DNA from: Bacteroides sp. | GTDB lineage: Bacteria; Bacteroidota; Bacteroidia; Bacteroidales; Bacteroidaceae | Reading direction: 5' to 3' | Assembly: GCA_021202275.1 (NCBI GenBank) | Contig: JAJQDI010000018.1 | Location: forward strand, 140,516-204,515 | Length of the DNA: 64,000 bases | Shown here: piece after piece, positions 1-64,000 of the stretch | Layout: the number at the start of each line of letters is the position of its first letter | Position numbering within the stretch: position 1 is the stretch's first letter | Position numbers and translations under genes: made by a program | Notes under the pieces: generated by a model | What the model was told of the DNA's origin: nothing | The model's database searches: none | Seen by the model: only the letters and a program-made list of their open reading frames with translations

Positions 1-59
1 CTACAGGGTACGGAGTAGACATCTACCATTCAATATGGGAGAACACACGATAACCGTTT

Positions 60-1361
60 TCAGAGCGAGAGCAGATACGCCTTAAAATCTTCGAACCTCT
101 TACTCATCGGCAGGCTTTTTTTCTTCCCTGCCATAAAGGCCTGCAATTTCGCAGGGATCTCTACTTGCTCACCAATGATCTCCTCCACGGTTTCCAGGAA
201 CTTAGCCGGGTGAGCCGTTTCCAGGAATACCCCCGTCTCACTGGATTGCAGATGTTCCTGTAACGCGCAGTATCCGCAGGCCCCATGCGGATCGAGCAGG
301 TATCCGGTCTGTTCCCATACCTCTTTCACGGTCTCCCGGATCTGTTGGTCTGTATAGGTAGCCCCACTGATCTCTGCGGCAATGTCCGCATGCGATGCTT
401 TATAAAGATCAAGCACCCGGGCAAAGTTGCTCGGATCACCTACATCCATCGCATTGGCTATAGTAGCTACGGAAGGCCGTGGTGTATATACACCCGTTTG
501 TAAATACTGATAGAATATATCGTTGCGATTATTAGCAGCAATGAAACGTTTTACGGGAAGTCCCATCTGCTTGCCAAACAATCCGGCAGTAATGTTCCCG
601 AAGTTCCCACTGGGTACACAGATCACAGCCTGATCTGCCTTGCCCCGCTTTTTCAACTGAGCATACGCGTAGAAATAATAGAATGCCTGCGGCAGGAAAC
701 GGGCGACGTTGATGGAGTTGGCCGATGTCAACAGCAATTTCTCATTCAGCTCGGCATCCATAAAAGCAGACTTTACCAATGCCTGACAATCATCAAATGT
801 CCCATCTACTTCCAGAGCAGTAATGTTCTGCCCCAGCGTAGTAAATTGTTTCTCCTGTATCTCACTGACTTTCCCTTTCGGATAAAGCACATATACATGA
901 ATACCCTCTACTCCCAGGAATCCGTTGGCCACAGCACTGCCCGTATCACCCGAAGTAGCGACCAGTACATTTACATTTTTCTGCCCTTCTTTACGGATGA
1001 AGTAGCCCAACAGACGGGCCATGAAACGTCCGCCCACATCTTTAAAAGCCAGTGTGGGTCCATGGAATAGTTCCAGGGAATAGATAGAGTCTGTCACCCG
1101 GACAAGCGGAGTATCAAAAGAAAGCGTATCGTATACAATCTCTTTCAGAACATCCGCAGGTACATCTTCACCGAAAAAAGCATCGGCCACCCGGTAAGCG
1201 ATCTCCTGAAAAGAGAGTTGATCGATGGTATCGTAAAACTCCGCGGGCAGCGGTTGGATACGTTCGGGCATGAACAACCCTTTGTCGGAAGCCAGCCCTT
1301 TGACCACAGCCTCCTGCAAGGATACCTCCGGAGCCATCTGATTGGTACTATAGTATTTCAT
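60..1361 (-). CDS. thrC: Threonine synthase
   Basis: PLP-dependent enzyme converting O-phosphohomoserine to threonine in the cytoplasm, the last step of threonine synthesis. Seen: 433 residues, usual for the family; the PLP lysine motif LAFKD near residue 107; the phosphate-binding loop ATSGDTGSAVANGF; and the glycine-rich VPSGNFGNITAGL. The ATG at 1361 begins MKYYSTNQ, a normal start for this subfamily. It is the last gene of the minus-strand thrA-apgM-thrC cluster, about 106 bp after apgM. The 59 bases between its stop and the window edge hold nothing I recognise, and no terminator is visible there. The assignment is secure. Confidence 0.97.
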   Translation of the reverse strand: MKYYSTNQMAPEVSLQEAVVKGLASDKGLFMPERIQPLPAEFYDTIDQLSFQEIAYRVADAFFGEDVPADVLKEIVYDTLSFDTPLVRVTDSIYSLELFHGPTLAFKDVGGRFMARLLGYFIRKEGQKNVNVLVATSGDTGSAVANGFLGVEGIHVYVLYPKGKVSEIQEKQFTTLGQNITALEVDGTFDDCQALVKSAFMDAELNEKLLLTSANSINVARFLPQAFYYFYAYAQLKKRGKADQAVICVPSGNFGNITAGLFGKQMGLPVKRFIAANNRNDIFYQYLQTGVYTPRPSVATIANAMDVGDPSNFARVLDLYKASHADIAAEISGATYTDQQIRETVKEVWEQTGYLLDPHGACGYCALQEHLQSSETGVFLETAHPAKFLETVEEIIGEQVEIPAKLQAFMAGKKKSLPMSKRFEDFKAYLLSL

Positions 1362-1467
1362 TGTTCTTCATTCATTTGTTCCGGCACATGACCGGAAGTT
1401 GGTAAGTGTATTGTTTTCGGAATCCCCTACACGTTCACCCCTGCGGATGGAAACCGCAGGGAGTCTG

Positions 1468-2679
1468 TTACGACTCCATAAACGTCCGGATAAACTGATC
1501 CTTCTCCAGCATCCCGTAGCTACCCGAAGCAGCTGCCTTTTCGTCGTACCGGTCTACCGCATCGGGTTGTATACCCGGATACCAGATCAGGAACGGGATA
1601 GGCTCGGAAGTGTGTGTACGCAACTCACAAGGGGTAGGATGATCCGGAAGTACGGCAATGGCCACCGGTTCGGCCGCCCCTTTCACTGCTTCGTAGATGG
1701 GCCCTACTACACGACTGTCCAGATCTTCGATGGTACGTATTTTCAGAGAGACATTGCCCTCATGCCCGGCTTCGTCACTGGCCTCTATATGCAGGTATAC
1801 AAAATCATCCGTTTGCAACGCCTCCAGAGCAGCAGCCACCTTATTCTCATAATTCGTATCATACAATCCGGTAGCACCTTCTACAGCCATACTACGCAAG
1901 CCGGCGTAATGTCCGATGCCCTGAATGAGATCTACAGCAGAGATCACTGCTCCTTTGCGTATCTGTGGGAAGGTCTCGCACAGCGTAGCCATCCGCGGAC
2001 GGTAACCAGGCGACCAGGGCCAGATGCTATTGGCCGGATCTTTACCGGCAGCTATCCGGCGCTGGTTGACCGGATGATCCTTTAACAACTCCTGTGATCG
2101 CAGGATCAGTTCATTGATCCGGTGGGCCGTAGTCTCCGCCGCGGGAGAGCAGGCTCTCACCAGATGCGCACGAAACGGCTGCAAAGGTACATCGTGCGGA
2201 GGAGTGCAGTCTATCTCTTTGTTCCCTCCGCGGATCACCAGCAGATGACGGTATTGAATACCCGGATGAAAACAGACCTGATCATCTCCCAGCTCCTGCT
2301 GCAGATACTCCATAAGTTCCGTGGCCTCTCCGGTAGTGATATGACCTGCCGAATGGTTCTTGATCTTTTCGTCTTCTATACAGATCAGGTTGCAACGGAT
2401 AGCCATTTCTCCCGGCAGCAACTCAATACCCATACTGGCCGCCTCCAGCGAACCGCGCCCCTCATACACCGTCGGAAGATCGTAACCCAGCACCGACAGG
2501 TTGGCCACTTCACTTCCCGGATGGAAACCCTCCAGTACGGTTTTCAGCAGCCCACTACGTCCCTGACGGGCCAGGAGATCCATATAGGGAGTATGAGCAT
2601 GCTGAAGGAGGGTTTTCCCTCCCAGTTCTTTCACGGGCCAGTCGGCCATCCCATCACCCAGTATAACAATATGTTTCAT
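1468..2679 (-). CDS. apgM: ApgM-family phosphoglycerate mutase-like protein, probable homoserine kinase
   Basis: Metal-dependent alkaline-phosphatase-superfamily protein of the archaeal-type cofactor-independent phosphoglycerate mutase family. Seen: N-terminal GDGMADWP metal motif, NLSVLGYDL with the likely nucleophilic Ser, HIEASDEAGHEG, and the C-terminal metal motif PDHPTP. The track start at 2709 adds ten residues that come from an AT-rich intergenic repeat; the ATG at 2679 (MKHIVILGDG) is the natural start and gives 403 residues. It lies between thrA and thrC, and no GHMP-type homoserine kinase (thrB) is in the window. Members in this context have been proposed as homoserine kinases. I infer that it supplies O-phosphohomoserine to ThrC; mutase activity cannot be excluded. 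Confidence 0.9.
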   Translation of the reverse strand: MKHIVILGDGMADWPVKELGGKTLLQHAHTPYMDLLARQGRSGLLKTVLEGFHPGSEVANLSVLGYDLPTVYEGRGSLEAASMGIELLPGEMAIRCNLICIEDEKIKNHSAGHITTGEATELMEYLQQELGDDQVCFHPGIQYRHLLVIRGGNKEIDCTPPHDVPLQPFRAHLVRACSPAAETTAHRINELILRSQELLKDHPVNQRRIAAGKDPANSIWPWSPGYRPRMATLCETFPQIRKGAVISAVDLIQGIGHYAGLRSMAVEGATGLYDTNYENKVAAALEALQTDDFVYLHIEASDEAGHEGNVSLKIRTIEDLDSRVVGPIYEAVKGAAEPVAIAVLPDHPTPCELRTHTSEPIPFLIWYPGIQPDAVDRYDEKAAASGSYGMLEKDQFIRTFMES

Positions 2680-2685
2680 AAAATC

Positions 2686-2871
2686 ATTTACTATTTGACG
2701 ATTTACCATTTACGATTGATATTACCTCACGTCCTTATCCATCTAATTTATATCGCCCCAAAGGAACCACAGATAATTTAGCATATTATTTACCTGTTCG
2801 CTGACCATTCACTATTCCATTAATCACTCATGCAATTTCAATCGTAAATAGTAAATCGTCAAATCGTAAAT
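2686..2871. repeat. Inverted repeat filling the thrA-apgM junction
   Basis: Two 34-nt arms (2686-2719 and 2838-2871) are reverse complements with 2 mismatches. They are built from repeats of a CGTAAAT-like unit, for example TCAATCGTAAAT. The right arm ends 2 bp from the thrA stop and the left arm begins 6 bp from the apgM ATG, so the element occupies the whole gap. Related sequences occur near 10.5-10.77, 50.76 and 58.84 kb. RNA through it could form a long hairpin within the operon. Confidence 0.8.
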
Positions 2872-2873
2872 CC

Positions 2874-5309
2874 CTACACGTTTGCAATACTCATGATATC
2901 AGCAAATACCCCTGCGGCAGTTACACTGGCTCCGGCACCGTATCCCTGGATCATCATCGGATATTCCTTGTAGCGTTCGGTAGTCAACAAGATGATGTTG
3001 TTGCTTCCTTCCAGTCCGTAGAACGGATGCGAAGCATCTACCTCCTGCAACCCTACGGAAGCCTTGTCGTTTTCCAGCTTAGCCACAAACCGCCAGTGCT
3101 TGTTCTCTTTCTCAAGCACCTGCCGGCGAGCTTCGAATCCGGCATCCAGATAAGGGACCCTCTGCCAGAACTCATCCAGCGTACCGGTAAAGAAATCGTC
3201 CGGCACAAAAAGGTTCTTTTCCACATCTTCCTGCTCCAGCCGATATCCGGCCTCACGGGCCAGGATCACCAGTTTGCGGATCACATCTTTTCCGCTGAGG
3301 TCGATCCGCGGATCAGGTTCTGAATAACGCTCTTCCTGTGCCATTCGGATGGTACGGCTGAAAGGAATATCGGCACTGATCTTGTTGAAGATATAGTTCA
3401 GGGTACCTGACAATACCGCTTCGATCTTCAGGATCTTATCGCCACTGTTGATCAGGTCGTTGATGGTATTGATGATCGGGAGTCCCGCTCCTACGTTGGT
3501 TTCGAACAGGAACTTCACGCCACGCTGGCGGGCAATGGTCTTGAGTTCGTTGTAATTGTCATATGCCGAAGAGGCTGCGATCTTGTTGGCGGCAACCACG
3601 GATATGTTGTGCTGTAAGAATTCTTTATACAGATCTGCGACCTGCGGGCTGGCCGTACAGTCGACGAAAACCGAATTGAAGATGTTCATACCGATCACCT
3701 CCTGACGGAGCAACTCCGGCGTAGAAACCATTCCGCGCTCACGAAGTTCCTCTTCGTAGTTGCACAGATCGAGTCCTTCCCGACGGAAAATGGCATGTTC
3801 GTGGTCGGCAATACCCACCACATTGATCTTCAATCCGTTTTGCTTCATCAGTTTTTCACGCTGCGTACGGATCTGTTCCAAAAGGCTGCCTCCCACCGTA
3901 CCAATCCCGCAAAGGAAAATATTAAGTACTTTGTACTCGGACAGGAAGAACGAGTCGTGGATCACATTGAGCGATTTACGCAATGACTTCGAAGATACCA
4001 CAAAAGAGATATTCGTTTCGGAAGCCCCCTGTGCGCAGGCAATCACATTGATACCGTTGCGCCCCAGCGTACCGAACAGCTTTCCGGCAATGCCCGGCGT
4101 ATGTTTCATATTCTCCCCTACGATCGCCACCGTAGCCAGGTCTTTCTCGGCCTGGATGGGAGAGATCTCACCCATCTCTATCTCTTTAGAAAACTCTTTG
4201 CTCAGCACCTGACAAGCCAGATCGGCATCCGCATTGCGCACACCGATGGAAGTACTGTTTTCCGAAGAGGCCTGTGAAACCAGGAACACACTGATACCGT
4301 TGGCTGCCAGTGTGCGGAAAATGCGGTAGTTGACCCCGATCACGCCTACCATCCCCAACCCCTGCACGGTAATCAGACTGGTATCATTGATCGAAGAGAT
4401 CCCTTTGATCGCTTTGCTTTTCGGATCGCACACCTCCTGACGGATGATGGTGCCGGCCGCTTCGGGATTGAATGTATTCTTGATCAGTATAGGAATGTTC
4501 TTGTGATAGACCGGATAGATCGTGGGAGGATATACCACTTTGGCACCGAAGTTACAAAGCTCGGTGGCCTCTACATAACTGAGTTCACTGATGGTATAGG
4601 CCGAAGAGATCACCTTGGGATCGGCTGTCATAAATCCGTCTACATCGGTCCAGATCTCCAGGATATCGGCATTCAAAGCGGCCGCGAGAATGGCCGCTGT
4701 ATAGTCTGAGCCCCCTCTTCCCAGGTTGGTTACATCACCGGTAGCTTTATCGGAAGAGATAAAGCCCGGCACCAGTGCCACCTGGGGCAGTTCCCGGAAA
4801 GTTTCCTTTACCAGCTGATGGGTGAGATCGGCATCCAGGATATGCTTGCCATGTTTCTGGTCGGTCTTGATAAAAGCGCGCGCATCATACCAGCGCGCTC
4901 CGTCGATCAGTTCGGTTACGATCAGCGAAGAGATACGCTCGCCGTAACTGACAATGGTATCGGCAGTCTTGGGAGAAAGGTCCTTGATCAGGTAGATACC
5001 CTGATAGATATCTTTGAGCTCGTTGAGAAGCTCTCCCACCCGGCGTTGCAACTCTGTCTGTTTTTCACCTTCCGGTATCACTCCTTTCACCATCTCCACA
5101 TGGCGATAGACGATCTCACGGAATTCGTTCTCATAGGCAGAGTCGCCCACGGCAGCCAGTCTGGAGGTCGCGATCATCTTGTCTGTGATCCCTCCCAGAG
5201 CAGAAACAACTACGACTACCGGCTCTGCGGCCGACTCAACGATTTTCTTCACGTTTAAAATGCTGTTCACGGAACCTACGGATGTTCCGCCGAATTTCAT
5301 TACTTTCAT
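2874..5309 (-). CDS. thrA: Bifunctional aspartokinase / homoserine dehydrogenase
   Basis: Catalyses the first and third steps from aspartate to homoserine. Seen: aspartokinase domain starting KFGGTSVGS, with GRGGSDYTAAILA near residue 200; two ACT-type regulatory segments around residues 310-450 (SVFLVSQASSENSTS and INVIACAQGASETNISF); then a homoserine dehydrogenase domain with the Rossmann motif LCGIGTVGGSLLEQI near 465 and SGTLNYIFNKI further on. At 811 residues it has the normal length of a ThrA fusion. It is first in the thr cluster and is preceded by a 120-nt leader containing a Thr-rich mini-ORF, suggesting attenuation in addition to allosteric control through ACT. Confidence 0.97.
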   Translation of the reverse strand: MKVMKFGGTSVGSVNSILNVKKIVESAAEPVVVVVSALGGITDKMIATSRLAAVGDSAYENEFREIVYRHVEMVKGVIPEGEKQTELQRRVGELLNELKDIYQGIYLIKDLSPKTADTIVSYGERISSLIVTELIDGARWYDARAFIKTDQKHGKHILDADLTHQLVKETFRELPQVALVPGFISSDKATGDVTNLGRGGSDYTAAILAAALNADILEIWTDVDGFMTADPKVISSAYTISELSYVEATELCNFGAKVVYPPTIYPVYHKNIPILIKNTFNPEAAGTIIRQEVCDPKSKAIKGISSINDTSLITVQGLGMVGVIGVNYRIFRTLAANGISVFLVSQASSENSTSIGVRNADADLACQVLSKEFSKEIEMGEISPIQAEKDLATVAIVGENMKHTPGIAGKLFGTLGRNGINVIACAQGASETNISFVVSSKSLRKSLNVIHDSFFLSEYKVLNIFLCGIGTVGGSLLEQIRTQREKLMKQNGLKINVVGIADHEHAIFRREGLDLCNYEEELRERGMVSTPELLRQEVIGMNIFNSVFVDCTASPQVADLYKEFLQHNISVVAANKIAASSAYDNYNELKTIARQRGVKFLFETNVGAGLPIINTINDLINSGDKILKIEAVLSGTLNYIFNKISADIPFSRTIRMAQEERYSEPDPRIDLSGKDVIRKLVILAREAGYRLEQEDVEKNLFVPDDFFTGTLDEFWQRVPYLDAGFEARRQVLEKENKHWRFVAKLENDKASVGLQEVDASHPFYGLEGSNNIILLTTERYKEYPMMIQGYGAGASVTAAGVFADIMSIANV

Positions 5310-5426
5310 GCAAGTTTGTATTTTAACGGATTGCCCGAACGGACAACGGGTTGTTTGAATAAAAAAAGTGGTTTTGATTTTGCCTGCTCTTGCAGACGCG
5401 ATTCACGTAGAAACACAATACTATCC

Positions 5427-5489
5427 TTAACCCCTAAGGGTCATGGTGCACATGAAGGTGGTTGTGGTGTATGAATAGTACCTGATCAT
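5427..5489 (-). CDS. Putative thr operon leader peptide (Thr-rich)
   Basis: Too short for the ORF track. The minus strand between the thr promoter and thrA encodes a 20-residue peptide with the run YTTTTFMCTMT, six Thr in eight codons, ending in LRG and TAA. An in-frame upstream ATG at 5507 would add MIETAT, giving 26 residues and eight Thr. It lies about 120 bp before thrA and just downstream of a good -7 box. By analogy with thrL of enterobacteria, ribosome stalling at Thr codons would report charged tRNA-Thr. I do not see a textbook intrinsic terminator before thrA: only a short GC stem near 5385-5400 followed some 14 nt later by a T7 run. The mechanism is therefore open. Confidence 0.65.
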   Translation of the reverse strand: MIRYYSYTTTTFMCTMTLRG

Positions 5490-5525
5490 AGTCGCCGTTT
5501 CTATCATTTCATTTGATAAGTGCGA

Positions 5526-5533
5526 CAAAAATA
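5526..5533 (-). promoter_or_regulatory. Putative promoter of the thr operon (-7 box)
   Basis: On the minus strand TATTTTTG matches the Bacteroidota -7 consensus TAnnTTTG exactly and is followed by TCGCA. The -33 TTTG is not evident at 19 nt. Predicted transcription start is near 5519, about 12 nt before the longer leader-peptide start. The rest of the gap to the insertion sequence (5534-5721) is AT-rich with no gene visible. Confidence 0.5.
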
Positions 5534-5700
5534 AGAATAAAACGGTTCATTCTATCACTTTTTGCGAATAAATTGTAATAAAAATATAGATTTCCGGAAA
5601 AAGCAGGGTTAAAATGTAAAAACACGAAGCGTTTTACAAGGTAAGATTGAAAAGACAAATCTCCTAAGATGATACAAATCTCCTAACGTCATCATCTACA

Positions 5701-5716
5701 TGCAGAGACGCACGGC
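5701..5716 (+). repeat. Half of a dispersed palindromic (REP-like) element, left of the IS
   Basis: TGCAGAGACGCACGGC matches the start of the 42-nt element at 58529-58570 in 15 of 16 positions, and is the inverted partner of the copy at 7151-7192 on the other side of the insertion sequence. Confidence 0.6.
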
Positions 5717-5742
5717 TGATATGCCCCCCAAAAGTTGGACGT

Positions 5743-6540
5743 TTATTCTACTCTATTATTATTTTGAGTTCGGTATTTTACCGGACTCAATCCATTTAAT
5801 TTTACTTTAATTCTTTTCTGATTATAATACTTTATATACCCATGTATTTTATCTTCGAGTTGCTTTATTGAACTAAACTTCTGCAAATAAAACAGTTCAG
5901 TTTTGAGTAGTGCAAAGAAACTTTCTATGGGAGCATTATCATAGGGGTTTCCTTTTGCTGACATACTCTGTATGATCCCCTTTTTCTTTATTATATCCAC
6001 ATAATATGGATGCTTATATAAATGTCCCTGGTCAGAATGCAGGATGAGTCCAGTGTGTGTGGGTATCTTCTTAAAAGCCTTTTCCATCATTTCTATAATC
6101 AGAGATAAATTCATTTGTCTTCCGATCGTATAACTGATGATTTCTCCGTTATACAGGTCCATTATGGGAGAGAGAAAAAGTTTATTTCCCTTTAGAGCAA
6201 ACTCCGTTACATCCGTTGTCCATTTCTGATTTGCTTGCTTAGCCGTAAAATCCCTATGCAGAAGATTATCAATGTCTGTATGGACTTGTGTTTTATAAAA
6301 ACGATATTTTTTAGGTCTTACAGTGGACTTTAACCCTTCTTGATTCATCAGGCGTAAAACCGTTTTATGGTTAAGCAAATAACCCTGCTCTTTTAAGCAA
6401 AGTGTAATCCTACGATAACCATACCGGCCCTTATGGGCATGGAAAATACGATGGATCCATTTTCTTTCCTGTTTATATTTATCATTACTACCCATCTTTT
6501 GGCGATAATAATAGAACGTACTTCGGGCTATACCACTCAC
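5743..6540 (-). pseudogene. IS150-type transposase OrfB (DDE domain), 5' end frameshifted
   Basis: Catalytic subunit of the insertion sequence. Seen: HTH_21-like segment (GRYGYRRI), an rve integrase core with the DDE triad in TTDVTEF, ILHSDQG and NAPIESFFALLKTE, and the usual C-terminal YNQKRI and LSPVKYR. The open frame starts at MSGIARSTFYYY, but the family N-terminus lies upstream in the -1 frame (EHWKVQVIEGLRHTYSLSS), entered from orfA through an AAAAAG slippery run. That frame loses register at the CT dinucleotide run at 6550-6560; inserting one base there restores a normal OrfB. The catalytic core is intact, but the OrfAB product is probably not made without a second frameshift. Confidence 0.8.
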
Positions 6541-6582
6541 ATCTAAAAGAAGAGAGAGAATAGGTATGCCTTAATCCTTCAA

Positions 6583-7101
6583 TCACCTGGACTTTCCAGT
6601 GCTCTTTTTCTCTTCTTCCCGGATTAAGGCTGCCAATTTTTTTAAGTAATCATTCTCTGCACGAAGACGAAGGTTCTCTTTTAAAAGCGCCTGATAGGAT
6701 CTCTCCGGTAAAGGCTCAGGGTAGCAGGATTTACTTTTTTTCATACCACGGATGCGTTTTTTACTAAAAGATTCTTTGCCAAACTTCTCATAGCTCTTAA
6801 GCCAATTCCTTATGGAAGAAGGGGAAAGAAGATATTTGAAAGAGGCCTGATGCAAAGATAAATGATTATTTAATATATCCTCAACCACACTACACTTATA
6901 ACGGAGACTACAGTGCCGGGCACTCTTATAACACAGACCAGAAGGACCATGAATACGGTAACAACCCGTCCAACGACGAATCATAACCTCGCTCATACCT
7001 AAAAGATTACTTACACGACGGTAAGAGTAACCATCATTAACCACTAAAAGAACAGCACTTTTACGATCAATCATACTAAATTGAATTCTGGCTCTTGACA
7101 T
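6583..7101 (-). CDS. IS150-type OrfA, helix-turn-helix protein
   Basis: 172 residues, the size of IS150 OrfA. Two helix-turn-helix regions bind the terminal repeats: an N-terminal one around YSYRRVSNLLGMSEVMIRRW and a second around residues 75-100 (FKYLLSPSSIRNWLKSY). A C-terminal leucine-zipper-like segment (LLKENLRLRAENDYLKKLAALI) follows. The codons near the end contain A AAA AAG, the usual -1 slippage signal for making OrfAB. It ends in TGA at 6583-6585, in the same reading frame as the present orfB ORF rather than in the +1 relation expected, which is a sign of the indel in orfB. Confidence 0.9.
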   Translation of the reverse strand: MSRARIQFSMIDRKSAVLLVVNDGYSYRRVSNLLGMSEVMIRRWTGCYRIHGPSGLCYKSARHCSLRYKCSVVEDILNNHLSLHQASFKYLLSPSSIRNWLKSYEKFGKESFSKKRIRGMKKSKSCYPEPLPERSYQALLKENLRLRAENDYLKKLAALIREEEKKSTGKSR

Positions 7102-7150
7102 AAAAATCTAATCAAATTATGTCTAACTTTTAGGGGGCACTTCAATCGGG

Positions 7151-7192
7151 GTTGGACCTGCATCGCGGAAACGCACGCCGTGCGTCTCTACA
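7151..7192 (-). repeat. Dispersed 42-nt palindromic element, right of the IS
   Basis: Its reverse complement matches 58529-58570 at 39 of 42 positions. The core GACGCACGGCGTGCGT is self-complementary. It forms an inverted pair with the partial copy at 5701-5716. The surrounding 7140-7310 stretch contains no gene, only this element and a further short ACATCGTAAATC repeat near 7258. Confidence 0.75.
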
Positions 7193-7310
7193 AGTGTATG
7201 CCAACCTGAGAATATTTGTATGAGATTAGGGGTTTATACTTCCTATCTCACCTCAGTACATCGTAAATCAATTAATCCCAGACAAAAGCCATTTTCTCTA
7301 TACAAAACCG

Positions 7311-7318
7311 TATCTTTG
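7311..7318 (+). promoter_or_regulatory. Putative radA promoter (-7 box)
   Basis: TATCTTTG matches TAnnTTTG exactly, 103 bp before the radA ATG. No good -33 TTTG is seen. It lies outside the IS and REP sequences, so radA should not depend on the insertion. Confidence 0.5.
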
Positions 7319-7420
7319 TATACTCATTAATCCACTAAAAAACGAGAGTAAAAACCACTGTCTGCCCCAGGAAAGGACACTTTCCGACCGGCATCAGTGA
7401 CAACTTTACCAACAGATAGA

Positions 7421-8788
7421 ATGGCAAAAGAAAAAACAGTATATGTATGCAGCAATTGCGGACAAGATTCTCCGAAATGGGTAGGTAAATGCCCGTCGTG
7501 CGGAGAGTGGAATACGTATGTAGAAGAAATAGTACGCAAGGCAACGCCGGGCAAACGTCCCGTCAGCGGATTTGAAACAACCCGGAACAAACCGGTCATT
7601 CTCAAAGACATCCACACCTCGGAAGAGACACGTATCGATATGCACGACGAAGAGCTCAACCGCGTATTGGGAGGGGGGCTGGTACCCGGCTCTTTAGTAC
7701 TGATCGGGGGAGAGCCTGGCATCGGAAAATCGACCCTGGTGCTACAGACCGTACTCCGGATACCGGAAAAGCGTATCTTGTATGTGTCCGGTGAGGAGAG
7801 CGCGCGCCAGTTGAAACTGCGGGCCGACCGTATTCCGGGTGCATCGGACAATTGCCTGATCGCCTGCGAGACCTCTCTCGAACAGATCTATGTCCATATC
7901 AAAAATACCGAACCGGACCTGGTGATTATTGACTCCATACAGACCGTCTCTACAGAAAGTATAGAGTCTTCACCGGGAAGTGTATCGCAAGTGCGGGAAT
8001 GTTCGGCATCCATCCTGCGGTTTGCCAAGGAGAGTCACGTGCCGGTGATCCTGATCGGACACATCAATAAAGAAGGAAGCATTGCCGGACCGAAAGTGCT
8101 GGAACATATCGTAGACACGGTCTTGCAGTTCGAAGGAGACCAGCATTACATGTACCGCATCCTGCGCAGTATCAAAAACCGCTTTGGCAGTACTGCCGAG
8201 ATGGGTATCTATGAGATGCGCCAGGACGGACTGCGGCAGGTGAGCAATCCCTCCGAACTACTGCTCTCCCAGGATCACGGAGGTATGAGCGGGATAGCTA
8301 TCGCCTCCGCCATCGAGGGGGTACGCCCTTTCCTGATCGAGACGCAGGCATTGGTAAGCTCGGCCGTATATGGAAATCCGCAACGCTCGGCCACCGGATT
8401 CGATATCCGGCGCATGAATATGCTGCTTGCCGTACTCGAAAAGCGGGTAGGTTTCAAGCTGGCACAAAAAGATGTATTTCTCAATATCGCAGGCGGGCTC
8501 CGGGTGAACGATCCGGCCATCGACCTGGCGGTGATCAGTGCCATCCTCTCTTCCAATATGGACGCGGCCGTAGACGCGGAGGTATGTATGGCGGGAGAAA
8601 TCGGACTGTCGGGAGAGATACGCCCGATAAACCGTATCGAACAGCGCATCAGCGAGGCGGAGAAACTGGGATTCCGCCGATTTGTATTGCCCCGATACAA
8701 CATGCAGGGGTTGGATGCGAAGAAACTGAAAATAGAACTTGTCCCTGTGCGTAAGGTGGAAGAGGCTTTCCGTGCGCTTTTCGGATAG
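7421..8788 (+). CDS. radA: DNA repair protein RadA
   Basis: RecA-related ATPase that promotes branch migration and processing of recombination intermediates. Seen: N-terminal zinc ribbon CSNCG...CPSCGEW, Walker A GGEPGIGKSTL near residue 90, the RadA-specific KNRFG motif, and a C-terminal Lon-like domain (RVNDPAIDLAVISAILSS, MAGEIGLSGEIRPI). The track start at 7397 adds MTTLPTDR; the ATG at 7421 (MAKEKTVYVC) fits the family and gives 455 residues. It is followed immediately by the inverted repeat at 8789 and then by the co-directional oxidoreductase gene. Confidence 0.96.
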   Translation: MAKEKTVYVCSNCGQDSPKWVGKCPSCGEWNTYVEEIVRKATPGKRPVSGFETTRNKPVILKDIHTSEETRIDMHDEELNRVLGGGLVPGSLVLIGGEPGIGKSTLVLQTVLRIPEKRILYVSGEESARQLKLRADRIPGASDNCLIACETSLEQIYVHIKNTEPDLVIIDSIQTVSTESIESSPGSVSQVRECSASILRFAKESHVPVILIGHINKEGSIAGPKVLEHIVDTVLQFEGDQHYMYRILRSIKNRFGSTAEMGIYEMRQDGLRQVSNPSELLLSQDHGGMSGIAIASAIEGVRPFLIETQALVSSAVYGNPQRSATGFDIRRMNMLLAVLEKRVGFKLAQKDVFLNIAGGLRVNDPAIDLAVISAILSSNMDAAVDAEVCMAGEIGLSGEIRPINRIEQRISEAEKLGFRRFVLPRYNMQGLDAKKLKIELVPVRKVEEAFRALFG

Positions 8789-8902
8789 TTAAGTTTTAAG
8801 TTATAAGTAGTAAGTTTTAAGTAGTAAGTGAAAATCCCTGACCCATGGCTTAAAACGTAAGACATAAAACTCATAACTCAAAACTTATAACTCAAAACTT
8901 AA
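8789..8902. repeat. Inverted repeat filling the radA-oxidoreductase junction
   Basis: Arms 8789-8807 and 8884-8902 (left arm TTAAGTTTTAAGTTATAAG) are complementary at 18 of 19 positions and start exactly after the radA stop. The ATG of the next gene is 6 bp after the right arm. The interior continues with further weakly complementary TAAGTTTTAAG units. A second member with the same core is at 58735-58828. Confidence 0.8.
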
Positions 8903-8907
8903 AAAGA

Positions 8908-10500
8908 ATGACACAAGAATATCAAATCCGGGTATCCCCCGAAACTGCCGCACAGGAGCAGAAGATCCTGTCTTTCCTCATCCGGGAGAAAGGGTTGAAT
9001 AAGAGAGAGATCACCGGCATCCGGGTGCTGAAACGCAGTATCGATGCCCGGCAACGTACCGTATGGATCAACCTGACTGTGCGTGTCTATCTCAACGAAC
9101 AACCCCGGGAAGAGTGGTTCACCCCGATCAGTTATCCGCCGGTAGACGGTAAACCGCAGGTGGTAGTGGTAGGTGCCGGACCTGGCGGACTGTTTGCCGC
9201 CTTGAGACTCATTGAGCTGGGACTACGCCCCATTGTGGTAGAGCGTGGAAAAGAGGTACGGGAACGCAAAAAAGACCTGGCACAGATCAGCCGGCAGCAC
9301 GTTGTGGATCCGGAATCGAATTACAGTTTCGGGGAAGGCGGTGCCGGAGCCTATTCGGACGGTAAACTCTATACCCGCAGCAAGAAACGGGGAAATGTAG
9401 AGAAGATACTCCAGGTATTCTGTCAGCACGGAGCTTCCTCCTCTATCCTTGTAGATGCCCATCCGCATATCGGTACCGACAGGCTTCCCCGGGTCATTGA
9501 GAACATGCGGCAGACCATTCTGCAATTTGGCGGAGAAGTACATTTCCAGACCCGGATGGAGCAACTGATCCTCTCCGGAGATGAGGTGAAAGGGATCGTT
9601 ACTCACACCGGCAAAGAATTTTTCGGCCCGGTGATCTTAGCCACCGGACACTCGGCACGGGATGTATATCGTCTGTTGGATGCCAGCCAGATCGCCATGG
9701 AGGTCAAAGGTATCGCGGTGGGCGTGCGTCTGGAACACCCGGCGGAAGTGATCGACCGGATACAATACCACAACCCGGAGGGGCGCGGTAACTATCTTCC
9801 GGCAGCCGAATACAGTTTTGTGACACAAGCTGGAGGCAGAGGGGTATACAGTTTCTGTATGTGTCCGGGAGGATTTGTGGTACCTGCGGCAAGCGGTCCG
9901 GAGCAGGTGGTTGTGAATGGTATGTCTCCCTCTAACCGCGGTTCCCGCTGGAGCAACTCAGGCATGGTGGTAGAGATACGCCCGGAAGACCTGACACAGC
10001 TTCTGCCCGCCACAGAGCACACCGAAGAGACCTCTACCCGATCTGAGGTATTACAAATGATGGCTTTTCAGGAATACCTCGAAAGGCAAAGCTGGCTGCA
10101 AGGAGGTATGAAACAAACTGCGCCGGCACAGCGGATGACCGACTTCACCCGGAAGAAACTCAGTTTCGACCTTCCGGAAACCTCCTACACGCCAGGGGTA
10201 GTCTCCTCTCCGCTTCACTTCTGGATGCCGGAGTTTATCACCAGCCGTCTGAGCGAAGGATTGGTCCGTTTCGGCAAAAGCAGCCGGGGATTCCTCACGC
10301 AGGAAGCCGTAATGATCGGTGTGGAGACACGTACCTCTGCCCCCGTACGCATCGTACGGGATCGGGACACCCTGCAACACATCACCGTCAAAGGTCTGTT
10401 CCCCTGTGGAGAAGGAGCAGGCTATGCCGGAGGGATCGTATCGGTAGGAATCGACGGAGAACGATGTGCCGAAGCAGCAAAAAGATATACGATGTACTAA
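8908..10500 (+). CDS. FAD-dependent oxidoreductase (COG2509-type NAD(FAD)-utilizing dehydrogenase)
   Basis: Predicted soluble flavoprotein of unknown substrate. Seen: an N-terminal domain of about 85 residues found in this family (RVSPETAAQEQKILSFLIRE); the FAD dinucleotide motif VVVGAGPGGLFAALRLIELG near residue 87; PIVVERGKEVRERKKD; NYSFGEGGAGAYSDGKLYTR; and a C-terminal FAD-binding GLFPCGEGAGYAGGIVSVGIDG. At 530 residues it has the usual size for the family. It lies just after radA, separated only by a repeat hairpin. Nothing in the neighbourhood identifies the substrate. Family assignment is firm, function is not. Confidence 0.88.
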   Translation: MTQEYQIRVSPETAAQEQKILSFLIREKGLNKREITGIRVLKRSIDARQRTVWINLTVRVYLNEQPREEWFTPISYPPVDGKPQVVVVGAGPGGLFAALRLIELGLRPIVVERGKEVRERKKDLAQISRQHVVDPESNYSFGEGGAGAYSDGKLYTRSKKRGNVEKILQVFCQHGASSSILVDAHPHIGTDRLPRVIENMRQTILQFGGEVHFQTRMEQLILSGDEVKGIVTHTGKEFFGPVILATGHSARDVYRLLDASQIAMEVKGIAVGVRLEHPAEVIDRIQYHNPEGRGNYLPAAEYSFVTQAGGRGVYSFCMCPGGFVVPAASGPEQVVVNGMSPSNRGSRWSNSGMVVEIRPEDLTQLLPATEHTEETSTRSEVLQMMAFQEYLERQSWLQGGMKQTAPAQRMTDFTRKKLSFDLPETSYTPGVVSSPLHFWMPEFITSRLSEGLVRFGKSSRGFLTQEAVMIGVETRTSAPVRIVRDRDTLQHITVKGLFPCGEGAGYAGGIVSVGIDGERCAEAAKRYTMY

Positions 10501-10852
10501 TGTACGATGTACGATTGGGAAAACATGCAATCACACACCAAGAAGAAATAATCTATCCACAGAATAAGCAGATCTACGATATACAGCCACTTTAGTATGT
10601 ATGATTGAAATATCAGTAAAGCATTTATAAATATCCGCAATACGTCTGGGACAAACGTTGGGTCGCCTTTGATCCCGAAGCGTAAACGAAATGTAAAGGT
10701 ACCATGACATTACAATCATATTTTACGAGAGGTATTTTCAATCGTACATCGTAAATCAGTAAATCGTAAATCCTTTTGCCTTTCTTGGATTCGTTTCTTT
10801 GGCGAAGCAAAGAAATGAAGAAATCACCGGAGCAAAGAAATGAAGAGAAATA
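10501..10852 (+). repeat. Composite dispersed intergenic element
   Basis: This gene-free gap starts at the oxidoreductase stop with TGTACGATGTACGATTG (10501-10517), whose inverted copy is at 10739-10755 (16 of 17). Inside, 10642-10672 (CGTCTGGGACAAACGTTGGG and following) is closely similar to 50667-50700. The tail, with a TTTCTTTGGCGAAGCAAAGAAA hairpin and AATGAAGAGAAA, also recurs at 50.8 kb. No ORF in it looks coding. A promoter for the next gene is not evident. Confidence 0.65.
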
Positions 10853-10855
10853 AAT

Positions 10856-11419
10856 ATGGAAATAGCTATTATCACCCCCGATACCTTATCAGCAGTAGGA
10901 CTGAAACAATTGCTGAAAGAGATCGACACCACCCTTACCGTACGTAGTTTTCCGGATTTCGGGACCTTTGTCGACGATACTCCCGATATGTACAACTGGT
11001 ATTTCGTCTCCTCACAGACCTATGTGATCTACAACGCGTTTTTCCTGCCCCGCAAAGAGAAAACCATTATTCTGATGCACGGTATCGGACACACGGTATT
11101 GCCGGCCGGCAACCACATCCTGAATATCTTTCTTCCGGAACACCGTATGCGGATGGAACTGGAAAAGTTCTTCCTGCAACCCGGTCCGTTGCCCCTTCCC
11201 GAGGAAGAAGACAAAGAACTCTCTGACCGGGAGATCGAAGTACTGGTACTTGTGACCAAAGGACTTATCAACAAGGAGATCGCGGACAAGCTCAACATCA
11301 GTCTGACCACCGTGATCACCCACCGGAAAAACATTACAGAGAAATTAGGAATTAAATCGGTCTCAGGACTTACCATGTACGCGGTAATGAACGGATATGT
11401 AGAGGCCGACCGGATATAA
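10856..11419 (+). CDS. LuxR-type transcriptional regulator with degenerate receiver
   Basis: 187 residues. The C-terminal 65 residues form a clear GerE/LuxR helix-turn-helix (LSDREIEVLVLVTKGLINKE, then IADKLNISLTTVITHRKNI). The N-terminal 110 residues resemble a response-regulator receiver (IAIITPDTLSAVGLKQLLKE), but I see no acidic pocket, no phospho-accepting Asp after the third strand and no conserved Lys. It is therefore probably controlled without phosphorylation, or binds a ligand. It precedes a TonB-dependent receptor on the same strand, and similar regulator-receptor pairs are common in Bacteroidales. I infer that it controls that receptor gene. No sensor kinase is nearby. Confidence 0.85.
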   Translation: MEIAIITPDTLSAVGLKQLLKEIDTTLTVRSFPDFGTFVDDTPDMYNWYFVSSQTYVIYNAFFLPRKEKTIILMHGIGHTVLPAGNHILNIFLPEHRMRMELEKFFLQPGPLPLPEEEDKELSDREIEVLVLVTKGLINKEIADKLNISLTTVITHRKNITEKLGIKSVSGLTMYAVMNGYVEADRI

Positions 11420-11434
11420 TCCTAATAAATGAGG

Positions 11435-11466
11435 ATTGCACGGGTGCCGGGTTTGCCGTTTCTTTG
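11435..11466 (+). promoter_or_regulatory. Possible promoter of the TonB receptor gene
   Basis: ATTG at 11435-11438, a 20-nt spacer, then TTTCTTTG (7 of 8 to TAnnTTTG) followed by CAC. The 5' leader would be about 80 nt. Confidence 0.4.
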
Positions 11467-11556
11467 CACTCAAATAAAAAATGAGGGGTCTTTTCGCGGA
11501 GGGATACATTTTCCAACGCTTAGACCACTCGTCATACCTGATACAACAGTTTACAA

Positions 11557-13956
11557 ATGAAAAGAAACAGCATCTCTATTCTTCTGATCTGTGTTTCCGC
11601 ACTTCTGGCACGGGCGGAAGAATATCCGAAAGACAGTCTCCGTATTGTGGATATGGAGGAGGTTGTGGTGATCGCCTCTCCCAAAGAAAACCGGAAATTG
11701 CGTGAACAACCTACCTCGGTCACCCTGCTCTCACAACAGGATATGCAGGCCAATCAGGTTACCTCTATCAAGAACCTGACCGCTGTGGTCCCTAACCTGT
11801 TCATTCCGGATTATGGTTCGAAACTGACCTCTGCCATCTATATCCGCGGGATCGGTTCACGTATCAATACCCCTTCGGTAGGATTGTACGTAGACAATAT
11901 TCCTTATATAGATAAATCGGCATTCGATTTCAACTACAACGATATCGAACGTATCGAAGTACTCCGCGGACCTCAGGGTACACTGTATGGCCGCAATACC
12001 ATGGGCGGACTCATCCGTATACATACCAAATCCCCGCTCAGCTATCAGGGTACCGACCTTCAGGTAGGAGCCGGAAGCTACAACCGCTACAACGGTTCCC
12101 TTACCCACTATCACCGTATCTCAGAAAAATTTACCTTTTCGGCAGGTGGGTTCTACGAACACGAAGGCGGATTCTTCAAGAATGCAGCCCGTGATAATGA
12201 ACGGATCGATAAAGTGAACGCCGGAGGCGGACGGCTACGGGGGATCTATCTGCCCCGGGAAAACCTGAAACTGGATCTCAACCTGAGCTACGAATACAGC
12301 GATCAGGGCGGTTATCCATATGGGTTATACGATCGGGAGACCGGAGAAACCGCGCAACCCGCCTATAACGACCCCAGCACCTACTACCGCGGATTGTTCA
12401 ATGCCGGACTTACGATAGAACATCAGGCACGAAATTTCACATGGAATGCCATCACTGGATTCCAGAACCTGAAAGACCGTATGTTTATCGATCAGGATTT
12501 CTCTCCCGACAATATATACAACATTACCCAGAAGCAGAGGCTAAACACGCTTTCGGAAGAAATTGTGTTCAAATCCAAACCCAACCGCAACTGGCAATGG
12601 ACCACAGGGCTGTTCGGGATGTACCAATGGCTCAACACAGATGGTCCGGTACTGTTCAAAGACCAGGGGGTAAAAGAGATGCTGGAAGATAATATAAATA
12701 GTATCTTCGCAGGGATCTCCTTCCCTCAGATGAGCCTTGCGATCAACAACCAGTCATTCCTTACCACAGGGACATTCGATACCCCCTTGCTGAATACTGC
12801 CATTTATCATGAGTCTACTTACAATAATCTGTTTACAGACGGACTTTCTTTTACCGTAGGACTACGACTGGACTATGAAAAGACCCGGTTGAAATACCGT
12901 TCGGGCAGTGATACGATGGATTTTGATTTTACCCTGATGATGGGATGTGAAATAAACTTCCCGAACCTGACTGCCAACACAGATCTCAATGGTAAAGAGA
13001 AGAGTGACTATTGGCAATTGCTTCCCAAATTCGCATTGAAATATGATTTTAATGCCGGAAACAATATATACGCCTCGGTCACCAAAGGGTATCGCTCGGG
13101 AGGGTATAACATTCAGTTGTTCTCCGACGTTATTCAGGGAGTGTTAAGGAACGAAATGATCTCAGAGATCTATGACGCGGCAATCAACGCCGGAGCTCCG
13201 GCGCAGGCCATGGATCCGATCTTCCATACGATACCAGGCTATAAAGACGAAGTAAACATACAGGAGACTACCCGGTTCAAGCCGGAAACCAGCTGGAACT
13301 ATGAGATTGGTTCGCACCTGACCCTTGCCGACCGACGTGTGTGGCTGGATCTCTCCGCTTTCTATATGGATACCAAAGACCAGCAGATCTCTCAGTTTGT
13401 AAGCAGCGGTATGGGACGTATCACCGTCAATGCCGGTAAGAGCCGCAGCTACGGAGCAGAAGCTGCACTCCGTTCGATGATCACAGATGCTTTTGGCATC
13501 AACCTTTCGTACGGCTATACACACTCTACGTTCAGAGATTATGAAACGCTTCAGGGAGGAACCATACCTGATCCACTGGCTGCTTCCGAAGAGTTAGTTG
13601 TACAGAGCAATTACAAGGGGAATTATGTACCTTTTGTACCTCAACATACGTTGAATGCAGGGGCACATTATACTTGGAATATACATGCCAGCTGCCTGGA
13701 CCAGATCCGCCTGGATGTCAATTATACAGGAGCCGGTAAGATATACTGGACGGAGGCAAACCACACCAGACAGGATTTCTACGGAACACTCAACGGAGTA
13801 TTGAGCCTCATCAAAGGAAATGGTCAGATCGACCTGTGGGTACGGAACGCTCTCAATGAGAAATATAACTCTTTCTACTTTGAATCCATGGGTAAGGCAT
13901 TTGCCCAGCAAGGCCGTCCGGTACACTTTGGAATAAACCTGCGCTGCCGTTTTTGA
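11557..13956 (+). CDS. TonB-dependent outer membrane receptor
   Basis: Outer membrane beta-barrel importing a scarce ligand by TonB energy. Seen: signal peptide (ISILLICVSALLARA), a TonB-box-like EEVVVIAS near residue 35, a plug domain with IYIRGIGSR and RIEVLRGPQGTLYGRNTMGG (about residues 50-165), many amphipathic strands, and a C-terminus ending in aromatic residues (GINLRCRF), typical for BamA-dependent insertion. 799 residues. It has no SusD partner and no carboxypeptidase-like N-terminal extension, so it is more like siderophore, haem or vitamin receptors than SusC. The LuxR-type gene upstream probably regulates it. The substrate cannot be told from sequence. Confidence 0.93.
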   Translation: MKRNSISILLICVSALLARAEEYPKDSLRIVDMEEVVVIASPKENRKLREQPTSVTLLSQQDMQANQVTSIKNLTAVVPNLFIPDYGSKLTSAIYIRGIGSRINTPSVGLYVDNIPYIDKSAFDFNYNDIERIEVLRGPQGTLYGRNTMGGLIRIHTKSPLSYQGTDLQVGAGSYNRYNGSLTHYHRISEKFTFSAGGFYEHEGGFFKNAARDNERIDKVNAGGGRLRGIYLPRENLKLDLNLSYEYSDQGGYPYGLYDRETGETAQPAYNDPSTYYRGLFNAGLTIEHQARNFTWNAITGFQNLKDRMFIDQDFSPDNIYNITQKQRLNTLSEEIVFKSKPNRNWQWTTGLFGMYQWLNTDGPVLFKDQGVKEMLEDNINSIFAGISFPQMSLAINNQSFLTTGTFDTPLLNTAIYHESTYNNLFTDGLSFTVGLRLDYEKTRLKYRSGSDTMDFDFTLMMGCEINFPNLTANTDLNGKEKSDYWQLLPKFALKYDFNAGNNIYASVTKGYRSGGYNIQLFSDVIQGVLRNEMISEIYDAAINAGAPAQAMDPIFHTIPGYKDEVNIQETTRFKPETSWNYEIGSHLTLADRRVWLDLSAFYMDTKDQQISQFVSSGMGRITVNAGKSRSYGAEAALRSMITDAFGINLSYGYTHSTFRDYETLQGGTIPDPLAASEELVVQSNYKGNYVPFVPQHTLNAGAHYTWNIHASCLDQIRLDVNYTGAGKIYWTEANHTRQDFYGTLNGVLSLIKGNGQIDLWVRNALNEKYNSFYFESMGKAFAQQGRPVHFGINLRCRF

Positions 13957-13968
13957 GAAAAACAACAA

Positions 13969-14021
13969 AACTATAAACGAAGCATCTCCGGAAAAAATCC
14001 GGGAATGCTTCGTTTATAGTT
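13969..14021. terminator. Bidirectional terminator between the TonB receptor and mgtE
   Basis: A 17-bp perfect stem (left arm AACTATAAACGAAGCAT, right arm its complement at 14005-14021) enclosing a small TCCGG/CCGGGA inner stem. It lies between two convergent genes. Confidence 0.8.
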
Positions 14022-14077
14022 CCACTACTTGTTATGCAAACATAATAAATACTTATCTCTCTCACAGACTGATTTCA

Positions 14078-15421
14078 TCAGAACCCGAAAAACCAGGTAG
14101 CGATAGAGAAGTAGATCATTACACCTGTGATATCGGCAATAGAGGTGATCAACGGTGCACTGGCTGTAGCAGGGTCTACCTTGAAGCGGGTAAAGATAAA
14201 GGGCAACAACAAGCCGATCATACTACCGGCAATTACATTGAGCACCATAGTAGCAGCTACCACCAACATCACTTCAGGCGCGCGGAAACTGGCTACTACC
14301 GATACTGCCAGAGCCATGGTAATGCCCAGAAGCAGAGAGACCAATAACTCTTTGCTTAACAGCTTCATCCAGTCTCTCATCTGCACATCTCCTACAGCCA
14401 ACGCACGAATCATCAGAGTAGCTGCCTGCGAACCGGCATTTCCTCCACTATCAATGAGCAACGGAAGGAAAAAGACCAATGCCACTACCGATTCAATCAC
14501 ATCGGAGAATCCCGCAATGGCAGCACCGGAGAATACATTCATAAATACCAATGCTACCAACCAGACAATACGCTGGCGATAGAGATTGGTGATACGGGCT
14601 TTCATCGGGTTGACCACGGCTTCCTGCAACGAACCGAACTTCTGGAAGTCTTCTGTTGCTTCTTCTTCCACCACGTCCATCACGTCGTCGAACGTAACAA
14701 TACCGACCAGTGTATGATGGGTATCTACCACCGGAAGTGCCACCCGATCCTGTTCCTGGAATATCTTTACAGCAGTCTCCTGATCATCGTAGGCATTCAG
14801 GGCAACGACTTTATTGTCTGATAGCTCCGCGATCGTCTGATCGGGAGAAGCCAGAATGATCTCTTTGATCCGGAGGTCATCGAGTAGTTTCCACTGATCA
14901 TCCACCACATAGATCACATTCAATGTCTCTGAGTCACGTCCGTACGTACGGATATGTTCCAATGCCTGCGCAACGGTGAACCAGGGCTTCACTGCCACAT
15001 ATTCCGGTGTCATCAGACGTCCGGTACTGTCTTCGGGATATCCCAGAAGCGACATAGCGATCCGGCGTTCCTCGTTGGAGAGCATCTGCATTAGACGCTG
15101 GGTCACCTTTCCGGGCAATTCTTCAAAGAACGCGGTACGGTCGTCAGGGTCCAGATCATTGAGGAGATTGGAGATCTCGTTGCTATGTGCCGCCAATCCT
15201 TCGATGATGGCTTCCTGATCTTCATGCGACAGGTGAGAAAAGGTCTCTGTAGATAATTCACGGGGAAGCAATCTGAACAGGATCAGCGCATCGGTAGAAG
15301 AGAGTTCTTCTATGATCTCAGCGATCTGCACAGGTTGCAGATCCATAACTTCTTGTTTCAGGGATTTCCAGTTCTTATCTGCGATAAGTTGCCGGAAGAG
15401 GAGGAGGATTTGTTCTGTCAT
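14078..15421 (-). CDS. mgtE: Magnesium transporter MgtE
   Basis: Inner-membrane Mg2+ channel/transporter. Seen: N-terminal helical MgtE_N domain (residues 1-130, with DLDPDDRTAFFEELPG), two CBS domains (about 130-255, with NVIYVVDD and LVGIVTFDDVMDVVEEEATEDF), and five membrane segments from about 285, including the pore motif DSGGNAGSQAATL. At 447 residues it has normal length. In the family, the N and CBS domains sense cytosolic Mg2+ and gate the pore. Transcribed alone from a good promoter at 15565-15595 with a 137-nt leader that can form alternative hairpins next to the start codon. Confidence 0.95.
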   Translation of the reverse strand: MTEQILLLFRQLIADKNWKSLKQEVMDLQPVQIAEIIEELSSTDALILFRLLPRELSTETFSHLSHEDQEAIIEGLAAHSNEISNLLNDLDPDDRTAFFEELPGKVTQRLMQMLSNEERRIAMSLLGYPEDSTGRLMTPEYVAVKPWFTVAQALEHIRTYGRDSETLNVIYVVDDQWKLLDDLRIKEIILASPDQTIAELSDNKVVALNAYDDQETAVKIFQEQDRVALPVVDTHHTLVGIVTFDDVMDVVEEEATEDFQKFGSLQEAVVNPMKARITNLYRQRIVWLVALVFMNVFSGAAIAGFSDVIESVVALVFFLPLLIDSGGNAGSQAATLMIRALAVGDVQMRDWMKLLSKELLVSLLLGITMALAVSVVASFRAPEVMLVVAATMVLNVIAGSMIGLLLPFIFTRFKVDPATASAPLITSIADITGVMIYFSIATWFFGF

Positions 15422-15428
15422 AAGGCTT

Positions 15429-15474
15429 CCTTACTTTTTCTCTGTAAGGAAAACCCACCAAGGACCTTACAGAG
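15429..15474 (-). promoter_or_regulatory. Switch-like leader hairpins before mgtE
   Basis: In the mRNA, CTCTGTAAGG (15465-15474) pairs perfectly with CCTTACAGAG (15440-15449) over 10 bp with a 15-nt loop. The same middle arm can instead pair CCTTAC with GTAAGG (15429-15434), which lies 8 nt from the ATG and includes the purine-rich ribosome-binding region. The two structures exclude each other, so start-site exposure could be regulated. Ligand and mechanism are not shown by sequence. Confidence 0.4.
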
Positions 15475-15564
15475 GAGTTAATACTTCTGTTTACTGTAAC
15501 TGCAACTATAATACGGTCCTTCGTCCATATCTTTGAAATTTTAATGGTTCTTAAAAATCCGGCG

Positions 15565-15595
15565 CAAAGGTACGATTTTACGGATAAACCGCAAA
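15565..15595 (-). promoter_or_regulatory. Promoter of mgtE
   Basis: On the minus strand TTTG (15592-15595), a 19-nt spacer and TACCTTTG (15565-15572): an exact match to the Bacteroidota sigma-ABfr consensus. Predicted start is near 15558. The remaining 15596-15764 shows no gene. Confidence 0.7.
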
Positions 15596-15764
15596 CGTTT
15601 TCCATGGATTAATTAACCCCTGCCCTCTTTTTTTGTTCGACAGAAAAAAACAAATACCTGTGGAGAGATAAAGAAAGAGTGGTAAAACAGAGACAACAGA
15701 CCCTTGCAGGAACCTCGGTAACGGGCAGTAAAAAACCAGACGAAGAGAGGGACCCGCTATCGGA

Positions 15765-16733
15765 TCATTCGTTCACGGCATGGCAGGAAGCACACATACC
15801 TTTACGTGACATTTTTGCGCCACAACGCCCACACCGATACATTTCAATATTCCGGCAAAGATGTACGATGGTACAGACGGCAAAAAGCAGAAACAACACA
15901 TAACCTATATAGAAGTGAACGGTCTGAATAAAAAAGCCGTAACACCCTACGCAGGCAGCCATCAGCGCAAACAGATAACGCCACGCAGCCCCGGCAGGAA
16001 GACGCCGGAAAATATCATCCAGAGAAGCCATACCTACCAGGAGGAAGCCCCACAGGCAACTGAGAAACACAGACAACACCCCTGGCACTCTCCACGGAGT
16101 AAGGGTAGGATGGAAATAGAAATGCTCCCAGACTTTCGGGAAAAAGAGCTGCATGGTCTCATACAACATGCCCAGACAGGCCGCTAACAGACACAGTAAA
16201 GCCGGGTAAGGACTACCGATGTCTCTGAAAAAGACCACCGGAAAAGGACGGCGGCGATAGGCCAGTGCCAGGAAAAGAAAAATAAAGAGTGCCAGCACAA
16301 ACAGCAGGTAAGAAAGGGAGGTGTACCGAAACATATCTATCAGGTGTGAAACACTGTCAACAGGAGCAAAGTATTCCAGCAACTGATCTTCCGGGATCCA
16401 TCCCTGCACCTCCTGACTATGTGCCAGCTTCACCCAGGCCACATCGGCACTGTCGCCGGGGTAAGTAGCCAGTTCCGCAATAACCACTCTGTCTCCTTGT
16501 TGGAGAGAGACAAACAATCCTTTCACGGGAAGACACTCCAGATATACCGAGTCGGTGCGCACCTCCAGATTGGTATTCAGCGCGTAGGAGAAACGAAAAT
16601 CGGTAGCTAATGTATCCGGAATATCTCCTTCCGTATGTTCCGCCGGTACTGTTTCCGGTACGCTGCCGCACCCATACAGAAGAAGCGTGATCAGACAAAC
16701 CACCCACCACTTATATTTTTCCGCTCCATTCAT
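15765..16733 (-). CDS. Lipoprotein with SH3-like and membrane segments and a C-terminal zinc ribbon
   Basis: Unknown function. From the ATG at 16733 ([10 protein letters not shown]) the product has 322 residues. This start overlaps the upstream gene's stop by ATGA, whereas the track start at 16766 adds eleven residues inside that gene. Seen: lipoprotein signal with lipobox LLLYGC; a region resembling a bacterial SH3 domain (LEVRTDSVYLECLPVKGLFV to EVQGWIPEDQLLEYF, residues about 45-120); about four hydrophobic segments (130-290); and a C-terminal zinc ribbon CGRCGAKMSRKGMCASC. The combination suggests a membrane protein with a cytoplasmic zinc ribbon, in which case the first segment may be a membrane anchor rather than a lipobox. 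It is translationally coupled to the U32 gene. Confidence 0.75.
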   Translation of the reverse strand: MNGAEKYKWWVVCLITLLLYGCGSVPETVPAEHTEGDIPDTLATDFRFSYALNTNLEVRTDSVYLECLPVKGLFVSLQQGDRVVIAELATYPGDSADVAWVKLAHSQEVQGWIPEDQLLEYFAPVDSVSHLIDMFRYTSLSYLLFVLALFIFLFLALAYRRRPFPVVFFRDIGSPYPALLCLLAACLGMLYETMQLFFPKVWEHFYFHPTLTPWRVPGVLSVFLSCLWGFLLVGMASLDDIFRRLPAGAAWRYLFALMAACVGCYGFFIQTVHFYIGYVLFLLFAVCTIVHLCRNIEMYRCGRCGAKMSRKGMCASCHAVNE

Positions 16734-18556
16734 CCGGCCGACACTTTCATCAGACAAAGGCGACAATCAAAAGTCAGACGAAACCGCTTTCCATCGGTAC
16801 CCACCAGGTAAAAAGGCTCCCGGTAGGGCGAAGGCTGTTTGTGCCACACAGGGCACCATCCCATAGTGTGACGCAGACAATGTTTACAGAACATCAGTAC
16901 AGCATCTCTCACAGGCTGCTCTTCAAAAGCGGGCGCAATTTCTTTCACACCATGATCCAGATAAAACGAGCGGGCCCGGCCGTTGGCAACGTTACCGGTA
17001 TAAGAGAGCCTATCTTCCGGATAAAGATGGCGGGTAGCAGGCAGCCGATAGAGTTCACGGCGGTAATTGATCTGGCGGGCAGCCAACAAACGCTCTGCGA
17101 CCTGACGCCGCAACTCAGCAAGCCGGGAAGAGGGAATAAACCAGTTCTGCGAAAAGTCGACCTCCACAGACCGTGCTTCAAAGACGGTATTTCCCAACTT
17201 GGAAAGCTGAGTACGCAGATTTTCTGTTTGCGGGGTACGCGCCTCTTCTTTGTCCTGCGTGAGCGAAACCGTCACCGCATTTCCGTCTTCATCCGAAAAC
17301 GTAAGTGCATAACCGGAAGGATGATCGTACATACGTATATCCACACTTATCTTCCGCTCGGCCGAACGGCGGGAGAGCAAGCGTTCAAACTCCTGATCGA
17401 AATTGCGATACAGCACCGTACGTGGTTTCACGGCTACTGGTTCCTGCGGGTAGAGCCTGTTGCCATCCACCCGGTTGATCCGGAATCCTTTCAGTTGCCC
17501 CTGTTCGTCCAGGAAACAGGCTCCGTCTCCATTGTGGAAAGACTTTACACCCGCCACCGTGAGATAATTGCCTCTCCATTCTTTGACCCGTCCCATCTCC
17601 TCCCCGAGGGATTTGGGTGTATCGAATGAAGTGATATCTTCGTTCTTATCTTCCGGAAAATAAGGAGTAGCACCCCGGCTGAAACTCTTGTTGAGCTGTG
17701 GCCGGAATGTATAGGTAGTCTTTCCGGAAGAAGCGCGCACAAATTCCGGTCTGCGTGCCAGGATACGATCCAGTTCCTGCCGGTAGGCGGCGGTCACATT
17801 TTTCACATACGAGAGATCTTTGAGCCGCCCTTCGATCTTCAGCGAAGAGACACCGGCATCCAGCAACTCTTCGAGATGAGCCATCCGGTTCATATCTTTC
17901 AGAGAAAGCAGATGTTTATTGCGTACGATAGTCCTGCCATCCGCGTCGACTAAGCTGAAAGGCAACCGGCAGAATTGCGCGCAGGCTCCCCGGTTGGCAC
18001 TCCGTCCGAAACTGGCCTGGCTCACGTAGCACCTGCCGCTATAACTTACACACAAGGCTCCGTGCACAAAAACTTCCAGCGCAACCTCCGGATTGCTTTC
18101 GTGAATGTGCCGTATCTCCCCGACAGAAAGTTCACGGGCCAGCACCACTTGTCTGAATCCGGCATCTGACAGAAAGCGTACTTTGCCGACAGTCACATTG
18201 TCTGTCTGTGTGCTGGCGTGCAACGGGATTGGAGGAAGATCCAGTCGCAAGATACCCATATCCTGCACGATCAGCGCATCCACACCGATCCGGTACAGTT
18301 CCCGGATCAACTGCTCCGCCTCTTCCAGTTCCGCATCCGTAAGGATCGTATTCAGTGCGACATATACCCGGGCATAATAGGTATGCGCATAGGCTACCAG
18401 CGCGGCAATATCTTCCGGAGAATTGCCCGCAGCAGCACGTGCTCCAAACTTCGGAGCACCGATGTACACCGCGTCTGCCCCGTGGTCAATAGCAGCGATC
18501 CCACACTCCAGGTTACGGGCAGGTGCAAGCAATTCGATCTTCCGGGCACGGATCAT
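16730..18556 (-). CDS. U32-family (peptidase U32 / RNA hydroxylase) protein
   Basis: Seen: N-terminal [20 protein letters not shown] and [13 protein letters not shown], and the family signature [20 protein letters not shown] near residue 165, with [11 protein letters not shown] following. A middle DUF3656-like region comes next, then a Cys-rich C-terminus ([14 protein letters not shown] and CRLCL). 608 residues. Long U32 proteins of this layout include RlhA, and shorter ones TrhP, which hydroxylate 23S rRNA C2501 and tRNA U34 respectively. I infer RNA hydroxylation rather than proteolysis, but which RNA is undetermined. It shares ATGA overlaps with metA upstream and the lipoprotein gene downstream, so the three are probably translated as a unit. 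Confidence 0.88.
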
Positions 18557-19470
18557 TGTATCTCTTCAATATTATAGGGAGTCTCCTGGTAAACGAAATA
18601 ATTGAGCCAGTTGGTGAAAAGCAGATTGGCATGAGAACGCCAGCGCACCACCGGCCCCTGATCCGGATCATCGTTCTTATAATAATTCTTCGGGACATCA
18701 ATAGGTAATCCTTTCCCGAGATCGCGGCGGTATTCCGTATCCAGGGTCAGGGGAGCATACTCCGAATGTCCGGTTACAAAAAATTCCCGACCGTTCCGGG
18801 CCATGACCATATAGACACCCGCTTCCTGCGATTCGGAAAGGAGGGTCAGTTGAGATACTTTCTTTATATCTTCCCTGCGTACCTCCGTATGCCGGCTGTG
18901 AGGGACATAGAACACTTCATCAAATCCCCGAAATATGGATTGGAACGGATCGTTCATGGTATGCTCGAACACACCGAACACCTTGCTATCCAACGAATAC
19001 TTGGGTATGCCGTAATGGTGATAAAGACCTGCCTGCGCGGCCCAGCAGATATACAGGGTAGAGGTCACATGCGTACGGGCCCAGTCAAAGATCCCCTGTA
19101 TTTCCTTCCAATAGGTCACCTCTTCAAACTCCATCTTTTCTACCGGTGCGCCAGTGATGATCATTCCGTCGAATTTCTGATCGCACATCTCATCAAAACC
19201 GGTATAGAACGCCTGCATATGCTCCACCGGCGTATTCTTGGAAGTATGACTGCTGATCTTCATAAAAGAGATCTCCAGCTGCAAAGGGGTATTGGACAAC
19301 AGACGGATCAGATCTGTCTCTGTGGTGATCTTCAACGGCATGAGGTTCAGGATCACGATCCTGAGTGGACGGATATCCTGTTGTGTGGCACGCGAACTGT
19401 CTATCACGAAGATATTTTCCTCTTTCAGTAGTTCAATAGCCGGCAGTCTGTCAGGCAAATTCAGGGGCAT
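18553..19470 (-). CDS. metA: Homoserine O-acetyltransferase (MetA family)
   Basis: Acylates homoserine as the first committed step to methionine. Seen: 305 residues; [20 protein letters not shown]; the catalytic Cys in [15 protein letters not shown]; and His and Glu in [14 protein letters not shown]. The motif [13 protein letters not shown] carries Glu at the position known to favour acetyl-CoA, whereas E. coli MetA has Gly (GAPLG) and uses succinyl-CoA. I therefore call it an acetyltransferase despite the usual succinyltransferase label. First gene of a three-gene unit with the U32 and lipoprotein genes. It draws on homoserine made by the thr operon in this same window. Confidence 0.93.
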
Positions 19471-19496
19471 AATTGCATGTTTATAGAAATTCCCTG

Positions 19497-19504
19497 CAAA
19501 AATA
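19497..19504 (-). promoter_or_regulatory. Putative metA promoter (-7 box)
   Basis: TATTTTTG on the minus strand, followed by CAG, an exact TAnnTTTG match 26 nt before the metA ATG. No clear -33 box. No SAM riboswitch-like leader would fit in the short predicted 5' end. Confidence 0.5.
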
Positions 19505-19668
19505 GCAATTTAGAATGAAGTCTGAGGCATTTAGCCGGGTTTAAAATCGGCCATTCGCCTCAGGTTTATCATCATAGGGGAACCATCATCCGGATTTGCA
19601 ACAGTCCACCCAAGGAAATCTGACCGGACCGATAAAACCCTAATGAACCTTATCAGAAAGACTATTGC

Positions 19669-19705
19669 TGCATCCGTATCGGAAACGCATATCGTGCCTC
19701 AGTAC
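19669..19705 (-). repeat. Diverged copy of the dispersed palindromic element
   Basis: The stretch TGCATCCGTATCGGAAACGC and the bases after it align with 7159-7191 with several mismatches and a small insertion. The rest of 19505-19800 shows nothing else I can assign. Confidence 0.35.
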
Positions 19706-19815
19706 GTTGTAAACAATTTGTGCCCGTTCACGAAAACAAGTAATTGCTTATTTAGAAGGGTTACAAATTAACACGAAATCGTTAATTACTGATGGGTAGT
19801 CAAAAAGAAAAAACT

Positions 19816-19823
19816 TATTTTTG
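19816..19823 (+). promoter_or_regulatory. Putative ferredoxin promoter (-7 box)
   Basis: TATTTTTG followed by TCG, exact to TAnnTTTG and nearly identical to the thr operon -7 region. It lies 37 nt before the ATG. The -33 box is weak. Confidence 0.5.
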
Positions 19824-19860
19824 TCGAAAGAATGAGTACTAATAATTAAATTTTTAAAAA

Positions 19861-20031
19861 ATGGCTTACGTAATTACTGATGATTGTATCGCATGCGGTT
19901 CTTGCATCGATGAATGTCCGGTTGAAGCTATCTCGGAAGGTGATATCTATACAATCAATCCGGATGTATGTACAGACTGTGGTACTTGCGCTGATGTATG
20001 TCCTTCAGAAGCAATCCATCCTGCCGACTAA
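19861..20031 (+). CDS. 2[4Fe-4S] ferredoxin
   Basis: A 56-residue protein, too short for the ORF track. It begins MAYVITDDCIACGSCIDECP and has a second cluster motif CTDCGTCADVCPSEA. Each half has CxxCxxCxxxCP, giving two [4Fe-4S] clusters as in clostridial-type ferredoxins. It would carry low-potential electrons in the cytoplasm, for example for pyruvate:ferredoxin oxidoreductase or Rnf. Length and Cys spacing are normal. It is monocistronic: its own promoter upstream and hairpins downstream. Confidence 0.96.
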   Translation: MAYVITDDCIACGSCIDECPVEAISEGDIYTINPDVCTDCGTCADVCPSEAIHPAD

Positions 20032-20073
20032 TACAATCGCTCTGATGTAAAAAGGCTGAATAGGATCAGTCTT

Positions 20074-20156
20074 ATTTTAAAACCACAGGAGTTTTAAAAT
20101 CACTTATAAGATTTGCCCCTGATCTCTTCCGGATACGGAAAGGATCAGGGGCAAAT
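20074..20156. terminator. Tandem hairpins after the ferredoxin gene
   Basis: The first hairpin is ATTTTAAAAC/GTTTTAAAAT (20074-20083 with 20091-20100, 7-nt loop). The second is ATTTGCCCCTGATC with its complement (20111-20124, 20143-20156), with an inner TTCCG/CGGAA stem. Both are perfect. The second lacks a long T run, so it may act as an mRNA stabiliser as well as a terminator. Confidence 0.6.
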
Positions 20157-20948
20157 AGTAAATAAAAACACGCAAAACGTTATACGTTCCGTTTGTTCTT
20201 TCTATATGCCAGAGATCTACAGTAGAGCCCCCACCCCCTTTCTATACCCGTCCAATTCTATCTTATAAACAGAAGCCGACATAGCCAACCTGATCATGGC
20301 ACAGCCGTCAGGTTAAGAGACTATTTACTTTTCATATAACGTATACCTCCTTTCTATTCCCCCAACCTGTTGCCTTATATTCCCAGAAGGGGAGTGAGTA
20401 TTAGCCCAGCGGTTAAGCGAACTGTGGCGAAACGATAGTGGAGCCACAAGGAAGCATACCCTGGGATACGAAGCACACAGATCAGTCAACCTTGAAAAAG
20501 CTGCAAACGATCAAATAGAAAAGGCTCTGATATGCAACCTTTGCAAGGTTGGATGCTGTAGACCTGTTTACCCGGGGTAGTTTTGTCTCGCTTCACTAAC
20601 GTTCCGCTCTCCAAAAGCGACCCCCGGCTACTGATCTATCCCCTTCGGGGAATGCAGAGAACAGGCTGAGATGAAACGCAGGATCAGACTGGTAGATATC
20701 CGGGAAGCGAAAAACAGGAAACACAAAAACTCCTGATTTTCTTAGCATGAGGGCTATGCGGATGGTAGGTGAAAGCAAGAGCTACACAATACCTGGAAGA
20801 GATAGAATAAATTGTAATGTTTTTCTTCCAATGAGTTCTGAAGAAAGGTTGCGACAAAAATGTTCTATTAGTAACCATTCTTGCCTGCAGCGGTTAACAA
20901 ATTGTTCCGGTTTGGTTACCAAAACTGTTCCATTAGCGAACTATCAAA
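20157..20948. other. Structured gene-free region
   Basis: No ORF here looks coding. It contains a nested inverted repeat: CCGGGG (20572-20577) with CCCCGG (20622-20627), enclosing TCGCTT (20588-20593) with AAGCGA (20615-20620). It also holds a CCCCTTCGGGG tetraloop hairpin (20640-20650), an AACCTTTGCAAGGTT hairpin (20537-20551), and three related GGTT(A)NC...GTTCC motifs at 20847-20866, 20892-20908 and 20914-20931. It could be a non-coding RNA or a decayed mobile sequence; I cannot match it to a known RNA family. Confidence 0.4.
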
Positions 20949-20980
20949 AAAGGAGAGCAACCCTGTAGCTACTCTCCTTT
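20949..20980 (-). terminator. Terminator of aspC
   Basis: On the minus strand AAAGGAGAG...CTCTCCTTT (9-bp stem) followed by TTTT, 37 nt after the aspC stop. Confidence 0.75.
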
Positions 20981-21017
20981 GATATCACATTTTACTTTTT
21001 AGATAACAGCCGTACGA

Positions 21018-22211
21018 TCAGGCTAGTTTACCCAATGCTTCCGCGATCCGACGCATAGCTTCCACAATGTTCTCATCGCTGGTAGCATAACTCATACGGA
21101 TACATTCCGGAGCGCCGAAAGCAGCACCGCCCACACAAGCCACATGTCCTTCTTCGAGCAGGTACATAGCCAGGTCTCCTGCATTCTCTATTTTTTTGCC
21201 TGCGAACGATTTTCCGAAATAAGAACTGCATTTAGGGAACAAGTAGAAAGCACCTTGTGGTACATTCACTTCCAGCCCGGGAATCTCCTTCGCCAGCTTC
21301 ACGATCAGATCGCGACGACGTTCAAATGCTTCGCGCATCTCTGCCACAGGCTTCTGTGTGCCGACGTACGCTTCTACCGCGGCCATCTGGGAAACAGAGC
21401 AGGGACCGGATGTATATTGCCCCTGCAAGGTGTTGCAGGCAGATACGATCCACTGCGGTCCGGCAATGAAACCGATGCGCCAGCCAGTCATCGCATAGGC
21501 CTTGGACACTCCGTTCACGATCACTGTGCGGTCGAAAACCTCCGGAAATTGCGCAATACTCTGGTGCTTACCGATGTAGTTGATATGTTCGTAGATCTCA
21601 TCGGCAATAATGATCACCTGCGGGTAGTTGGCCAGCACAGCAGCCAGCCCGGCCAGTTCTTCCTGCGTATATACCGATCCGGTAGGATTGGAAGGAGAAC
21701 ACAGAATGATGGCTTTGGTCTTCGGAGTGATTGCTGCTTCCAGCTGCCCGGGAGTGATCTTGAAATCCTGCTCGATACCCGCGGTCACAATCACCGGAGT
21801 ACCCTCTGCCAGTTTCACCATCTCGGGATAACTCACCCAGTAAGGAGCCGGAATGATCACTTCGTCCCCGGCACCTACCAGCGCCAGTACGACATTGCAC
21901 ACAGATTGTTTGGCACCGTTGGCACAGGAGATCTGATTGGCCGTATATTCCAGACCATTTTCCTTTTTCAGCTTTTCTACGATCGCATTGCGCAAAGCCG
22001 GATAACCCGCCACGGGTGAATACCGGGAGAAGTTGTCGTCCACAGCTTTTTTCGCAGCTTCTTTGATGTGGTCAGGTGTGTTGAAGTCGGGTTCGCCGAC
22101 ACTCATGTTGATGACATCAATACCTTGTGCTTTGAGTTCATTGCTCTTCTGCGACATGGCAAGTGTCTCCGAGGGAGACAAGCTGTTTAAACGGTCTGAT
22201 AGTTGGTTCAT
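21018..22211 (-). CDS. aspC: Aspartate aminotransferase (class I/II PLP aminotransferase)
   Basis: Interconverts aspartate/2-oxoglutarate and oxaloacetate/glutamate in the cytoplasm. Seen: 397 residues; MSVGEPDFNTPDHIKEAAKKA near the N-terminus; YSPVAGYPALRNAI; PAPYWVSYPEM; SPSNPTGSVYTQEEL; the PLP lysine in NGVSKAYAMTGWRIGF; and the C-terminal Arg region ECIRMSYATS. This is the pattern of subgroup I-gamma (Thermus-type) aspartate aminotransferases. It would provide the aspartate used by the thr and met genes in this window. It follows the BI-1 gene by 98 bp on the same strand and has its own terminator. Confidence 0.93.
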   Translation of the reverse strand: MNQLSDRLNSLSPSETLAMSQKSNELKAQGIDVINMSVGEPDFNTPDHIKEAAKKAVDDNFSRYSPVAGYPALRNAIVEKLKKENGLEYTANQISCANGAKQSVCNVVLALVGAGDEVIIPAPYWVSYPEMVKLAEGTPVIVTAGIEQDFKITPGQLEAAITPKTKAIILCSPSNPTGSVYTQEELAGLAAVLANYPQVIIIADEIYEHINYIGKHQSIAQFPEVFDRTVIVNGVSKAYAMTGWRIGFIAGPQWIVSACNTLQGQYTSGPCSVSQMAAVEAYVGTQKPVAEMREAFERRRDLIVKLAKEIPGLEVNVPQGAFYLFPKCSSYFGKSFAGKKIENAGDLAMYLLEEGHVACVGGAAFGAPECIRMSYATSDENIVEAMRRIAEALGKLA

Positions 22212-22309
22212 TTTAATTTAGGTTTGATTGAATGAATTTGCTTGCAAAATAAATGATATTTTCCGATATAGGAAAGTAAACTCCCGGATATCCTCTCTTT
22301 TTTCTGCAA

Positions 22310-23008
22310 TTATCTTCTGTTTCCTAACAATCTGAGCAGATAAAGGAACAGATTGATAAAATCGAGATAGAGGGCCAGTGCTCCCATCAAAGCGATCTTG
22401 CGGGTAGTATCGTTGACCTCTACCCCTTCACTCAACAACATTCTTTTGATCTTCTGGGTATCGTAGGCAGTGAGCCCGACAAAGATGATCACTCCCGCGT
22501 AAGAGAGAATATAGTATAAAGTCTCACTCTTCATAAAGAGGTTGACAACGGTAGCAATGATCAGTCCGATCAGAGCCATGAACAACAGGCTACCCAGCGA
22601 ACTGAGGTCTTTTTTGGTAAAATAGCCGATCAGGCTCATGGCCGCAAACGTCCCGGCAGTAATAAAGAAGGTAGAAGCAATGGACTCTGCCGTATATACC
22701 ATCATGATCACCGAAAGAGTGGCCCCGTTCAGGATAGAATAGACAATGAACATACAGGTGGCCGAAGTGAAACTGAGTTTGTTGATACGGGCAGACAAAT
22801 ACCAGACCAGTGCCAGTTCGGCGATCAGCAATCCCCACCACACCATCTGATTGGTAAAGATCATCCGCTGAATGGCGTAAGAGTCTGAAACGATCAGGGC
22901 GGTGAGCCCGGTGATCGCCAAAGCCATCGTCATCCAAAGATATACATTGCGAAAAAGCGCTACCTGCGCACTTCTCTGATAAGCATCTGCTATTGTTTTG
23001 ATTTCCAT
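22310..23008 (-). CDS. Bax inhibitor-1 (TMBIM/YccA) family membrane protein
   Basis: 232 residues with seven hydrophobic segments after a short cytoplasmic N-terminus (SAQVALFRNVYLWMTMALAI). Family motifs include GLTAYDTQKIKRM near residue 178 and the C-terminal ALYLDFINLFLYLLRLLG. Prokaryotic relatives (BsYetJ) conduct Ca2+ in a pH-dependent way; E. coli YccA modulates FtsH. The role here is inferred only from the family. It starts 26 bp after ribBA and is probably in the same transcript. Confidence 0.9.
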   Translation of the reverse strand: MEIKTIADAYQRSAQVALFRNVYLWMTMALAITGLTALIVSDSYAIQRMIFTNQMVWWGLLIAELALVWYLSARINKLSFTSATCMFIVYSILNGATLSVIMMVYTAESIASTFFITAGTFAAMSLIGYFTKKDLSSLGSLLFMALIGLIIATVVNLFMKSETLYYILSYAGVIIFVGLTAYDTQKIKRMLLSEGVEVNDTTRKIALMGALALYLDFINLFLYLLRLLGNRR

Positions 23009-23034
23009 AATGCTGAAGATTTATTTACAACTAA

Positions 23035-24249
23035 TTATTTATTCAGGTGCAGGGTATGTCCCATTCTCTCTTTTTTGGTACGGAGGTACTTTTCATTGTA
23101 AGGGTTGGGAGTGATCTCTATGCCTATATTTTCCGTGATCTCCAATCCATAGGATTCCAGTCCGACACGTTTCACGGGATTGTTAGTCATCAGTTTCATC
23201 TTACCCACACCCAGTTCGCGCAGGATCTGAGCTCCTACTCCGTAATCCCGCTCATCCGGGTCAAATCCCAGATGAAGATTCGCATCTACCGTATCAAGTC
23301 CCTCTTCCTGTAATTTATAGGCCGCCATTTTATTCATCAGGCCGATGCCGCGTCCCTCCTGGTTCATATAGATGATCACTCCTTTACCGGCCTCTTCGAT
23401 CATCTCCATAGCCTTATGCAGCTGTTCTCCACACTCGCAACGGCAGGAACCCAGAATATCTCCTGTCATACAAGAAGAGTGCACACGCACCAGGATCGGT
23501 TCGTCCGGTTCCCAGGTTCCTTTGAACAGAGCAATATGCTCCATATTATTGGATTTCTGACGGAACGGGATCAGGCGGAAGTGCCCGTACTGGGTAGGCA
23601 TATCCACTTCTACCCCTTTTTCTACGGAAGATTCATGTTGCAGGCGATAAGCGATCAGATCCTTGATGGAGATGATCTTGAGATCAAACCGCTTTGCCAC
23701 TTCCATTAACTGCGGCAAACGTGCCATCGTACCATCTTCGTTGATGATCTCTATCAGCGCGCCCGCCGGATAGAGTCCGGCCAGACGTGCCAGATCCACA
23801 GTAGCTTCCGTATGCCCGGCCCTGCGGAGCACCCCACGCGAACGAGCGCGTAACGGATTGAGATGCCCCGGACGTCCCAGATCAACAGGTTTGGTCGACG
23901 GATCGGCCAGTGCGCGGATAGTAGCCGCCCTGTCATGCATGGAAACGCCGGTCGTACAGCCTGGCAACAGGTCGACGGTGACGGTAAAAGGAGTTTCATA
24001 AATGGAGGTGTTGGCCGAGACCTGCATGTCCAGCTCCAGTTCCCGGCAACGCTCCTCAGTAATAGGAGCACATAGCACCCCGCGCCCGTGAGTCATCATG
24101 AAATTTACTTTTTCAGGAGTGATCTTCTCGGCCGCGATAATGAAATCCCCCTCATTCTCCCGGTCTTCATCGTCGACCACGATCACAAATTTCCCTTCAC
24201 GGAAATCTTCGATCGCTTCTTCTATGGTATGTAATCTGATATCTTCCAT
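23035..24249 (-). CDS. ribBA: Bifunctional 3,4-dihydroxy-2-butanone-4-phosphate synthase / GTP cyclohydrolase II
   Basis: Makes both precursors of riboflavin from ribulose 5-phosphate and GTP. Seen: RibB domain (residues 1-205) with [27 protein letters not shown] and [15 protein letters not shown]; RibA domain (205-404) with [20 protein letters not shown] holding the zinc cysteines, [16 protein letters not shown], and the C-terminal [16 protein letters not shown]. At 404 residues it has the normal fused length. It lies 25 bp downstream of the LptF/G gene and 26 bp upstream of the BI-1 gene. No FMN-riboswitch-like structure was recognised upstream, where there is no room for one. Confidence 0.95.
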
Positions 24250-24274
24250 ATCTTGCTATATTTAATTCGTATAT

Positions 24275-26200
24275 TTAATTGTGGGTAGGTTCCGGATTTA
24301 ACAGGGAGTTCACCACAATGACCTTCACCTGGTCATTGGTGCGAATGATCTTTTCCAGATCTTTGTACAGACGAATGCGGAAAGCCCAGATGCGGAAATA
24401 GAAAAACAACCCCACCGGGAAGACGATCCCCAGAGCCAGATTGAGCCCATACCGCTGAAAAGGCCGTTTGTGCGCGTTCGACGGAATGATGGGATAATTC
24501 TTGAGCGTATCCAGTAAGGTATAAGAAGTGGTATTGGACATCTCTTCCAGCATACTTTCCAACTGTTCATTGATGGCTTCTATACCATGATCCTTAATGT
24601 CTGTGGTCCAGAGTGTCACATAGTTGGGAGCCTTAAGCAGCTTGTTTTCCCTGAGATAAACCCTGCACGCTTCCGTCAGAACATCCAGCCGGCCGGGAAG
24701 GTTCACATAGTCCGGAACGTGGATGATCACCTCTTTCCGGTAGAAATGACGCACCCCTCGTATACCGATCACCTTTTTGATCCAGGCCAGGTATACATCT
24801 GCGTTGAATACAACGGAATCCTTATTCGATTTATAGGTAAGAAATGCCCCCAGAGGCGCCAGCACTGCCGTACTGGTCCACATACCCATCCATACGATCC
24901 ATTTACCGTCACGGGCCATTTTATATCCTGTATTGTTGATGATGTAATAAATAATAAAGATCAATACGGAGATCACCACCGGCATTCCAAGCCCTCCTTT
25001 GCGGATGATGGCCCCCAACGGGGCACCGATAAAGAAGAAGATCAGACAAGCCAGCGAGAGGGTGATCTTTTCATGCCAGGAGGTCTTGTGCCTGCGGATA
25101 CTCTGATCGTTCTGCTTGATGGTGAAACTTTTGAAATTCCAGTCGTTCTTAAGGCTCTCCGCGCGGCTGGTGGCAGTAGTCATAAACTTTTGCTTCTGTG
25201 CCAGTGTGGAAGCCAGGAACAGACTATCCACATCATACTCTCCAAGATGAGCTTCCCGGATGCGGACGGTATCTTCTTTACTCAGGTTAGAGACCGGACG
25301 GTAACTGCTGGTGGCGGCATCCGTATAATATTTGCGACCGATGCTATCGGTGACGTGGTTCATGGAGTCTATATCCGCCTGGAGCATCTTCATATTCTTA
25401 CTGCTGGACTGATTGCCCATCACACTGGCATCTACCATATTGAATTCCGCGTCAAATTCAATGATCGAATGTTTCTCCCGGAAGGTTTCCCGGCGGTAGG
25501 GAGCATTCTGAGCATTCATGCCACCTTGTTGCTGGGATAGGTTGGAGAACATCTCTCCGTCATACAACCTCAGATAGAGGTGCTGCTTGTCTGCCGTCAT
25601 CTCGAGCCTGCCCGAGTCGGCCACAATGATATCGGCGTTCTCAAATCCCTGGGAGACATTGTAGATCGTCACATCATACAACACTCCGGTCTTCCGGTTC
25701 TTCTTCTTGACATAGAGGTTATAACCGTCGATCTCATCATAGAACACACCCTCGGGAATATCCAGTTCCGGCGATTTCTGTTTCATGGAGATCAACAGGG
25801 TCCATAGCTTCACAGAAGACTGTGGGCCGATCACGTTCTGAAAAAAGAAGGACATACAACAGAGGAACGTAACAAAGATAATGAGAGGACGCATGATGTT
25901 GAGCAACGATATACCGGCCGCTTTCATGGCAAGCAACTCATACCGCTCTCCGAAATTACCAAAAGTGATCAGCGAAGCCAACAGAATGGCCAACGGCAGT
26001 GAGGTGGGCACCAGGGTGACCGCGGAATAGAAAAAGAACTCTCCCAACACACTCATCTCCAAACCTTTCCCAACCAGTTCATCCACATATTTCCAGAGGA
26101 ACTGCATCATGAAAATGAAAAGGCAAATGAAAAAGGTGGCAACGAAGAGCAACAGGAAGCTCTTTAGGACAAATATATCTAATTTTTTTATGCGTAGCAT
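24275..26200 (-). CDS. LptF/LptG-family permease (YjgP/YjgQ)
   Basis: Membrane component of the LptB2FG machine that extracts lipopolysaccharide from the inner membrane. Seen: N-terminal membrane segments from about residues 10-115 (KLDIFVLKSFLLLFVATFFIC, LAILLASLITFGNFGERYE), a large periplasmic part with the beta-jellyroll pattern (EGVFYDEIDGYNLYVKKK), and C-terminal membrane segments near 385-450. An extra cytoplasmic tail of about 150 residues with a final membrane segment makes it 641 residues, well above the roughly 360 of E. coli LptF; such tails occur in Bacteroidota. The track start at 26218 is a TTG; the ATG at 26200 (MLRIKKLDIF) fits better. Confidence 0.88.
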   Translation of the reverse strand: MLRIKKLDIFVLKSFLLLFVATFFICLFIFMMQFLWKYVDELVGKGLEMSVLGEFFFYSAVTLVPTSLPLAILLASLITFGNFGERYELLAMKAAGISLLNIMRPLIIFVTFLCCMSFFFQNVIGPQSSVKLWTLLISMKQKSPELDIPEGVFYDEIDGYNLYVKKKNRKTGVLYDVTIYNVSQGFENADIIVADSGRLEMTADKQHLYLRLYDGEMFSNLSQQQGGMNAQNAPYRRETFREKHSIIEFDAEFNMVDASVMGNQSSSKNMKMLQADIDSMNHVTDSIGRKYYTDAATSSYRPVSNLSKEDTVRIREAHLGEYDVDSLFLASTLAQKQKFMTTATSRAESLKNDWNFKSFTIKQNDQSIRRHKTSWHEKITLSLACLIFFFIGAPLGAIIRKGGLGMPVVISVLIFIIYYIINNTGYKMARDGKWIVWMGMWTSTAVLAPLGAFLTYKSNKDSVVFNADVYLAWIKKVIGIRGVRHFYRKEVIIHVPDYVNLPGRLDVLTEACRVYLRENKLLKAPNYVTLWTTDIKDHGIEAINEQLESMLEEMSNTTSYTLLDTLKNYPIIPSNAHKRPFQRYGLNLALGIVFPVGLFFYFRIWAFRIRLYKDLEKIIRTNDQVKVIVVNSLLNPEPTHN

Positions 26201-26346
26201 CTTACTGTTCACATGCAATTAAGATACAAAATTAGCATAAAAAAAAGCAGGGAAGGAAATTTTTAATTGAAAGTTAATCCCAGGCCACTCCGTTTTTTCG
26301 AAAGATACATATTTTTATCTTTTTTTGACCACTTCCCGCTTTTCGG

Positions 26347-26733
26347 TCAGAAACCGCAGGTACGCCGCAAGGTATCTATCTGTGAGTCCCACAGTTCTTT
26401 CAGATCTTCGACTTCGTCGGGCTCGGCAAAATCCGTAATTTCCAGGACATAATCGTTGGTCAGTTCATTATTTGTCATTTTCAGCTCAAAGTAGTACTGT
26501 TCGGCCACTTCATCCAGCCAACGGAAGCGGATATAGGAATAGGCGCGGATCGCTATGATCTCAGCCTGTCGTTCTTCAGTCCTCCCCCAATGAAAAGTCA
26601 CATTCTTATCACGTGAATCCACTTTGTCGGCAAACCAGTCTTCCAGACCCGAAGGAGTACTGATCGCCGCCCATATTATATTTTTAGAGGTTGCATTCAA
26701 AAGATATTCCAAATGTATCTTCTCTTTCTTCAT
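26347..26733 (-). CDS. START-like (SRPBCC fold) domain protein
   Basis: A 128-residue protein conserved in Bacteroidota, ligand unknown. Seen: an AHSA1/START-like pattern, with YLLNATSKNIIWAAISTPSG at the first helix, WFADKVD, then alternating strands ending in a long C-terminal helix (EVEDLKELWDSQIDTLRRT). The track start at 26745 is GTG; the ATG at 26733 (MKKEKIHLEY) is preferred. It precedes the LptF/G gene by 146 bp on the same strand. No catalytic motif is visible, so a binding role is likely. Confidence 0.8.
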   Translation of the reverse strand: MKKEKIHLEYLLNATSKNIIWAAISTPSGLEDWFADKVDSRDKNVTFHWGRTEERQAEIIAIRAYSYIRFRWLDEVAEQYYFELKMTNNELTNDYVLEITDFAEPDEVEDLKELWDSQIDTLRRTCGF

Positions 26734-26910
26734 AACTCGTTCCACTATTTAGATTGTGCGGGCCAAGATAATTGTTTTTTTCTAATTACCTTGTATTTCC
26801 ATTGAAAATAATTTATTTTTCATCCTTCCCCTTTACACCTTTATCAGGATCGGAACAGATACGACCGGATATATATACTCTCATAAAATCGGAAAAATAA
26901 GTTTGCATAT

Positions 26911-26941
26911 TTTGGAAATTTCATAAAAACCTCTATCTTTG
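26911..26941 (+). promoter_or_regulatory. Promoter of the tRNA gene
   Basis: TTTG (26911-26914), 19 nt, TATCTTTG (26934-26941), exact on both boxes; transcription would begin about 15 nt before the tRNA. Confidence 0.8.
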
Positions 26942-26963
26942 CACCCGCAATCACAAAATTGAG

Positions 26964-27037
26964 GGCGCGATAGCTCAGCCGGTTAGAGCGCATGATTCAT
27001 AATCATGAGGTCCCCAGTTCAATCCTGGGTCGCGCTA
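26964..27037 (+). tRNA. tRNA-Met (anticodon CAT), probably elongator
   Basis: A full cloverleaf can be drawn: acceptor GGCGCGA/TCGCGCT, D-arm GCTC/GAGC, anticodon stem CATGA/TCATG with loop TTCATAA, T-arm CCCAG/CTGGG with TTCAATC, and discriminator A. CCA is not encoded. It lacks the three GC pairs in the anticodon stem expected of the initiator. A tRNA-Ile2 with lysidine-modified CAT cannot be strictly excluded, but the anticodon arm resembles elongator Met. Confidence 0.93.
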
Positions 27038-27038
27038 C

Positions 27039-27082
27039 AAAAAAGGCCCGGAGATTCTGAAAACAGAATTTCCGGGCTTTTT
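27039..27082 (+). terminator. tRNA terminator
   Basis: AAAAAGGCCCGGAGATTCTG pairs with CAGAATTTCCGGGC over most of its length, followed by TTTTT. Confidence 0.8.
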
Positions 27083-27136
27083 GTTATAAATACACACGGG
27101 AAATCAACAGCGCGCAGACAGGAACCTCCGCCTCTC

Positions 27137-30100
27137 TCAGGCACCTTCCTTTTTCTCCAGCGACTGATAGATCACTTCCTGTATTCGCTTACGTATTCCC
27201 AGCTTGGAGAGTTGATTGGTCACCGTAGAAGGATAGGTACGATTACTGAGAAAAACATATACCAGCTCATTGTCCGGATCTACCCAGACACACGTACCCG
27301 TAAAACCGGTATGTCCATATACGGAAGCCGGCGCGGCAGCGGCACACGGACTACGCTCCGGATTCCTGCGATCGGGCTTATCAAAACCGAGACCACGCCG
27401 GCTGCGGGAAGAAGTTCCTGTTGTAAAAAGTCTGCAAGTCTCCTCTCCCAGATAGCGTTTTCCACGGTATTCTCCTCCGTTGAGCAGCAACTGGGAGATC
27501 TGAGCCACTTCCGTAGCCGTAGAGAAAAGCCCGGCATTGCCGGAAATACCCCCCTGAAAAGCGGCTGCTTCATCGTGAACATACCCATGTATGGTAGTCT
27601 TACGCACAAAACGATCTATTGCCGAAGGCACGATCTCTTCTTTTTCAAAATAACGCAAAGGAAGATAAGATGTACGCCGGAGTCCCATCGGATCGAAGAA
27701 CTCACGCGCCAGAAAGGTATCCAGCGGAGTGCCGGTCAACTGCTCCACCATCTGCTGCAGCAGGATGAAACCGATGCAACTATATACATATTTCTTCTCT
27801 CCCAGCCTGGAAGAAACTATCTTGCGGTTGATCTCTGCCTGGAACGACCGGTCGACCCACATGCTATCCACCACATGCAGGGTATGCGTATCGGTACGTA
27901 CCGGAGAAACAAGCCCTTTCCTGAAAGAGAAATGAGGATTGGCCCATACCCGGCTCGCCAGCTGCAGGGGGTGTGTAGCATCGCGTTTGGCACTCAGCAA
28001 AGTGCCCGGATAACTATCTGTATCTATTCCTTCTCTGTAGAAAGGGATGCTGGAAACAAGGCCCGATTCGTGAAAGAGAAGTTCCCGGATGGTGATATTC
28101 TCTTTATTGGTCCCTTTCAGGTAGGGAAGGTGATCGCTTACCTTATCCGTCAGATTGAACAGACCTTTATCATATACCTTCATGACAGCCAATAGCGTAC
28201 CGACCATCTTACTCAGCGAAGCGACATCGTACATATCTTCCCGTTCCACCTGCGCGCTTCCCTTACCGGCATGAGTACCAAACGCCTTATTATACATCAT
28301 CTTACCCTCTTTGAGTACAACCACCTGGCAACCCGGATAAGCATCTTTGGAGATACCTTCCAGAGCAATCTCATCGATCCGGTCGAGAACAGCCGGGTTC
28401 ATCCCATACTCTTCGGGAAGATAGACCGGAAGTTCGCCCACGGTCAGCGTGACTCCCTGTCCGGGACGAAAAAGGGATCCTACACTTGCAGAAAGCCTCC
28501 CGTCTAATGTAGCCTGCCCAAACAGGGCATCCGCCGTATGACGCTGTACATCGCGGTTGATAGAATGTGCCCAGATCACTGCGGATGCCTTAGAAAGAGC
28601 AGTTTCGATCTGCGTCATGGGTTTATTGGGAGTGAAAAAGACATAAGTGACCGGCTCGTCCCATTCGAAACGGTCAAAAAAGGTCTGATAAGCCGTCAGC
28701 TGTGTAGCCGTCACACAAACCACAATGCGTTTACAGGCTTTCATGCGTTGTATCAACTGATCCGAAGCCGACGCGCTCAACCCGCCGGCAAGCTGAAAAC
28801 GTCTGACCGGAGCGTATTGCTCCAGAGATCTGATGAAAGTCTCCGCATCCGAAGCACCTCCCACCTGCAACACCGCAACACTCTCCTCCTCCTGCACATC
28901 CAGAGGCAACACCCTGTCTTTATTGACGATCAGGGTCACAGCCGCCTGTTGCAACCGCCGGATCAGGTCGGTTGCCTGCGGGGTATGGATCCGTTGTTCC
29001 AGACCAGACAACTGTATCTCCGGCTGGTCCGGCAAACCAAGCATATATTTATAGATAAGTACCTTCCGGCATTTCTCATTGATCTCCGCTTCGCTCAACT
29101 CTCCTTTCTCTATGGCTTTCAGTACAGCTTCTATCTCCGATTTCAGACGCGGAGGCGACAATACCATATCGTTCCCGGCTTTCAGAGCCTGCAGACTGGG
29201 ATTTTCATTGCCAGCCCCTTTCATCGCCAGCGCGTCGGTAAAGATAAGGCCACGGAAGCCCATCTCCTCTTTCAGCAATCCATGTACGATATTCCTGGAA
29301 AGGGAAGAAGGTCGTCCGGCCTCCGGCTCCAAGGCAGGAACTTCCAGGTGCCCCACCATGACACTGCCCAATCCCGCCCGGATCATCTGACGGAAGGGGT
29401 AAAGTTCTACACTATCCAGCCGTTCGCGGGAAAAAGGCAACACAGGCAAGGCATGATGAGAATCTACATCCGTATCTCCATGACCGGGAAAATGCTTGCT
29501 GACACTCAGTACACCTCCGCTTTCCAGACCGGTAGAATAGGCAATCACCTTGTCGGCCACCCGTTCCGGATCTTCGCCGAACGAACGGGTATTGATGACC
29601 GGATTGCGGGGATTGATGTTTACATCCGCTACAGGAGCAAAGTTTACATGTACCCCCATCTCCCGGCTCTGACGGGCGACTTCCTGTCCATACTCGTAGA
29701 TCAGACGATCGTCCTGTATACAACCCAGTATCATATTGCGGGGAAAGATAGGGGTGTTGCGCAAACGCATAGACAGTCCCCACTCGCCATCAAAAGTGAT
29801 CATAACGGGCACACTGGCCATCTCCTGCGCTTTATTGGTCAACTGAGCCTGATTCTCCATCAACCCTCCGGAAAAGAGCAAACCACCCACCTTATAGGTT
29901 TTCACAGCGTCCCGCAGCAACGCTTCATTCTGCCTGGTCTGTACGGGAGCTATCGTATAGACAAACAGCTGCCCTACTCTCTCTTTCAGACTGAGGGTGT
30001 TGAATACCGAGTCTACCCACTGCCGGCATTGTTCATCCCGCGAAGCCTTGTTGAGGATCAGAGGTTCGACCTGCGCGGAAAGCGACAACGTAAAAAAGAA

Positions 30101-30145
30101 GAAGGTGAAGGCTGATAAAAGGGAACAGAGAAATTTCCGGTTCAT
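27137..30145 (-). CDS. GH3 (NagZ-type) glycosidase fused to a serine beta-lactamase-like hydrolase
   Basis: 1002 residues, exported (signal peptide LLSAFTFFFFTLSLSAQ). Residues about 45-380 are a GH3 catalytic domain with KHFPGHGDTDVDSHHALP, the NagZ signature containing the His general acid/base, and IFTDALAMKG with the Asp nucleophile. A linker/GH3-C-like region follows (380-590). Residues about 600-1000 are a class C beta-lactamase/DD-peptidase-like domain with SLSK (SxxK) and HTG near the end. The middle YxN motif reads YSC, lacking the usual Asn. The fusion, known in Bacteroidota, suggests turnover of peptidoglycan fragments in the periplasm. It is read towards the tRNA gene; no terminator stands out. 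Confidence 0.9.
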   Translation of the reverse strand: MNRKFLCSLLSAFTFFFFTLSLSAQVEPLILNKASRDEQCRQWVDSVFNTLSLKERVGQLFVYTIAPVQTRQNEALLRDAVKTYKVGGLLFSGGLMENQAQLTNKAQEMASVPVMITFDGEWGLSMRLRNTPIFPRNMILGCIQDDRLIYEYGQEVARQSREMGVHVNFAPVADVNINPRNPVINTRSFGEDPERVADKVIAYSTGLESGGVLSVSKHFPGHGDTDVDSHHALPVLPFSRERLDSVELYPFRQMIRAGLGSVMVGHLEVPALEPEAGRPSSLSRNIVHGLLKEEMGFRGLIFTDALAMKGAGNENPSLQALKAGNDMVLSPPRLKSEIEAVLKAIEKGELSEAEINEKCRKVLIYKYMLGLPDQPEIQLSGLEQRIHTPQATDLIRRLQQAAVTLIVNKDRVLPLDVQEEESVAVLQVGGASDAETFIRSLEQYAPVRRFQLAGGLSASASDQLIQRMKACKRIVVCVTATQLTAYQTFFDRFEWDEPVTYVFFTPNKPMTQIETALSKASAVIWAHSINRDVQRHTADALFGQATLDGRLSASVGSLFRPGQGVTLTVGELPVYLPEEYGMNPAVLDRIDEIALEGISKDAYPGCQVVVLKEGKMMYNKAFGTHAGKGSAQVEREDMYDVASLSKMVGTLLAVMKVYDKGLFNLTDKVSDHLPYLKGTNKENITIRELLFHESGLVSSIPFYREGIDTDSYPGTLLSAKRDATHPLQLASRVWANPHFSFRKGLVSPVRTDTHTLHVVDSMWVDRSFQAEINRKIVSSRLGEKKYVYSCIGFILLQQMVEQLTGTPLDTFLAREFFDPMGLRRTSYLPLRYFEKEEIVPSAIDRFVRKTTIHGYVHDEAAAFQGGISGNAGLFSTATEVAQISQLLLNGGEYRGKRYLGEETCRLFTTGTSSRSRRGLGFDKPDRRNPERSPCAAAAPASVYGHTGFTGTCVWVDPDNELVYVFLSNRTYPSTVTNQLSKLGIRKRIQEVIYQSLEKKEGA

Positions 30146-30261
30146 GGTTTCGTTTATTTTCTATATCATCGTACCTGCGATACGACAAAGAATCAGTAAT
30201 TAAAAACAGGTATACCGTTCCTCCCCTGCCGGTACGACCTATCTGTGGGTCCATGCATGGA

Positions 30262-31122
30262 TCAGGGCAGCATCACATCCAGACGCCCTACATAGATGGA
30301 GTTCTTACCCATCTGAGTCACTAACACCTCTTTCCCATCGGCATTGGTGTAAGGTTCGGGACTTTCCAGATAGGTATGCGAATGGCCTCCGATAATGATG
30401 TCAATATTCCGGGACTGCACCGCCAGTACCTGATCCGAGTCGGGATTTGTCCGGGAAGACTTGTGGCCGAGATGGGACAGACAAATAACAATGTCACACC
30501 CTTCCTGGTTTTTCAGAAGATCGGCAATTTCATTGGCCACAGGTACCGGATCGTGATAGATCACTCCCTGACAGTTCTCGTCTGCTACCATTCCCCGGAG
30601 TTTTACACCCAGCCCCAGCACACCGATCTTTATCCCGTTACGTTCCAGAACCAGATAAGGCTTTACAAGTCCTTCCAATACGGTTCCCGTCACTTCGTAA
30701 TTGGAGCAGACAACCGGAAATTCCGCCATACGGTACAGACGGGCCAGGTTGTCCATGCCAAAGTCGAACTCATGATTACCTATGGTCACCGCATCGTACT
30801 TCATGGCATTCATCAATTTCACTTCCACATCCCCTTTGAACAGATTGTAATAAGGAGTACCCTGAGAGAAATCTCCACTATCAAACAAAAGCAGATCGGG
30901 ATGTTCCGCACGCATCCGGTTGATATAGGTAGCACGTCTCACATATCCTCCTTTACCAGCCGAACGGGTATCGGCCGAATTCACTTCCACGGGTTCTATA
31001 CGGCTATGCGAGTCATTGGTATGCAGAATGACAAGTTCCCGTTGTGCCCGGACAGGCAAAGAGAACAGCAGGCAGGAAGCCATACAGACAGAAAAAACGA
31101 ATGTATATATTTTCTGGTTCAT
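30262..31122 (-). CDS. 5'-nucleotidase-type metallophosphatase (N-terminal domain only)
   Basis: 286 residues, exported (SVCMASCLLFSLPVRA). Calcineurin-like phosphoesterase motifs: HTNDSHSRIEP, LLFDSGDFSQGTPYY, TIGNHEFDFGMDNL, ICLSHLGHKSS and GGHSHTYLE. These supply the two-metal site of UshA-like 5'-nucleotidases. It stops after the catalytic domain; the substrate-binding C-terminal domain is encoded separately by the gene 38 bp upstream. I infer that the two periplasmic proteins act together on nucleotides, or that this one acts alone as a phosphatase of broad specificity. Confidence 0.9.
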   Translation of the reverse strand: MNQKIYTFVFSVCMASCLLFSLPVRAQRELVILHTNDSHSRIEPVEVNSADTRSAGKGGYVRRATYINRMRAEHPDLLLFDSGDFSQGTPYYNLFKGDVEVKLMNAMKYDAVTIGNHEFDFGMDNLARLYRMAEFPVVCSNYEVTGTVLEGLVKPYLVLERNGIKIGVLGLGVKLRGMVADENCQGVIYHDPVPVANEIADLLKNQEGCDIVICLSHLGHKSSRTNPDSDQVLAVQSRNIDIIIGGHSHTYLESPEPYTNADGKEVLVTQMGKNSIYVGRLDVMLP

Positions 31123-31160
31123 ATCTTTTCTTTTTCAACTTCTATATGTAGCGTGTATAC

Positions 31161-31955
31161 TTATTCACGGATCGTGATACGTCCGTCTATCCGGGAAGTT
31201 ACCTCCAGACCTTTTCCGGCCTGATCCCGTACATATTCCAGGAATATATCACGGATCGTGGCACCTTCCGGACAAAAACGTTCTTCGGACTGACGGAAAG
31301 CAGACAGTTTATCATTGCCTTCTGCTAAATAATCCAAGGTAGCTACCACATAGCTTCGTTCGTCATCGATCTCCTCGTCCCCCACTGTGGCACTCACCAA
31401 TTTCCCGTCAGAGGTGATCACCAGACGGGCATTACTGACCCCTTCTCCACCGGCTACAGCGATATTTTCCATCAACTGTTTCAATGTACTCCCTTTCATG
31501 GTCAATAGACAGAGCGAATTCTCGAAAGGCAGGATCTCATAGATCGTTCCATACGTAATGTCGCCGGCACTCAGGCTGCTCCGAAGGCCGCCCATATTCA
31601 CCACAGCCATATCGGCCGGACGCCCCAGATAAGGAACAGCAGATTGCCGGAAGACATCCGCCACCAGGTTGGAAAGCAGACTTTCAGGTCTGCCCGCGCT
31701 CATATCCATAGCGCTACGCCCTACAACCGGGGTCATGATGCTATCTACCACCGCTTTGTAAGGAGCCAGTATCGCAGTGGCCACAGGGTCCGGATCACGG
31801 TCCCAGTCCACGTTCATCTCTACGCGGCTACCTGTCACCTGTATGGCTTGTGCCTGTACTTCGCCGGGCAGGCTCCGCGCAGTGCGACAGCTACCCAAGG
31901 TCAACAAAAGTCCCAGTACAACGACCGGGAACATCTCTCTGTAACGTGAAATCAT
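31161..31955 (-). CDS. 5'-nucleotidase C-terminal-domain lipoprotein
   Basis: 264 residues with a lipoprotein signal (VVVLGLLLTLGSC). The body matches the 5_nucleotid_C domain: ESLLSNLVADVFRQSA, DMAVVNMGGLRSSLSAGDIT and YGTIYEILPFENSLCLLTMKG, which in UshA carries the aromatic residues stacking on the base. No metallophosphatase motif is present. It precedes the catalytic half on the same strand, so domain order in the operon is the reverse of the fused enzyme. The lipid anchor could hold the complex at a membrane. Confidence 0.88.
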   Translation of the reverse strand: MISRYREMFPVVVLGLLLTLGSCRTARSLPGEVQAQAIQVTGSRVEMNVDWDRDPDPVATAILAPYKAVVDSIMTPVVGRSAMDMSAGRPESLLSNLVADVFRQSAVPYLGRPADMAVVNMGGLRSSLSAGDITYGTIYEILPFENSLCLLTMKGSTLKQLMENIAVAGGEGVSNARLVITSDGKLVSATVGDEEIDDERSYVVATLDYLAEGNDKLSAFRQSEERFCPEGATIRDIFLEYVRDQAGKGLEVTSRIDGRITIRE

Positions 31956-31985
31956 AGGTATATTCAGATTTTATTTTCACTGCCA

Positions 31986-31993
31986 CAAATATA
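31986..31993 (-). promoter_or_regulatory. Putative promoter of the 5'-nucleotidase pair (-7 box)
   Basis: TATATTTG on the minus strand, exact to TAnnTTTG, 31 nt before the ATG; the -33 box is weak. Confidence 0.5.
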
Positions 31994-32097
31994 CTCTTTT
32001 CGGTTTGTTTTACCTAACCGATCACACATGTTTAAGATTTCATTTCCTTTTTCACAACGGATACGGAGCTGGAACGGAAGGAGATATTACAAAAACA

Positions 32098-32129
32098 TTT
32101 GGCTGTCCGGAAAATATTTCGTTACTTTG
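32098..32129 (+). promoter_or_regulatory. Promoter of rplS
   Basis: TTTG (32098-32101), 20 nt, TTACTTTG (7 of 8) followed by CACC, the usual start context. The leader is about 75 nt. Confidence 0.6.
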
Positions 32130-32210
32130 CACCGCTTTCGCGCAACCGCTGTCAAAGAAGAGTTACTTGTTACGTTGCGTAGATACTAAATCAATTTAAT
32201 CGAAACAACA

Positions 32211-32567
32211 ATGGATTTAATCAAAATTGCAGAAGAAGCATTTGCTACCGGCAAACAACATCCTCAGTTCAAGGCCGGTGACACTGTTACCGTTGCATAC
32301 CGTATTATTGAAGGTAACAAAGAACGTGTACAGCTGTACCGTGGCGTTGTTATCAAAATTGCCGGTCACGGAGATAAGAAACGTTTTACCGTACGTAAAA
32401 TGTCAGGAACTGTAGGTGTAGAAAGAATTTTCCCTCTGGAATCACCCGCTATCGATAAGATTGAAGTGAACAAGATTGGTAAAGTACGTCGTGCCAAATT
32501 GTACTATCTTCGCGCTCTTACCGGTAAAAAAGCAAGAATTAAAGAAAAACGCTTTGCCAACAAGTAA
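32211..32567 (+). CDS. rplS: 50S ribosomal protein L19
   Basis: 118 residues. Seen: [55 protein letters not shown] and [21 protein letters not shown], all diagnostic of L19, which lies at the 30S-50S interface. Length is normal. Monocistronic here: own promoter and a strong terminator directly after, without the rpsP/trmD neighbours seen in many bacteria. Confidence 0.98.
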
Positions 32568-32589
32568 TTGCTGGACAGGCAAGACAAAT

Positions 32590-32626
32590 AAAAAAGAAGG
32601 GACTTCTCGGAAGTCCCTTCTTTTTT
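32590..32626 (+). terminator. rplS terminator
   Basis: Perfect 16-bp stem AAAAAAGAAGGGACTT / AAGTCCCTTCTTTTTT with a 5-nt loop, ending in T6. Confidence 0.92.
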
Positions 32627-32696
32627 GTCCATACTTTCAAAGGCCATTCTCCAAATTATAGTATACAGGCCACACCCTTATACAGAGGATAGATCG

Positions 32697-32900
32697 TCAA
32701 AGAACTCTCCTCTCCCGGTTTGTATGATCTACGCTGATCTGCGCAACTGTCTGGATGCTGCATTCCCCGGGAGAAAATAACCAGGTAATTTCAAGGATAC
32801 CCTCATAAGTAATACGGCCACCTGCATAGTGAATAAAGTCACACTTCTCCCCACCTTTCCACTCTCCTTTATAAAAAACATGGAAGTATGATTCGGCCAT
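32697..32900 (-). CDS. Possible small hypothetical protein
   Basis: A 67-codon frame from the ATG at 32900 (MAESYFHVFYKGEWKGGEK). It has no motif I know and no clear ribosome site. It is listed because it is the only plausible ORF in the 785-bp gap between rplS and the fimbrillin gene; it may be chance. Confidence 0.2.
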   Translation of the reverse strand: MAESYFHVFYKGEWKGGEKCDFIHYAGGRITYEGILEITWLFSPGECSIQTVAQISVDHTNRERRVL

Positions 32901-33130
32901 GTATATACAGAAAAACATTTCTTCTATTCCTTCTCTTTACCTGCTGTCCGCACCAAACAACGGAAGTATTCCTGTATCCGGAAATCAAAAACCCTACTTA
33001 TAATTGAAAAGATAAGTTAAAACAAAGCCGATAACAGATAGAATCCTTTCTCTCATTGCCACTACAGATAGCAGAACAACACTCAAAACACAATATTTGT
33101 TAAAGTTACATCCCCCTTCTAATGATTCAT

Positions 33131-33161
33131 TTTGATGAATAGGAACAACAAATTATATTTG
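33131..33161 (+). promoter_or_regulatory. Promoter of the fimbrial operon
   Basis: TTTG (33131-33134), 19 nt, TATATTTG (33154-33161): exact consensus. The mRNA leader before the fimbrillin ATG would be about 185 nt and contains a 19-codon mini-ORF. Confidence 0.8.
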
Positions 33162-33233
33162 CGCAGATAAAAATACTTGAAATTTCTATACTTAACTTAA
33201 AATTTATATAAAAACATCCATAAATCAGAGGTT

Positions 33234-33293
33234 ATGAAAAGACTTATTCTAAGTATGGCAACAACCATTTTTGATCTGCACGATCCATTTTAG
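33234..33293 (+). CDS. Mini-ORF in the fimbrial leader
   Basis: ATG to TAG, 19 residues, beginning MKRLILSMATTIF and then diverging to a short charged tail. The start resembles a truncated signal peptide. It may be a regulatory leader, the remnant of a deleted fimbrillin gene, or chance. Confidence 0.25.
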   Translation: MKRLILSMATTIFDLHDPF

Positions 33294-33352
33294 AATTCCC
33301 GGTAAAATCCATATAACTGCATAAAATTTCAAACTACTTAATTTGAATAAAA

Positions 33353-34702
33353 ATGAAAATCAAATCGTTTATCGCATTGTTTGCCGCCGGTTTGTTAACG
33401 GCTTCTTGTAGCAACGATAAGAATGAAACGCCTGTGATCCCGACCCATGAAAAAGCTGTAGTAAGGGTTACGGTAGATGCTGCCAGTTTCAGTACAAGAG
33501 TTACATTCCCGGGCAATACTCCTACCAGCCAGGAAGTACCTCTATACAACTATGCCATATTGGTATTTAACGAGAACCAGATATTGGAATACATCGAGCC
33601 TGTATCGATCTACACCGCTCAGGACCAGACCATCCTGGACCCCACCCAAACCCCCATCACCTCTGAGTTCGAAGTAACCCTGGGTACCAAATATTTCTAT
33701 GTAGTAGCCAACGTCCCCGTCAGCGAACTGATGAGCAATCAGGATCAGTTCTCTCCCGATCAGAATGTACTGGTACAAGGTATCAAAGAGTATGTCCTGG
33801 AACTGGATGAGGTGGATCAGATCATCGGATATCTCAAATCCGACACCCAGGCTAATCCCAATCCCAAAAACCGTGGATTCATGATGACAACTCTGGGAGG
33901 CCTTACCACAGTACGTATCCATGTACATAAAGACGACGGTACCAATACAGTTAAATTGACACTGGGACGTGCCATGGCTAAAGTCGCTGTGAGAAATGCT
34001 CTTAAAACATCCACACAAGACCAATTGTATGGCACACTTGAAAATATGGAATACAAGGTAGGACACAATCCTAAGAAGATGTATGTAGTACAGCATTACC
34101 ACAGAGATGCCAGCGACGTATTGATTACCCCTAATTACGAAGATGACAAAGTAGATCCCAATGCTTATTTTGGTTCCCTGGAAGATTACCAGAGCGCGGA
34201 AGATGGCTCCAATACCTACACCTACTGTCTGGAAAATGCAAATAAGATCCCGAAACATGGAAATGCCAGTGTAGTTTATATCAAAGGAAAGTTCATTCCT
34301 CATGATCAATATATACTGGACGGAACCTCAAGTGATCTGGTAAACGGGACTTTCTGGCGTATCAAAAATACGGATCCGAATGACCCCATTAAATACACAG
34401 AAGGTTTTTATGCAAACCAACCAAGTGTCGCAAGCAATCAGGAAGCAGTAGAGTATAAGAATGGTATCTGTTATTACACCCTGTACCTGGAAGATGAAGA
34501 TGCTATAGATGATAAATACACGGTGAAAAGAAATTCGTTCTATAAGGTCTCCATCACCAAAGTAAGTAATGCAGGCGAACCCAGCGACGATGAAGAAGAG
34601 TTGATCCCGGAACCGGAAACCCCACTGGATGGAAGCGGATTGGTAGAAGCTACCATCACACTGATACCCTGGGATGAGATTGAGCAGGATGGAGAGATCT
34701 GA
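33353..34702 (+). CDS. Major fimbrial subunit, Mfa1/FimA-like fimbrillin lipoprotein
   Basis: 449 residues. Lipoprotein signal MKIKSFIALFAAGLLTASC, so it is carried to the outer membrane as a lipoprotein. An N-terminal beta-sandwich follows, with VVRVTVDAASFSTRVTFPG containing the Arg where gingipain-like proteases release the N-terminal strand in Porphyromonas. A second beta-sandwich carries LGRAMAKVAVRNAL, the typical RAxAKV motif of fimbrillins. The C-terminus NSFYKVSITKVSN...ATITLIPWDEIEQDGEI fits the donor strand. First gene of a four-gene operon and, being followed by a strong hairpin, likely the most abundant product. Confidence 0.88.
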   Translation: MKIKSFIALFAAGLLTASCSNDKNETPVIPTHEKAVVRVTVDAASFSTRVTFPGNTPTSQEVPLYNYAILVFNENQILEYIEPVSIYTAQDQTILDPTQTPITSEFEVTLGTKYFYVVANVPVSELMSNQDQFSPDQNVLVQGIKEYVLELDEVDQIIGYLKSDTQANPNPKNRGFMMTTLGGLTTVRIHVHKDDGTNTVKLTLGRAMAKVAVRNALKTSTQDQLYGTLENMEYKVGHNPKKMYVVQHYHRDASDVLITPNYEDDKVDPNAYFGSLEDYQSAEDGSNTYTYCLENANKIPKHGNASVVYIKGKFIPHDQYILDGTSSDLVNGTFWRIKNTDPNDPIKYTEGFYANQPSVASNQEAVEYKNGICYYTLYLEDEDAIDDKYTVKRNSFYKVSITKVSNAGEPSDDEEELIPEPETPLDGSGLVEATITLIPWDEIEQDGEI

Positions 34703-34723
34703 TCCTGGCATGTAAATAACCCG

Positions 34724-34761
34724 GGTAGAGTTCCGGGACTTCTACTTCCCGGAACTCTACC
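34724..34761 (+). terminator. Hairpin between the fimbrillin and anchor genes (partial terminator)
   Basis: Perfect 15-bp stem GGTAGAGTTCCGGGA with its complement and an 8-nt loop, then CTTTTGCT. It sits within an operon, so it probably acts as a leaky terminator or a 3' stabiliser that keeps the major subunit in excess over the minor ones. Confidence 0.7.
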
Positions 34762-34802
34762 TTTTGCTATTTATCCTGAAAAGAGATTTAGACAGAGACA
34801 AA

Positions 34803-35792
34803 ATGAATACTCGCTTTATATTAAGATCTCAGTGGATCAGTTGCATCCTTGTATGTTTCTTTTTAAGCAATTGTATTTCGGAGAACTACGAGGATTGCGA
34901 ACCCACCGGATCTGCCCTGGATTTTTCCTTGCAGTTTATCTATGATTATAATGAACAGCGAGTCGATCTTTTTGAAAAAGAAGTAGAATACATAGATATT
35001 TACCTTTTCAATGAAGAGAGAAAATTCATACAAAGATCAGGGATATATGTGTCGGAACTTACAGACAATATGCTTGCCATGGATCTGCCCGAAGGCACCT
35101 ATACAGCTGTTATCTGGGGGAATACGCATGCTCCACAGTTCTATCTGCCAGACGATCAGGATCTGGAAAGCATCAGCGAACTTTACCTGTCTCTCAACGC
35201 CGAGGACGATGTGGTAAACAGCGAATTGCCTACACTGTTTCACGGAAAAGAGACCTTTACCATAGAAGATAAGGAAGGAAAACAGATCTGCCCGGTCCAT
35301 CTATCCAGAAATACCAAAATCGTCCGCTTCGTCTTTTCGGGTATGCAATACCCTATTTACACACTGGGTGAGATCAACCAGCAGGTAGTACTGGCAGGAA
35401 CCAACGGAGAATACTCCTATGACAACCAAACAGAAGATTCGGAACGTACGATCCTCTATATGCCTGTCTCAGAAACACCCAGCAACAGGAACTACGATCT
35501 GCTGGTAACTTTCCATACCTTACAGATCAGAGAGAACACCCCTCTGCTGGTGCGCTTGTGGGATACACGTACAGAACTACAACCCATACTGGAAGAAGAT
35601 CTGTTGCCTCATTTGCTGAAAAACACAGAGCCTGAAGATGTTTCAGAATACCTGAAATATACCCATGAATTTACCCTTGAACTGGAGCTCGAAGAGATAG
35701 AAGGTGGCTATGTAGTAACCCGAATAGAGCCCATCAATTGGTCCGAGATACATGAAGGCTGGGAAGTGATCACTCCTCCGGGAGAGATATAA
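34803..35792 (+). CDS. FimB/Mfa2-like fimbrial anchor lipoprotein
   Basis: 329 residues from the ATG at 34803 (MNTRFILRSQ); the track's earlier start lies inside the intergenic sequence. Lipobox FFLSNC. The N-terminal domain follows the FimB/Mfa2 pattern: LDFSLQFIYDYNEQRVDLFE, YIDIYLFNEERKFIQ, LPEGTYTAVIWGN. A second sandwich domain ends in FTLELELEEIEGGY. In Porphyromonas the equivalent protein caps and anchors the fibre at the cell surface and limits its length. Its position directly after the major subunit is the usual one. Confidence 0.85.
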   Translation: MNTRFILRSQWISCILVCFFLSNCISENYEDCEPTGSALDFSLQFIYDYNEQRVDLFEKEVEYIDIYLFNEERKFIQRSGIYVSELTDNMLAMDLPEGTYTAVIWGNTHAPQFYLPDDQDLESISELYLSLNAEDDVVNSELPTLFHGKETFTIEDKEGKQICPVHLSRNTKIVRFVFSGMQYPIYTLGEINQQVVLAGTNGEYSYDNQTEDSERTILYMPVSETPSNRNYDLLVTFHTLQIRENTPLLVRLWDTRTELQPILEEDLLPHLLKNTEPEDVSEYLKYTHEFTLELELEEIEGGYVVTRIEPINWSEIHEGWEVITPPGEI

Positions 35793-35817
35793 TGTGTAAC
35801 CCTTCAATGGAATAAAC

Positions 35818-37959
35818 ATGAAATACCGCTTTATCTTATATCTACTCATTCTCCTGTGCTCCTCCTGTTCTGAGGATCAGACTGGGATTCCGACCGGTCC
35901 GGATACGGGAACCGGCGAGGAGCTTACATTCCATTTCCACTTATCTGTACCCGGACTGACCGAAGTGGAGACCAGAGGGATGGCCGACAATGAATATACG
36001 ATCCGTGAAATAGACATCCTGGTCTTTCACGATGATGAATACCTGCGGCTCGCATCTGGCAGAGACCTGGTGAAGACAGCCAACGGATATAAATTTGAGA
36101 CGAATCTGTTATCTACGACTAAAGAAGTAAGGTTGTTTTTTATAGCCAATATAAGTGCCACCCTCCATGAAAATATAGACAGGCTGGAAGAACTGAATGT
36201 ACCTGTAAGTTCCGCATAGGCCAAGGAGTTGGCCTATGTACGTTACGAGAACTTTATATCCAGAAGAGATGTTTTTCCTATGTCGGGAGAATTGAGACTG
36301 AACGGTCTACAGGAGAATATGGTACTTCCCGAGATCAAAATGATGCGCGCTTTTGCGCGGCTAGACGTTTTGGCACACGAAAACACAGCCAATCGTTTCC
36401 AATTGGAGAAGGCCACGGCCTACCGCATGAACGATCTTTTTCAGATTGCTCCTGATGACGACGCATTCAGCAGCGAGACAAACGGGAATTACATCCGCGT
36501 ATCCCGCCCCAGTGTTCCGACAGATGCAAAAAAAGAGTTAACGTCTCAGGTCTATTCCGCATCAGGTAATAAGATCACTCATATATACCTTCCGGAAAGT
36601 AAAGCCTGCGATCCGGTAACAGAACAGCCTACCTGTCTGATCATTCAGGGAAAATACCAGAGCAATAGTACTCCCTCTTATTACAGGGTGGATCTGGGCC
36701 CGAAAGGATCTGCCGGAGAGGTGATACGGAATCACAAGTATACACTCACCATCACCAGTGTCACAGGACCGGGAAAATCAACGATAGATGAAGCACTTCT
36801 GGAAGCGTCCGAAGATATTAACACTTATATCATCTGGGAAGAGGACGGTTCGAATACCATATACGATAAGGACGGAAAATATATACAGACAGACAAACGT
36901 ACTTTCTCGCTCCATTTTGCCAGAGCAGCTATGGATACAGTAAGTATAGAGACCAATCTTACCGATACATATACACTGGAATGGGCAGACGAAAACGGTG
37001 ATCCCACCGGAAGTACACGGATCGGTCCCGGTGAAAGTATGTCTGACGCGGAGTTCAAAGTAAGAATATCCCCGGACGGAAAAACCATCTATGCCACTGC
37101 TTTGAAAGAGAATGAGGGCACTACCCATAAGACCCGGAAGCTACTGGGCCGGGTGGGAAATATTTTGTTCACCATGACCATTGATCAGGGTACGCGCGCA
37201 GAGAGAAGTTATGTAAAACTATACAATCCGTTGGGGTTGAACGGAGATCTGGGAGATGAGGTCATGAATGCCATAAGCAGTGATCCCATGTCAGGTTCAA
37301 TGCTTAGAGACCTGATCCGGAATGAAGAATGGTTCGGAGTCAATGGTATAGTTGCGTTTGACGGCTTCAAGATCTCCGGCCAGAACTACGAATTGCCCAT
37401 CACAAACTATCTGCTTCGGATGTTTGATGTAGTTCTAATAGGAGATGGTACTGTCGATAGAACAGATGCTACAACCACTTCTTTTATCAAACAATGGCTG
37501 GAAGATACGAGTGGTCACAATAAAGTTTTAGTAGTTTATACACGCAATATGAATCTGGTAGAAGCATTAGGTACAAGCACAGTAACCACATACGATGTAT
37601 CCTATCGGATCAGTGAAGATGCGACCGATACTTTCCTGAAAGGTCCTTTTGGGGAAGTCACAGCAAATGCCACCATCTCTACTTCCTATTCTACTACCTA
37701 CAATTTCATGAGCAGAGCAGCTAACAGTCACCTGACACCACTGCTTACAGATGCAAGTGGAAACAACATGGTAATAGCAGCCGATCTAAACAAAAAGGTA
37801 CTGTATGTGTCAGATTATTATATATTTAATGACAGTTCGGGGCTGCTGACAGGAAACGGTAAAATAGAGACGGACTTAGATCGCTTGTTCGCAAATATCT
37901 GGGCATGGATCGCTGAAACAGTATTAGGAGATATCTACGATCCGGAAGTGGCACGCTGA
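35818..37959 (+). pseudogene. Fimbrillin-like lipoprotein with C-terminal alpha/beta domain, interrupted by an in-frame TAG
   Basis: The track splits this into 133- and 576-residue ORFs, but both lie in one frame; only TAG at 36217-36219 separates them (NVPVSSA, stop, AKELAYVRYENF). The whole reads as a 713-codon gene aligning with the next gene. It has lipobox LLCSSC; fimbrillin-like domain with MMRAFARLDVLAHEN; BACON-like beta segment (TFSLHFARAAMDTVSIETN); and C-terminal domain (GLNGDLGDEVMN, FDVVLIGDGT, LFANIWAWIAETVLGD). The TAG lies in the left arm of a perfect stem-loop. It could be a recent null allele or a readthrough site. A TTG restart at 36229 would lack a signal peptide and so could not be exported normally. 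Confidence 0.82.
36215..36238 (+). promoter_or_regulatory. Perfect stem-loop spanning the in-frame TAG
   Basis: CATAGGCCAA, loop GGAG, TTGGCCTATG: 10 bp without mismatch, with the stop codon inside the left arm. It may be a readthrough signal or simply a palindrome perfected by the same mutation that made the stop. Confidence 0.55.
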
Positions 37960-38010
37960 TACCACCCGGAGAAATTTGTAACAGAAGTAAAGACAATCCT
38001 TATTGGCCAT

Positions 38011-40182
38011 ATGAAAAAGGTATTTTTATACATATTAGGTTGCATATCTTTTTTGATAGGTTTCTCCTGTTCCGAAGACCTGAAAGGGGAGGCACCCGGA
38101 ACTGAGGAAGAACAGGAGATCACTCTTTCCTTTACGCTGGCAGCCGATGCTATCCGGACCAGAGGAATGAGCGACCTGAACAGTAATGAGAACAAGATAG
38201 AAGAATTGGACGTACTTATCTTCCATCAGGATGCTTTGTACGAGAGACAGACATTTCCTTTCCATGGGAATACCGGAAGTATATCGATAAAGACTGTGGC
38301 AACCACAGAGGAAGCGACGATATGGTTCATTGCCAATTCACACACCGCCCTTTCAGCGGCTGGCCTCAGCAAGGGTGATACCAAACAGGAGGTAAAAAAA
38401 GCGCTGACCGCGGAATTTACCTCCGCAGGTACCGTCAACGGTCTATTCCCGATGTGGGGCGAATCTGTCTTTCTCAACGGGATCAGTCAGCAATCCGTAC
38501 AGACAGAGACTGCGGATGTCAGTCTGATCCGGGCATTGGCCAAGATAAATGTGAAAATAGATGATGCCGTCATATTACCGAGTGGCGTAATGGATTTTAA
38601 GTTATTGAGCATCCAGGTATTCCAGGCAAACGACCGGATACAGATCATCCCGGATGACCTAGGAGATGGCACCGAAGCCAATAAATACAAAGTATTCACT
38701 CCCAGTATTCCCGAGATGGCAGTTGCGGATATAACTACGGAAACGATCCTGAGCGGAGACGGGAAGAAGGCTGGAAACCTTTACATTCCCGAATCTTTGG
38801 ATGCGGCTACCATGTATGAAGAAAACGCGACATGGATCATTGTAGAGGCTCTCTACGACACCAATCAGCAGTCCAGTTATTATCGCCTGGATCTGAAAGA
38901 TAATAGCGGTACCCCCTTGCCTTTTCTGCGGAATAAGAATTATACGCTGAACATCAAAGAAGTCACAGGGGCAGGGTCAACCGACCCGGATGGTGCCATG
39001 CCCTACGATCTGGTAGCTTCTGTCCTGGTCTGGGACGAACTTGAGATCGGAGGAACGGAAGATTACATGACCATTGACTCACAAGTGATAGATCTGCATT
39101 TTTACAAGAATTCGACCAAAACCCTATCTGTCAGATCGGACCTCAACCTCTATACCGTACAGTTCTGTAACCAGGATGGAGACATCCTGCCCGGCACCCA
39201 GCCCGGAGAGTTGATCCTGAGTGACCGTTTCCGGGTAGAGATAGAAGACGATGGCAAGACCCTACGGGCCAGCGCACGGGAAAACAATGAAGACGATACG
39301 GTTCATACGGAATATGTACGGGTTACTTCGGGCAACATACAGTTCCTGGTAACGATCAACCAGGGTACCCGTAAGATGCGGGATTATGTAACTATCTTTA
39401 ATATTACAGGTCTGCACGGCAATCTGGGAGATGAAGTGCTCAACATAGATATCTCTTTCGAAAACAATCCTCTGAGGGTATATGGCAGAGGACTTCAGGA
39501 AATCCTGAAGAATGAGAATAATTTCGGATGGGAAGGAATCGTTCCTTTCGAAGGATTTATCATCGCAGGATTACCTTTCCAGACTAAGTTCGTACCCGCT
39601 CTGCTGGATATGTTCAATGTGGTATATATGCCGGTCGTCCCGGAATCCACCAGCGAAACAGGAAACGCAGTATCGGAAGAAGAAGCGAAATACATTGTAG
39701 ACTGGCTCGAACAGGATAAGAGCCGGATACTGGTGATCCAAAGTGACCTGGGTTCCAACCGCGTCATTCTGGACTATCTGGGGATCAATGTCAATTCTTA
39801 CAGACCTTTAATCACTACGCAATACATATTTCCGGACCGTGCTCCCCGTGCCATTATAAACGGACCTTTCGGCGTATTAGAGGATCCTATCTCTGTAGCA
39901 GGACCTGGGAACCAGGCCTACGTAAGTACTGTGGAACATCCGGAGATCACACCCGTCATAGTCAACAATACCGACGAAACACAAATGGTAGTGGGTATCG
40001 ATATGGAACGACGGATCGTTCTCTGCAGCACCATGTGGCTACACACCCGGACAATTGACGGAGGGGTACTTACCGGAAACGGGACTATCAACAATGGACA
40101 TGATAGATTGATGGCTAATATCTGGGCATGGATCGCGGAAACTGTACTGGGAGATGAACACGACCCGGACATCACATTTTAA
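38011..40182 (+). CDS. Fimbrillin-like lipoprotein with C-terminal alpha/beta domain (putative minor/tip subunit)
   Basis: 723 residues, the intact paralog of the preceding gene. Lipobox ISFLIGFSC. Residues about 30-350 are fimbrillin-like (RTRGMSDLN, ELDVLIFHQDALYE, LIRALAKINVKIDD, LYIPESLD, YTLNIKEVTGAG). Residues about 355-460 form a BACON-like Ig segment (SQVIDLHFYKNSTKTLSVRS to FLVTINQGTRK). Residues about 465-723 have alternating strands and helices (FNVVYMPVV, EEAKYIVDWLEQDKSRILVI, then RLMANIWAWIAETVLGD), suggesting a Rossmann/GATase-like fold. I know of no characterised fimbrillin with such a tail. By position (last in the operon) and size it may be a tip adhesin. It ends 17 bp from a convergent gene. 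Confidence 0.78.
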   Translation: MKKVFLYILGCISFLIGFSCSEDLKGEAPGTEEEQEITLSFTLAADAIRTRGMSDLNSNENKIEELDVLIFHQDALYERQTFPFHGNTGSISIKTVATTEEATIWFIANSHTALSAAGLSKGDTKQEVKKALTAEFTSAGTVNGLFPMWGESVFLNGISQQSVQTETADVSLIRALAKINVKIDDAVILPSGVMDFKLLSIQVFQANDRIQIIPDDLGDGTEANKYKVFTPSIPEMAVADITTETILSGDGKKAGNLYIPESLDAATMYEENATWIIVEALYDTNQQSSYYRLDLKDNSGTPLPFLRNKNYTLNIKEVTGAGSTDPDGAMPYDLVASVLVWDELEIGGTEDYMTIDSQVIDLHFYKNSTKTLSVRSDLNLYTVQFCNQDGDILPGTQPGELILSDRFRVEIEDDGKTLRASARENNEDDTVHTEYVRVTSGNIQFLVTINQGTRKMRDYVTIFNITGLHGNLGDEVLNIDISFENNPLRVYGRGLQEILKNENNFGWEGIVPFEGFIIAGLPFQTKFVPALLDMFNVVYMPVVPESTSETGNAVSEEEAKYIVDWLEQDKSRILVIQSDLGSNRVILDYLGINVNSYRPLITTQYIFPDRAPRAIINGPFGVLEDPISVAGPGNQAYVSTVEHPEITPVIVNNTDETQMVVGIDMERRIVLCSTMWLHTRTIDGGVLTGNGTINNGHDRLMANIWAWIAETVLGDEHDPDITF

Positions 40183-40199
40183 ATGATCCGTATGCAGAT

Positions 40200-41392
40200 T
40201 CACTCCTGAGAAACCCCAGGAGCAGCATATTCTACGGATCGCTGTGTAAATTTATCCACGATCAGAGCCAATGCCCCATCGCCCGTCACATTACATGCCG
40301 TACCGAAGCTATCCTGCAAAGCGAAGATAGTAATGAGTAAAGCCGTGCCTGCTTCGTCAAATCCCAATACCGCGATAATAAGTCCAAGAGAGGCCAGCAC
40401 GGTTCCACCGGGTACTCCGGGAGCACCAATAGCAAAGAATCCGAGCAACAGGATGAAGACAATCATAGTACCGGCATCGGACAGGGTACCATAGAGCAAT
40501 TGGGAAACGGTCATCACAAAGAAAACCTCCGTCAGGATAGAGCCACAGAGATGAATGTTGGCAAAAAGAGGAACGGTTATGTCTATGGTTTCTTTCCGGA
40601 TCATACCGGTCTTCCCCGCGCATTCAAGAGCCACGCCCAATGTTGCCGCGGAAGACATGGTACCCAGAGCAGTCAGATAGGCGGGTCCGTACTGCTTCAA
40701 CACCTTCCAGCCGTTACGTTTGGAGTAGAAAGAAGCCACCAGATAGAGCAACCCCAGCCAGATATAGTGACAAAGGACCACCACACCAATCACCGAGAGA
40801 AAGACAGGCAACTGGTGGGTGATGGCCCCTTCATAACTCAGTACACAGAAATTGGCAGCAACAAAAAAAAAGGAAGCACAGGCAATAAGATCTTCCGCAC
40901 CAGGGAAAGCACCATCTCCTGAAAAGAGTGCAGAAGACGGATCACGTTCCGGCTGTCTGTCCACGCCGCGGACAAGCCGACAAAAACAGATAAGACCAGA
41001 GCAGACATCACCCCCATCACCGGAGGGATCTCCAGGATAAAGACCTGCACCGGCAAACTACGCAGCCCTTCCGTAACGGGAGAGATGTTCAACCAGGGAA
41101 TCACCTCCGTACCCACCGCCATACCGAAAAAAGCAGCCCCTATAGAAGAAAAATACGCCAGAGCAAACGCAAAAAGTAAGATCCGGGAGGCTTTACTTTT
41201 CAACGAAGCGATAGAGGGAGCTACAAATCCGAAAATGATCAGTGGTACCAGGAAAAAGATCACCTGCCCACTGATCTGCCTCACAGGCAGGATGATCTTC
41301 ATGACCGGTTCTCCGGCAGTTAAGCCCAACCCAATTCCTACCGCTACTGCCAGGAGCAACTGTACCACTGTATTCTTTATTACTTTCTTCAT
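40200..41392 (-). pseudogene. Dicarboxylate/amino acid:cation symporter (DAACS), frameshifted at a T9 tract
   Basis: Two overlapping minus-strand ORFs (41392-40838 and 40964-40200) are the halves of one DAACS/SLC1-type sodium or proton symporter of about 396 codons. The first half has IFFLVPLIIFGFVAPSIASL and ends LPVLPFF. The second resumes with FVAANFCVLSYEG, the re-entrant loop LTALGTMSSAATLGVALEC and GFFAIGAPGVPGGT, and the substrate-site region DSFGTACNVTGDGALALIV. The join is a run of nine T (40863-40871 on the plus strand). Seven or ten T would give a continuous LPFFVAANF-type reading. It is either a null allele, a slippage-switchable gene, or a sequencing artefact. Confidence 0.85.
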
Positions 41393-41493
41393 TTTATCTG
41401 TTTCCGCTTATAAAGGATGTTATCACCCTACACTTCCAAAGAGGGTATCGGCTGCCGACCGCTCTCCCTCCACAAAGCGTATATGTATCCGTG

Positions 41494-41523
41494 CAAAGGT
41501 AAAACCGTTTATAAAACAACAAA
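41494..41523 (-). promoter_or_regulatory. Promoter of the symporter gene
   Basis: Minus-strand TTTG (41520-41523), 18 nt, TACCTTTG (41494-41501) followed by CAC; both boxes exact. Confidence 0.65.
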
Positions 41524-41616
41524 ATACCATGAATGTGGTAATTCATTCACCCAGATCAGGTAAGAAGAAACAAAAGGGACTTCCGATGCGCCCCGTAAGC
41601 AGAGGTGTCGCCTGGT

Positions 41617-42759
41617 TTACTTCTTCAATAATGAAATTATTTTTTTCATAATTTCCGTATTCTCCATAATTCCCCGGAACCGGTCCGAACAGGGACCATA
41701 GGCAAAAACCGGTACCATCACCGGAGAATGTCCTTTGGTAGTAAAACAGACTTCCAGTTCAGAAGAAGAAATATCTCCTCTGAGAATACTCATACCTCCG
41801 GTCTCATGATCGGCGGTCACGATCACCAGGGTCTCCCCATCCTTATCGGCAAATTTCAATGCTTCGGCAATGGCCTGGTCAAAGTCCAGGGTTTCGGTGA
41901 TCACTGTTTCCAGGTCATTGGCATGTCCACCCGTATCGATACAGGCGCCTTCTACCATCAGGAAAAAACCTTCCGAAGGTTTGTTGCTCAGAAAGTCTAT
42001 CGCATACCGGGTGGTCACCGGCAGAAAATCCGGCCGGCCATCTTTGATCAGTTTCGGTACTCCCGCAGGAGTTACATAGGCAATCCGGTCAGACTGGTGG
42101 TGCTGCGGTACAGCATGATAGTCGTGCAACACCGTGAAACCTGCCTGAGGAAGTATTTCGGTATATTCCGGAAAAACCTTCTCAAAGGTCTCCACAGATC
42201 CACCCGCCACAAAAGACAAGGAACCATCCGGCAGATCACGCAAGATCTCTCCGGCCATACTCCGTTGCGGTTGATGAGCAAAAAAAGCGGCAGGAGTAGC
42301 ACCGAAGATATGATCTGTAGTCACCACTCCGGAGACGATCCGCAGCGGAGCCAGTATCTCCGGAATATTGGCGATGCGATTGGTATCGGGATCTACCCCG
42401 ATCGCACCGTTGTAGGTCTTCTTCCCGGTCGCGTAGGCAGTACCCGATGCCGCGGAATCGGTAGTAAACCGATCGGAAGACTGGGTACGTACCATCCCCA
42501 GGGTAGGGATCTGTGTCACTGTCAACTCGTTGTCATGAGTAAACATCGTGGCGGCCAGCTGGTTGATACCCATGCCGTCACCAATCATCAGAATGATATT
42601 CTTTACCGGTTTCTGTACACCATCTACTTCACCCGCGGGCCGATAGATCTCATGCCGGAGTTCGTTTCTGTACGTGGAGATGACTCCTTGTTGCGCATTC
42701 AAAGAGATAAATGACAACAAGGCAATGCAGATACTAAAAAAGAGTTTGGGGGTTTTCAT
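41617..42759 (-). CDS. Alkaline phosphatase (PhoA family)
   Basis: Periplasmic phosphomonoesterase, 380 residues. Signal peptide LFFSICIALLSFISLNAQ. Seen: IGDGMGINQLAA (metal Asp), the nucleophile region TDSAASGTAYATGKKTYNGAIG, VEGACIDTGGHANDLE (metal ligands; the family usually has Trp before the Gly-His part), VTADHETGGMSIL, and TKGHSPVMVPVFAYGP. All zinc and magnesium ligands expected of the family appear to be present. It lies on the minus strand upstream of the symporter with a 224-bp gap, and about 420 bp downstream of the ROK kinase gene. No Pho-box-like repeat was recognised. Confidence 0.93.
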   Translation of the reverse strand: MKTPKLFFSICIALLSFISLNAQQGVISTYRNELRHEIYRPAGEVDGVQKPVKNIILMIGDGMGINQLAATMFTHDNELTVTQIPTLGMVRTQSSDRFTTDSAASGTAYATGKKTYNGAIGVDPDTNRIANIPEILAPLRIVSGVVTTDHIFGATPAAFFAHQPQRSMAGEILRDLPDGSLSFVAGGSVETFEKVFPEYTEILPQAGFTVLHDYHAVPQHHQSDRIAYVTPAGVPKLIKDGRPDFLPVTTRYAIDFLSNKPSEGFFLMVEGACIDTGGHANDLETVITETLDFDQAIAEALKFADKDGETLVIVTADHETGGMSILRGDISSSELEVCFTTKGHSPVMVPVFAYGPCSDRFRGIMENTEIMKKIISLLKK

Positions 42760-43131
42760 AAAACAGTTTTTAGTTTTTAATTCGTATGATTTTTATATAA
42801 GTTTACTTATCATTAATCATGTACCCCCCAAATGTGTATGCCTGACAAAAGGCGCTCCTTCCCGTCAGAATCTCTATCGAAAAAGACATCGGCTCAGCCC
42901 CGGATACCAATCACCTGTGGCATCTTTATACCCGGTTAAAAACCGGGAGTGAAAATAATCATTTACTTCGTAACCACGAAGAAATGCTGCATCTTTTTTA
43001 TACCTCAACTTCTTTTTCCATACACAATACTCACAGATTCCAATGGATAAGGTATAGATCGGTTAGGCTGATCACCCCGTCAAACAGTCTGAGTGACACT
43101 TTTTCTGCTTCAGTGGTGTGTAAAACAAACA
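42760..43131. other. Gene-free gap before alkaline phosphatase
   Basis: No coding ORF is evident. A small perfect hairpin CCCGGTT-AAA-AACCGGG lies at 42931-42947. The alkaline phosphatase promoter should be in the AT-rich part near 42760-42830, but no exact box was found. Confidence 0.4.
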
Positions 43132-43154
43132 GCCCTGCTTCCGGGAAGCAGGGC
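43132..43154 (-). terminator. Terminator of the ROK kinase gene
   Basis: GCCCTGCTT-CCGGG-AAGCAGGGC, 9-bp perfect stem, followed on the minus strand by TGTTTGTTTTA; 29 nt after the stop. Confidence 0.65.
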
Positions 43155-43182
43155 CGCATGGTATCTTATAAGAAATCCCGTA

Positions 43183-44157
43183 TCAATCCCGGAGCTCCCA
43201 GGCAAGTGCACTGGCACCCAGTACCGCCGCATCCGAGTCTTTGAGTTCGGATACCAGCAATTTGGCTTTCCCTTTGAACACCTGCAGTACATTGGAATCG
43301 ATAGATTCCTGTATCGGTTTCATGATCAGATCACCGGACTTGGCCAGGCCACCGAAAAACACAATAGCCTCCGGACTGGAGAAAGCGATGAAGTCGGCCA
43401 ATGCCTCTCCCAACAATTCACCCGTAAATTTGAAGATCTCAGCAGCCAGTTCATCTCCCTGAATGGCCGCATCAAATACATCCTTGGAAGTGATACTTTC
43501 CGCCGGGATATTGCGCAGCAAACTCTGGTCGGTACGCGCAGCCAGCAATTCACGTGCCGTACGTGCCACACCGGTAGCCGAGCAATAAGTTTCCAGACAA
43601 CCGTGACGGCCACAACCGCAAAGGCGTCCATTCTGACGACGCATGATCACGTGTCCCAACTCACCGGCAAAACCATCGTGCCCATATACCACCTGCCCAT
43701 TGATCACGATACCGCTACCGACACCCGTACCCAGCGTAATCATGATAAAGTCTTTCATCCCCCGGGCAGCACCATATGTCATTTCACCTACAGCGGCAGC
43801 ATTGGCATCGTTGGTCAGAGCAGTAGGAATGCCCAGACGCTCTTCAAACAAAGCAGCCAGAGGCACCATCCCTTTCCAGGGAAGATTGGGAGCAAATTCT
43901 ATCGTTCCGGAATAATAGTTTCCATTGGGTGCACCAATACCGATCCCTTTGATCTTCTCCACACCCCCCTGAGCCAGGATCAGAGGAAGAAGATTTTTAC
44001 AAACCTCATCCACATAATTCTCCACTTCGGTATAGGACTGCGTTTTTACGGCTCCGCTCGCCAGGATCGAACCACGCGCGTCGACAATGCCAAAAACGGT
44101 ATTTGTACCGCCTACGTCAATACCGACCACGTACTGTTTCTCCACATTTGAATTCAT
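43183..44157 (-). CDS. ROK-family sugar kinase (glucokinase type)
   Basis: 324 residues. Seen: ATP-binding VGIDVGGTNTVFGIVD; catalytic Asp in PTALTNDANAAAVGEMTYGA; LGTGVGSGIVINGQVV; the ROK zinc motif GELGHVIMRRQNGRLCGCGRHGCLE; and a C-terminal FFGGLAKSGD. The pattern EFAPNLPWKG is common in ROK glucokinases, so I infer glucose (or a similar hexose) phosphorylation to hexose 6-phosphate. No helix-turn-helix is present, so it is an enzyme rather than a ROK repressor. Monocistronic, divergent from the efflux operon. Confidence 0.92.
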   Translation of the reverse strand: MNSNVEKQYVVGIDVGGTNTVFGIVDARGSILASGAVKTQSYTEVENYVDEVCKNLLPLILAQGGVEKIKGIGIGAPNGNYYSGTIEFAPNLPWKGMVPLAALFEERLGIPTALTNDANAAAVGEMTYGAARGMKDFIMITLGTGVGSGIVINGQVVYGHDGFAGELGHVIMRRQNGRLCGCGRHGCLETYCSATGVARTARELLAARTDQSLLRNIPAESITSKDVFDAAIQGDELAAEIFKFTGELLGEALADFIAFSSPEAIVFFGGLAKSGDLIMKPIQESIDSNVLQVFKGKAKLLVSELKDSDAAVLGASALAWELRD

Positions 44158-44331
44158 GATATTCTGTTTAAAGGGTTAGTTATTATTTTTTAATGCACAC
44201 AAATAACGCAAAGAAGATCGACTCTTCAAAATGTTTTTTTTAAAAAAGTTCAGGCATCTTGCAACTTTTCGTACCTTGCGTGCGTCTAATAGTCAAAATG
44301 AGTAGAAATATGCAATTAAACCTACTACGGA

Positions 44332-45048
44332 GTGATACATTTAGAAGATATTAACAAGACTTACTACAACGGAGCACCGCTACATGTACTGAAAGGGATC
44401 AACCTGGATATTGAAAAAGGAGAATTTGTATCTATCATGGGAGCATCGGGCTCCGGAAAATCCACCTTACTTAATATATTAGGAATACTTGACAACTACG
44501 ATACGGGCAATTACTACCTCAATGACGTACTGATCAGGGACCTGAGTGAGACCAAAGCGGCCAGTTACCGCAACCGCATGATCGGGTTCATCTTCCAGTC
44601 GTTCAACCTGATCTCCTTTAAAGACGCGATGGAGAATGTGGCTCTTCCGCTGTTCTATCAGGGGGTCAGCCGGAAGAAGCGCAACAAACTGGCCATGGAA
44701 TACCTGGACCGGCTGGGTCTGAAAGACTGGGCCCACCACATGCCCAACGAGATGAGCGGCGGACAGAAGCAGCGCGTAGCCATTGCCCGGGCACTGATCA
44801 CACAACCCCAGATCATTCTGGCCGACGAACCCACCGGAGCACTAGACAGCAAGACCTCGGTAGAAGTGATGGATATCCTGAAAGAACTTCACAACGACGG
44901 GATGACCCTGATCGTAGTAACCCACGAAAGTGGAGTGGCCAATCAGACCAACAAGATCATACATATCAAAGATGGGATCATCGAACGGATCGAAGAGAAC
45001 CACGACCACGACGCGTCGCCTTTCGGCAAAGACGGGTTCATGAAATAA
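44332..45048 (+). CDS. ABC transporter ATP-binding protein (MacB/LolD type)
   Basis: 238 residues; starts with GTG (MIHLEDINKTYYNG). No in-frame ATG lies upstream, and the protein start fits the family. Walker A GASGSGKSTLLN, Q-loop IFQSFNL, signature EMSGGQKQRVAIARAL, Walker B IILADEPTGALD, and His in VVTHE. First gene of an operon with two MacB-type permeases, a HlyD-type adaptor and a TolC-type channel, together forming a tripartite efflux system. The substrate is unknown; MacB relatives export macrolides, peptides or toxins. Confidence 0.94.
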   Translation: MIHLEDINKTYYNGAPLHVLKGINLDIEKGEFVSIMGASGSGKSTLLNILGILDNYDTGNYYLNDVLIRDLSETKAASYRNRMIGFIFQSFNLISFKDAMENVALPLFYQGVSRKKRNKLAMEYLDRLGLKDWAHHMPNEMSGGQKQRVAIARALITQPQIILADEPTGALDSKTSVEVMDILKELHNDGMTLIVVTHESGVANQTNKIIHIKDGIIERIEENHDHDASPFGKDGFMK

Positions 45049-45105
45049 TTTCCCAGTACAAACAAGCGCCATACCGGATGGTATGCACATCTTATATTAC
45101 TACCT

Positions 45106-46359
45106 ATGATTGACATTTGGCAAGAAATCTACGGAACCATCAAACGGAACAAACTACGTACGTTCCTCACGGGGTTTGCCGTAGCCTGGGGCATATTTAT
45201 GCTGATCGTACTCCTCGGATCGGGCAACGGACTGATCCACGCCATGGAGGAGTCTGCTTCACAAAGGGCTATGAACTCCATCAAGATATTTCCCGGACGT
45301 ACCAGTAAGTCCTACGACGGACTGAAAGAGGGACGATGGATCCAACTCGACAACAACTCCCTGGCACTGACCAACCGTAACTTCACAGACCATGTGATCG
45401 ACGCCGGAGCCACCGTCAGACAAGGAAGTGTATATGTTAGCTACGGACCGGAATATGTGAGTCTTACCTTGTATGGTGTATATCCCAACTATACGGAAGT
45501 GGAAACCATCAAATCTACCGCCGGACGGTTTATCAACCAGATAGACATCCTGGACCGCAGAAAGATCATCGTCTTGCACGAAAAAACCGCGGAGATCCTG
45601 TTCAAAGACGAAGATCCCATCGGCAAGTTCGTGATTGCCGGAAAGACTGCTTATCAGGTGGTAGGACTCTTCAATGATCCGGGCGACCGGGATTCCCGGG
45701 AAGCCTATATGCCCTTCAGCACCCTGCAGATCATTTACAACAAGGGAAACAAACTCAACAACATCACCATGACCACCAAAGGCCTGGAGACACTGGAAAG
45801 TAATGCCGCGTTCGAAAAAAAATACCGTAGGGTCCTGGGTAGCTACCACCGTTTCGATGCCGAAGACCACAGTGCCATCTGGATCTGGAACCGCCTCTCC
45901 AATTACATGCAACAGCAGAACGGTATGAATATTCTCCGGACCGGGATATGGGTCATCGGGATCTTCACCCTGCTCAGTGGCATTGTGGGTGTAAGTAACA
46001 TCATGCTCATCACCGTGAAAGAACGGACGCAGGAATTCGGTATCCGCAAAGCGATCGGGGCAAAACCATCCTCCATACTCTGGCTGATCATCGTCGAGAG
46101 CGTGACCATTACCACCCTTTTCGGATACATCGGTATGGTAGCAGGAATTGCCGTTACCGAATGGATGGACAAGGTAGCGGGAGCCAAAACCATCGATACC
46201 GGTGCGTGGTCCGAGACAGTCTTTCTGAATCCGACCGTAGATATAGGGATTGCCATTCAGGCCACTTTAACATTGGTCATCGCGGGCACACTGGCCGGAC
46301 TTTTCCCCGCCCGGAAAGCGGTCAGGATACGCCCCATTGAAGCACTCAGAGCAGATTAA
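45106..46359 (+). CDS. MacB-type ABC permease (MacB_PCD and FtsX domains)
   Basis: 417 residues. An N-terminal membrane segment follows IYGTIKRNKLRTFLTGFAVAWGIFMLIVLLGSGNGL. A periplasmic MacB_PCD domain (about 45-260) comes next, then three membrane segments in an FtsX domain (GIVGVSNIMLITVKERTQEFGIRKAIGAKPSSIL, a typical coupling-helix region), ending in the usual ARKAVRIRPIEALRAD. It lies 57 bp after the ATPase gene. It would dimerise or pair with the following permease to transduce ATP-driven movement to the periplasmic adaptor. Confidence 0.93.
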   Translation: MIDIWQEIYGTIKRNKLRTFLTGFAVAWGIFMLIVLLGSGNGLIHAMEESASQRAMNSIKIFPGRTSKSYDGLKEGRWIQLDNNSLALTNRNFTDHVIDAGATVRQGSVYVSYGPEYVSLTLYGVYPNYTEVETIKSTAGRFINQIDILDRRKIIVLHEKTAEILFKDEDPIGKFVIAGKTAYQVVGLFNDPGDRDSREAYMPFSTLQIIYNKGNKLNNITMTTKGLETLESNAAFEKKYRRVLGSYHRFDAEDHSAIWIWNRLSNYMQQQNGMNILRTGIWVIGIFTLLSGIVGVSNIMLITVKERTQEFGIRKAIGAKPSSILWLIIVESVTITTLFGYIGMVAGIAVTEWMDKVAGAKTIDTGAWSETVFLNPTVDIGIAIQATLTLVIAGTLAGLFPARKAVRIRPIEALRAD

Positions 46360-46454
46360 CGCATGAAACGAGCCCGATAAGATCCGTCGCCGGAGGCGAT
46401 GTGCACAAACAGGGAGTTCCATATGACCTTCGTGTCAAAAATAAAATTGTACAT

Positions 46455-47693
46455 ATGAAAATGGATATTGATACATGGGAAGAGATCCTCATCACCATCA
46501 CAAGAAACAAGACCCGAAGTCTGCTTACCGCTTTCGGGGTATTCTGGGGGATCTTTATGCTGGTTGCCCTCATCGGTGGCAGCCAGGGGATGCAGGATCT
46601 GATGAAATCCAATTTTGACGGTTTTGCCAGTAATTCCTGTTTCGTATGGCCGCAACGAACGGGAGAAGCCTACAAAGGATTCCGGAAAGGACGCTGGTGG
46701 AGTCTGGAAAATGCGGATGTAGAATGATTGAAACGGGATGTGAAAGACATAGACATCATCACTCCCACACTGAGTCAATGGGGCTCAACAGCTGTTTTCG
46801 GAGAAAAAACCAGCAGCTGTGTGGTCAAAGGGCTACACCCGGAATACAACGCTATCGAAACACATACCATAGGATACGGACGTTTTATCAATAAGGTAGA
46901 TGTGATGGAAAGCCGCAAGGTATGTACCATCGGTAAACGCGTCTACGAAGAACTGTTCCAGGTTGGAGAAGATCCCTGTGGAAGCTACATCCGTGTAGAC
47001 GGGATCTACTACCAGGTGATAGGAGTAAATACCGCCGAAGGAAATATGTCTATCAACGGACAAGCCTCAGAAGCCATCTCCATCCCATTCACCACCATGC
47101 AACGCACCTACCCCTGGCGGGAAATCGATATGTTATGTATCACTGCCAGACCGGGCGTAAGAGTAACGGAGTTGCAGGAGAGCATCGAACAAGTACTGAA
47201 ACCGCCCCACTACATCCACCCCGATGATAAGGAAGCGGTCATGTTCTTCAATGCCGAAGCCATGTTCTCGATGGTAGACAACCTCTTCAATGGTATCCGG
47301 ATCTTGAGTTGGATGGTAGGTATAGGAACGCTGCTTGCCGGGGCCATCGGTGTAAGTAATATCATGATGGTGACAGTAAAAGAACGTACTACGGAAATCG
47401 GTATCCGAAGAGCCATCGGAGCACGTCCGCGGGATATCCTGCAACAGATCCTCTCGGAAAGTATGGTGCTCACCTCCATCGCCGGAATGGCCGGGATCAC
47501 CTTCGCCGTATGCATCCTGGAACTTATGGAATCCGCCACACACTCCCCGGGAAATGAGCCCAGGTTCCAGATCACGTTCTGGCTGGCCATAGGTACCTGC
47601 GCCGTATTGATCACATTGGGGATGCTGGCCGGACTGGCTCCTGCCTATCGGGCCATGGCCATCAAACCGATCGAAGCCATCCGCGACGAATAG
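46455..47693 (+). pseudogene. Second MacB-type ABC permease, interrupted by an in-frame TGA
   Basis: Reads as one 413-codon gene in a single frame from ATG 46455 (MKMDIDTWEEILITITRNK) except for TGA at 46725-46727 (SLENADVE, stop, LKRDVKDIDIITPTL). Both parts are well preserved: the N-terminal membrane segment and RTGEAYKGFRKGRWWSLEN before; MacB_PCD, VSNIMMVTVKERTTEIGIRRAIGARPRDIL and AIKPIEAIRDE after. CGA (Arg) to TGA is the simplest origin. A downstream restart would lack the first membrane segment, so the product is probably lost unless the stop is read through. The paralogous permease upstream may suffice for the pump. Confidence 0.85.
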
Positions 47694-47759
47694 GACCCGA
47701 TTATTCTTTCAGAACTCTATAAAAACATTCAGATAAATAAATCATAAAATATATACAAG

Positions 47760-48857
47760 ATGAAAAAGTATCTCAAAATCGGACTATTGGTACTTATTGC
47801 CATTATTTTCCTCGGAACGTTCGTATTCCTCTTCAACAAATCCAAACCCAAGGTGATCGAATACGAGACCTTCACTCCGGAAATAGCGGATCTGGAAAAG
47901 ACTACCGTGGCTACCGGAAAAGTAGAACCACGCGACGAGATCCTGATCAAGCCTCAGATCTCAGGAATTATCGATAAGGTATACAAAGAAGCGGGGCAAA
48001 CCGTGAAAAAAGACGAAGTGATCGCCCGCGTAAAGGTAATCCCCGAATTAGGGGAGCTCAACAGGGCCGAAAGCCGGGTGCGCCTGGCAGAGATCAATGC
48101 CGCTCAGGCCGAAACAGACTTTGCCCGTATCAAGAAGTTATACGAGAGTCAGCTGGTCAGCCGGGAAGAATATGAAAAGAATGAAGTCAGCCTGCAACAG
48201 GCGATCGAAGAGCGCGTGGCAGCCAAAGACGCTTTAGACATCATCAAAGAGGGTATTACCCAGAAAAGCGCTTCGTACAGCAACACGATGATACGCTCCA
48301 CCATAGACGGACTGATCCTGGATGTACCGATCAAAGAGGGTAACTCCGTGATCATGAGTAATACATTCAACGACGGGACCACCATTGCCAATGTGGCCAA
48401 TATGAACGATCTGATCTTCAGAGGGAACATCGACGAGACAGAGGTGGGCCGCATCCACGAAGGAATGCCTATCAAACTCACCATCGGCGCTTTGCAGAAC
48501 TATACGTTTGATGCCATGCTGGAATACATATCTCCCAAAGGCGTAGAAGAGAACGGAGCCAACCAGTTCGAGATCAAAGCTGCCGTACATGTCCCGGACA
48601 CCGTGGTGATACGCTCCGGATATTCGGCCAATGCGGAGATCGTGCTGGCACGCGCGCCGCACGCGCTCGCCGTACCGGAAAGTGCACTGGAATTCAGTGG
48701 AGACAGCACGTTTGTGTGGATACTGACAGACAGTGTGGCACAACAGTTCGAACGCCGGCAGGTAGAGCTGGGTCTGAGCGATGGCATCCGTATAGAGATC
48801 AAAAAAGGTCTGGAAGCCAACCACAAAGTACGCGGACCGGAAAAAGGTAAGAAATAA
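47760..48857 (+). CDS. HlyD/MacA-type periplasmic adaptor
   Basis: 365 residues. N-terminal membrane anchor (LLVLIAIIFLGTFVFLF); lipoyl-like half-motifs TTVATGKVEPRDEILIKPQISGII and MIRSTIDGLILDVPIKEGNSV on either side of a coiled-coil hairpin (about 95-165); then beta-barrel and membrane-proximal domains (ALAVPESALEFSG). It bridges the MacB-type permease and the TolC-type channel. It follows the interrupted permease by 66 bp; the intact reading frame suggests continued selection on the operon or a recent lesion. Confidence 0.93.
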   Translation: MKKYLKIGLLVLIAIIFLGTFVFLFNKSKPKVIEYETFTPEIADLEKTTVATGKVEPRDEILIKPQISGIIDKVYKEAGQTVKKDEVIARVKVIPELGELNRAESRVRLAEINAAQAETDFARIKKLYESQLVSREEYEKNEVSLQQAIEERVAAKDALDIIKEGITQKSASYSNTMIRSTIDGLILDVPIKEGNSVIMSNTFNDGTTIANVANMNDLIFRGNIDETEVGRIHEGMPIKLTIGALQNYTFDAMLEYISPKGVEENGANQFEIKAAVHVPDTVVIRSGYSANAEIVLARAPHALAVPESALEFSGDSTFVWILTDSVAQQFERRQVELGLSDGIRIEIKKGLEANHKVRGPEKGKK

Positions 48858-48878
48858 GAAACAACAAACCATGTACGT

Positions 48879-50198
48879 ATGAAAAAATACATCACATTTT
48901 CCATTTTGATAGTTGCCGGCACGCTCCTCACCTGCATACATGCACAGGAGGGATGGACACTGCGTCAATGTATCGAATACGCGATCGAACACAACATACA
49001 GATCAGACGGGCAGAGAATTCGGCGGAGCAAGACCGGATCAGCCTGAACACAGCCAAATGGTCACGACTGCCCAACCTCACCGCCAGCGCGTCCCAGGGA
49101 TGGAGCTGGGGACGCACCACCTCTCCGGTAGACAATACCTATACCAACACCAGCAGCGGAAGTTCGAACGGTAGCATCAATACCAACATTCCCCTGTTCA
49201 GCGGCTTCGAACTGCCCAATCAGAAAGCACTTGCCGAACTTACCCTGAAAGCGGCGCTGGCCGATCTGGAAAAGGCCAAAGAAGACCTCTCCATCAACGT
49301 GGCACACGCCTATCTGAAGGTACTTTTCACACAGGAAATATATACCATCCGGGAAGAGCAGATCTTAGTGAGCCAGGAACAATACAACCGGATGCAACAA
49401 CTGGCCGAAGTAGGCAAAGCATCTCCCGCCGAAGTGGCGGAAGCGGAGGCCCGGGTGGCACAGGACGAGGTGAGTGTGGTAGAGGCCCACAACAACTATC
49501 AGCTGGCACTGCTGGACCTGAGCCAACTCCTGGAACTCCCCACGCCGGAAGGTCTGAGACTGGCGGCCCCGGACACAGACGTGTCCGTGATGCTGACCCC
49601 GCCGGAAGAGATATATACCGAAGCACTGATGTTCAAACCGGACATCAAAGCGGCTATGTTCAGACTGGAAGGAAGCGAAAAGAACATACGCATCGCACAA
49701 AGCGGTTTCTATCCGCAACTCTCGTTCGGAGCCAGCCTCAGCACGGGATTCTATACGGTAGACGGAAAAGCGTATGAGAATTTCGGCGACCAGATCAGCA
49801 ACAACTTCAACAAACAGATCGGATTCAGCCTGAGCATTCCGTTGTTCAACCGGTTCGCCACACGCAACCGGGTACGCGCGGCCCGCCTGCAACAGGTGGA
49901 TCTGGCGTTGCAGTTAGACAATACCAAAAAGACCCTCTACAAAGAGATCCAGCAAGCCTGGTACAACGCGGTAGCCGCGGAAAGTACCTACAAGACCAGT
50001 GAGGTGGCCGTGGCAGCCAATGAAGAGGCATTCCGCCTGATGGGAGAGAAATTCGAGAACGGAAAAGCCACCTCCCTGGAATACAACGAATCCAAACTCA
50101 ACCTCACACAGGCACTCTCCGAACGGGTACAGGCCAAATACGATTTCCTGTTCTCCACCAAGATACTGGCATTTTATAAAGGAGAACCGATCGAATGA
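48879..50198 (+). CDS. TolC-family outer membrane efflux protein
   Basis: 439 residues. Signal peptide FSILIVAGTLLTCIHAQ. Two repeats of the OEP fold with long helices: WTLRQCIEYAIEHNIQIRRAE at the start, AEVAEAEARVAQDEVSVVEAHNNYQLALLDLSQLL mid-protein, and ENGKATSLEYNESKLNLTQALSERVQAKYDFLFS at the end. It forms the trimeric channel that carries the pump substrate across the outer membrane. Last gene of the operon, 21 bp after the adaptor gene, with a terminator behind it. Confidence 0.93.
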   Translation: MKKYITFSILIVAGTLLTCIHAQEGWTLRQCIEYAIEHNIQIRRAENSAEQDRISLNTAKWSRLPNLTASASQGWSWGRTTSPVDNTYTNTSSGSSNGSINTNIPLFSGFELPNQKALAELTLKAALADLEKAKEDLSINVAHAYLKVLFTQEIYTIREEQILVSQEQYNRMQQLAEVGKASPAEVAEAEARVAQDEVSVVEAHNNYQLALLDLSQLLELPTPEGLRLAAPDTDVSVMLTPPEEIYTEALMFKPDIKAAMFRLEGSEKNIRIAQSGFYPQLSFGASLSTGFYTVDGKAYENFGDQISNNFNKQIGFSLSIPLFNRFATRNRVRAARLQQVDLALQLDNTKKTLYKEIQQAWYNAVAAESTYKTSEVAVAANEEAFRLMGEKFENGKATSLEYNESKLNLTQALSERVQAKYDFLFSTKILAFYKGEPIE

Positions 50199-50285
50199 TC
50201 CCGGCAAGCGGAAGCAGTGTCGTATAAGCGACACAACAACCACCTACCCACCCTCCCTGAAACATAACGTTTATATATAACCCAG

Positions 50286-50333
50286 AATATCCCTGCCGCT
50301 CTCGTCATCCCGACGAAAAGCGGCAGGGATATT
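50286..50333 (+). terminator. Terminator of the efflux operon
   Basis: AATATCCCTGCCGCT pairs with AGCGGCAGGGATATT, with an inner TCGTC/GACGA stem; followed by TCAT rather than a long T run, but very stable. Confidence 0.7.
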
Positions 50334-50640
50334 TCATAACCAATATTAACCTGATATCTTCACGAACAAGATATCACCACCTGTTCACAACCATCCGCCC
50401 CTTTCTCTCCGCTCATTTCGCGCGGTCAGCCCTGGAAAGTACAAGAAGAAATATCCGATACGGATCACGCAAGAGCCATGCCAAAGCCACAGATCAGTGA
50501 TAATCACAAAGAAAGAAACCATAAAGATTGTCCGGTACCGGATACAGTATTCTACAAGAACGGACAGGAATGTACACTTAAGAATAAGACCTTCTTTCCA
50601 ACGGACAGTCAACGCTGGTTAACGGACAGAAATCAACCCA
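50334..50640. other. Gene-free stretch after the efflux operon
   Basis: No coding ORF or clear structure found; it leads into the dispersed element at 50.65 kb. Confidence 0.4.
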
Positions 50641-50649
50641 AACAGAGTC

Positions 50650-50832
50650 ACAAACATTCGGTGACACGCCTGGGACAGGCGTTAGGTCGCCTTCGGCCGG
50701 GCCTTGTAAACGCAGTGCAGATACAAAGCGACACAGAAATGATACGGTACACAAGGTAGTTTCAATCGTACGTCCGTAAATCGTAACTCTCCTTGCTTTG
50801 TTTGTTGAGCGTCCCCAAGAAATGAAGAGAAA
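50650..50832 (+). repeat. Dispersed intergenic element, second copy
   Basis: 50667-50700 (CGCCTGGGACAGGCGTTAGG and following) matches 10642-10675 closely. Then TTCAATCGTAC (50760-50770) and AAGAAATGAAGAGAAA (50817-50832) match the tail of the 10.5-kb element, at comparable spacing. Sequence between the matches has diverged. It ends 4 bp before the degT stop. Confidence 0.6.
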
Positions 50833-50835
50833 AAG

Positions 50836-51936
50836 TTATTCAAACGACACTACCCCCTCAATCACCGCCGAAACCTCTTCATCGGTCATCACCGGAGACA
50901 CAGGAAGGCTCAGTTCTTCCCGGTGCAGTTGCTCTGTCAACGGCATACGGAGTCCACGGAACTCTTTCAACGCACCCTGACAGTGAGGAGGCTCAGGATC
51001 ATGCACAGCCGTTTCTATACCTTTCTCCCGGAGGAAGGCCTGTAGCATATCCCTGCGCGGACAAAACACCGGAAATACATGGAACACATGCTGCTCCCAT
51101 TCCGGCACCTGGGGAAGGGTAATGAAAGGCAGATCGATCTCATGGATATACCGACGGGCGATCTGCCGGCGACGGTCATTGTCGGCATCCAGCCGGTGCA
51201 GTTTCACGTTAAGCACAGCGGCCTGTATCTCCTCCAGGCGACTATCCAATCCTTTGTGAGGATGCAGATTACGGGCAGATACCCCATAATTGAGCATCGC
51301 ACGTATGGTTACCGCCAGCAATTCGTCTGATGTGGTCACAGCCCCTCCGTTGCCCAGTGCCCCTAAGTTGCGATCGGGCAGGAAACTGAAAGCCGCCGCA
51401 TCTCCCAGGCTGCCTACCCGTTTTCCCTGATACAGAGCGCCCTGCGCTTCTCCCGCGTCCTCTATCACCAACAGGCGGCGTGCAGTGACCCAACTGATCA
51501 CCGGCTCCATATCCATACACCGGCCAAAGCGGTGAGAGACCAGTACAGCACATGTGCGGGAAGTACATAAAGGATCTAAGCGATCTGCATCCAGGTTATA
51601 GGTCTGCGGAGAAGGTTCACACAACACCGGAACAAGTCCGGCACGCCACACCGCCAGCACCGTCGATATATGCGCGTTGGCCGGTACGATCACCTCATCG
51701 CCTTCCCGCACAATTTCCAGAGCCCGGTAGGCCATAAAAATAAGGGTCAGTGCATCGAAACCATTCGCAGTCCCCACACAATAAGAAGTACCGCAGTATG
51801 CGGCAAACGAATGTTCAAATTGTTTCACCTCCTCACCGGCAATATACTTTCCCGAAGCAACTACCCGGCTTACCGCAACCGACAGTTCCGGTTCATACGA
51901 AGCTGTCAGACGCTCTACGTCCAGAAATCTGATCAT
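50836..51936 (-). CDS. DegT/DnrJ/EryC1-family protein lacking the PLP lysine
   Basis: 366 residues with the overall pattern of sugar aminotransferases: FEHSFAAYCGTSYCVGTANGFDAL, DEVIVPANAHISTVLAVW, VIEDAGEAQGALYQGKRVGSLGDAAAFSF and LDSRLEEIQAAVL. The catalytic segment normally reads YPxKNLGALGDGG; here it is LPDRNLGALGNGG, so the Schiff-base lysine is Arg (codon CGC). The usual Gln/His of the cofactor site (DAAQAHG) is also changed (DAGEAQG). I infer that it is not a normal aminotransferase; it might be a regulatory or binding paralog, or an enzyme using another chemistry. It stands alone, with no sugar-nucleotide genes beside it. Confidence 0.85.
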   Translation of the reverse strand: MIRFLDVERLTASYEPELSVAVSRVVASGKYIAGEEVKQFEHSFAAYCGTSYCVGTANGFDALTLIFMAYRALEIVREGDEVIVPANAHISTVLAVWRAGLVPVLCEPSPQTYNLDADRLDPLCTSRTCAVLVSHRFGRCMDMEPVISWVTARRLLVIEDAGEAQGALYQGKRVGSLGDAAAFSFLPDRNLGALGNGGAVTTSDELLAVTIRAMLNYGVSARNLHPHKGLDSRLEEIQAAVLNVKLHRLDADNDRRRQIARRYIHEIDLPFITLPQVPEWEQHVFHVFPVFCPRRDMLQAFLREKGIETAVHDPEPPHCQGALKEFRGLRMPLTEQLHREELSLPVSPVMTDEEVSAVIEGVVSFE

Positions 51937-51962
51937 ATATATAACTTATATAAAAAGAATAA

Positions 51963-51994
51963 GGCCTTTGAAACCCGGATGGATTTCAAAGGCC
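51963..51994 (-). terminator. Hairpin between the Ser-rich gene and degT
   Basis: GGCCTTTGAAA / TTTCAAAGGCC, 11-bp perfect stem, followed on the minus strand by TTATTCTTTTTAT. It probably terminates the Ser-rich gene. An exact -7 box TATATTTG (minus strand, 51994-52001) overlaps its first arm, so a degT transcript could start inside the hairpin. Confidence 0.6.
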
Positions 51995-52058
51995 AAATAT
52001 AGAAATATTTATGGAGAAGAGAATCGTTCAGATTGTATATTTATCCTCTTTTTTATCT

Positions 52059-53063
52059 TTATCTGCGCGACGAAGAAGAGCGACTGGAAGAAGAGGAAGA
52101 GGAGCTGCTGCGGCTACTACTGCCTGAAGTACCTGAGGAGGAACGGCTGCTGCCCGGCGAGCTGTCTTTGCCGGAAGTAGAAACACTGCTGCTGCCTGAC
52201 GTACGTGAAGAGGAAGAGCCTGAGCTCCGCTGCGTACTGCTGCCACTGCTCTGTGTAGCCGAGCTGCCCCGGTCCGTAGTACCGGAATTACTGCTACGAT
52301 TGGTAGTGGAACTGCTGCTGCCGCTGGAGTTGCTGGTGCGGTTGGTAGTGGAACTACTGCTGCTACCGCTTCCTGTGGCCGAACTGTTGCGGCTCGTTGT
52401 CGCACTGCTGCTGTTACTTACCCGGTTGGTCGTATTCGTACTCCTGCGGGAAGCAGAGGTCGACGTAGAAGGGCGGCTCGTCACCGTTCCGAAGTCCGAA
52501 CGCCGGTGCGTGGTATACACATTCGTATTACGGATCGTAACAGATGTTCTATATTGCGGATGGCTATAGCGTCCGACATAGAAACTCACCCTGTTATTCC
52601 CGCTCCGGTAATGAGCGCCGGCATAACTCCGGTAATGATAAGGCTTATCAAAATAGAAATGATTGTGATTGGTATAAGTGATATATACCCGGAAAGACCA
52701 CTTGCCCCCGCTCGCATAGATCGGACGATAGAAATAATCCGTCTGCAGGAAACGCCGGTATTGCGTCTGGTTCAGTACATACCTCAGGTCGTCGTTCCGG
52801 AAATCCAGAGAGGTATAATACTCCTCTATGGCCCAGTCATACCCACGCACCACATCATCCATCACATACCGTATCGAATAGATAAAATCGTAATTGATCT
52901 CATATACATCGTTGTACTGGGCGTTGCTCAGGTTCAGTTCATAGCCCATCTTATCTGTCAGGAAACGTGCCTCTTTTCTCACCTTGCTCACGCTCATCGC
53001 GGCGGTAGCTGTTGTGTGCCCCATCCATGTGAAAGCCATCAACAAAAATATCATCTTTTTCAT
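52059..53063 (-). CDS. Exported protein with a long Ser-rich low-complexity tail
   Basis: 334 residues from ATG 53063 (MKKMIFLLMAFTWMGHTTATA, a signal peptide); ATG 53072 is also possible. Residues 25-175 are a folded region rich in Tyr and Asp (YELNLSNAQYNDVYEINYDF, VLNQTQYRRFLQTDYFYRP) with no known motif. Similar sequences in Bacteroidales begin with a DUF of this type. From about residue 190 to the end the chain is almost only Ser, Thr, Gly, Asn and Arg (for example SSRSSSSSSSSSRSSSSRR). The tail could be a surface for glycosylation or a flexible linker to the cell wall; basic residues could bind polyanions. Repeats in it make length variation likely. Confidence 0.75.
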   Translation of the reverse strand: MKKMIFLLMAFTWMGHTTATAAMSVSKVRKEARFLTDKMGYELNLSNAQYNDVYEINYDFIYSIRYVMDDVVRGYDWAIEEYYTSLDFRNDDLRYVLNQTQYRRFLQTDYFYRPIYASGGKWSFRVYITYTNHNHFYFDKPYHYRSYAGAHYRSGNNRVSFYVGRYSHPQYRTSVTIRNTNVYTTHRRSDFGTVTSRPSTSTSASRRSTNTTNRVSNSSSATTSRNSSATGSGSSSSSTTNRTSNSSGSSSSTTNRSSNSGTTDRGSSATQSSGSSTQRSSGSSSSRTSGSSSVSTSGKDSSPGSSRSSSGTSGSSSRSSSSSSSSSRSSSSRR

Positions 53064-53260
53064 ACTGCACATTATTTATAAATGAATACTAACATAGAGG
53101 GTATATCCACAGCCGGTCCGGTTATACGTCCGATGCTTCACTCTATTTTCTGTTATCGATAATGCAAATATAAGGTGAGAATTTCTCCCTGACCAATGAA
53201 AGACTCTATTCCTGGGTAGGAATATCCCTACGGGAAGGAGTTAATTCCCGGAAGGAGGTA

Positions 53261-54100
53261 CTATACCTCCGAAAGACGGATGCCGCCTTCCAGAAGAACG
53301 ATCGCCCTCTTCTTATACAGATCGCCCACAGCCTTTTTAAAGGTTTTCTTGCTCACCCCAAACATCTCATAGATCTCATCGGCCGGACTTTTGTCCGTAA
53401 AAGAGATCTTGCCACCGTTCGAACGGATGAACTGCAACAGTACCTGTGAAAAATCGGTCACCTTCTCCATACCGGGTTTATCCGGCATCAGGTCGATCTT
53501 CCCATCCTCTCTCACCTGCCTGATGTAGGCTTTCCCTTTCCATCCGACATAGATATCCCGGAAGAGTTCGGAATCATACAGCATACCGCTGTATGTATTA
53601 TTTACGATCGCCTTGAATCCCAGGTCTGTCTTCTGCCACACCAGTATATCCACCTCATCGCCGGGCAAATAATCCGGTCTGTCCGTAGAAAGATACCGTT
53701 CTACTTTGGCCGAAGCCACGATGCGGTAACTCTCTTCATCTACATAGACATACACGATGTAGCTTCTTCCCACCTGCATCTTCATCTTCTGCTCCCGGAA
53801 AGGCACAAACAGGTCTTTCATCAGTCCCCAGTCCAGAAAGGCTCCGTACTGATTCACCCAGGCAACCTCCAGGCAGGCAAACTCACCCACCTGCACAGCA
53901 GGGATAAGGGTGGTAGCCATCAGCCTCTCCTCGTTATCCAGGTAAATAAATACCTCCAGCGACTCCCCGATCTGCCAGGTTTCCGGAACATACCGGGAGG
54001 GCAACAAGATCTCACCCTGTTCTCCCCCATCCAGATAGAGGCCGAACTCTACCTCTTTCACGATCTCCAATGTATGAAAACGTCCCAGTTGTATCTGCAT
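53261..54100 (-). CDS. CvfB-like S1 RNA-binding protein
   Basis: 279 residues with tandem S1-like domains and a C-terminal winged helix: GRFHTLEIVKEVEFGLYLDGGEQGEILLP (first S1), CLEVAWVNQYGAFLDWGLMKDLFVP (second), a third around LGFKAIVNNTYSGMLY, and SPADEIYEMFGVSKKTFKKAVGDLYKKRAIVLLEGGIRL (winged helix). This is the layout of CvfB/YitL, an RNA-binding virulence regulator in Staphylococcus. The role here is inferred from the family: cytoplasmic RNA binding, perhaps of mRNA leaders. Stands alone on the minus strand. Confidence 0.9.
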   Translation of the reverse strand: MQIQLGRFHTLEIVKEVEFGLYLDGGEQGEILLPSRYVPETWQIGESLEVFIYLDNEERLMATTLIPAVQVGEFACLEVAWVNQYGAFLDWGLMKDLFVPFREQKMKMQVGRSYIVYVYVDEESYRIVASAKVERYLSTDRPDYLPGDEVDILVWQKTDLGFKAIVNNTYSGMLYDSELFRDIYVGWKGKAYIRQVREDGKIDLMPDKPGMEKVTDFSQVLLQFIRSNGGKISFTDKSPADEIYEMFGVSKKTFKKAVGDLYKKRAIVLLEGGIRLSEV

Positions 54101-54232
54101 ATGTGATAAATTTAGGGTCTAAAGATACATAGAAAAAACAAATAGAGAACCATCCCGATGCTTTTACCACATACAAGGACAACCCTCTACCCCCTCCGGA
54201 CTGCCACAGCTGTGCTCCGGCAGCCATTCTGT

Positions 54233-55198
54233 CTACAAAGATCCTATCATCTCGCGTTGCTTCCTGAAATAGACGATCCGCTGCATCTCTCCACTCACAG
54301 AGATCATCGTAGACAATCTTTTCAAAGACAAGACCCAGCTTTTCATAGTCTCAAACGTACTCTTATCCATCGAATTCAACGAATTCAGAGAGAAAGCCTT
54401 CACCATACTCAGGTAGATATCAGATGACTGGAAATAACAATAACTGGTCTCAAAATTGATATTGGATATATACAACAACACCTGTTTTCCCGTATCTTCG
54501 TACTTTCCCCGGATGGCCAGCAACTCCAGTTCATCCAGCAGGGAATGCAGGTCTTCCCGGATCAGACGGACCTCTTCCGGAGTGATCATATCAATGCTCG
54601 CGAAATACCGGATATTGTTCACCAGATACTGGAACATCAGATTATCAAATACATAATACGTATTCTCCACATAATGGGAATTCCTTACCAGTTTCTGACC
54701 CACTTGCCTCACTTTATCCGGCACTACGATCTGCGCGTATTTCTTGGTACCCTCCAGTCCGCCACGCTTATACTTCCATTTAAAGATAGAAAACTTCGTA
54801 AGATGCTCATAAGCCAGATAGATCGTCTGCGGCAACACATTGGAACAGTCCGCCAGTTCCGAATAAGTCCCCTCCCTGAGCGCGTGAAGTTGCTCCGCGA
54901 AGTGTTCAATGTGACTCAGATCAATGTCATCCGGGCGGTCATATTCCAACGGATTGTATTGGAACGGGCGGGAATGGTTGAAGGAAGTGCCTACTATACA
55001 ATCGATCGAGATGCCCAGATGATTGGAGATAGTAGCGATTTCCGAAAAGGTAAATGGTACTTCACACCGCAAACGACGGTAAACAGCTTCTTTCTCTATA
55101 TACAGCAGATCCATCAGCATATTCACCAGTTTCGAATTTTCCGGTATCTTATCTTTGACAGCCTTGATAAAGGCATCATACAGCGGACCATTTTTCAT
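54233..55198 (-). CDS. Bacteroidales regulator-like protein with N-terminal HTH
   Basis: 321 residues. The N-terminal 65 resemble a helix-turn-helix (LVNMLMDLLYIEKEAVYRRLRCEVPFTFSEIATISNHLGISID). The remaining 250 are mostly helical, with a conserved tail MKSWVLSLKRLSTMISVSGEMQRIVYFRKQREMIGSL. No membrane segment or sensor domain is visible. I recognise the pattern as a Bacteroidales-specific family of predicted DNA-binding proteins, function unknown. The adjacent gene upstream is a paralog of the same length that has suffered a frameshift. Confidence 0.7.
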   Translation of the reverse strand: MKNGPLYDAFIKAVKDKIPENSKLVNMLMDLLYIEKEAVYRRLRCEVPFTFSEIATISNHLGISIDCIVGTSFNHSRPFQYNPLEYDRPDDIDLSHIEHFAEQLHALREGTYSELADCSNVLPQTIYLAYEHLTKFSIFKWKYKRGGLEGTKKYAQIVVPDKVRQVGQKLVRNSHYVENTYYVFDNLMFQYLVNNIRYFASIDMITPEEVRLIREDLHSLLDELELLAIRGKYEDTGKQVLLYISNINFETSYCYFQSSDIYLSMVKAFSLNSLNSMDKSTFETMKSWVLSLKRLSTMISVSGEMQRIVYFRKQREMIGSL

Positions 55199-55577
55199 AA
55201 TTTTTTCCTTAGGTTAAGATTAGAACTGAATGAACTCTCATCATCTCTGGCAACATAAATCACCATAAATATAACAAGAATAATCCAGCCGGCTAAGGAT
55301 TGAGTGTCATTTTTTATATCAGATCGCGCTTTTTTCTATATCCGTCAATTTACACAACAAAAAATTACATTTCCCGGATCTATCCGCCGGATCACCTCCT
55401 CTCCTTCTGTTTTCCATACCTCGTCGAAGAACCTCCTCCCAAAGGGCCCTCCACAGGATCTATGTAAACAATTCCGAAAGTATGACAGGAAAACGATCTC
55501 CGGACCGGATAAGCCAGACAGACACAGCTCCGCAGGAAAGAACAACCCCAGGTTATCCGTTTGCGAAGACCCGATGT
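55199..55577. other. Gap between the two regulator paralogs
   Basis: 379 bp, no credible ORF, no clear terminator or promoter box found. Confidence 0.4.
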
Positions 55578-56550
55578 TTACAATTGGGAGACAATCTCAC
55601 GCTGGGCTTTAAAGAAATGGATGCGATGCTCCTCACCGGTCTCAGAGATAAGTATAGAAGCACGCTGGAGAGCTTTTGTCCAGGATTTCATCCGCTGGAA
55701 ACTCTTTTCATCCGCAGACACCGTATCTATGATAGTAAACCATTTGAGCATCGAGAGGCGGGTCATCTCATTCAGGGAGATATAGGTCGTAGAATTGGGC
55801 AGATCTACCTGAGAAACATACATCTGCACTTTCTTTCCTGTGGCAAAGCATCCTTTCCGGGCAATCTCTTCCATCTCGTCCAACAGACGGAAAAAGTCCT
55901 CTTTGATCTCTTCTACCTCCGGTCGGCTGATCAGCGAGATCTCCTCAAAAAAACGGATATCATTGGTCACGAAGCGGAAGATATTCTTGTCTAAGATGAT
56001 ATTGGTAAGCCCCATCTGGCGTATCTCCCGGTGATATGCTTCATTGATCTCCAGCAATCTCTGTGAAGGATGGATCTGGCTATACTTCAAGGTCCGCTCC
56101 GGGACCCCCCTGCTGAAACACCCATTTCAGTAATACCAATTTATACAGCGGCAAAGAAGAGACATAGAAGAGCTGTGGTAAGGTATTGGTCACAATAGCC
56201 GATTCGGACTCAGGATGGTCTTTCAGACGCGACAAGATCGAGATCAGGCCCTCCATCATCCGGTAATCCTCCTCAGACGGACGGAACAAATAATCTACAT
56301 ATACCAATTCACACGGGCTGGATTTATCCGTATGCCCCAGACGGATCACATTATCCATAGAGATCTGAAAAGCACGTGACAAAAGAACAATCTCATTGAA
56401 TGAAAAATGAACCTCTCCCCTCAATCTGCGATATACAACCTCACGTTCCAGAAAAAGAATATCCATCAGTTTATTGGTCAGTTCTTTCCTGCTATCCACC
56501 TTTGACCTTAAAATCTCGATAAAAGTATTGTATGTTTTATTGTCTTTCAT
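55578..56550 (-). pseudogene. Paralogous HTH regulator-like gene, frameshifted
   Basis: Two overlapping ORFs (56550-56080 and 56090-55578) align with successive halves of the neighbouring 321-residue protein. The first has LTNKLMDILFLEREVVYRRLRGEVHFSFNEIVLLSRAFQISMD and fails after FQQGG. The second resumes with LKYSQIHPSQRLLEIN and ends MKSWTKALQRASILISETGEEHRIHFFKAQREIVSQL. Removing one base from the G6/C3 runs at 56101-56110 gives QQGGPERTLKYSQ, matching the paralog's KRGGLEGTKKYAQ and an expected 323 residues. This is a +1 slippage lesion; it could be reversible. Confidence 0.82.
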
Positions 56551-57090
56551 TATTCCGTTGAAAAGAGAAAGCGTGTTCTCAGCTGTATGTAACCCCTCCT
56601 GATAAAAAGTGACTTCCTACCGTACGAAGCCACTATAGCATCTTGCAATACTCGGAATATTCACGTAATTACGCAAATAATACATACTCGTTTTCCGTCA
56701 ATTTGTTTTGTTTTTCACTTACCTTAACTTTTAATTTTACCTGTAAAAAGATCCGAAAATGCCTATCAGAAAGCATCAATCATTTTTTTCATCCGGCTTT
56801 TTTTCACACACGACACCTTTCTTTATCCGATTGAACTGCTTGTTAACCATCCGATCTACGCGTTCCATACCCTATCTGATCACATAAAAAATGCGAATAG
56901 GGCCGGCCTCATATTTTCCGGGAAACATCGCCTCTACATGTTTCCCATATCTACGTATCAAAGAATTCACCGGCCTACCATTTAAATCGCACATCGTAAA
57001 TCGGTACACCGCCCAACGTGTTGGTGATGCCGGCCGGGACCTACACAGGAACCACCCTCCCGGACCATACATTCGCTACGAATCCGTTTC
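56551..57090. other. Gene-free gap between regulator and porin genes
   Basis: 540 bp. It contains a short copy of the CACATCGTAAATCGGTA repeat near 56990-57006; no ORF with family resemblance was found. Confidence 0.4.
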
Positions 57091-58377
57091 TCAGAAAGAA
57101 TATTGCACCAGCAGGTTCAGTCGGTTGGCTGTATAGGTAGTAGCATCAAATCCCGTTTTCCAGCCATGCAGATATTCCACACCTCCCAGCATATTCGAAG
57201 TGATATTCCAGAACATATTCGCAGCCAGGTATTGCCCGTATCTGTATGACGCGCTATTTGTAGCGGGATAACCATTCCGGCCATATACCCGTGACTGGCT
57301 GTAGGTAGAAGAGACAAACACCACCGGGCTCAGGTTATACTGCAAACCGGCATACCACCCCAGCACCGGAAGCACCTGCATCCTGCCCTCTTTCCCTCCA
57401 TGGGGCACCAGATCAAGGCTCTGGGTACCCAGGTCATTGATAAAATTACCGATCCCCTCTCCGTAAGTCACCTGTCCGAAAGCCTTCCATTTTTTAATGG
57501 TCGTAAATACCGTAGAAGCCTGTACCCCCCAACCCGTTTCCGTAAAAGCCTTCTCATACAGATCGCTGCTATAGGTCATCGGCCGCAATACCCCGGCCAC
57601 GCGGAAGTGGCTTTTGGTATTCCAGCTGTATTGCACAAATGCAGGTACATTCGGAGCACGTTGCGTATTCACCGCCAGATACTCGTCCGTAGTGGCACTC
57701 ACCGACGGCATTTCTACTCCCAGCCCCGCGCTCCAGCGCGAAGAGAAGGTATGTGTATAGTACAGCAGATTGGTACGGTAGTTCACCTGCCCGGCCGGCC
57801 CTTCATAGTCTATATTGGGCGGACTGCTCGCCGGATCCGTGAAAAGTCCGTAATCCCACCCCGCCCGGAAACCCAGGAAAGAGACATACGCGTTGTGCAT
57901 CCTCAGCGTGTTGTTACTACCCCGGAAATAGGTATTCACATATACCACAAAGTCTCCCAGACGGGACGTACGTCCCAGCAATTTGACATATACACTGGAA
58001 CCGGTCGGATCCAGCTGAAAATTGTTGCGCGCGTAATTGCCCGCACCCGGTACACCGATCAGCGAAGGATAGAAATCCAGATTATCCACCATTCCATGAA
58101 AATCATACTCCAGCGCCGTACGTACATTTCCCCCGATCCCCAGGGTAAACTTCCCCCGGCTATCGCTCAACTGGAACCGGGGAGCCTGCGGATCCTGAAA
58201 ACGTGTCCGCCGCTCCGGATCCATACGAGAGTCCATCGAAGCAGTCGCAGATCTGCCGTAAGAGACCACCGCTCCGCTTCCCTGATGCTCATCGGTACCG
58301 TGCTGTTGGGCATATCCCGGAAGTATATATAAACCCAAAAAGGAGATCATCAGCCACCACCTGAATGTTCTTTCCAT
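57091..58377 (-). CDS. DcaP-like outer membrane porin
   Basis: 428 residues. Signal peptide MISFLGLYILPGYAQ; a variable N-terminal region of about 60 residues; then a beta-barrel opening with GKFTLGIGGNVRTALEYDFHG and continuing with strand pairs such as SSVYVKLLGRTSRLGDFVVYVNTYF, NAYVSFLGFRAGWDYGLFTDP and GWYAGLQYNLSPVVFVSSTYSQ. It ends in an aromatic-terminated strand (LNLLVQYSF). The pattern fits the DcaP-like trimeric porin family. Substrate unknown; small anions or carboxylates in studied members. Monocistronic. Confidence 0.82.
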   Translation of the reverse strand: MERTFRWWLMISFLGLYILPGYAQQHGTDEHQGSGAVVSYGRSATASMDSRMDPERRTRFQDPQAPRFQLSDSRGKFTLGIGGNVRTALEYDFHGMVDNLDFYPSLIGVPGAGNYARNNFQLDPTGSSVYVKLLGRTSRLGDFVVYVNTYFRGSNNTLRMHNAYVSFLGFRAGWDYGLFTDPASSPPNIDYEGPAGQVNYRTNLLYYTHTFSSRWSAGLGVEMPSVSATTDEYLAVNTQRAPNVPAFVQYSWNTKSHFRVAGVLRPMTYSSDLYEKAFTETGWGVQASTVFTTIKKWKAFGQVTYGEGIGNFINDLGTQSLDLVPHGGKEGRMQVLPVLGWYAGLQYNLSPVVFVSSTYSQSRVYGRNGYPATNSASYRYGQYLAANMFWNITSNMLGGVEYLHGWKTGFDATTYTANRLNLLVQYSF

Positions 58378-58528
58378 AAACTCATAAATTTAAGTAATAT
58401 TGTATTAACAAAATAAAACTCAAATGGTTGTTCACAGAAAAGAGAAAAAACAATGGCTCCCGCTTCTTCAGAAGACAATCCTACTTACAAATAGACGATC
58501 CAAGACTTTCCAAAGGATATTATCTACC

Positions 58529-58570
58529 TGTAGAGACGCACGGCGTGCGTCTCCGTGATGCAAGTCCAAC
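58529..58570 (+). repeat. Dispersed 42-nt palindromic element
   Basis: Begins TGTAGAGACGCACGGCGTGC; inverted copy at 7151-7192 (39 of 42). The GAGACGCACGGCGTGCGTCTC core is self-complementary. The remaining 58378-58528 shows no gene. Confidence 0.75.
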
Positions 58571-58734
58571 ATATATACATGTATGTTCCATGGAACAGAC
58601 GTTCAGCTCTGCTGTTTCTGATCCAACGAATAACAGAATACCTCTATACAGGAACAAAATCCATCTTTTATAAGATCAGAAGGAGAGAATATAACAAAAA
58701 CAGACCATCAAAAATAGTTCATCCTGTACAATAA

Positions 58735-58828
58735 GAGTTTTAAGTTATAAGTTTTAAGTATCATCTGAAATAAGATAAAAAGAACCACAAGCAAAAACTT
58801 ACGACTTAAAACTTATAACTCAAAACTC
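58735..58828. repeat. Inverted repeat with TTTTAAGTTATAAG core
   Basis: Arms 58735-58758 and 58805-58828 (left arm starts GAGTTTTAAGTTATAAGTTT) are complementary at 23 of 24 positions. Same core as the radA-oxidoreductase junction element. Confidence 0.8.
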
Positions 58829-58840
58829 TTTCTGTCCTTT

Positions 58841-58867
58841 CAATCGTAAATCGTAAATCAGTAAATC
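58841..58867 (+). repeat. CAATCGTAAATC repeat cluster
   Basis: CAATCGTAAATCGTAAATCA and the following AGTAAATC are the same units as at 2838-2871 and 10739-10772. Confidence 0.7.
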
Positions 58868-58934
58868 TCTTTGTCTCTACAAGTAGACGCCACCATACAG
58901 TATAATCTCCACCCGCAAATCAGTACATCCTGAA

Positions 58935-60701
58935 TTACGCAAACTGTTCCTGATACAACCCGTAGTATTTTCCTTTCTTATCGATCAGTTCCTGATGCGT
59001 ACCCTGCTCGATGATCTGTCCATGTTCGAGCACAATGATGCGGTCCGCGTTCTTAATGGTAGAGAGCCGGTGAGCGATCACCAGACTGGTACGTCCTTCC
59101 ATCAGGCGGTCGAGTCCGCGCTGGATCAGCATCTCACTGCGGGTATCGATGTTGCTGGTAGCCTCATCGAGCAGCAGGATAGAGGGGTTGGCAATGGCTG
59201 CGCGGGCAATGTTGAGCAGCTGGCGTTGTCCCTGGCTCAGGTTCTCGCCATCGTTCTCCAGCAGGGTATCGTAGCCATGTTGCAAGCGTTTGATAAAGGA
59301 ATGGGCGGCTGTGAGGCGGGCAGCGGCCTCCACCTCTTCGTCGGTAGCATCGAGCCGGCCGAAGCGTATGTTCTCACGTACCGTCCCCGTAAAGAGGTGT
59401 GTCTCCTGCAACACGATCGCCATCAGCCGGCGGAGGCTGTCGCGTTTGATCTTGTCGATGGGGTGGTCGTCGATGGTGATCTCCCCCGAACGGATGTCAT
59501 AGAAGCGGGGCAGCATGTTCATGATCGTGGTTTTTCCCGCTCCGGTAGTTCCCACGATCGCGACCTTCTGTCCGGCAGGGATACACAAGGTGATATCGCG
59601 CAGCACCGTCTGTTCCGGCTCGTAGCCAAACCACACATCTTCCAGATACACCTCCCCTTCGATCCCGGTCAGGTCTATCGCGTCCGGAGCGTCCGCTTCC
59701 TCCGGCGATTCGTCCATCACCTCAAAGATACGCTCGGCGCCCGCCAGTGCCGCCTGGATGGTGTTGTAAAGGCTGGCCAGTTCATTGATCGGACGGCCAA
59801 ACTGCCGCGAATATTGCAGGAAGGTAGCCAGCCCACCGAGGTCGAACCCGCGGTAGATAGCCAACAGCGCCCCTACAATGGTGATCAGGACATAGGTCAG
59901 CGTATTCAGGTTCTGCGTCACCGGCATCATCAGTCCCGAGTAGAACTGCGCCTTGAGCGACTTGTCGTTCAGATCCTGGTTAAGCACCTCAAACTCCTCC
60001 TCTACCTGCTTCTCGTGGTTGAATACTTTCACCACCTTCTGCCCGCTGATCATCTCTTCGATGTATCCGTTCATGTCTCCCAGCACCTCCTGCTGCGCCC
60101 GGAAATACTTGCGGCTGACGCGTACGATCCGTTGCGCGCTGAAGATCATCAGAGGCACGGTCACCAACGCCACCAGCGTCAGGATAGGACTGATGTATAT
60201 CATCAATACAAATATCCCTACCAGAGTGAGCACCCCGCTGAATAGGTCGGACAGCGAATCGGTGAGCGCGTCGCTGATGCGGTCGATGTCGTTGGTATAG
60301 CGGCTCATTAGGTCCCCGTGCTGGTGGGTATCGAAATAGCGGACAGGCAGGTACTCCATCTTCTGAAAGAGGTCCGAACGCATCCGGTGCACCGTACGCT
60401 GCGCGATCCGGTTGAGCAGGCGTTGCCTGACGAATACCGCCACCACCCCGGTCAGGTAGATACCTCCCAGAATCAGGAGCATCCGGATCAGTCCCGCAAC
60501 ATCGGCAGGCAGGATGTAGTTGTTGATAATAGGCCGCAGCATATACGACCCCATCAGATCGGCTGCGATGCCTACAACGATCAGGGCAAACGTCACCCCC
60601 AGCAGCAACCTGTCGTTGGCCAGGTAAGAAATAAACCTGCGGAGCGTCTTCTTCACTGCTTTCGGTTTACCTGCGTCGGCTGTATTTTTCAACGGTGGCA
60701 T
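58935..60701 (-). CDS. ABC exporter subunit, canonical ATPase (MdlB-like)
   Basis: 588 residues: six membrane segments (residues about 35-320, from LLLGVTFALIVVGIAADLMGSY), then an ATPase with Walker A GTTGAGKTTIMN, signature NLSQGQRQLLNIARA, Walker B ILLLDEATSNID with the catalytic Glu, and IAHRLSTI. It starts 1 bp after the stop of the other half-transporter, so the two are translationally coupled and form a heterodimer. Its intact catalytic site complements the degenerate one of the partner. Substrate unknown; relatives export drugs, lipids or peptides. Confidence 0.92.
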   Translation of the reverse strand: MPPLKNTADAGKPKAVKKTLRRFISYLANDRLLLGVTFALIVVGIAADLMGSYMLRPIINNYILPADVAGLIRMLLILGGIYLTGVVAVFVRQRLLNRIAQRTVHRMRSDLFQKMEYLPVRYFDTHQHGDLMSRYTNDIDRISDALTDSLSDLFSGVLTLVGIFVLMIYISPILTLVALVTVPLMIFSAQRIVRVSRKYFRAQQEVLGDMNGYIEEMISGQKVVKVFNHEKQVEEEFEVLNQDLNDKSLKAQFYSGLMMPVTQNLNTLTYVLITIVGALLAIYRGFDLGGLATFLQYSRQFGRPINELASLYNTIQAALAGAERIFEVMDESPEEADAPDAIDLTGIEGEVYLEDVWFGYEPEQTVLRDITLCIPAGQKVAIVGTTGAGKTTIMNMLPRFYDIRSGEITIDDHPIDKIKRDSLRRLMAIVLQETHLFTGTVRENIRFGRLDATDEEVEAAARLTAAHSFIKRLQHGYDTLLENDGENLSQGQRQLLNIARAAIANPSILLLDEATSNIDTRSEMLIQRGLDRLMEGRTSLVIAHRLSTIKNADRIIVLEHGQIIEQGTHQELIDKKGKYYGLYQEQFA

Positions 60702-60702
60702 C

Positions 60703-62427
60703 TCAGGGTACGATTTGTTGTGAGTTATAGATTTCCCGGTACACCTCCGAAGTCTGCAACAGTTCGGCAGGAGTACCCAGGGCTACGATCGCTCCGTCGT
60801 CCAGGATCATCACCCGGTCCGAGGTTTGCATCGTGTTGATACGCTGGGTGATGATAAATACCGTAGTATCGGTGAGCAGGTTTTTCAGGCTGGCGCGTAT
60901 CTTTTGTTCCGTATTCGAATCTACCGCACTGGTACTGTCGTCCAGGATCAGGATCTTAGGTTTGCGCAGCAGCGCCCGGGCAATACACAGACGTTGCTTC
61001 TGTCCTCCCGAGACATTCACGCCGCCCCTGCCCAGCTCCGTATCGTAGCCTTCCGGGAAAGAAACAATAAAGTCGTGCGCGTCGGCAGCACGGGCCGCCT
61101 CTTCGATCTCCTCCTGGGTGGCATTGGGATCGCCCCAGAGCAGGTTTTCCCGGATGGTCCCGGTAAACAAGACATTCTTCTGCAACACCACACTCACCCC
61201 TTCGCGCAGGGTCTCGAGGTGATAATCCAAGATATTCCTGCCATCGATAAGTATCTCCCCGGAACGGATGTCGTACAGCCGCGGGATCAGTTGCACCAGC
61301 GAAGACTTCGCAGACCCCGTAGCTCCCACCACCGCCACCGTTTCGGCCGGACGTACGTGGAAGCTGATATCGTGCAATACATCCGTCTCCCTACCCCGGT
61401 AGCGGAAATTCACCCGGTCGAACACCACCTCTCCCCGCTCTACCCGGTAGAGGTCTTTCGCTCCCTCCGGCGTATCGGTCAGGGAAGGTTCTTTATCCAG
61501 TACCTCCCGGATGCGTTCGGAAGAGGCCGACGCCCGGGCAAAGGTCATGATGATCATGGAAAGCATCATCAGCGAAAAGAGGATCTGGCTCAGGTAAGTG
61601 ACCACCGAGATCAGTTCCCCCACCTGTAAGCTGCCTGCCATGATCTTGCGCCCGCCAAACCAGAGTACGGCCAGGATCGATCCGTTCATCACCAATTGCA
61701 ACACCGGGAACATCGTCACCACAATGTTGGAGGCGCGGATCACTTTATCCCGCAACTCCTCGCTGCTGCGTACGAACTTCCGTGTCTCAAAATCTTCCCG
61801 GACAAAGGACTTCACCACCCGGATGTTGATCAGGTTTTCCTGGATCACCGCATTCAGCTGATCCAGCTTCTCCTGCGCCTGCACAAAGAACGGGAATCCC
61901 TTACGCAGGATAATATACAGGCTCAGGGCCAGTGCCGGTACAGACACCGCCAGTATCCAGAGCAGGTCTTTGTTGATACGGGAGACAAAGAACAGCGCCA
62001 CGATCAGCATCAGAGGCGAACGCAGCAACAGACGCAAAGACACCTGTACCACCATCTGGATGCGGGTGATGTCGTTGGTGAGCTGGGTGATCAGCGATGC
62101 CGTACTGAACTCATCGATATCGGAAAAGGAGAACTCCTGGATCCGGCGGAACAGCGTGCTCCGCAGATCGGTACCAAAGCCAATGGACGCGCGGGAAGAG
62201 ACATAGATATTGGCGATACTGGCCACCAGCCCCACCAGGGAGATCGGTACCATGTAGATCCCAAACCGGGTAATAAAAGGAATATCCTGCCGCATCACTC
62301 CGTCGTCCACGATCCGTGCCATCAGCATGGGTTGTGCCGTCTCAGAAAGCACCAGAACAAATACCAGCAACGGACTAAGCAGAAAACTGGTTTTGTAACG
62401 ACGAAGTATCTTCCAATATTTTTTCAT
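60703..62427 (-). CDS. ABC exporter subunit, degenerate ATPase (MdlA-like)
   Basis: 574 residues: membrane domain with six segments (SFLLSPLLVFVLVLSETAQP at the start) and an ATPase domain with Walker A GATGSAKSSLV (Ala in place of the last Gly, a variant known in this subfamily), signature NVSGGQKQRLCIARALL, Walker B ILILDDSTSAVD with Asp instead of the catalytic Glu, and ITQRINTM where the switch His is Gln. These changes mark the non-hydrolytic site of heterodimeric exporters of the TM287/288 or BmrCD kind. First gene of the pair. Confidence 0.92.
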   Translation of the reverse strand: MKKYWKILRRYKTSFLLSPLLVFVLVLSETAQPMLMARIVDDGVMRQDIPFITRFGIYMVPISLVGLVASIANIYVSSRASIGFGTDLRSTLFRRIQEFSFSDIDEFSTASLITQLTNDITRIQMVVQVSLRLLLRSPLMLIVALFFVSRINKDLLWILAVSVPALALSLYIILRKGFPFFVQAQEKLDQLNAVIQENLINIRVVKSFVREDFETRKFVRSSEELRDKVIRASNIVVTMFPVLQLVMNGSILAVLWFGGRKIMAGSLQVGELISVVTYLSQILFSLMMLSMIIMTFARASASSERIREVLDKEPSLTDTPEGAKDLYRVERGEVVFDRVNFRYRGRETDVLHDISFHVRPAETVAVVGATGSAKSSLVQLIPRLYDIRSGEILIDGRNILDYHLETLREGVSVVLQKNVLFTGTIRENLLWGDPNATQEEIEEAARAADAHDFIVSFPEGYDTELGRGGVNVSGGQKQRLCIARALLRKPKILILDDSTSAVDSNTEQKIRASLKNLLTDTTVFIITQRINTMQTSDRVMILDDGAIVALGTPAELLQTSEVYREIYNSQQIVP

Positions 62428-63730
62428 TTAACATTCATGCCATGTCCGGAAAGTGAACCTGCCGGTAGAAGAAACAGTTGGCCCGCGTCGAAAGTTCAAT
62501 AAGAACACCAATCCCTGCGACCCGGAAAAACCTGTCGACAGGCCATATAGCATACAGTCCTTTCGCTGCACCCGACCCGCAACATGGTTTATTTCTATTT
62601 CCGGCCCCAATGGTTCCGGGGAACACTTTCTCAGAAAATACAGATAGATACACTATAGCAAAGAGCTTACCGGAGAGTACCCACTGTGTAAAATTAGAAA
62701 CAAAAACGGATTTGAGACGCATCTACTATATAAAAAAGTGATTTTATCTCTCACCATCTCTCACTTTTACATATATCCTTCTGACTACAACCACATTAAA
62801 AAAGTGAGAGATAAAAGTTACATACAATTTATCTATCACTTTTCAGGGTTATCTCTCACCTTTGAGAGGCCACTTCTCACTTTCAGTAGAATTCTGCCAG
62901 AAATCCACAATCCGGTAAGTAGTTTGCTTTCCGGTATCTTTTGCCCAGGTTCTGGCAAAACCTTTCTATCTGTGTCGGCACCCACAGAGACCTGCAAACG
63001 ACAGGATATGTAGTCTGTATCCATCCGTAGATGTATCCGTAGACGGAATCGGATAGCTCGTACCCAGTCTCTTTCCATGAATATACAGATGTATTCCCAA
63101 GGGTAGATCTCTGCTTTTCAGGTAAGAGATATAAGATCCCTCGTTGTGGGACTCAACTCCCTCAACGAGAGACTTAACTCCCTCGTCGTGGGAGTTAAGT
63201 CCCACGACGGGAGACCCACTATATGCCGGTAGGCCGACAGATGATTTCCGGTTACCCGACAGTAGACTTTCAGTATACACGCAGAGGATATGTACATCGT
63301 CAATCAGCGTATCGCCAATCAAAGAGTCATTCGGTACGGACAGCTGACACGAGGCCGGCTCCACACAGGAGAATGAAGGTATTTCCAAATCCCGAAGGAA
63401 CGATCGGCTCCGACCCTGTACATAACAGACTCCCCCAACCTTGTCAACCACACACGCTGAGTTAGTTTCTGCAAAAACGACAAATTCCATCGCAGAAAAG
63501 TATGCGGTAACAGGAAAAGTCCTGTAAGGACTGGTATGTATGAACAGACACGACCGGAATATATCGCCTTACAGAATTTACGCATGGAATGCGTTAGACT
63601 TTCTTCAACTAAAAAGAAGTACCCTACAGGTTGCCTCTCAGGTGACAGATCACCCATCATAAGTGAGAGATAAATTGTATGCTAATTTTATCCATCACTC
63701 AGATATATAGCTGATAACGTGCCTGTTTCC
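62428..63730. repeat. Repeat-rich gene-free region bounded by inverted repeats
   Basis: About 1.3 kb without a credible gene. A 21-nt sequence at 62821-62841 (CATACAATTTATCTATCACT and one base) recurs inverted at 63661-63681 with 1 mismatch, and weaker similarity extends over about 65 nt each side. The motif ATCTCTCAC or its complement occurs at least five times between 62.74 and 62.87 kb and again at the right arm. The ORF-track entries here overlap one another on both strands and show no family features. It may be a decayed mobile element or a repeat array. Confidence 0.55.
63172..63209. repeat. Two overlapping, mutually exclusive hairpins
   Basis: ACTTAACTCCC (63172-63182) pairs perfectly with GGGAGTTAAGT (63190-63200). 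CGTCGTGGGA (63184-63193) pairs perfectly with TCCCACGACG (63200-63209). The middle segment is shared. A related CTCGTTG/CAACGAG stem lies just before, at about 63140-63168. Confidence 0.65.
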
Positions 63731-64000
63731 TTATTTTCTTACGATATCCATCGTACGCAGGAAATATTCCGAATACCGGATACCCCAGAGATCGTACCGG
63801 TCCAGTTGCGTCGGCATCTTCTCCACAAACCGCTCTCACGACTTCGCCTCCGGAACAGACCAGGCATTCTCGGACAAAGCCGCCAGCCTAGGGAATACAC
63901 CAAACTCTACCTTGGCCGGAGTGGGGAAATATTCCGTCCACATACACGCCTGTGTCCCGATCACCCGTCGTGCCTCTTCGGCAGTGAGCTCTTCGGGAAC
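63731..64000 (-). pseudogene. GH20 beta-N-acetylhexosaminidase, C-terminal end, with an in-frame TGA
   Basis: Partial: the gene enters from beyond the window edge. The minus strand reads VPEELTAEEARRVIGTQACM, WTEYFPTPAKVEFGVFPRLA and ALSENAWSVPEAKS, then TGA (63836-63838), then ERFVEKMPTQLDRYDLWGIR ending at TAA. This is the C-terminal part of a GH20 catalytic barrel, with the active-site WTEY and SENAW motifs. The frame continues past the TGA in the normal family sequence, so the stop removes only the last 34 residues. TGG (Trp) or CGA (Arg) to TGA are simple origins. The product may still be active. Confidence 0.8.

Follow-up and report, generated by a model that had tools for sequence, protein, structure and literature searches.

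A threonine leader peptide, which may respond to methionine as well, probably controls the thrA-kinase-thrC operon of this Bacteroides sp. genome by ribosome-mediated transcription attenuation, as judged from sequence comparison. In this reading, the sensing half has good support, and the termination half is put forward as a proposal. The strongest result is the covariation of P1, a predicted helix that joins the codons directly before the Thr run of the leader to the segment immediately after its stop codon. All positions refer to the window, which is the whole 64,000-nucleotide stretch of DNA that was analysed.

The thr operon and its leader peptide

The minus strand of the window reads in the order IS3-like transposase genes (7101-5743), an AT-rich stretch, the -7 box and the leader ORF, which two hairpins separate from thrA. 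The operon consists of thrA, a homoserine-kinase-like gene and thrC, and its product is Thr. In this strain, approximately 200 bp separate the thr promoter from the IS3-like transposase pair upstream of it (HTH and rve/DDE domains; 5743-7101, minus strand). The features of the locus are as follows.

60..1361, minus strand: thrC, threonine synthase (NCBIfam TIGR00260, above cut-off)
1468..2709, minus strand: apgM-type proposed homoserine kinase (NCBIfam TIGR02535 and NF003242, above cut-offs)
2874..5309, minus strand: thrA, bifunctional aspartate kinase / homoserine dehydrogenase I (NCBIfam NF006959, 1044 bits, above cut-off)
5361..5367, minus strand: T7 run beyond H5, from the sequence a possible zone of termination, not directly behind a strong hairpin
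5382..5397, minus strand: hairpin H5, GTCTGC-AAGA-GCAGGC; stem recurs, with altered sequences, in roughly half of the homologues
5398..5416, minus strand: hairpin H4, GTGTTTC-TACGT-GAATCGC, conserved loop C-UACGU-G; changes on both sides at 3/7 stem pairs
5418..5426, minus strand: P1 3' strand, GGATAGTAT, immediately after the stop codon (covariation)
5427..5489, minus strand: leader ORF, 20 codons, MIRYYSYTTTTFMCTMTLRG* (sequence, homologue starts, codon statistics)
5427..5507, minus strand: longer 26-codon reading of the preliminary description; upstream start not conserved
5430..5441, minus strand: hairpin P3, ACCC-TTAG-GGGT, located at the ORF end and containing the last Thr codon; CCC/GGG stem invariant in 49 sequences
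5457..5468, minus strand: four consecutive Thr codons (codons 8-11), ACC ACA ACC ACC
5473..5481, minus strand: P1 5' strand, GTACTATTC, codons 3-6, directly before the Thr run (covariation with the post-stop segment)
5497..5505, minus strand: P0 5' strand, GATAGAAAC; a 5' UTR segment with complementarity to the H4 5' half (GTTTCTA); Bacteroides only, nearly invariant
5526..5533, minus strand: -7 promoter box, TATTTTTG (exact match to TAnnTTTG)

The preliminary description had placed a short Thr-rich ORF about 120 nt before thrA, just behind an exact -7 box. Both were found on the minus strand, the box at 5533-5526 and the leader stop 117 nt from the thrA start (5309). A box of the TAnnTTTG type lies upstream of 118/119 homologous leaders, and the -33 TTG of many relatives reads ATG in the window. 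The 26-codon start at 5507 did not hold, as it is not conserved; because the homologues begin where the 20-codon form does, 5489 is the likely leader start codon.

To characterize the coding content of the leader, codon usage was counted over 104 distinct ORFs. We found that Thr made up 25.8% of the codons after the start in the reading frame, compared with 5.8% and 2.4% in the other two frames and 7.8% after shuffling, which is a 4- to 10-fold preference over the other frames that is slightly inflated, as, of the frames that close at the hairpin, the one with the most Thr was picked. Met accounted for 11.6% of the leader codons. Retention of the Thr codons in relatives had been set beforehand as a check that could refute the attenuation reading, and they were retained. 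In particular, among 106 leaders aligned at the stop codon, position -4 was Thr (ACC) in 106/106, position -6 was Thr in 94/106, and position -5 was either Met (74) or Thr (32) and nothing else. Codon -4 lies within hairpin P3 and was therefore given no weight as peptide evidence. At codon -5, all four Thr codons were used (ACA 23, ACG 5, ACT 3 and ACC 1), and RNA structure therefore accounts poorly for a position restricted to Met and Thr. Homoserine is the precursor common to Thr and Met, and it is thus possible that the leader senses Met besides Thr.

Three leaders (L040, L202 and L014) were enlarged by repeats of a Thr/Met/Gly-rich unit, such as VGTMTSVGTMTHAGIMTCVGTTTPRG in L040. The conserved C-terminus (TLRG/TPWG) was also considered as an arrest peptide and dropped; other families read a similar hairpin as T-P-stop, and the conserved feature is therefore the hairpin rather than the peptide end.

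The leader ORF is kept in close relatives, which was the other check set beforehand. The RNA covariance model R1 matched 136/160 genomes of the genus and 89/94 of those of good quality, always in a single copy, and about 5% of the good-quality genomes had no match. All copies with flanking sequence that were inspected precede thrA, and the own genome of the window has its R1 match at thrA only, with no sister element at other operons. Matches occur, for example, in the named relatives B. pyogenes, B. heparinolyticus, B. ndongoniae and Phocaeicola oris, and none was obtained in Parabacteroides distasonis. When R1 was run across the order, matches before thrA outside Bacteroidaceae were limited to three loci (L117, L120 and L126), and most of the other matches inspected looked like chance, lying inside genes or in unrelated places. 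Many other Bacteroidales have no recognisable thrA leader. The ORF pattern M..YY.HTVTSMCTMTLRG* preceded thrA in nearly all of the 30 genus loci first taken. Additionally, the leader before a second, divergent thrA-like copy (L091, genome G068) also carries a Thr run and ends in TITTTTTP*.

RNA elements and the covariation of P1

Four local elements recur in the leaders, namely P3, P1, H4 and H5, the last in about half of them. The general form of P3 is ACCC-NNNN-GGGT, and its class-wide analogue carries the stop codon in the loop. In alignment A1, 87% of the cells for P3 and H4 were paired, and three H4 pairs had changed on both sides, as seen in the stem variants GTGTTTC/GATACAC, GCGTTTC/GAAACGC, GCGCTTC/GAAGCGC and GCGTATC/GATATGC. 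Since A1 and the later sets were selected with the loop motif, the invariance of the H4 loop is quoted from a set of leaders selected only by peptide pattern (loci of genus and family that have the Bacteroides-type end), where the motif was present downstream in 52/53; exceptions to the loop exist in L257 and L304. The minimum free energy of the window leader alone was unremarkable (z -0.9); the support for these elements is comparative. A further small hairpin, TTGTCC-GTTC-GGGCAA (5331-5346, minus strand), lies approximately 21 nt ahead of the thrA start, and hairpins like TTGTCCC...GGGACAA were observed in L011 and L024.

Pairing was tested by comparing the native duplex energy with that of swapped partners, with the P1 5' strand placed from the start codon. 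For 85 dereplicated leaders, native P1 duplexes averaged -9.8 kcal/mol and swapped ones -8.2 kcal/mol (z -7.8). The signal was present in 67 Bacteroides leaders (z -3.8) and also in 18 leaders of other genera, where the native and swapped energies were -10.4 and -6.9 kcal/mol (z about -6.5). The two strands diverge yet stay complementary, as in TATTATTATCC:GGATAATAGTA of L058 and CATTGTACGG:TTGTACAATG of L147. When the leader was cut into eight segments and all 28 segment pairs were put through the same test, P1 alone covaried, in Bacteroides and independently in the other genera. The other 27 pairs serve as a control because phylogeny is common to all pairs; none gave such a signal in either set, and no conserved antiterminator-type helix emerged. 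Region 3 of H4 showed no pairing signal with the tail. In Bacteroides, P0 and the 5' half of H4 form a good duplex, and this pairing looked compelling by eye and against shuffles. Because P0 gave no covariation in the swap test, it is only a weak part of the model; it is absent outside Bacteroides.

A proposed attenuation mechanism and its alternatives

To relate these elements to translation of the leader, a ribosome footprint of -14 to +13 around the P site was assumed. If the A site held the first Thr codon that follows P1, the ribosome would cover a mean of 94% of the P1 5' strand, and one at the stop codon would cover 75% of the P1 3' strand. We propose that when charged tRNA-Thr is scarce, the ribosome would stall at Thr codons 8-11 and cover the P1 5' strand, upon which the leader would refold and RNA polymerase would continue into thrA. 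With ample Thr, the ribosome would reach the stop codon and leave, and transcription would end at or after H4/H5. The thrL-like attenuation suggested from the window alone is thus supported, as the Thr codons are kept and the covarying P1 places them where a stall would matter.

A simple scan found no intrinsic or canonical terminator in the window (0 found), as had been noted at the outset, and because of this we infer the termination step. As our best guess for Bacteroides, H4 may act as a weak terminator, either through its own U tract or, as in the window, together with H5. Among the leaders that lack H5, a run of four or more T starts 0-4 nt after H4 in 47/56, against a background of 16%. 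The mean energy of H4 is -4.7 kcal/mol, and the T run close behind it therefore gives terminator geometry with a weak stem. In the leaders with H5, the window included, the T run lies approximately 31 nt after H4. P0, the 5' UTR strand that a stalled ribosome would leave free, would compete with H4. In the fold model of the window, the indices of P0 and H4 were 0.94 and 0.16 with a stalled ribosome and 0.21 and 0.68 with a ribosome at the stop codon; if H4 is a terminator, this contrast therefore has the right sign, with more read-through under starvation. Over all leaders, the modelled change in H4 between stall and stop was small (0.04, p 0.02), and it rose to 0.43 if a second, initiating ribosome was assumed. 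A last step with H4 as a weak terminator and P0 as its competitor is possible in Bacteroides but less likely than not, and we offer it tentatively. It is also conceivable, though somewhat unlikely, that there is no antiterminator at all, in which case the stalled ribosome would itself break P1, and H4 with its near-invariant UACGU loop (and with H5) would not be a classical terminator but would work by way of Rho or some other factor.

Beyond the genus, we compared 86 regions that precede thrA in other families within the order and class, a set that includes a few loci of the own family and counts L111/L231 twice. A Thr-rich ORF was found in 31/86, whereas the opposite strand gave 1 and ten shuffles gave 2-10. 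Many of these ORFs end in a hairpin with the last Thr codon in the 5' arm and the stop codon in the loop or at its edge, and the hairpins differ in sequence (ACCCC-TTAG-GGGGT, AACCCG-TTA-GGGTT, ACGGG-GTGA-CCCGT and CCCGG-TAA-CCGGG). Strong canonical terminators with a matching leader segment were present in L339, L345, L357 and L334; in L339, the leader segment CGGAGGAAGA matches the terminator arm CCTTCCTCC. In four further leaders (L100, L097, L105 and L356), T-rich sequence follows the hairpin that holds the Thr codons and the stop, and the control codons would therefore sit within the terminator stem. Such leaders have the build of textbook or compact attenuators at the same gene, and they are the best indirect support for an attenuator in Bacteroides.

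The same observations bear on the other ways in which such a leader could work. In Rho-dependent attenuation, the position of the ribosome and the fold of P1, P3 and H4 would set the loading of Rho on unstructured RNA before thrA. The window without a canonical terminator, the variable length of the spacer between leader and thrA and the lack of a conserved antiterminator helix all fit this possibility; however, the T run directly behind H4 in 47/56 of the H5-less leaders is what intrinsic termination predicts, and relatives in the class have plain terminators. We consider Rho-dependent attenuation rather unlikely, and weak intrinsic and Rho-dependent termination are both possible as the last step. 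Regulation could instead take place at the translation of thrA, as the preliminary description had allowed, and the small hairpin at 5346-5331 in front of the thrA start, which the window shares with at least two relatives, would suit such control. Among the loci compared, however, thrA begins anywhere between 68 and 254 nt after the leader stop, and the conserved element stops well short of the gene; control of thrA translation is therefore disfavoured and, in our estimation, very unlikely.

A structured cis-acting RNA, whose H4 loop C-UACGU-G would bind a factor or ligand and whose Thr-rich ORF would be a by-product of RNA conservation, would account for the loop motif in nearly all leaders found by peptide alone and for the compensating stem changes of H4 in other genera. 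It leaves unexplained the in-frame excess of Thr and the codon restricted to Met and Thr that uses four Thr codons, and distant thrA leaders have Thr-rich ORFs yet lack H4, so that this explanation is very unlikely. A functionless chance ORF would agree with the ordinary fold of the single sequence, but conservation in 136 genomes together with covariation makes it scarcely credible.

Relation to known leaders

The principle of attenuation is well known. The thrA version described here is absent from Rfam and, judging from these comparisons, is a candidate new RNA family for annotation: an Rfam scan of the window and the leader region gave no match, and the Thr_leader family (RF00506) had no match across 5250-5760, even at E-values as high as 10, and none at the site in a genome search. 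For Flavobacterium psychrophilum, which belongs to the same phylum, a study of 5' regions reports 'strong clues' that amino-acid operons are attenuated by leader peptides ahead of them (PMC9723704), and the main text of that report does not mention thrA. In B. thetaiotaomicron, leader-like sORFs in long 5' UTRs are mentioned in general terms, with BT_4401 as an example (PMC7366714), and the main text mentions neither threonine nor thrA. Amino-acid sensing is little described in Bacteroides, a dominant human gut genus, and a single-copy, genus-wide Thr leader that is readily recognised by its sequence signatures would be a ready reporter for Thr starvation. The looser relatives across the class Bacteroidia, some with textbook terminators in contrast to Bacteroides, form a natural series for the evolution of attenuators.

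The Bacteroid-trp RNA (RF01692) was described by Weinberg et al. 2010 (PMC2864571). It had no match at the thrA site, and its single match in the same genome (L372, C6:70676-70816, minus strand) precedes trpB. The peptide of this trp leader, MRSVVNTYWWWRPSELRLS, has three consecutive Trp codons; this leader serves as a positive control for the existence of such leaders in the own genome. In its predicted fold, as in P1, the codons ahead of the sensor codons are paired to the segment beyond the stop. Unlike the thrA leader, Bacteroid-trp ends in a strong terminator-like hairpin; it is also unrelated in sequence and has no H4.

Enterobacterial thrL (RF00506) is likewise a short Thr-rich leader peptide just before thrA, in which the Thr codons are the expected sensor. 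In contrast to thrL, the companion codons in Bacteroides are Met rather than Ile, the window holds no canonical terminator, and the promoter type and RNA fold differ. In the attenuation of E. coli pyrBI, a ribosome covering one arm prevents a hairpin from forming, and the signal is the supply of UTP acting on polymerase pausing. A leader of the pyrBI kind would need no antiterminator, as the ribosome itself would block the hairpin; the signal at thrA, unlike that at pyrBI, would be the charging of tRNA rather than the supply of UTP.

Follow-up and report, generated by a model that had tools for sequence, protein, structure and literature searches.

An in-frame TAG inside a perfect 10-bp hairpin interrupts a FimD-like tip fimbrillin gene in a Bacteroides type V fimbrial operon

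The stretch of Bacteroides sp. DNA analyzed here, 64,000 nucleotides long and referred to as the window, carries a type V fimbrial operon composed of a major fimbrillin, an Mfa2-like anchor, and two tandem FimD-like tip fimbrillins, all on the forward strand. The gene order is that of type V (Mfa1/FimA-type) operons, in which a major fimbrillin precedes an Mfa2/FimB-type anchor and then tip-type fimbrillins. The Mfa1-family major fimbrillin (33353-34702; NF038041, 160.7 bits against a cut-off of 130) and the Mfa2-type anchor protein (34803-35792; Pfam PF08842, E 6e-37) are followed by an interrupted tip gene (35818-37959) and an intact paralog of 723 aa (38011-40182) that matches Pfam P_gingi_FimA. 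The two tip genes are tandem paralogs sharing 35% identity over their full length. Against NF052322, the FimD tip adhesin model with a curated equivalog cut-off of 170 bits, the intact gene scores 83.8 bits and the N-terminal 133 residues of the interrupted one 31 bits; both are therefore FimD-like rather than FimD proper. Further full-length copies of the tip gene lie on contigs 15 and 24 of the same genome. Between the major fimbrillin and anchor genes, a perfect 15-bp hairpin followed by TTTT (34724-34761) is a putative terminator or attenuator, through which the ratio of shaft to anchor could be set. Upstream of the operon, a search for an invertible promoter returned just an unconvincing 12-bp imperfect repeat.

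Within the interrupted gene, the ATG at 35818, a TAG at 36217-36219 (codon 134), and the downstream open frame up to the TGA at 37957-37959 all lie in one frame, as the initial annotation had stated. When the gene is read through, this TAG is the sole stop in 713 codons, and there is no frameshift. The open reading frame ending at the TAG (35818-36219) encodes a 133-residue product with a lipoprotein-type signal and part of an N-terminal fimbrillin domain. A profile built from 12 family members matches the N-terminal domains of PDB 4rdb (profile positions 50-195) and PDB 5dhm (positions 55-195), and the stop falls inside this stretch; the truncated lipoprotein therefore ends within a domain. 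The remainder of the gene (36220-37959), predicted to be untranslated, keeps its frame open over 579 codons with no second lesion, which suggests that the stop is recent. It retains 36 of the 41 downstream columns that are invariant in other relatives, compared with 36 of 46 family-invariant columns for the intact neighbor. An AlphaFold prediction from the two window paralogs reached a mean pLDDT of 38.7, a confidence too low for use.

The TAG is embedded in a perfect inverted repeat (36215-36238, forward strand) composed of a 5' arm, CATAGGCCAA (36215-36224), a GGAG loop, and a fully complementary 3' arm, TTGGCCTATG (36229-36238), exactly as first described. As RNA, these 24 nt fold with -15.1 kcal/mol (z -5.4), and the surrounding 120 nt give a z of -2.7. 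Perfect stems of at least 10 bp with loops of 3-8 nt occur seven times in the window, compared with 0.43 expected from first-order Markov sequences of the same size, and codon permutation of the interrupted gene yields a 10-bp stem in 1.1% of trials. The stem is thus unusual for the gene, but not for a 64-kb window. Stems at 32590 and 34724 occupy intergenic, terminator-like positions, and two others, each a perfect 10-bp stem, lie at 43132-43154, between genes, and at 20074-20100. Two overlapping, mutually exclusive perfect inverted repeats (63171-63201 and 63184-63209) belong to a region, 63140-63210, of repeated short units within a possible minus-strand ORF, with no Rfam match.

The coincidence of stem and stop is rarer by chance than the stem alone. 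Among 1,477 one-step nonsense changes enumerated across seven fimbrial genes, none yields a stem of at least 9 bp around the new stop and three yield a stem of 8 bp, in a test weakened by being run after the feature had been picked out. A stop completing a 10-bp stem is accordingly very rare as a random event, and chance alone may not account for it.

Comparison with relatives places the stop where homologs encode an amino acid. All 11 full-length relatives carry a sense codon (Gln, Glu, Leu, or Ala) at the aligned site; within about 45 nt of it, their perfect stems never exceed 6 bp. The stretch around the site is variable and loosely aligned, and the sense codon is known from these relatives rather than from a strain or ancestor of this very gene. 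The proposed alignment with the adjacent paralog is accordingly valid over the entire gene, though loose around the stop. The residue following the stop, also encoded in the 5' arm, is Ala, compared with Val or Ile in all 11 relatives; the interrupted gene departs from conserved Val/Ile columns at 3 of 18 positions, this Ala included. DNA searches of 60 relatives returned no copy of the gene, and protein searches of 160 genomes of the genus returned no ortholog, the best match being 33%. A GTDB contig scan with the gene, and searches of viral contigs and phages, returned no relative; a second GTDB scan, with a neighboring protein as query, returned one contig only.

Related fimbrillins elsewhere in the genus also carry in-frame TGA, TAA, or TAG codons, at unrelated positions. 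In three species of the genus, a fimbrillin-like gene interrupted by both an in-frame TGA and an in-frame TAG sits on 3.8-4.0 kb of DNA sharing at least 99.9% identity; horizontal transfer seems to have spread a fimbrial gene that was broken beforehand.

The initial annotation had offered two accounts of the TAG, the second being that the structure supports readthrough, so that the full adhesin is made alongside a short secreted form. In such a scheme, the hairpin would stall or remodel the ribosome and let a fraction of ribosomes past the stop. A single stop in a long, well-kept frame, a stable stem, and the presence of Gln tRNAs able to misread UAG, as is usual in bacteria, are consistent with such programmed readthrough. 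So is the base after the stop, a G rather than the U linked to tight termination (PMC5289835). Against it, no suppressor tRNA was found: individual inspection of the 45 tRNA hits from the genome search revealed no CTA anticodon, in an assembly about 95% complete, where a missed tRNA gene is possible but unlikely. Nor is the code reassigned, since TAG ends other long ORFs in the window (5 of 36 in a mechanical count that may include the one studied). Neither the stop nor the stem is conserved in the 11 full-length relatives, and an Rfam search with the hairpin, taken up to E 1, gave no match.

The geometry of the hairpin also argues against readthrough. Known readthrough stimulators sit downstream of the stop. 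Here the first base of the TAG is the third of the 5' arm, which places the arm within the ribosome footprint rather than outside the decoding ribosome. Because the stem starts two bases before the stop, a ribosome with the TAG in its A site would, judging from its general footprint, already have opened the 5' arm, and the stem could not exist at the moment of decoding. The locus resembles hairpin-stimulated stop recoding, such as that by bacterial SECIS elements, in having a stem at an in-frame stop; it differs from them in that the stop is a TAG and lies inside the 5' arm, no dedicated tRNA was found, and the arrangement is not conserved. Also against readthrough, the 133-residue short form ends within its N-terminal domain. 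Hairpin-supported readthrough is therefore extremely unlikely, with the reservation that in a single genome a recent pseudogene and a rarely read-through gene look alike.

A split gene, in which translation restarts internally to produce the portion beyond the stop, is likewise highly improbable. TTG 36229 opens a 576-codon frame with GGAG just 5' of it, but the GGAG abuts the TTG with zero spacing and both lie within the hairpin. Moreover, Bacteroidetes make little use of Shine-Dalgarno sites. One ATG alone, at 36236, is suitably spaced, and it lies in a different frame. A restart product, without a signal peptide, could not reach the pilus.

Alternatively, an error in sequencing, assembly, or consensus calling might have produced the TAG, or it might be a minority variant, with the gene intact in the living population. 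The evidence is a single assembly in 33 contigs, the rest of the gene is undamaged, and a foldback artifact during amplification could complete a stem. We regard this as unlikely: draft assemblies from short reads seldom contain single-base errors, and an erroneous substitution has no better chance than a mutation of completing a 10-bp stem exactly.

The locus is best read as an ordinary broken gene, a tip-adhesin paralog probably pseudogenized recently within a fast-turning-over locus, and not as a readthrough switch. The first tip gene was most likely inactivated by one nonsense mutation at codon 134. Translation would end at the TAG, and the resulting 133-residue lipoprotein fragment would probably be degraded. 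The tip role could then be served by the intact neighbor or by another tip gene of the genome. The hairpin, for its part, most likely has no regulatory role and is at most the reason why the mutation arose.

How the stop arose is a separate matter, in which a template switch competes with an ordinary point mutation only and leaves the pseudogene reading untouched. At most, a polymerase crossing an imperfect inverted repeat would have copied from the nascent strand, with the opposite arm serving briefly as template, and so would have completed the palindrome and written the stop in one step. Such an origin would explain the coincidence of stop and stem with no function for the hairpin, and the result of the nonsense-change test favors it. 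Template switching is an established mechanism in E. coli, in which quasipalindromes are mutational hotspots that become more perfect (PMC7202029), and it has been proposed as a route to perfect stems (PMC8794818). The locus thus resembles the E. coli thyA hotspot and lacZ reporters, where an imperfect inverted repeat is made perfect in one event (PMC7202029), except that the end state alone is seen here. The Ala after the stop fits the copying of more than one base, although it is weak evidence because Val/Ile departures also occur at two other places, and the alignment is loose in this stretch. The first account in the initial annotation, a palindrome-perfecting mutation, stays plausible and statistically suggestive, subject to the post hoc choice of the test. 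Its appeal to the perfection of the stem does not carry over: all three stop bases are paired, so almost any single-base origin would perfect the palindrome, and perfection alone is not evidence. Overall, a template-switch origin is a credible possibility that falls somewhat short of probable. A reversible version, in which the repeat gains and loses the stop by template switching and so slowly switches one of two tip adhesins off and on in part of the population of this lineage, is very unlikely.

Stop mutations in Bacteroidales fimbrial genes are already on record. In Porphyromonas gingivalis, fimB of strain ATCC 33277, an anchor/terminator gene, is nonsense-mutated (PMC3436787) and mfa1 carries stop mutations in three strains (PMC8313007); in Parabacteroides distasonis CL03T12C09, a fimE-like gene has a nonsense mutation (PMC9409006). 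As in fimB of P. gingivalis ATCC 33277/381, a type V accessory gene is silenced by one nonsense codon in an otherwise intact operon (PMC3436787, PMC8313007). There, the anchor gene is struck and the fimbriae are overlong, whereas here a tip-type gene is affected, an intact tip paralog adjoins it, the stop lies inside a stem, and the case is known from sequence alone. The P. distasonis case is similar in that a tip-complex gene of a gut commensal carries a single nonsense codon in one strain (PMC9409006), but other strains were compared there, in contrast to the single genome here.

The syntenic site of a sister species reveals how rapidly this locus changes. The flanks are conserved, with DNA identity of 92% toward rplS and 91% toward the kinase. 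Between them the sister species has a different cassette of fimbrial genes, which ends with a single unrelated tip-type protein of 1,088 residues, indicating that the fimbrial and tip genes here turn over quickly. The operon at 32567-40200 is wholly different from that of the sister species and behaves like an exchangeable fimbrial cassette.

The interrupted gene is thus most likely an ordinary tip-adhesin paralog that broke recently, and its mutational signature is interesting though unproven. It adds one more case of fast pilus-tip gene loss and exchange in gut Bacteroidales. For adhesin repertoires drawn from genomes, it marks a place where an annotator could call two genes although one broken gene exists. 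If the stop were shown to have arisen on an imperfect palindrome, the locus would show, in nature, a surface protein inactivated by a hairpin-guided mutation.
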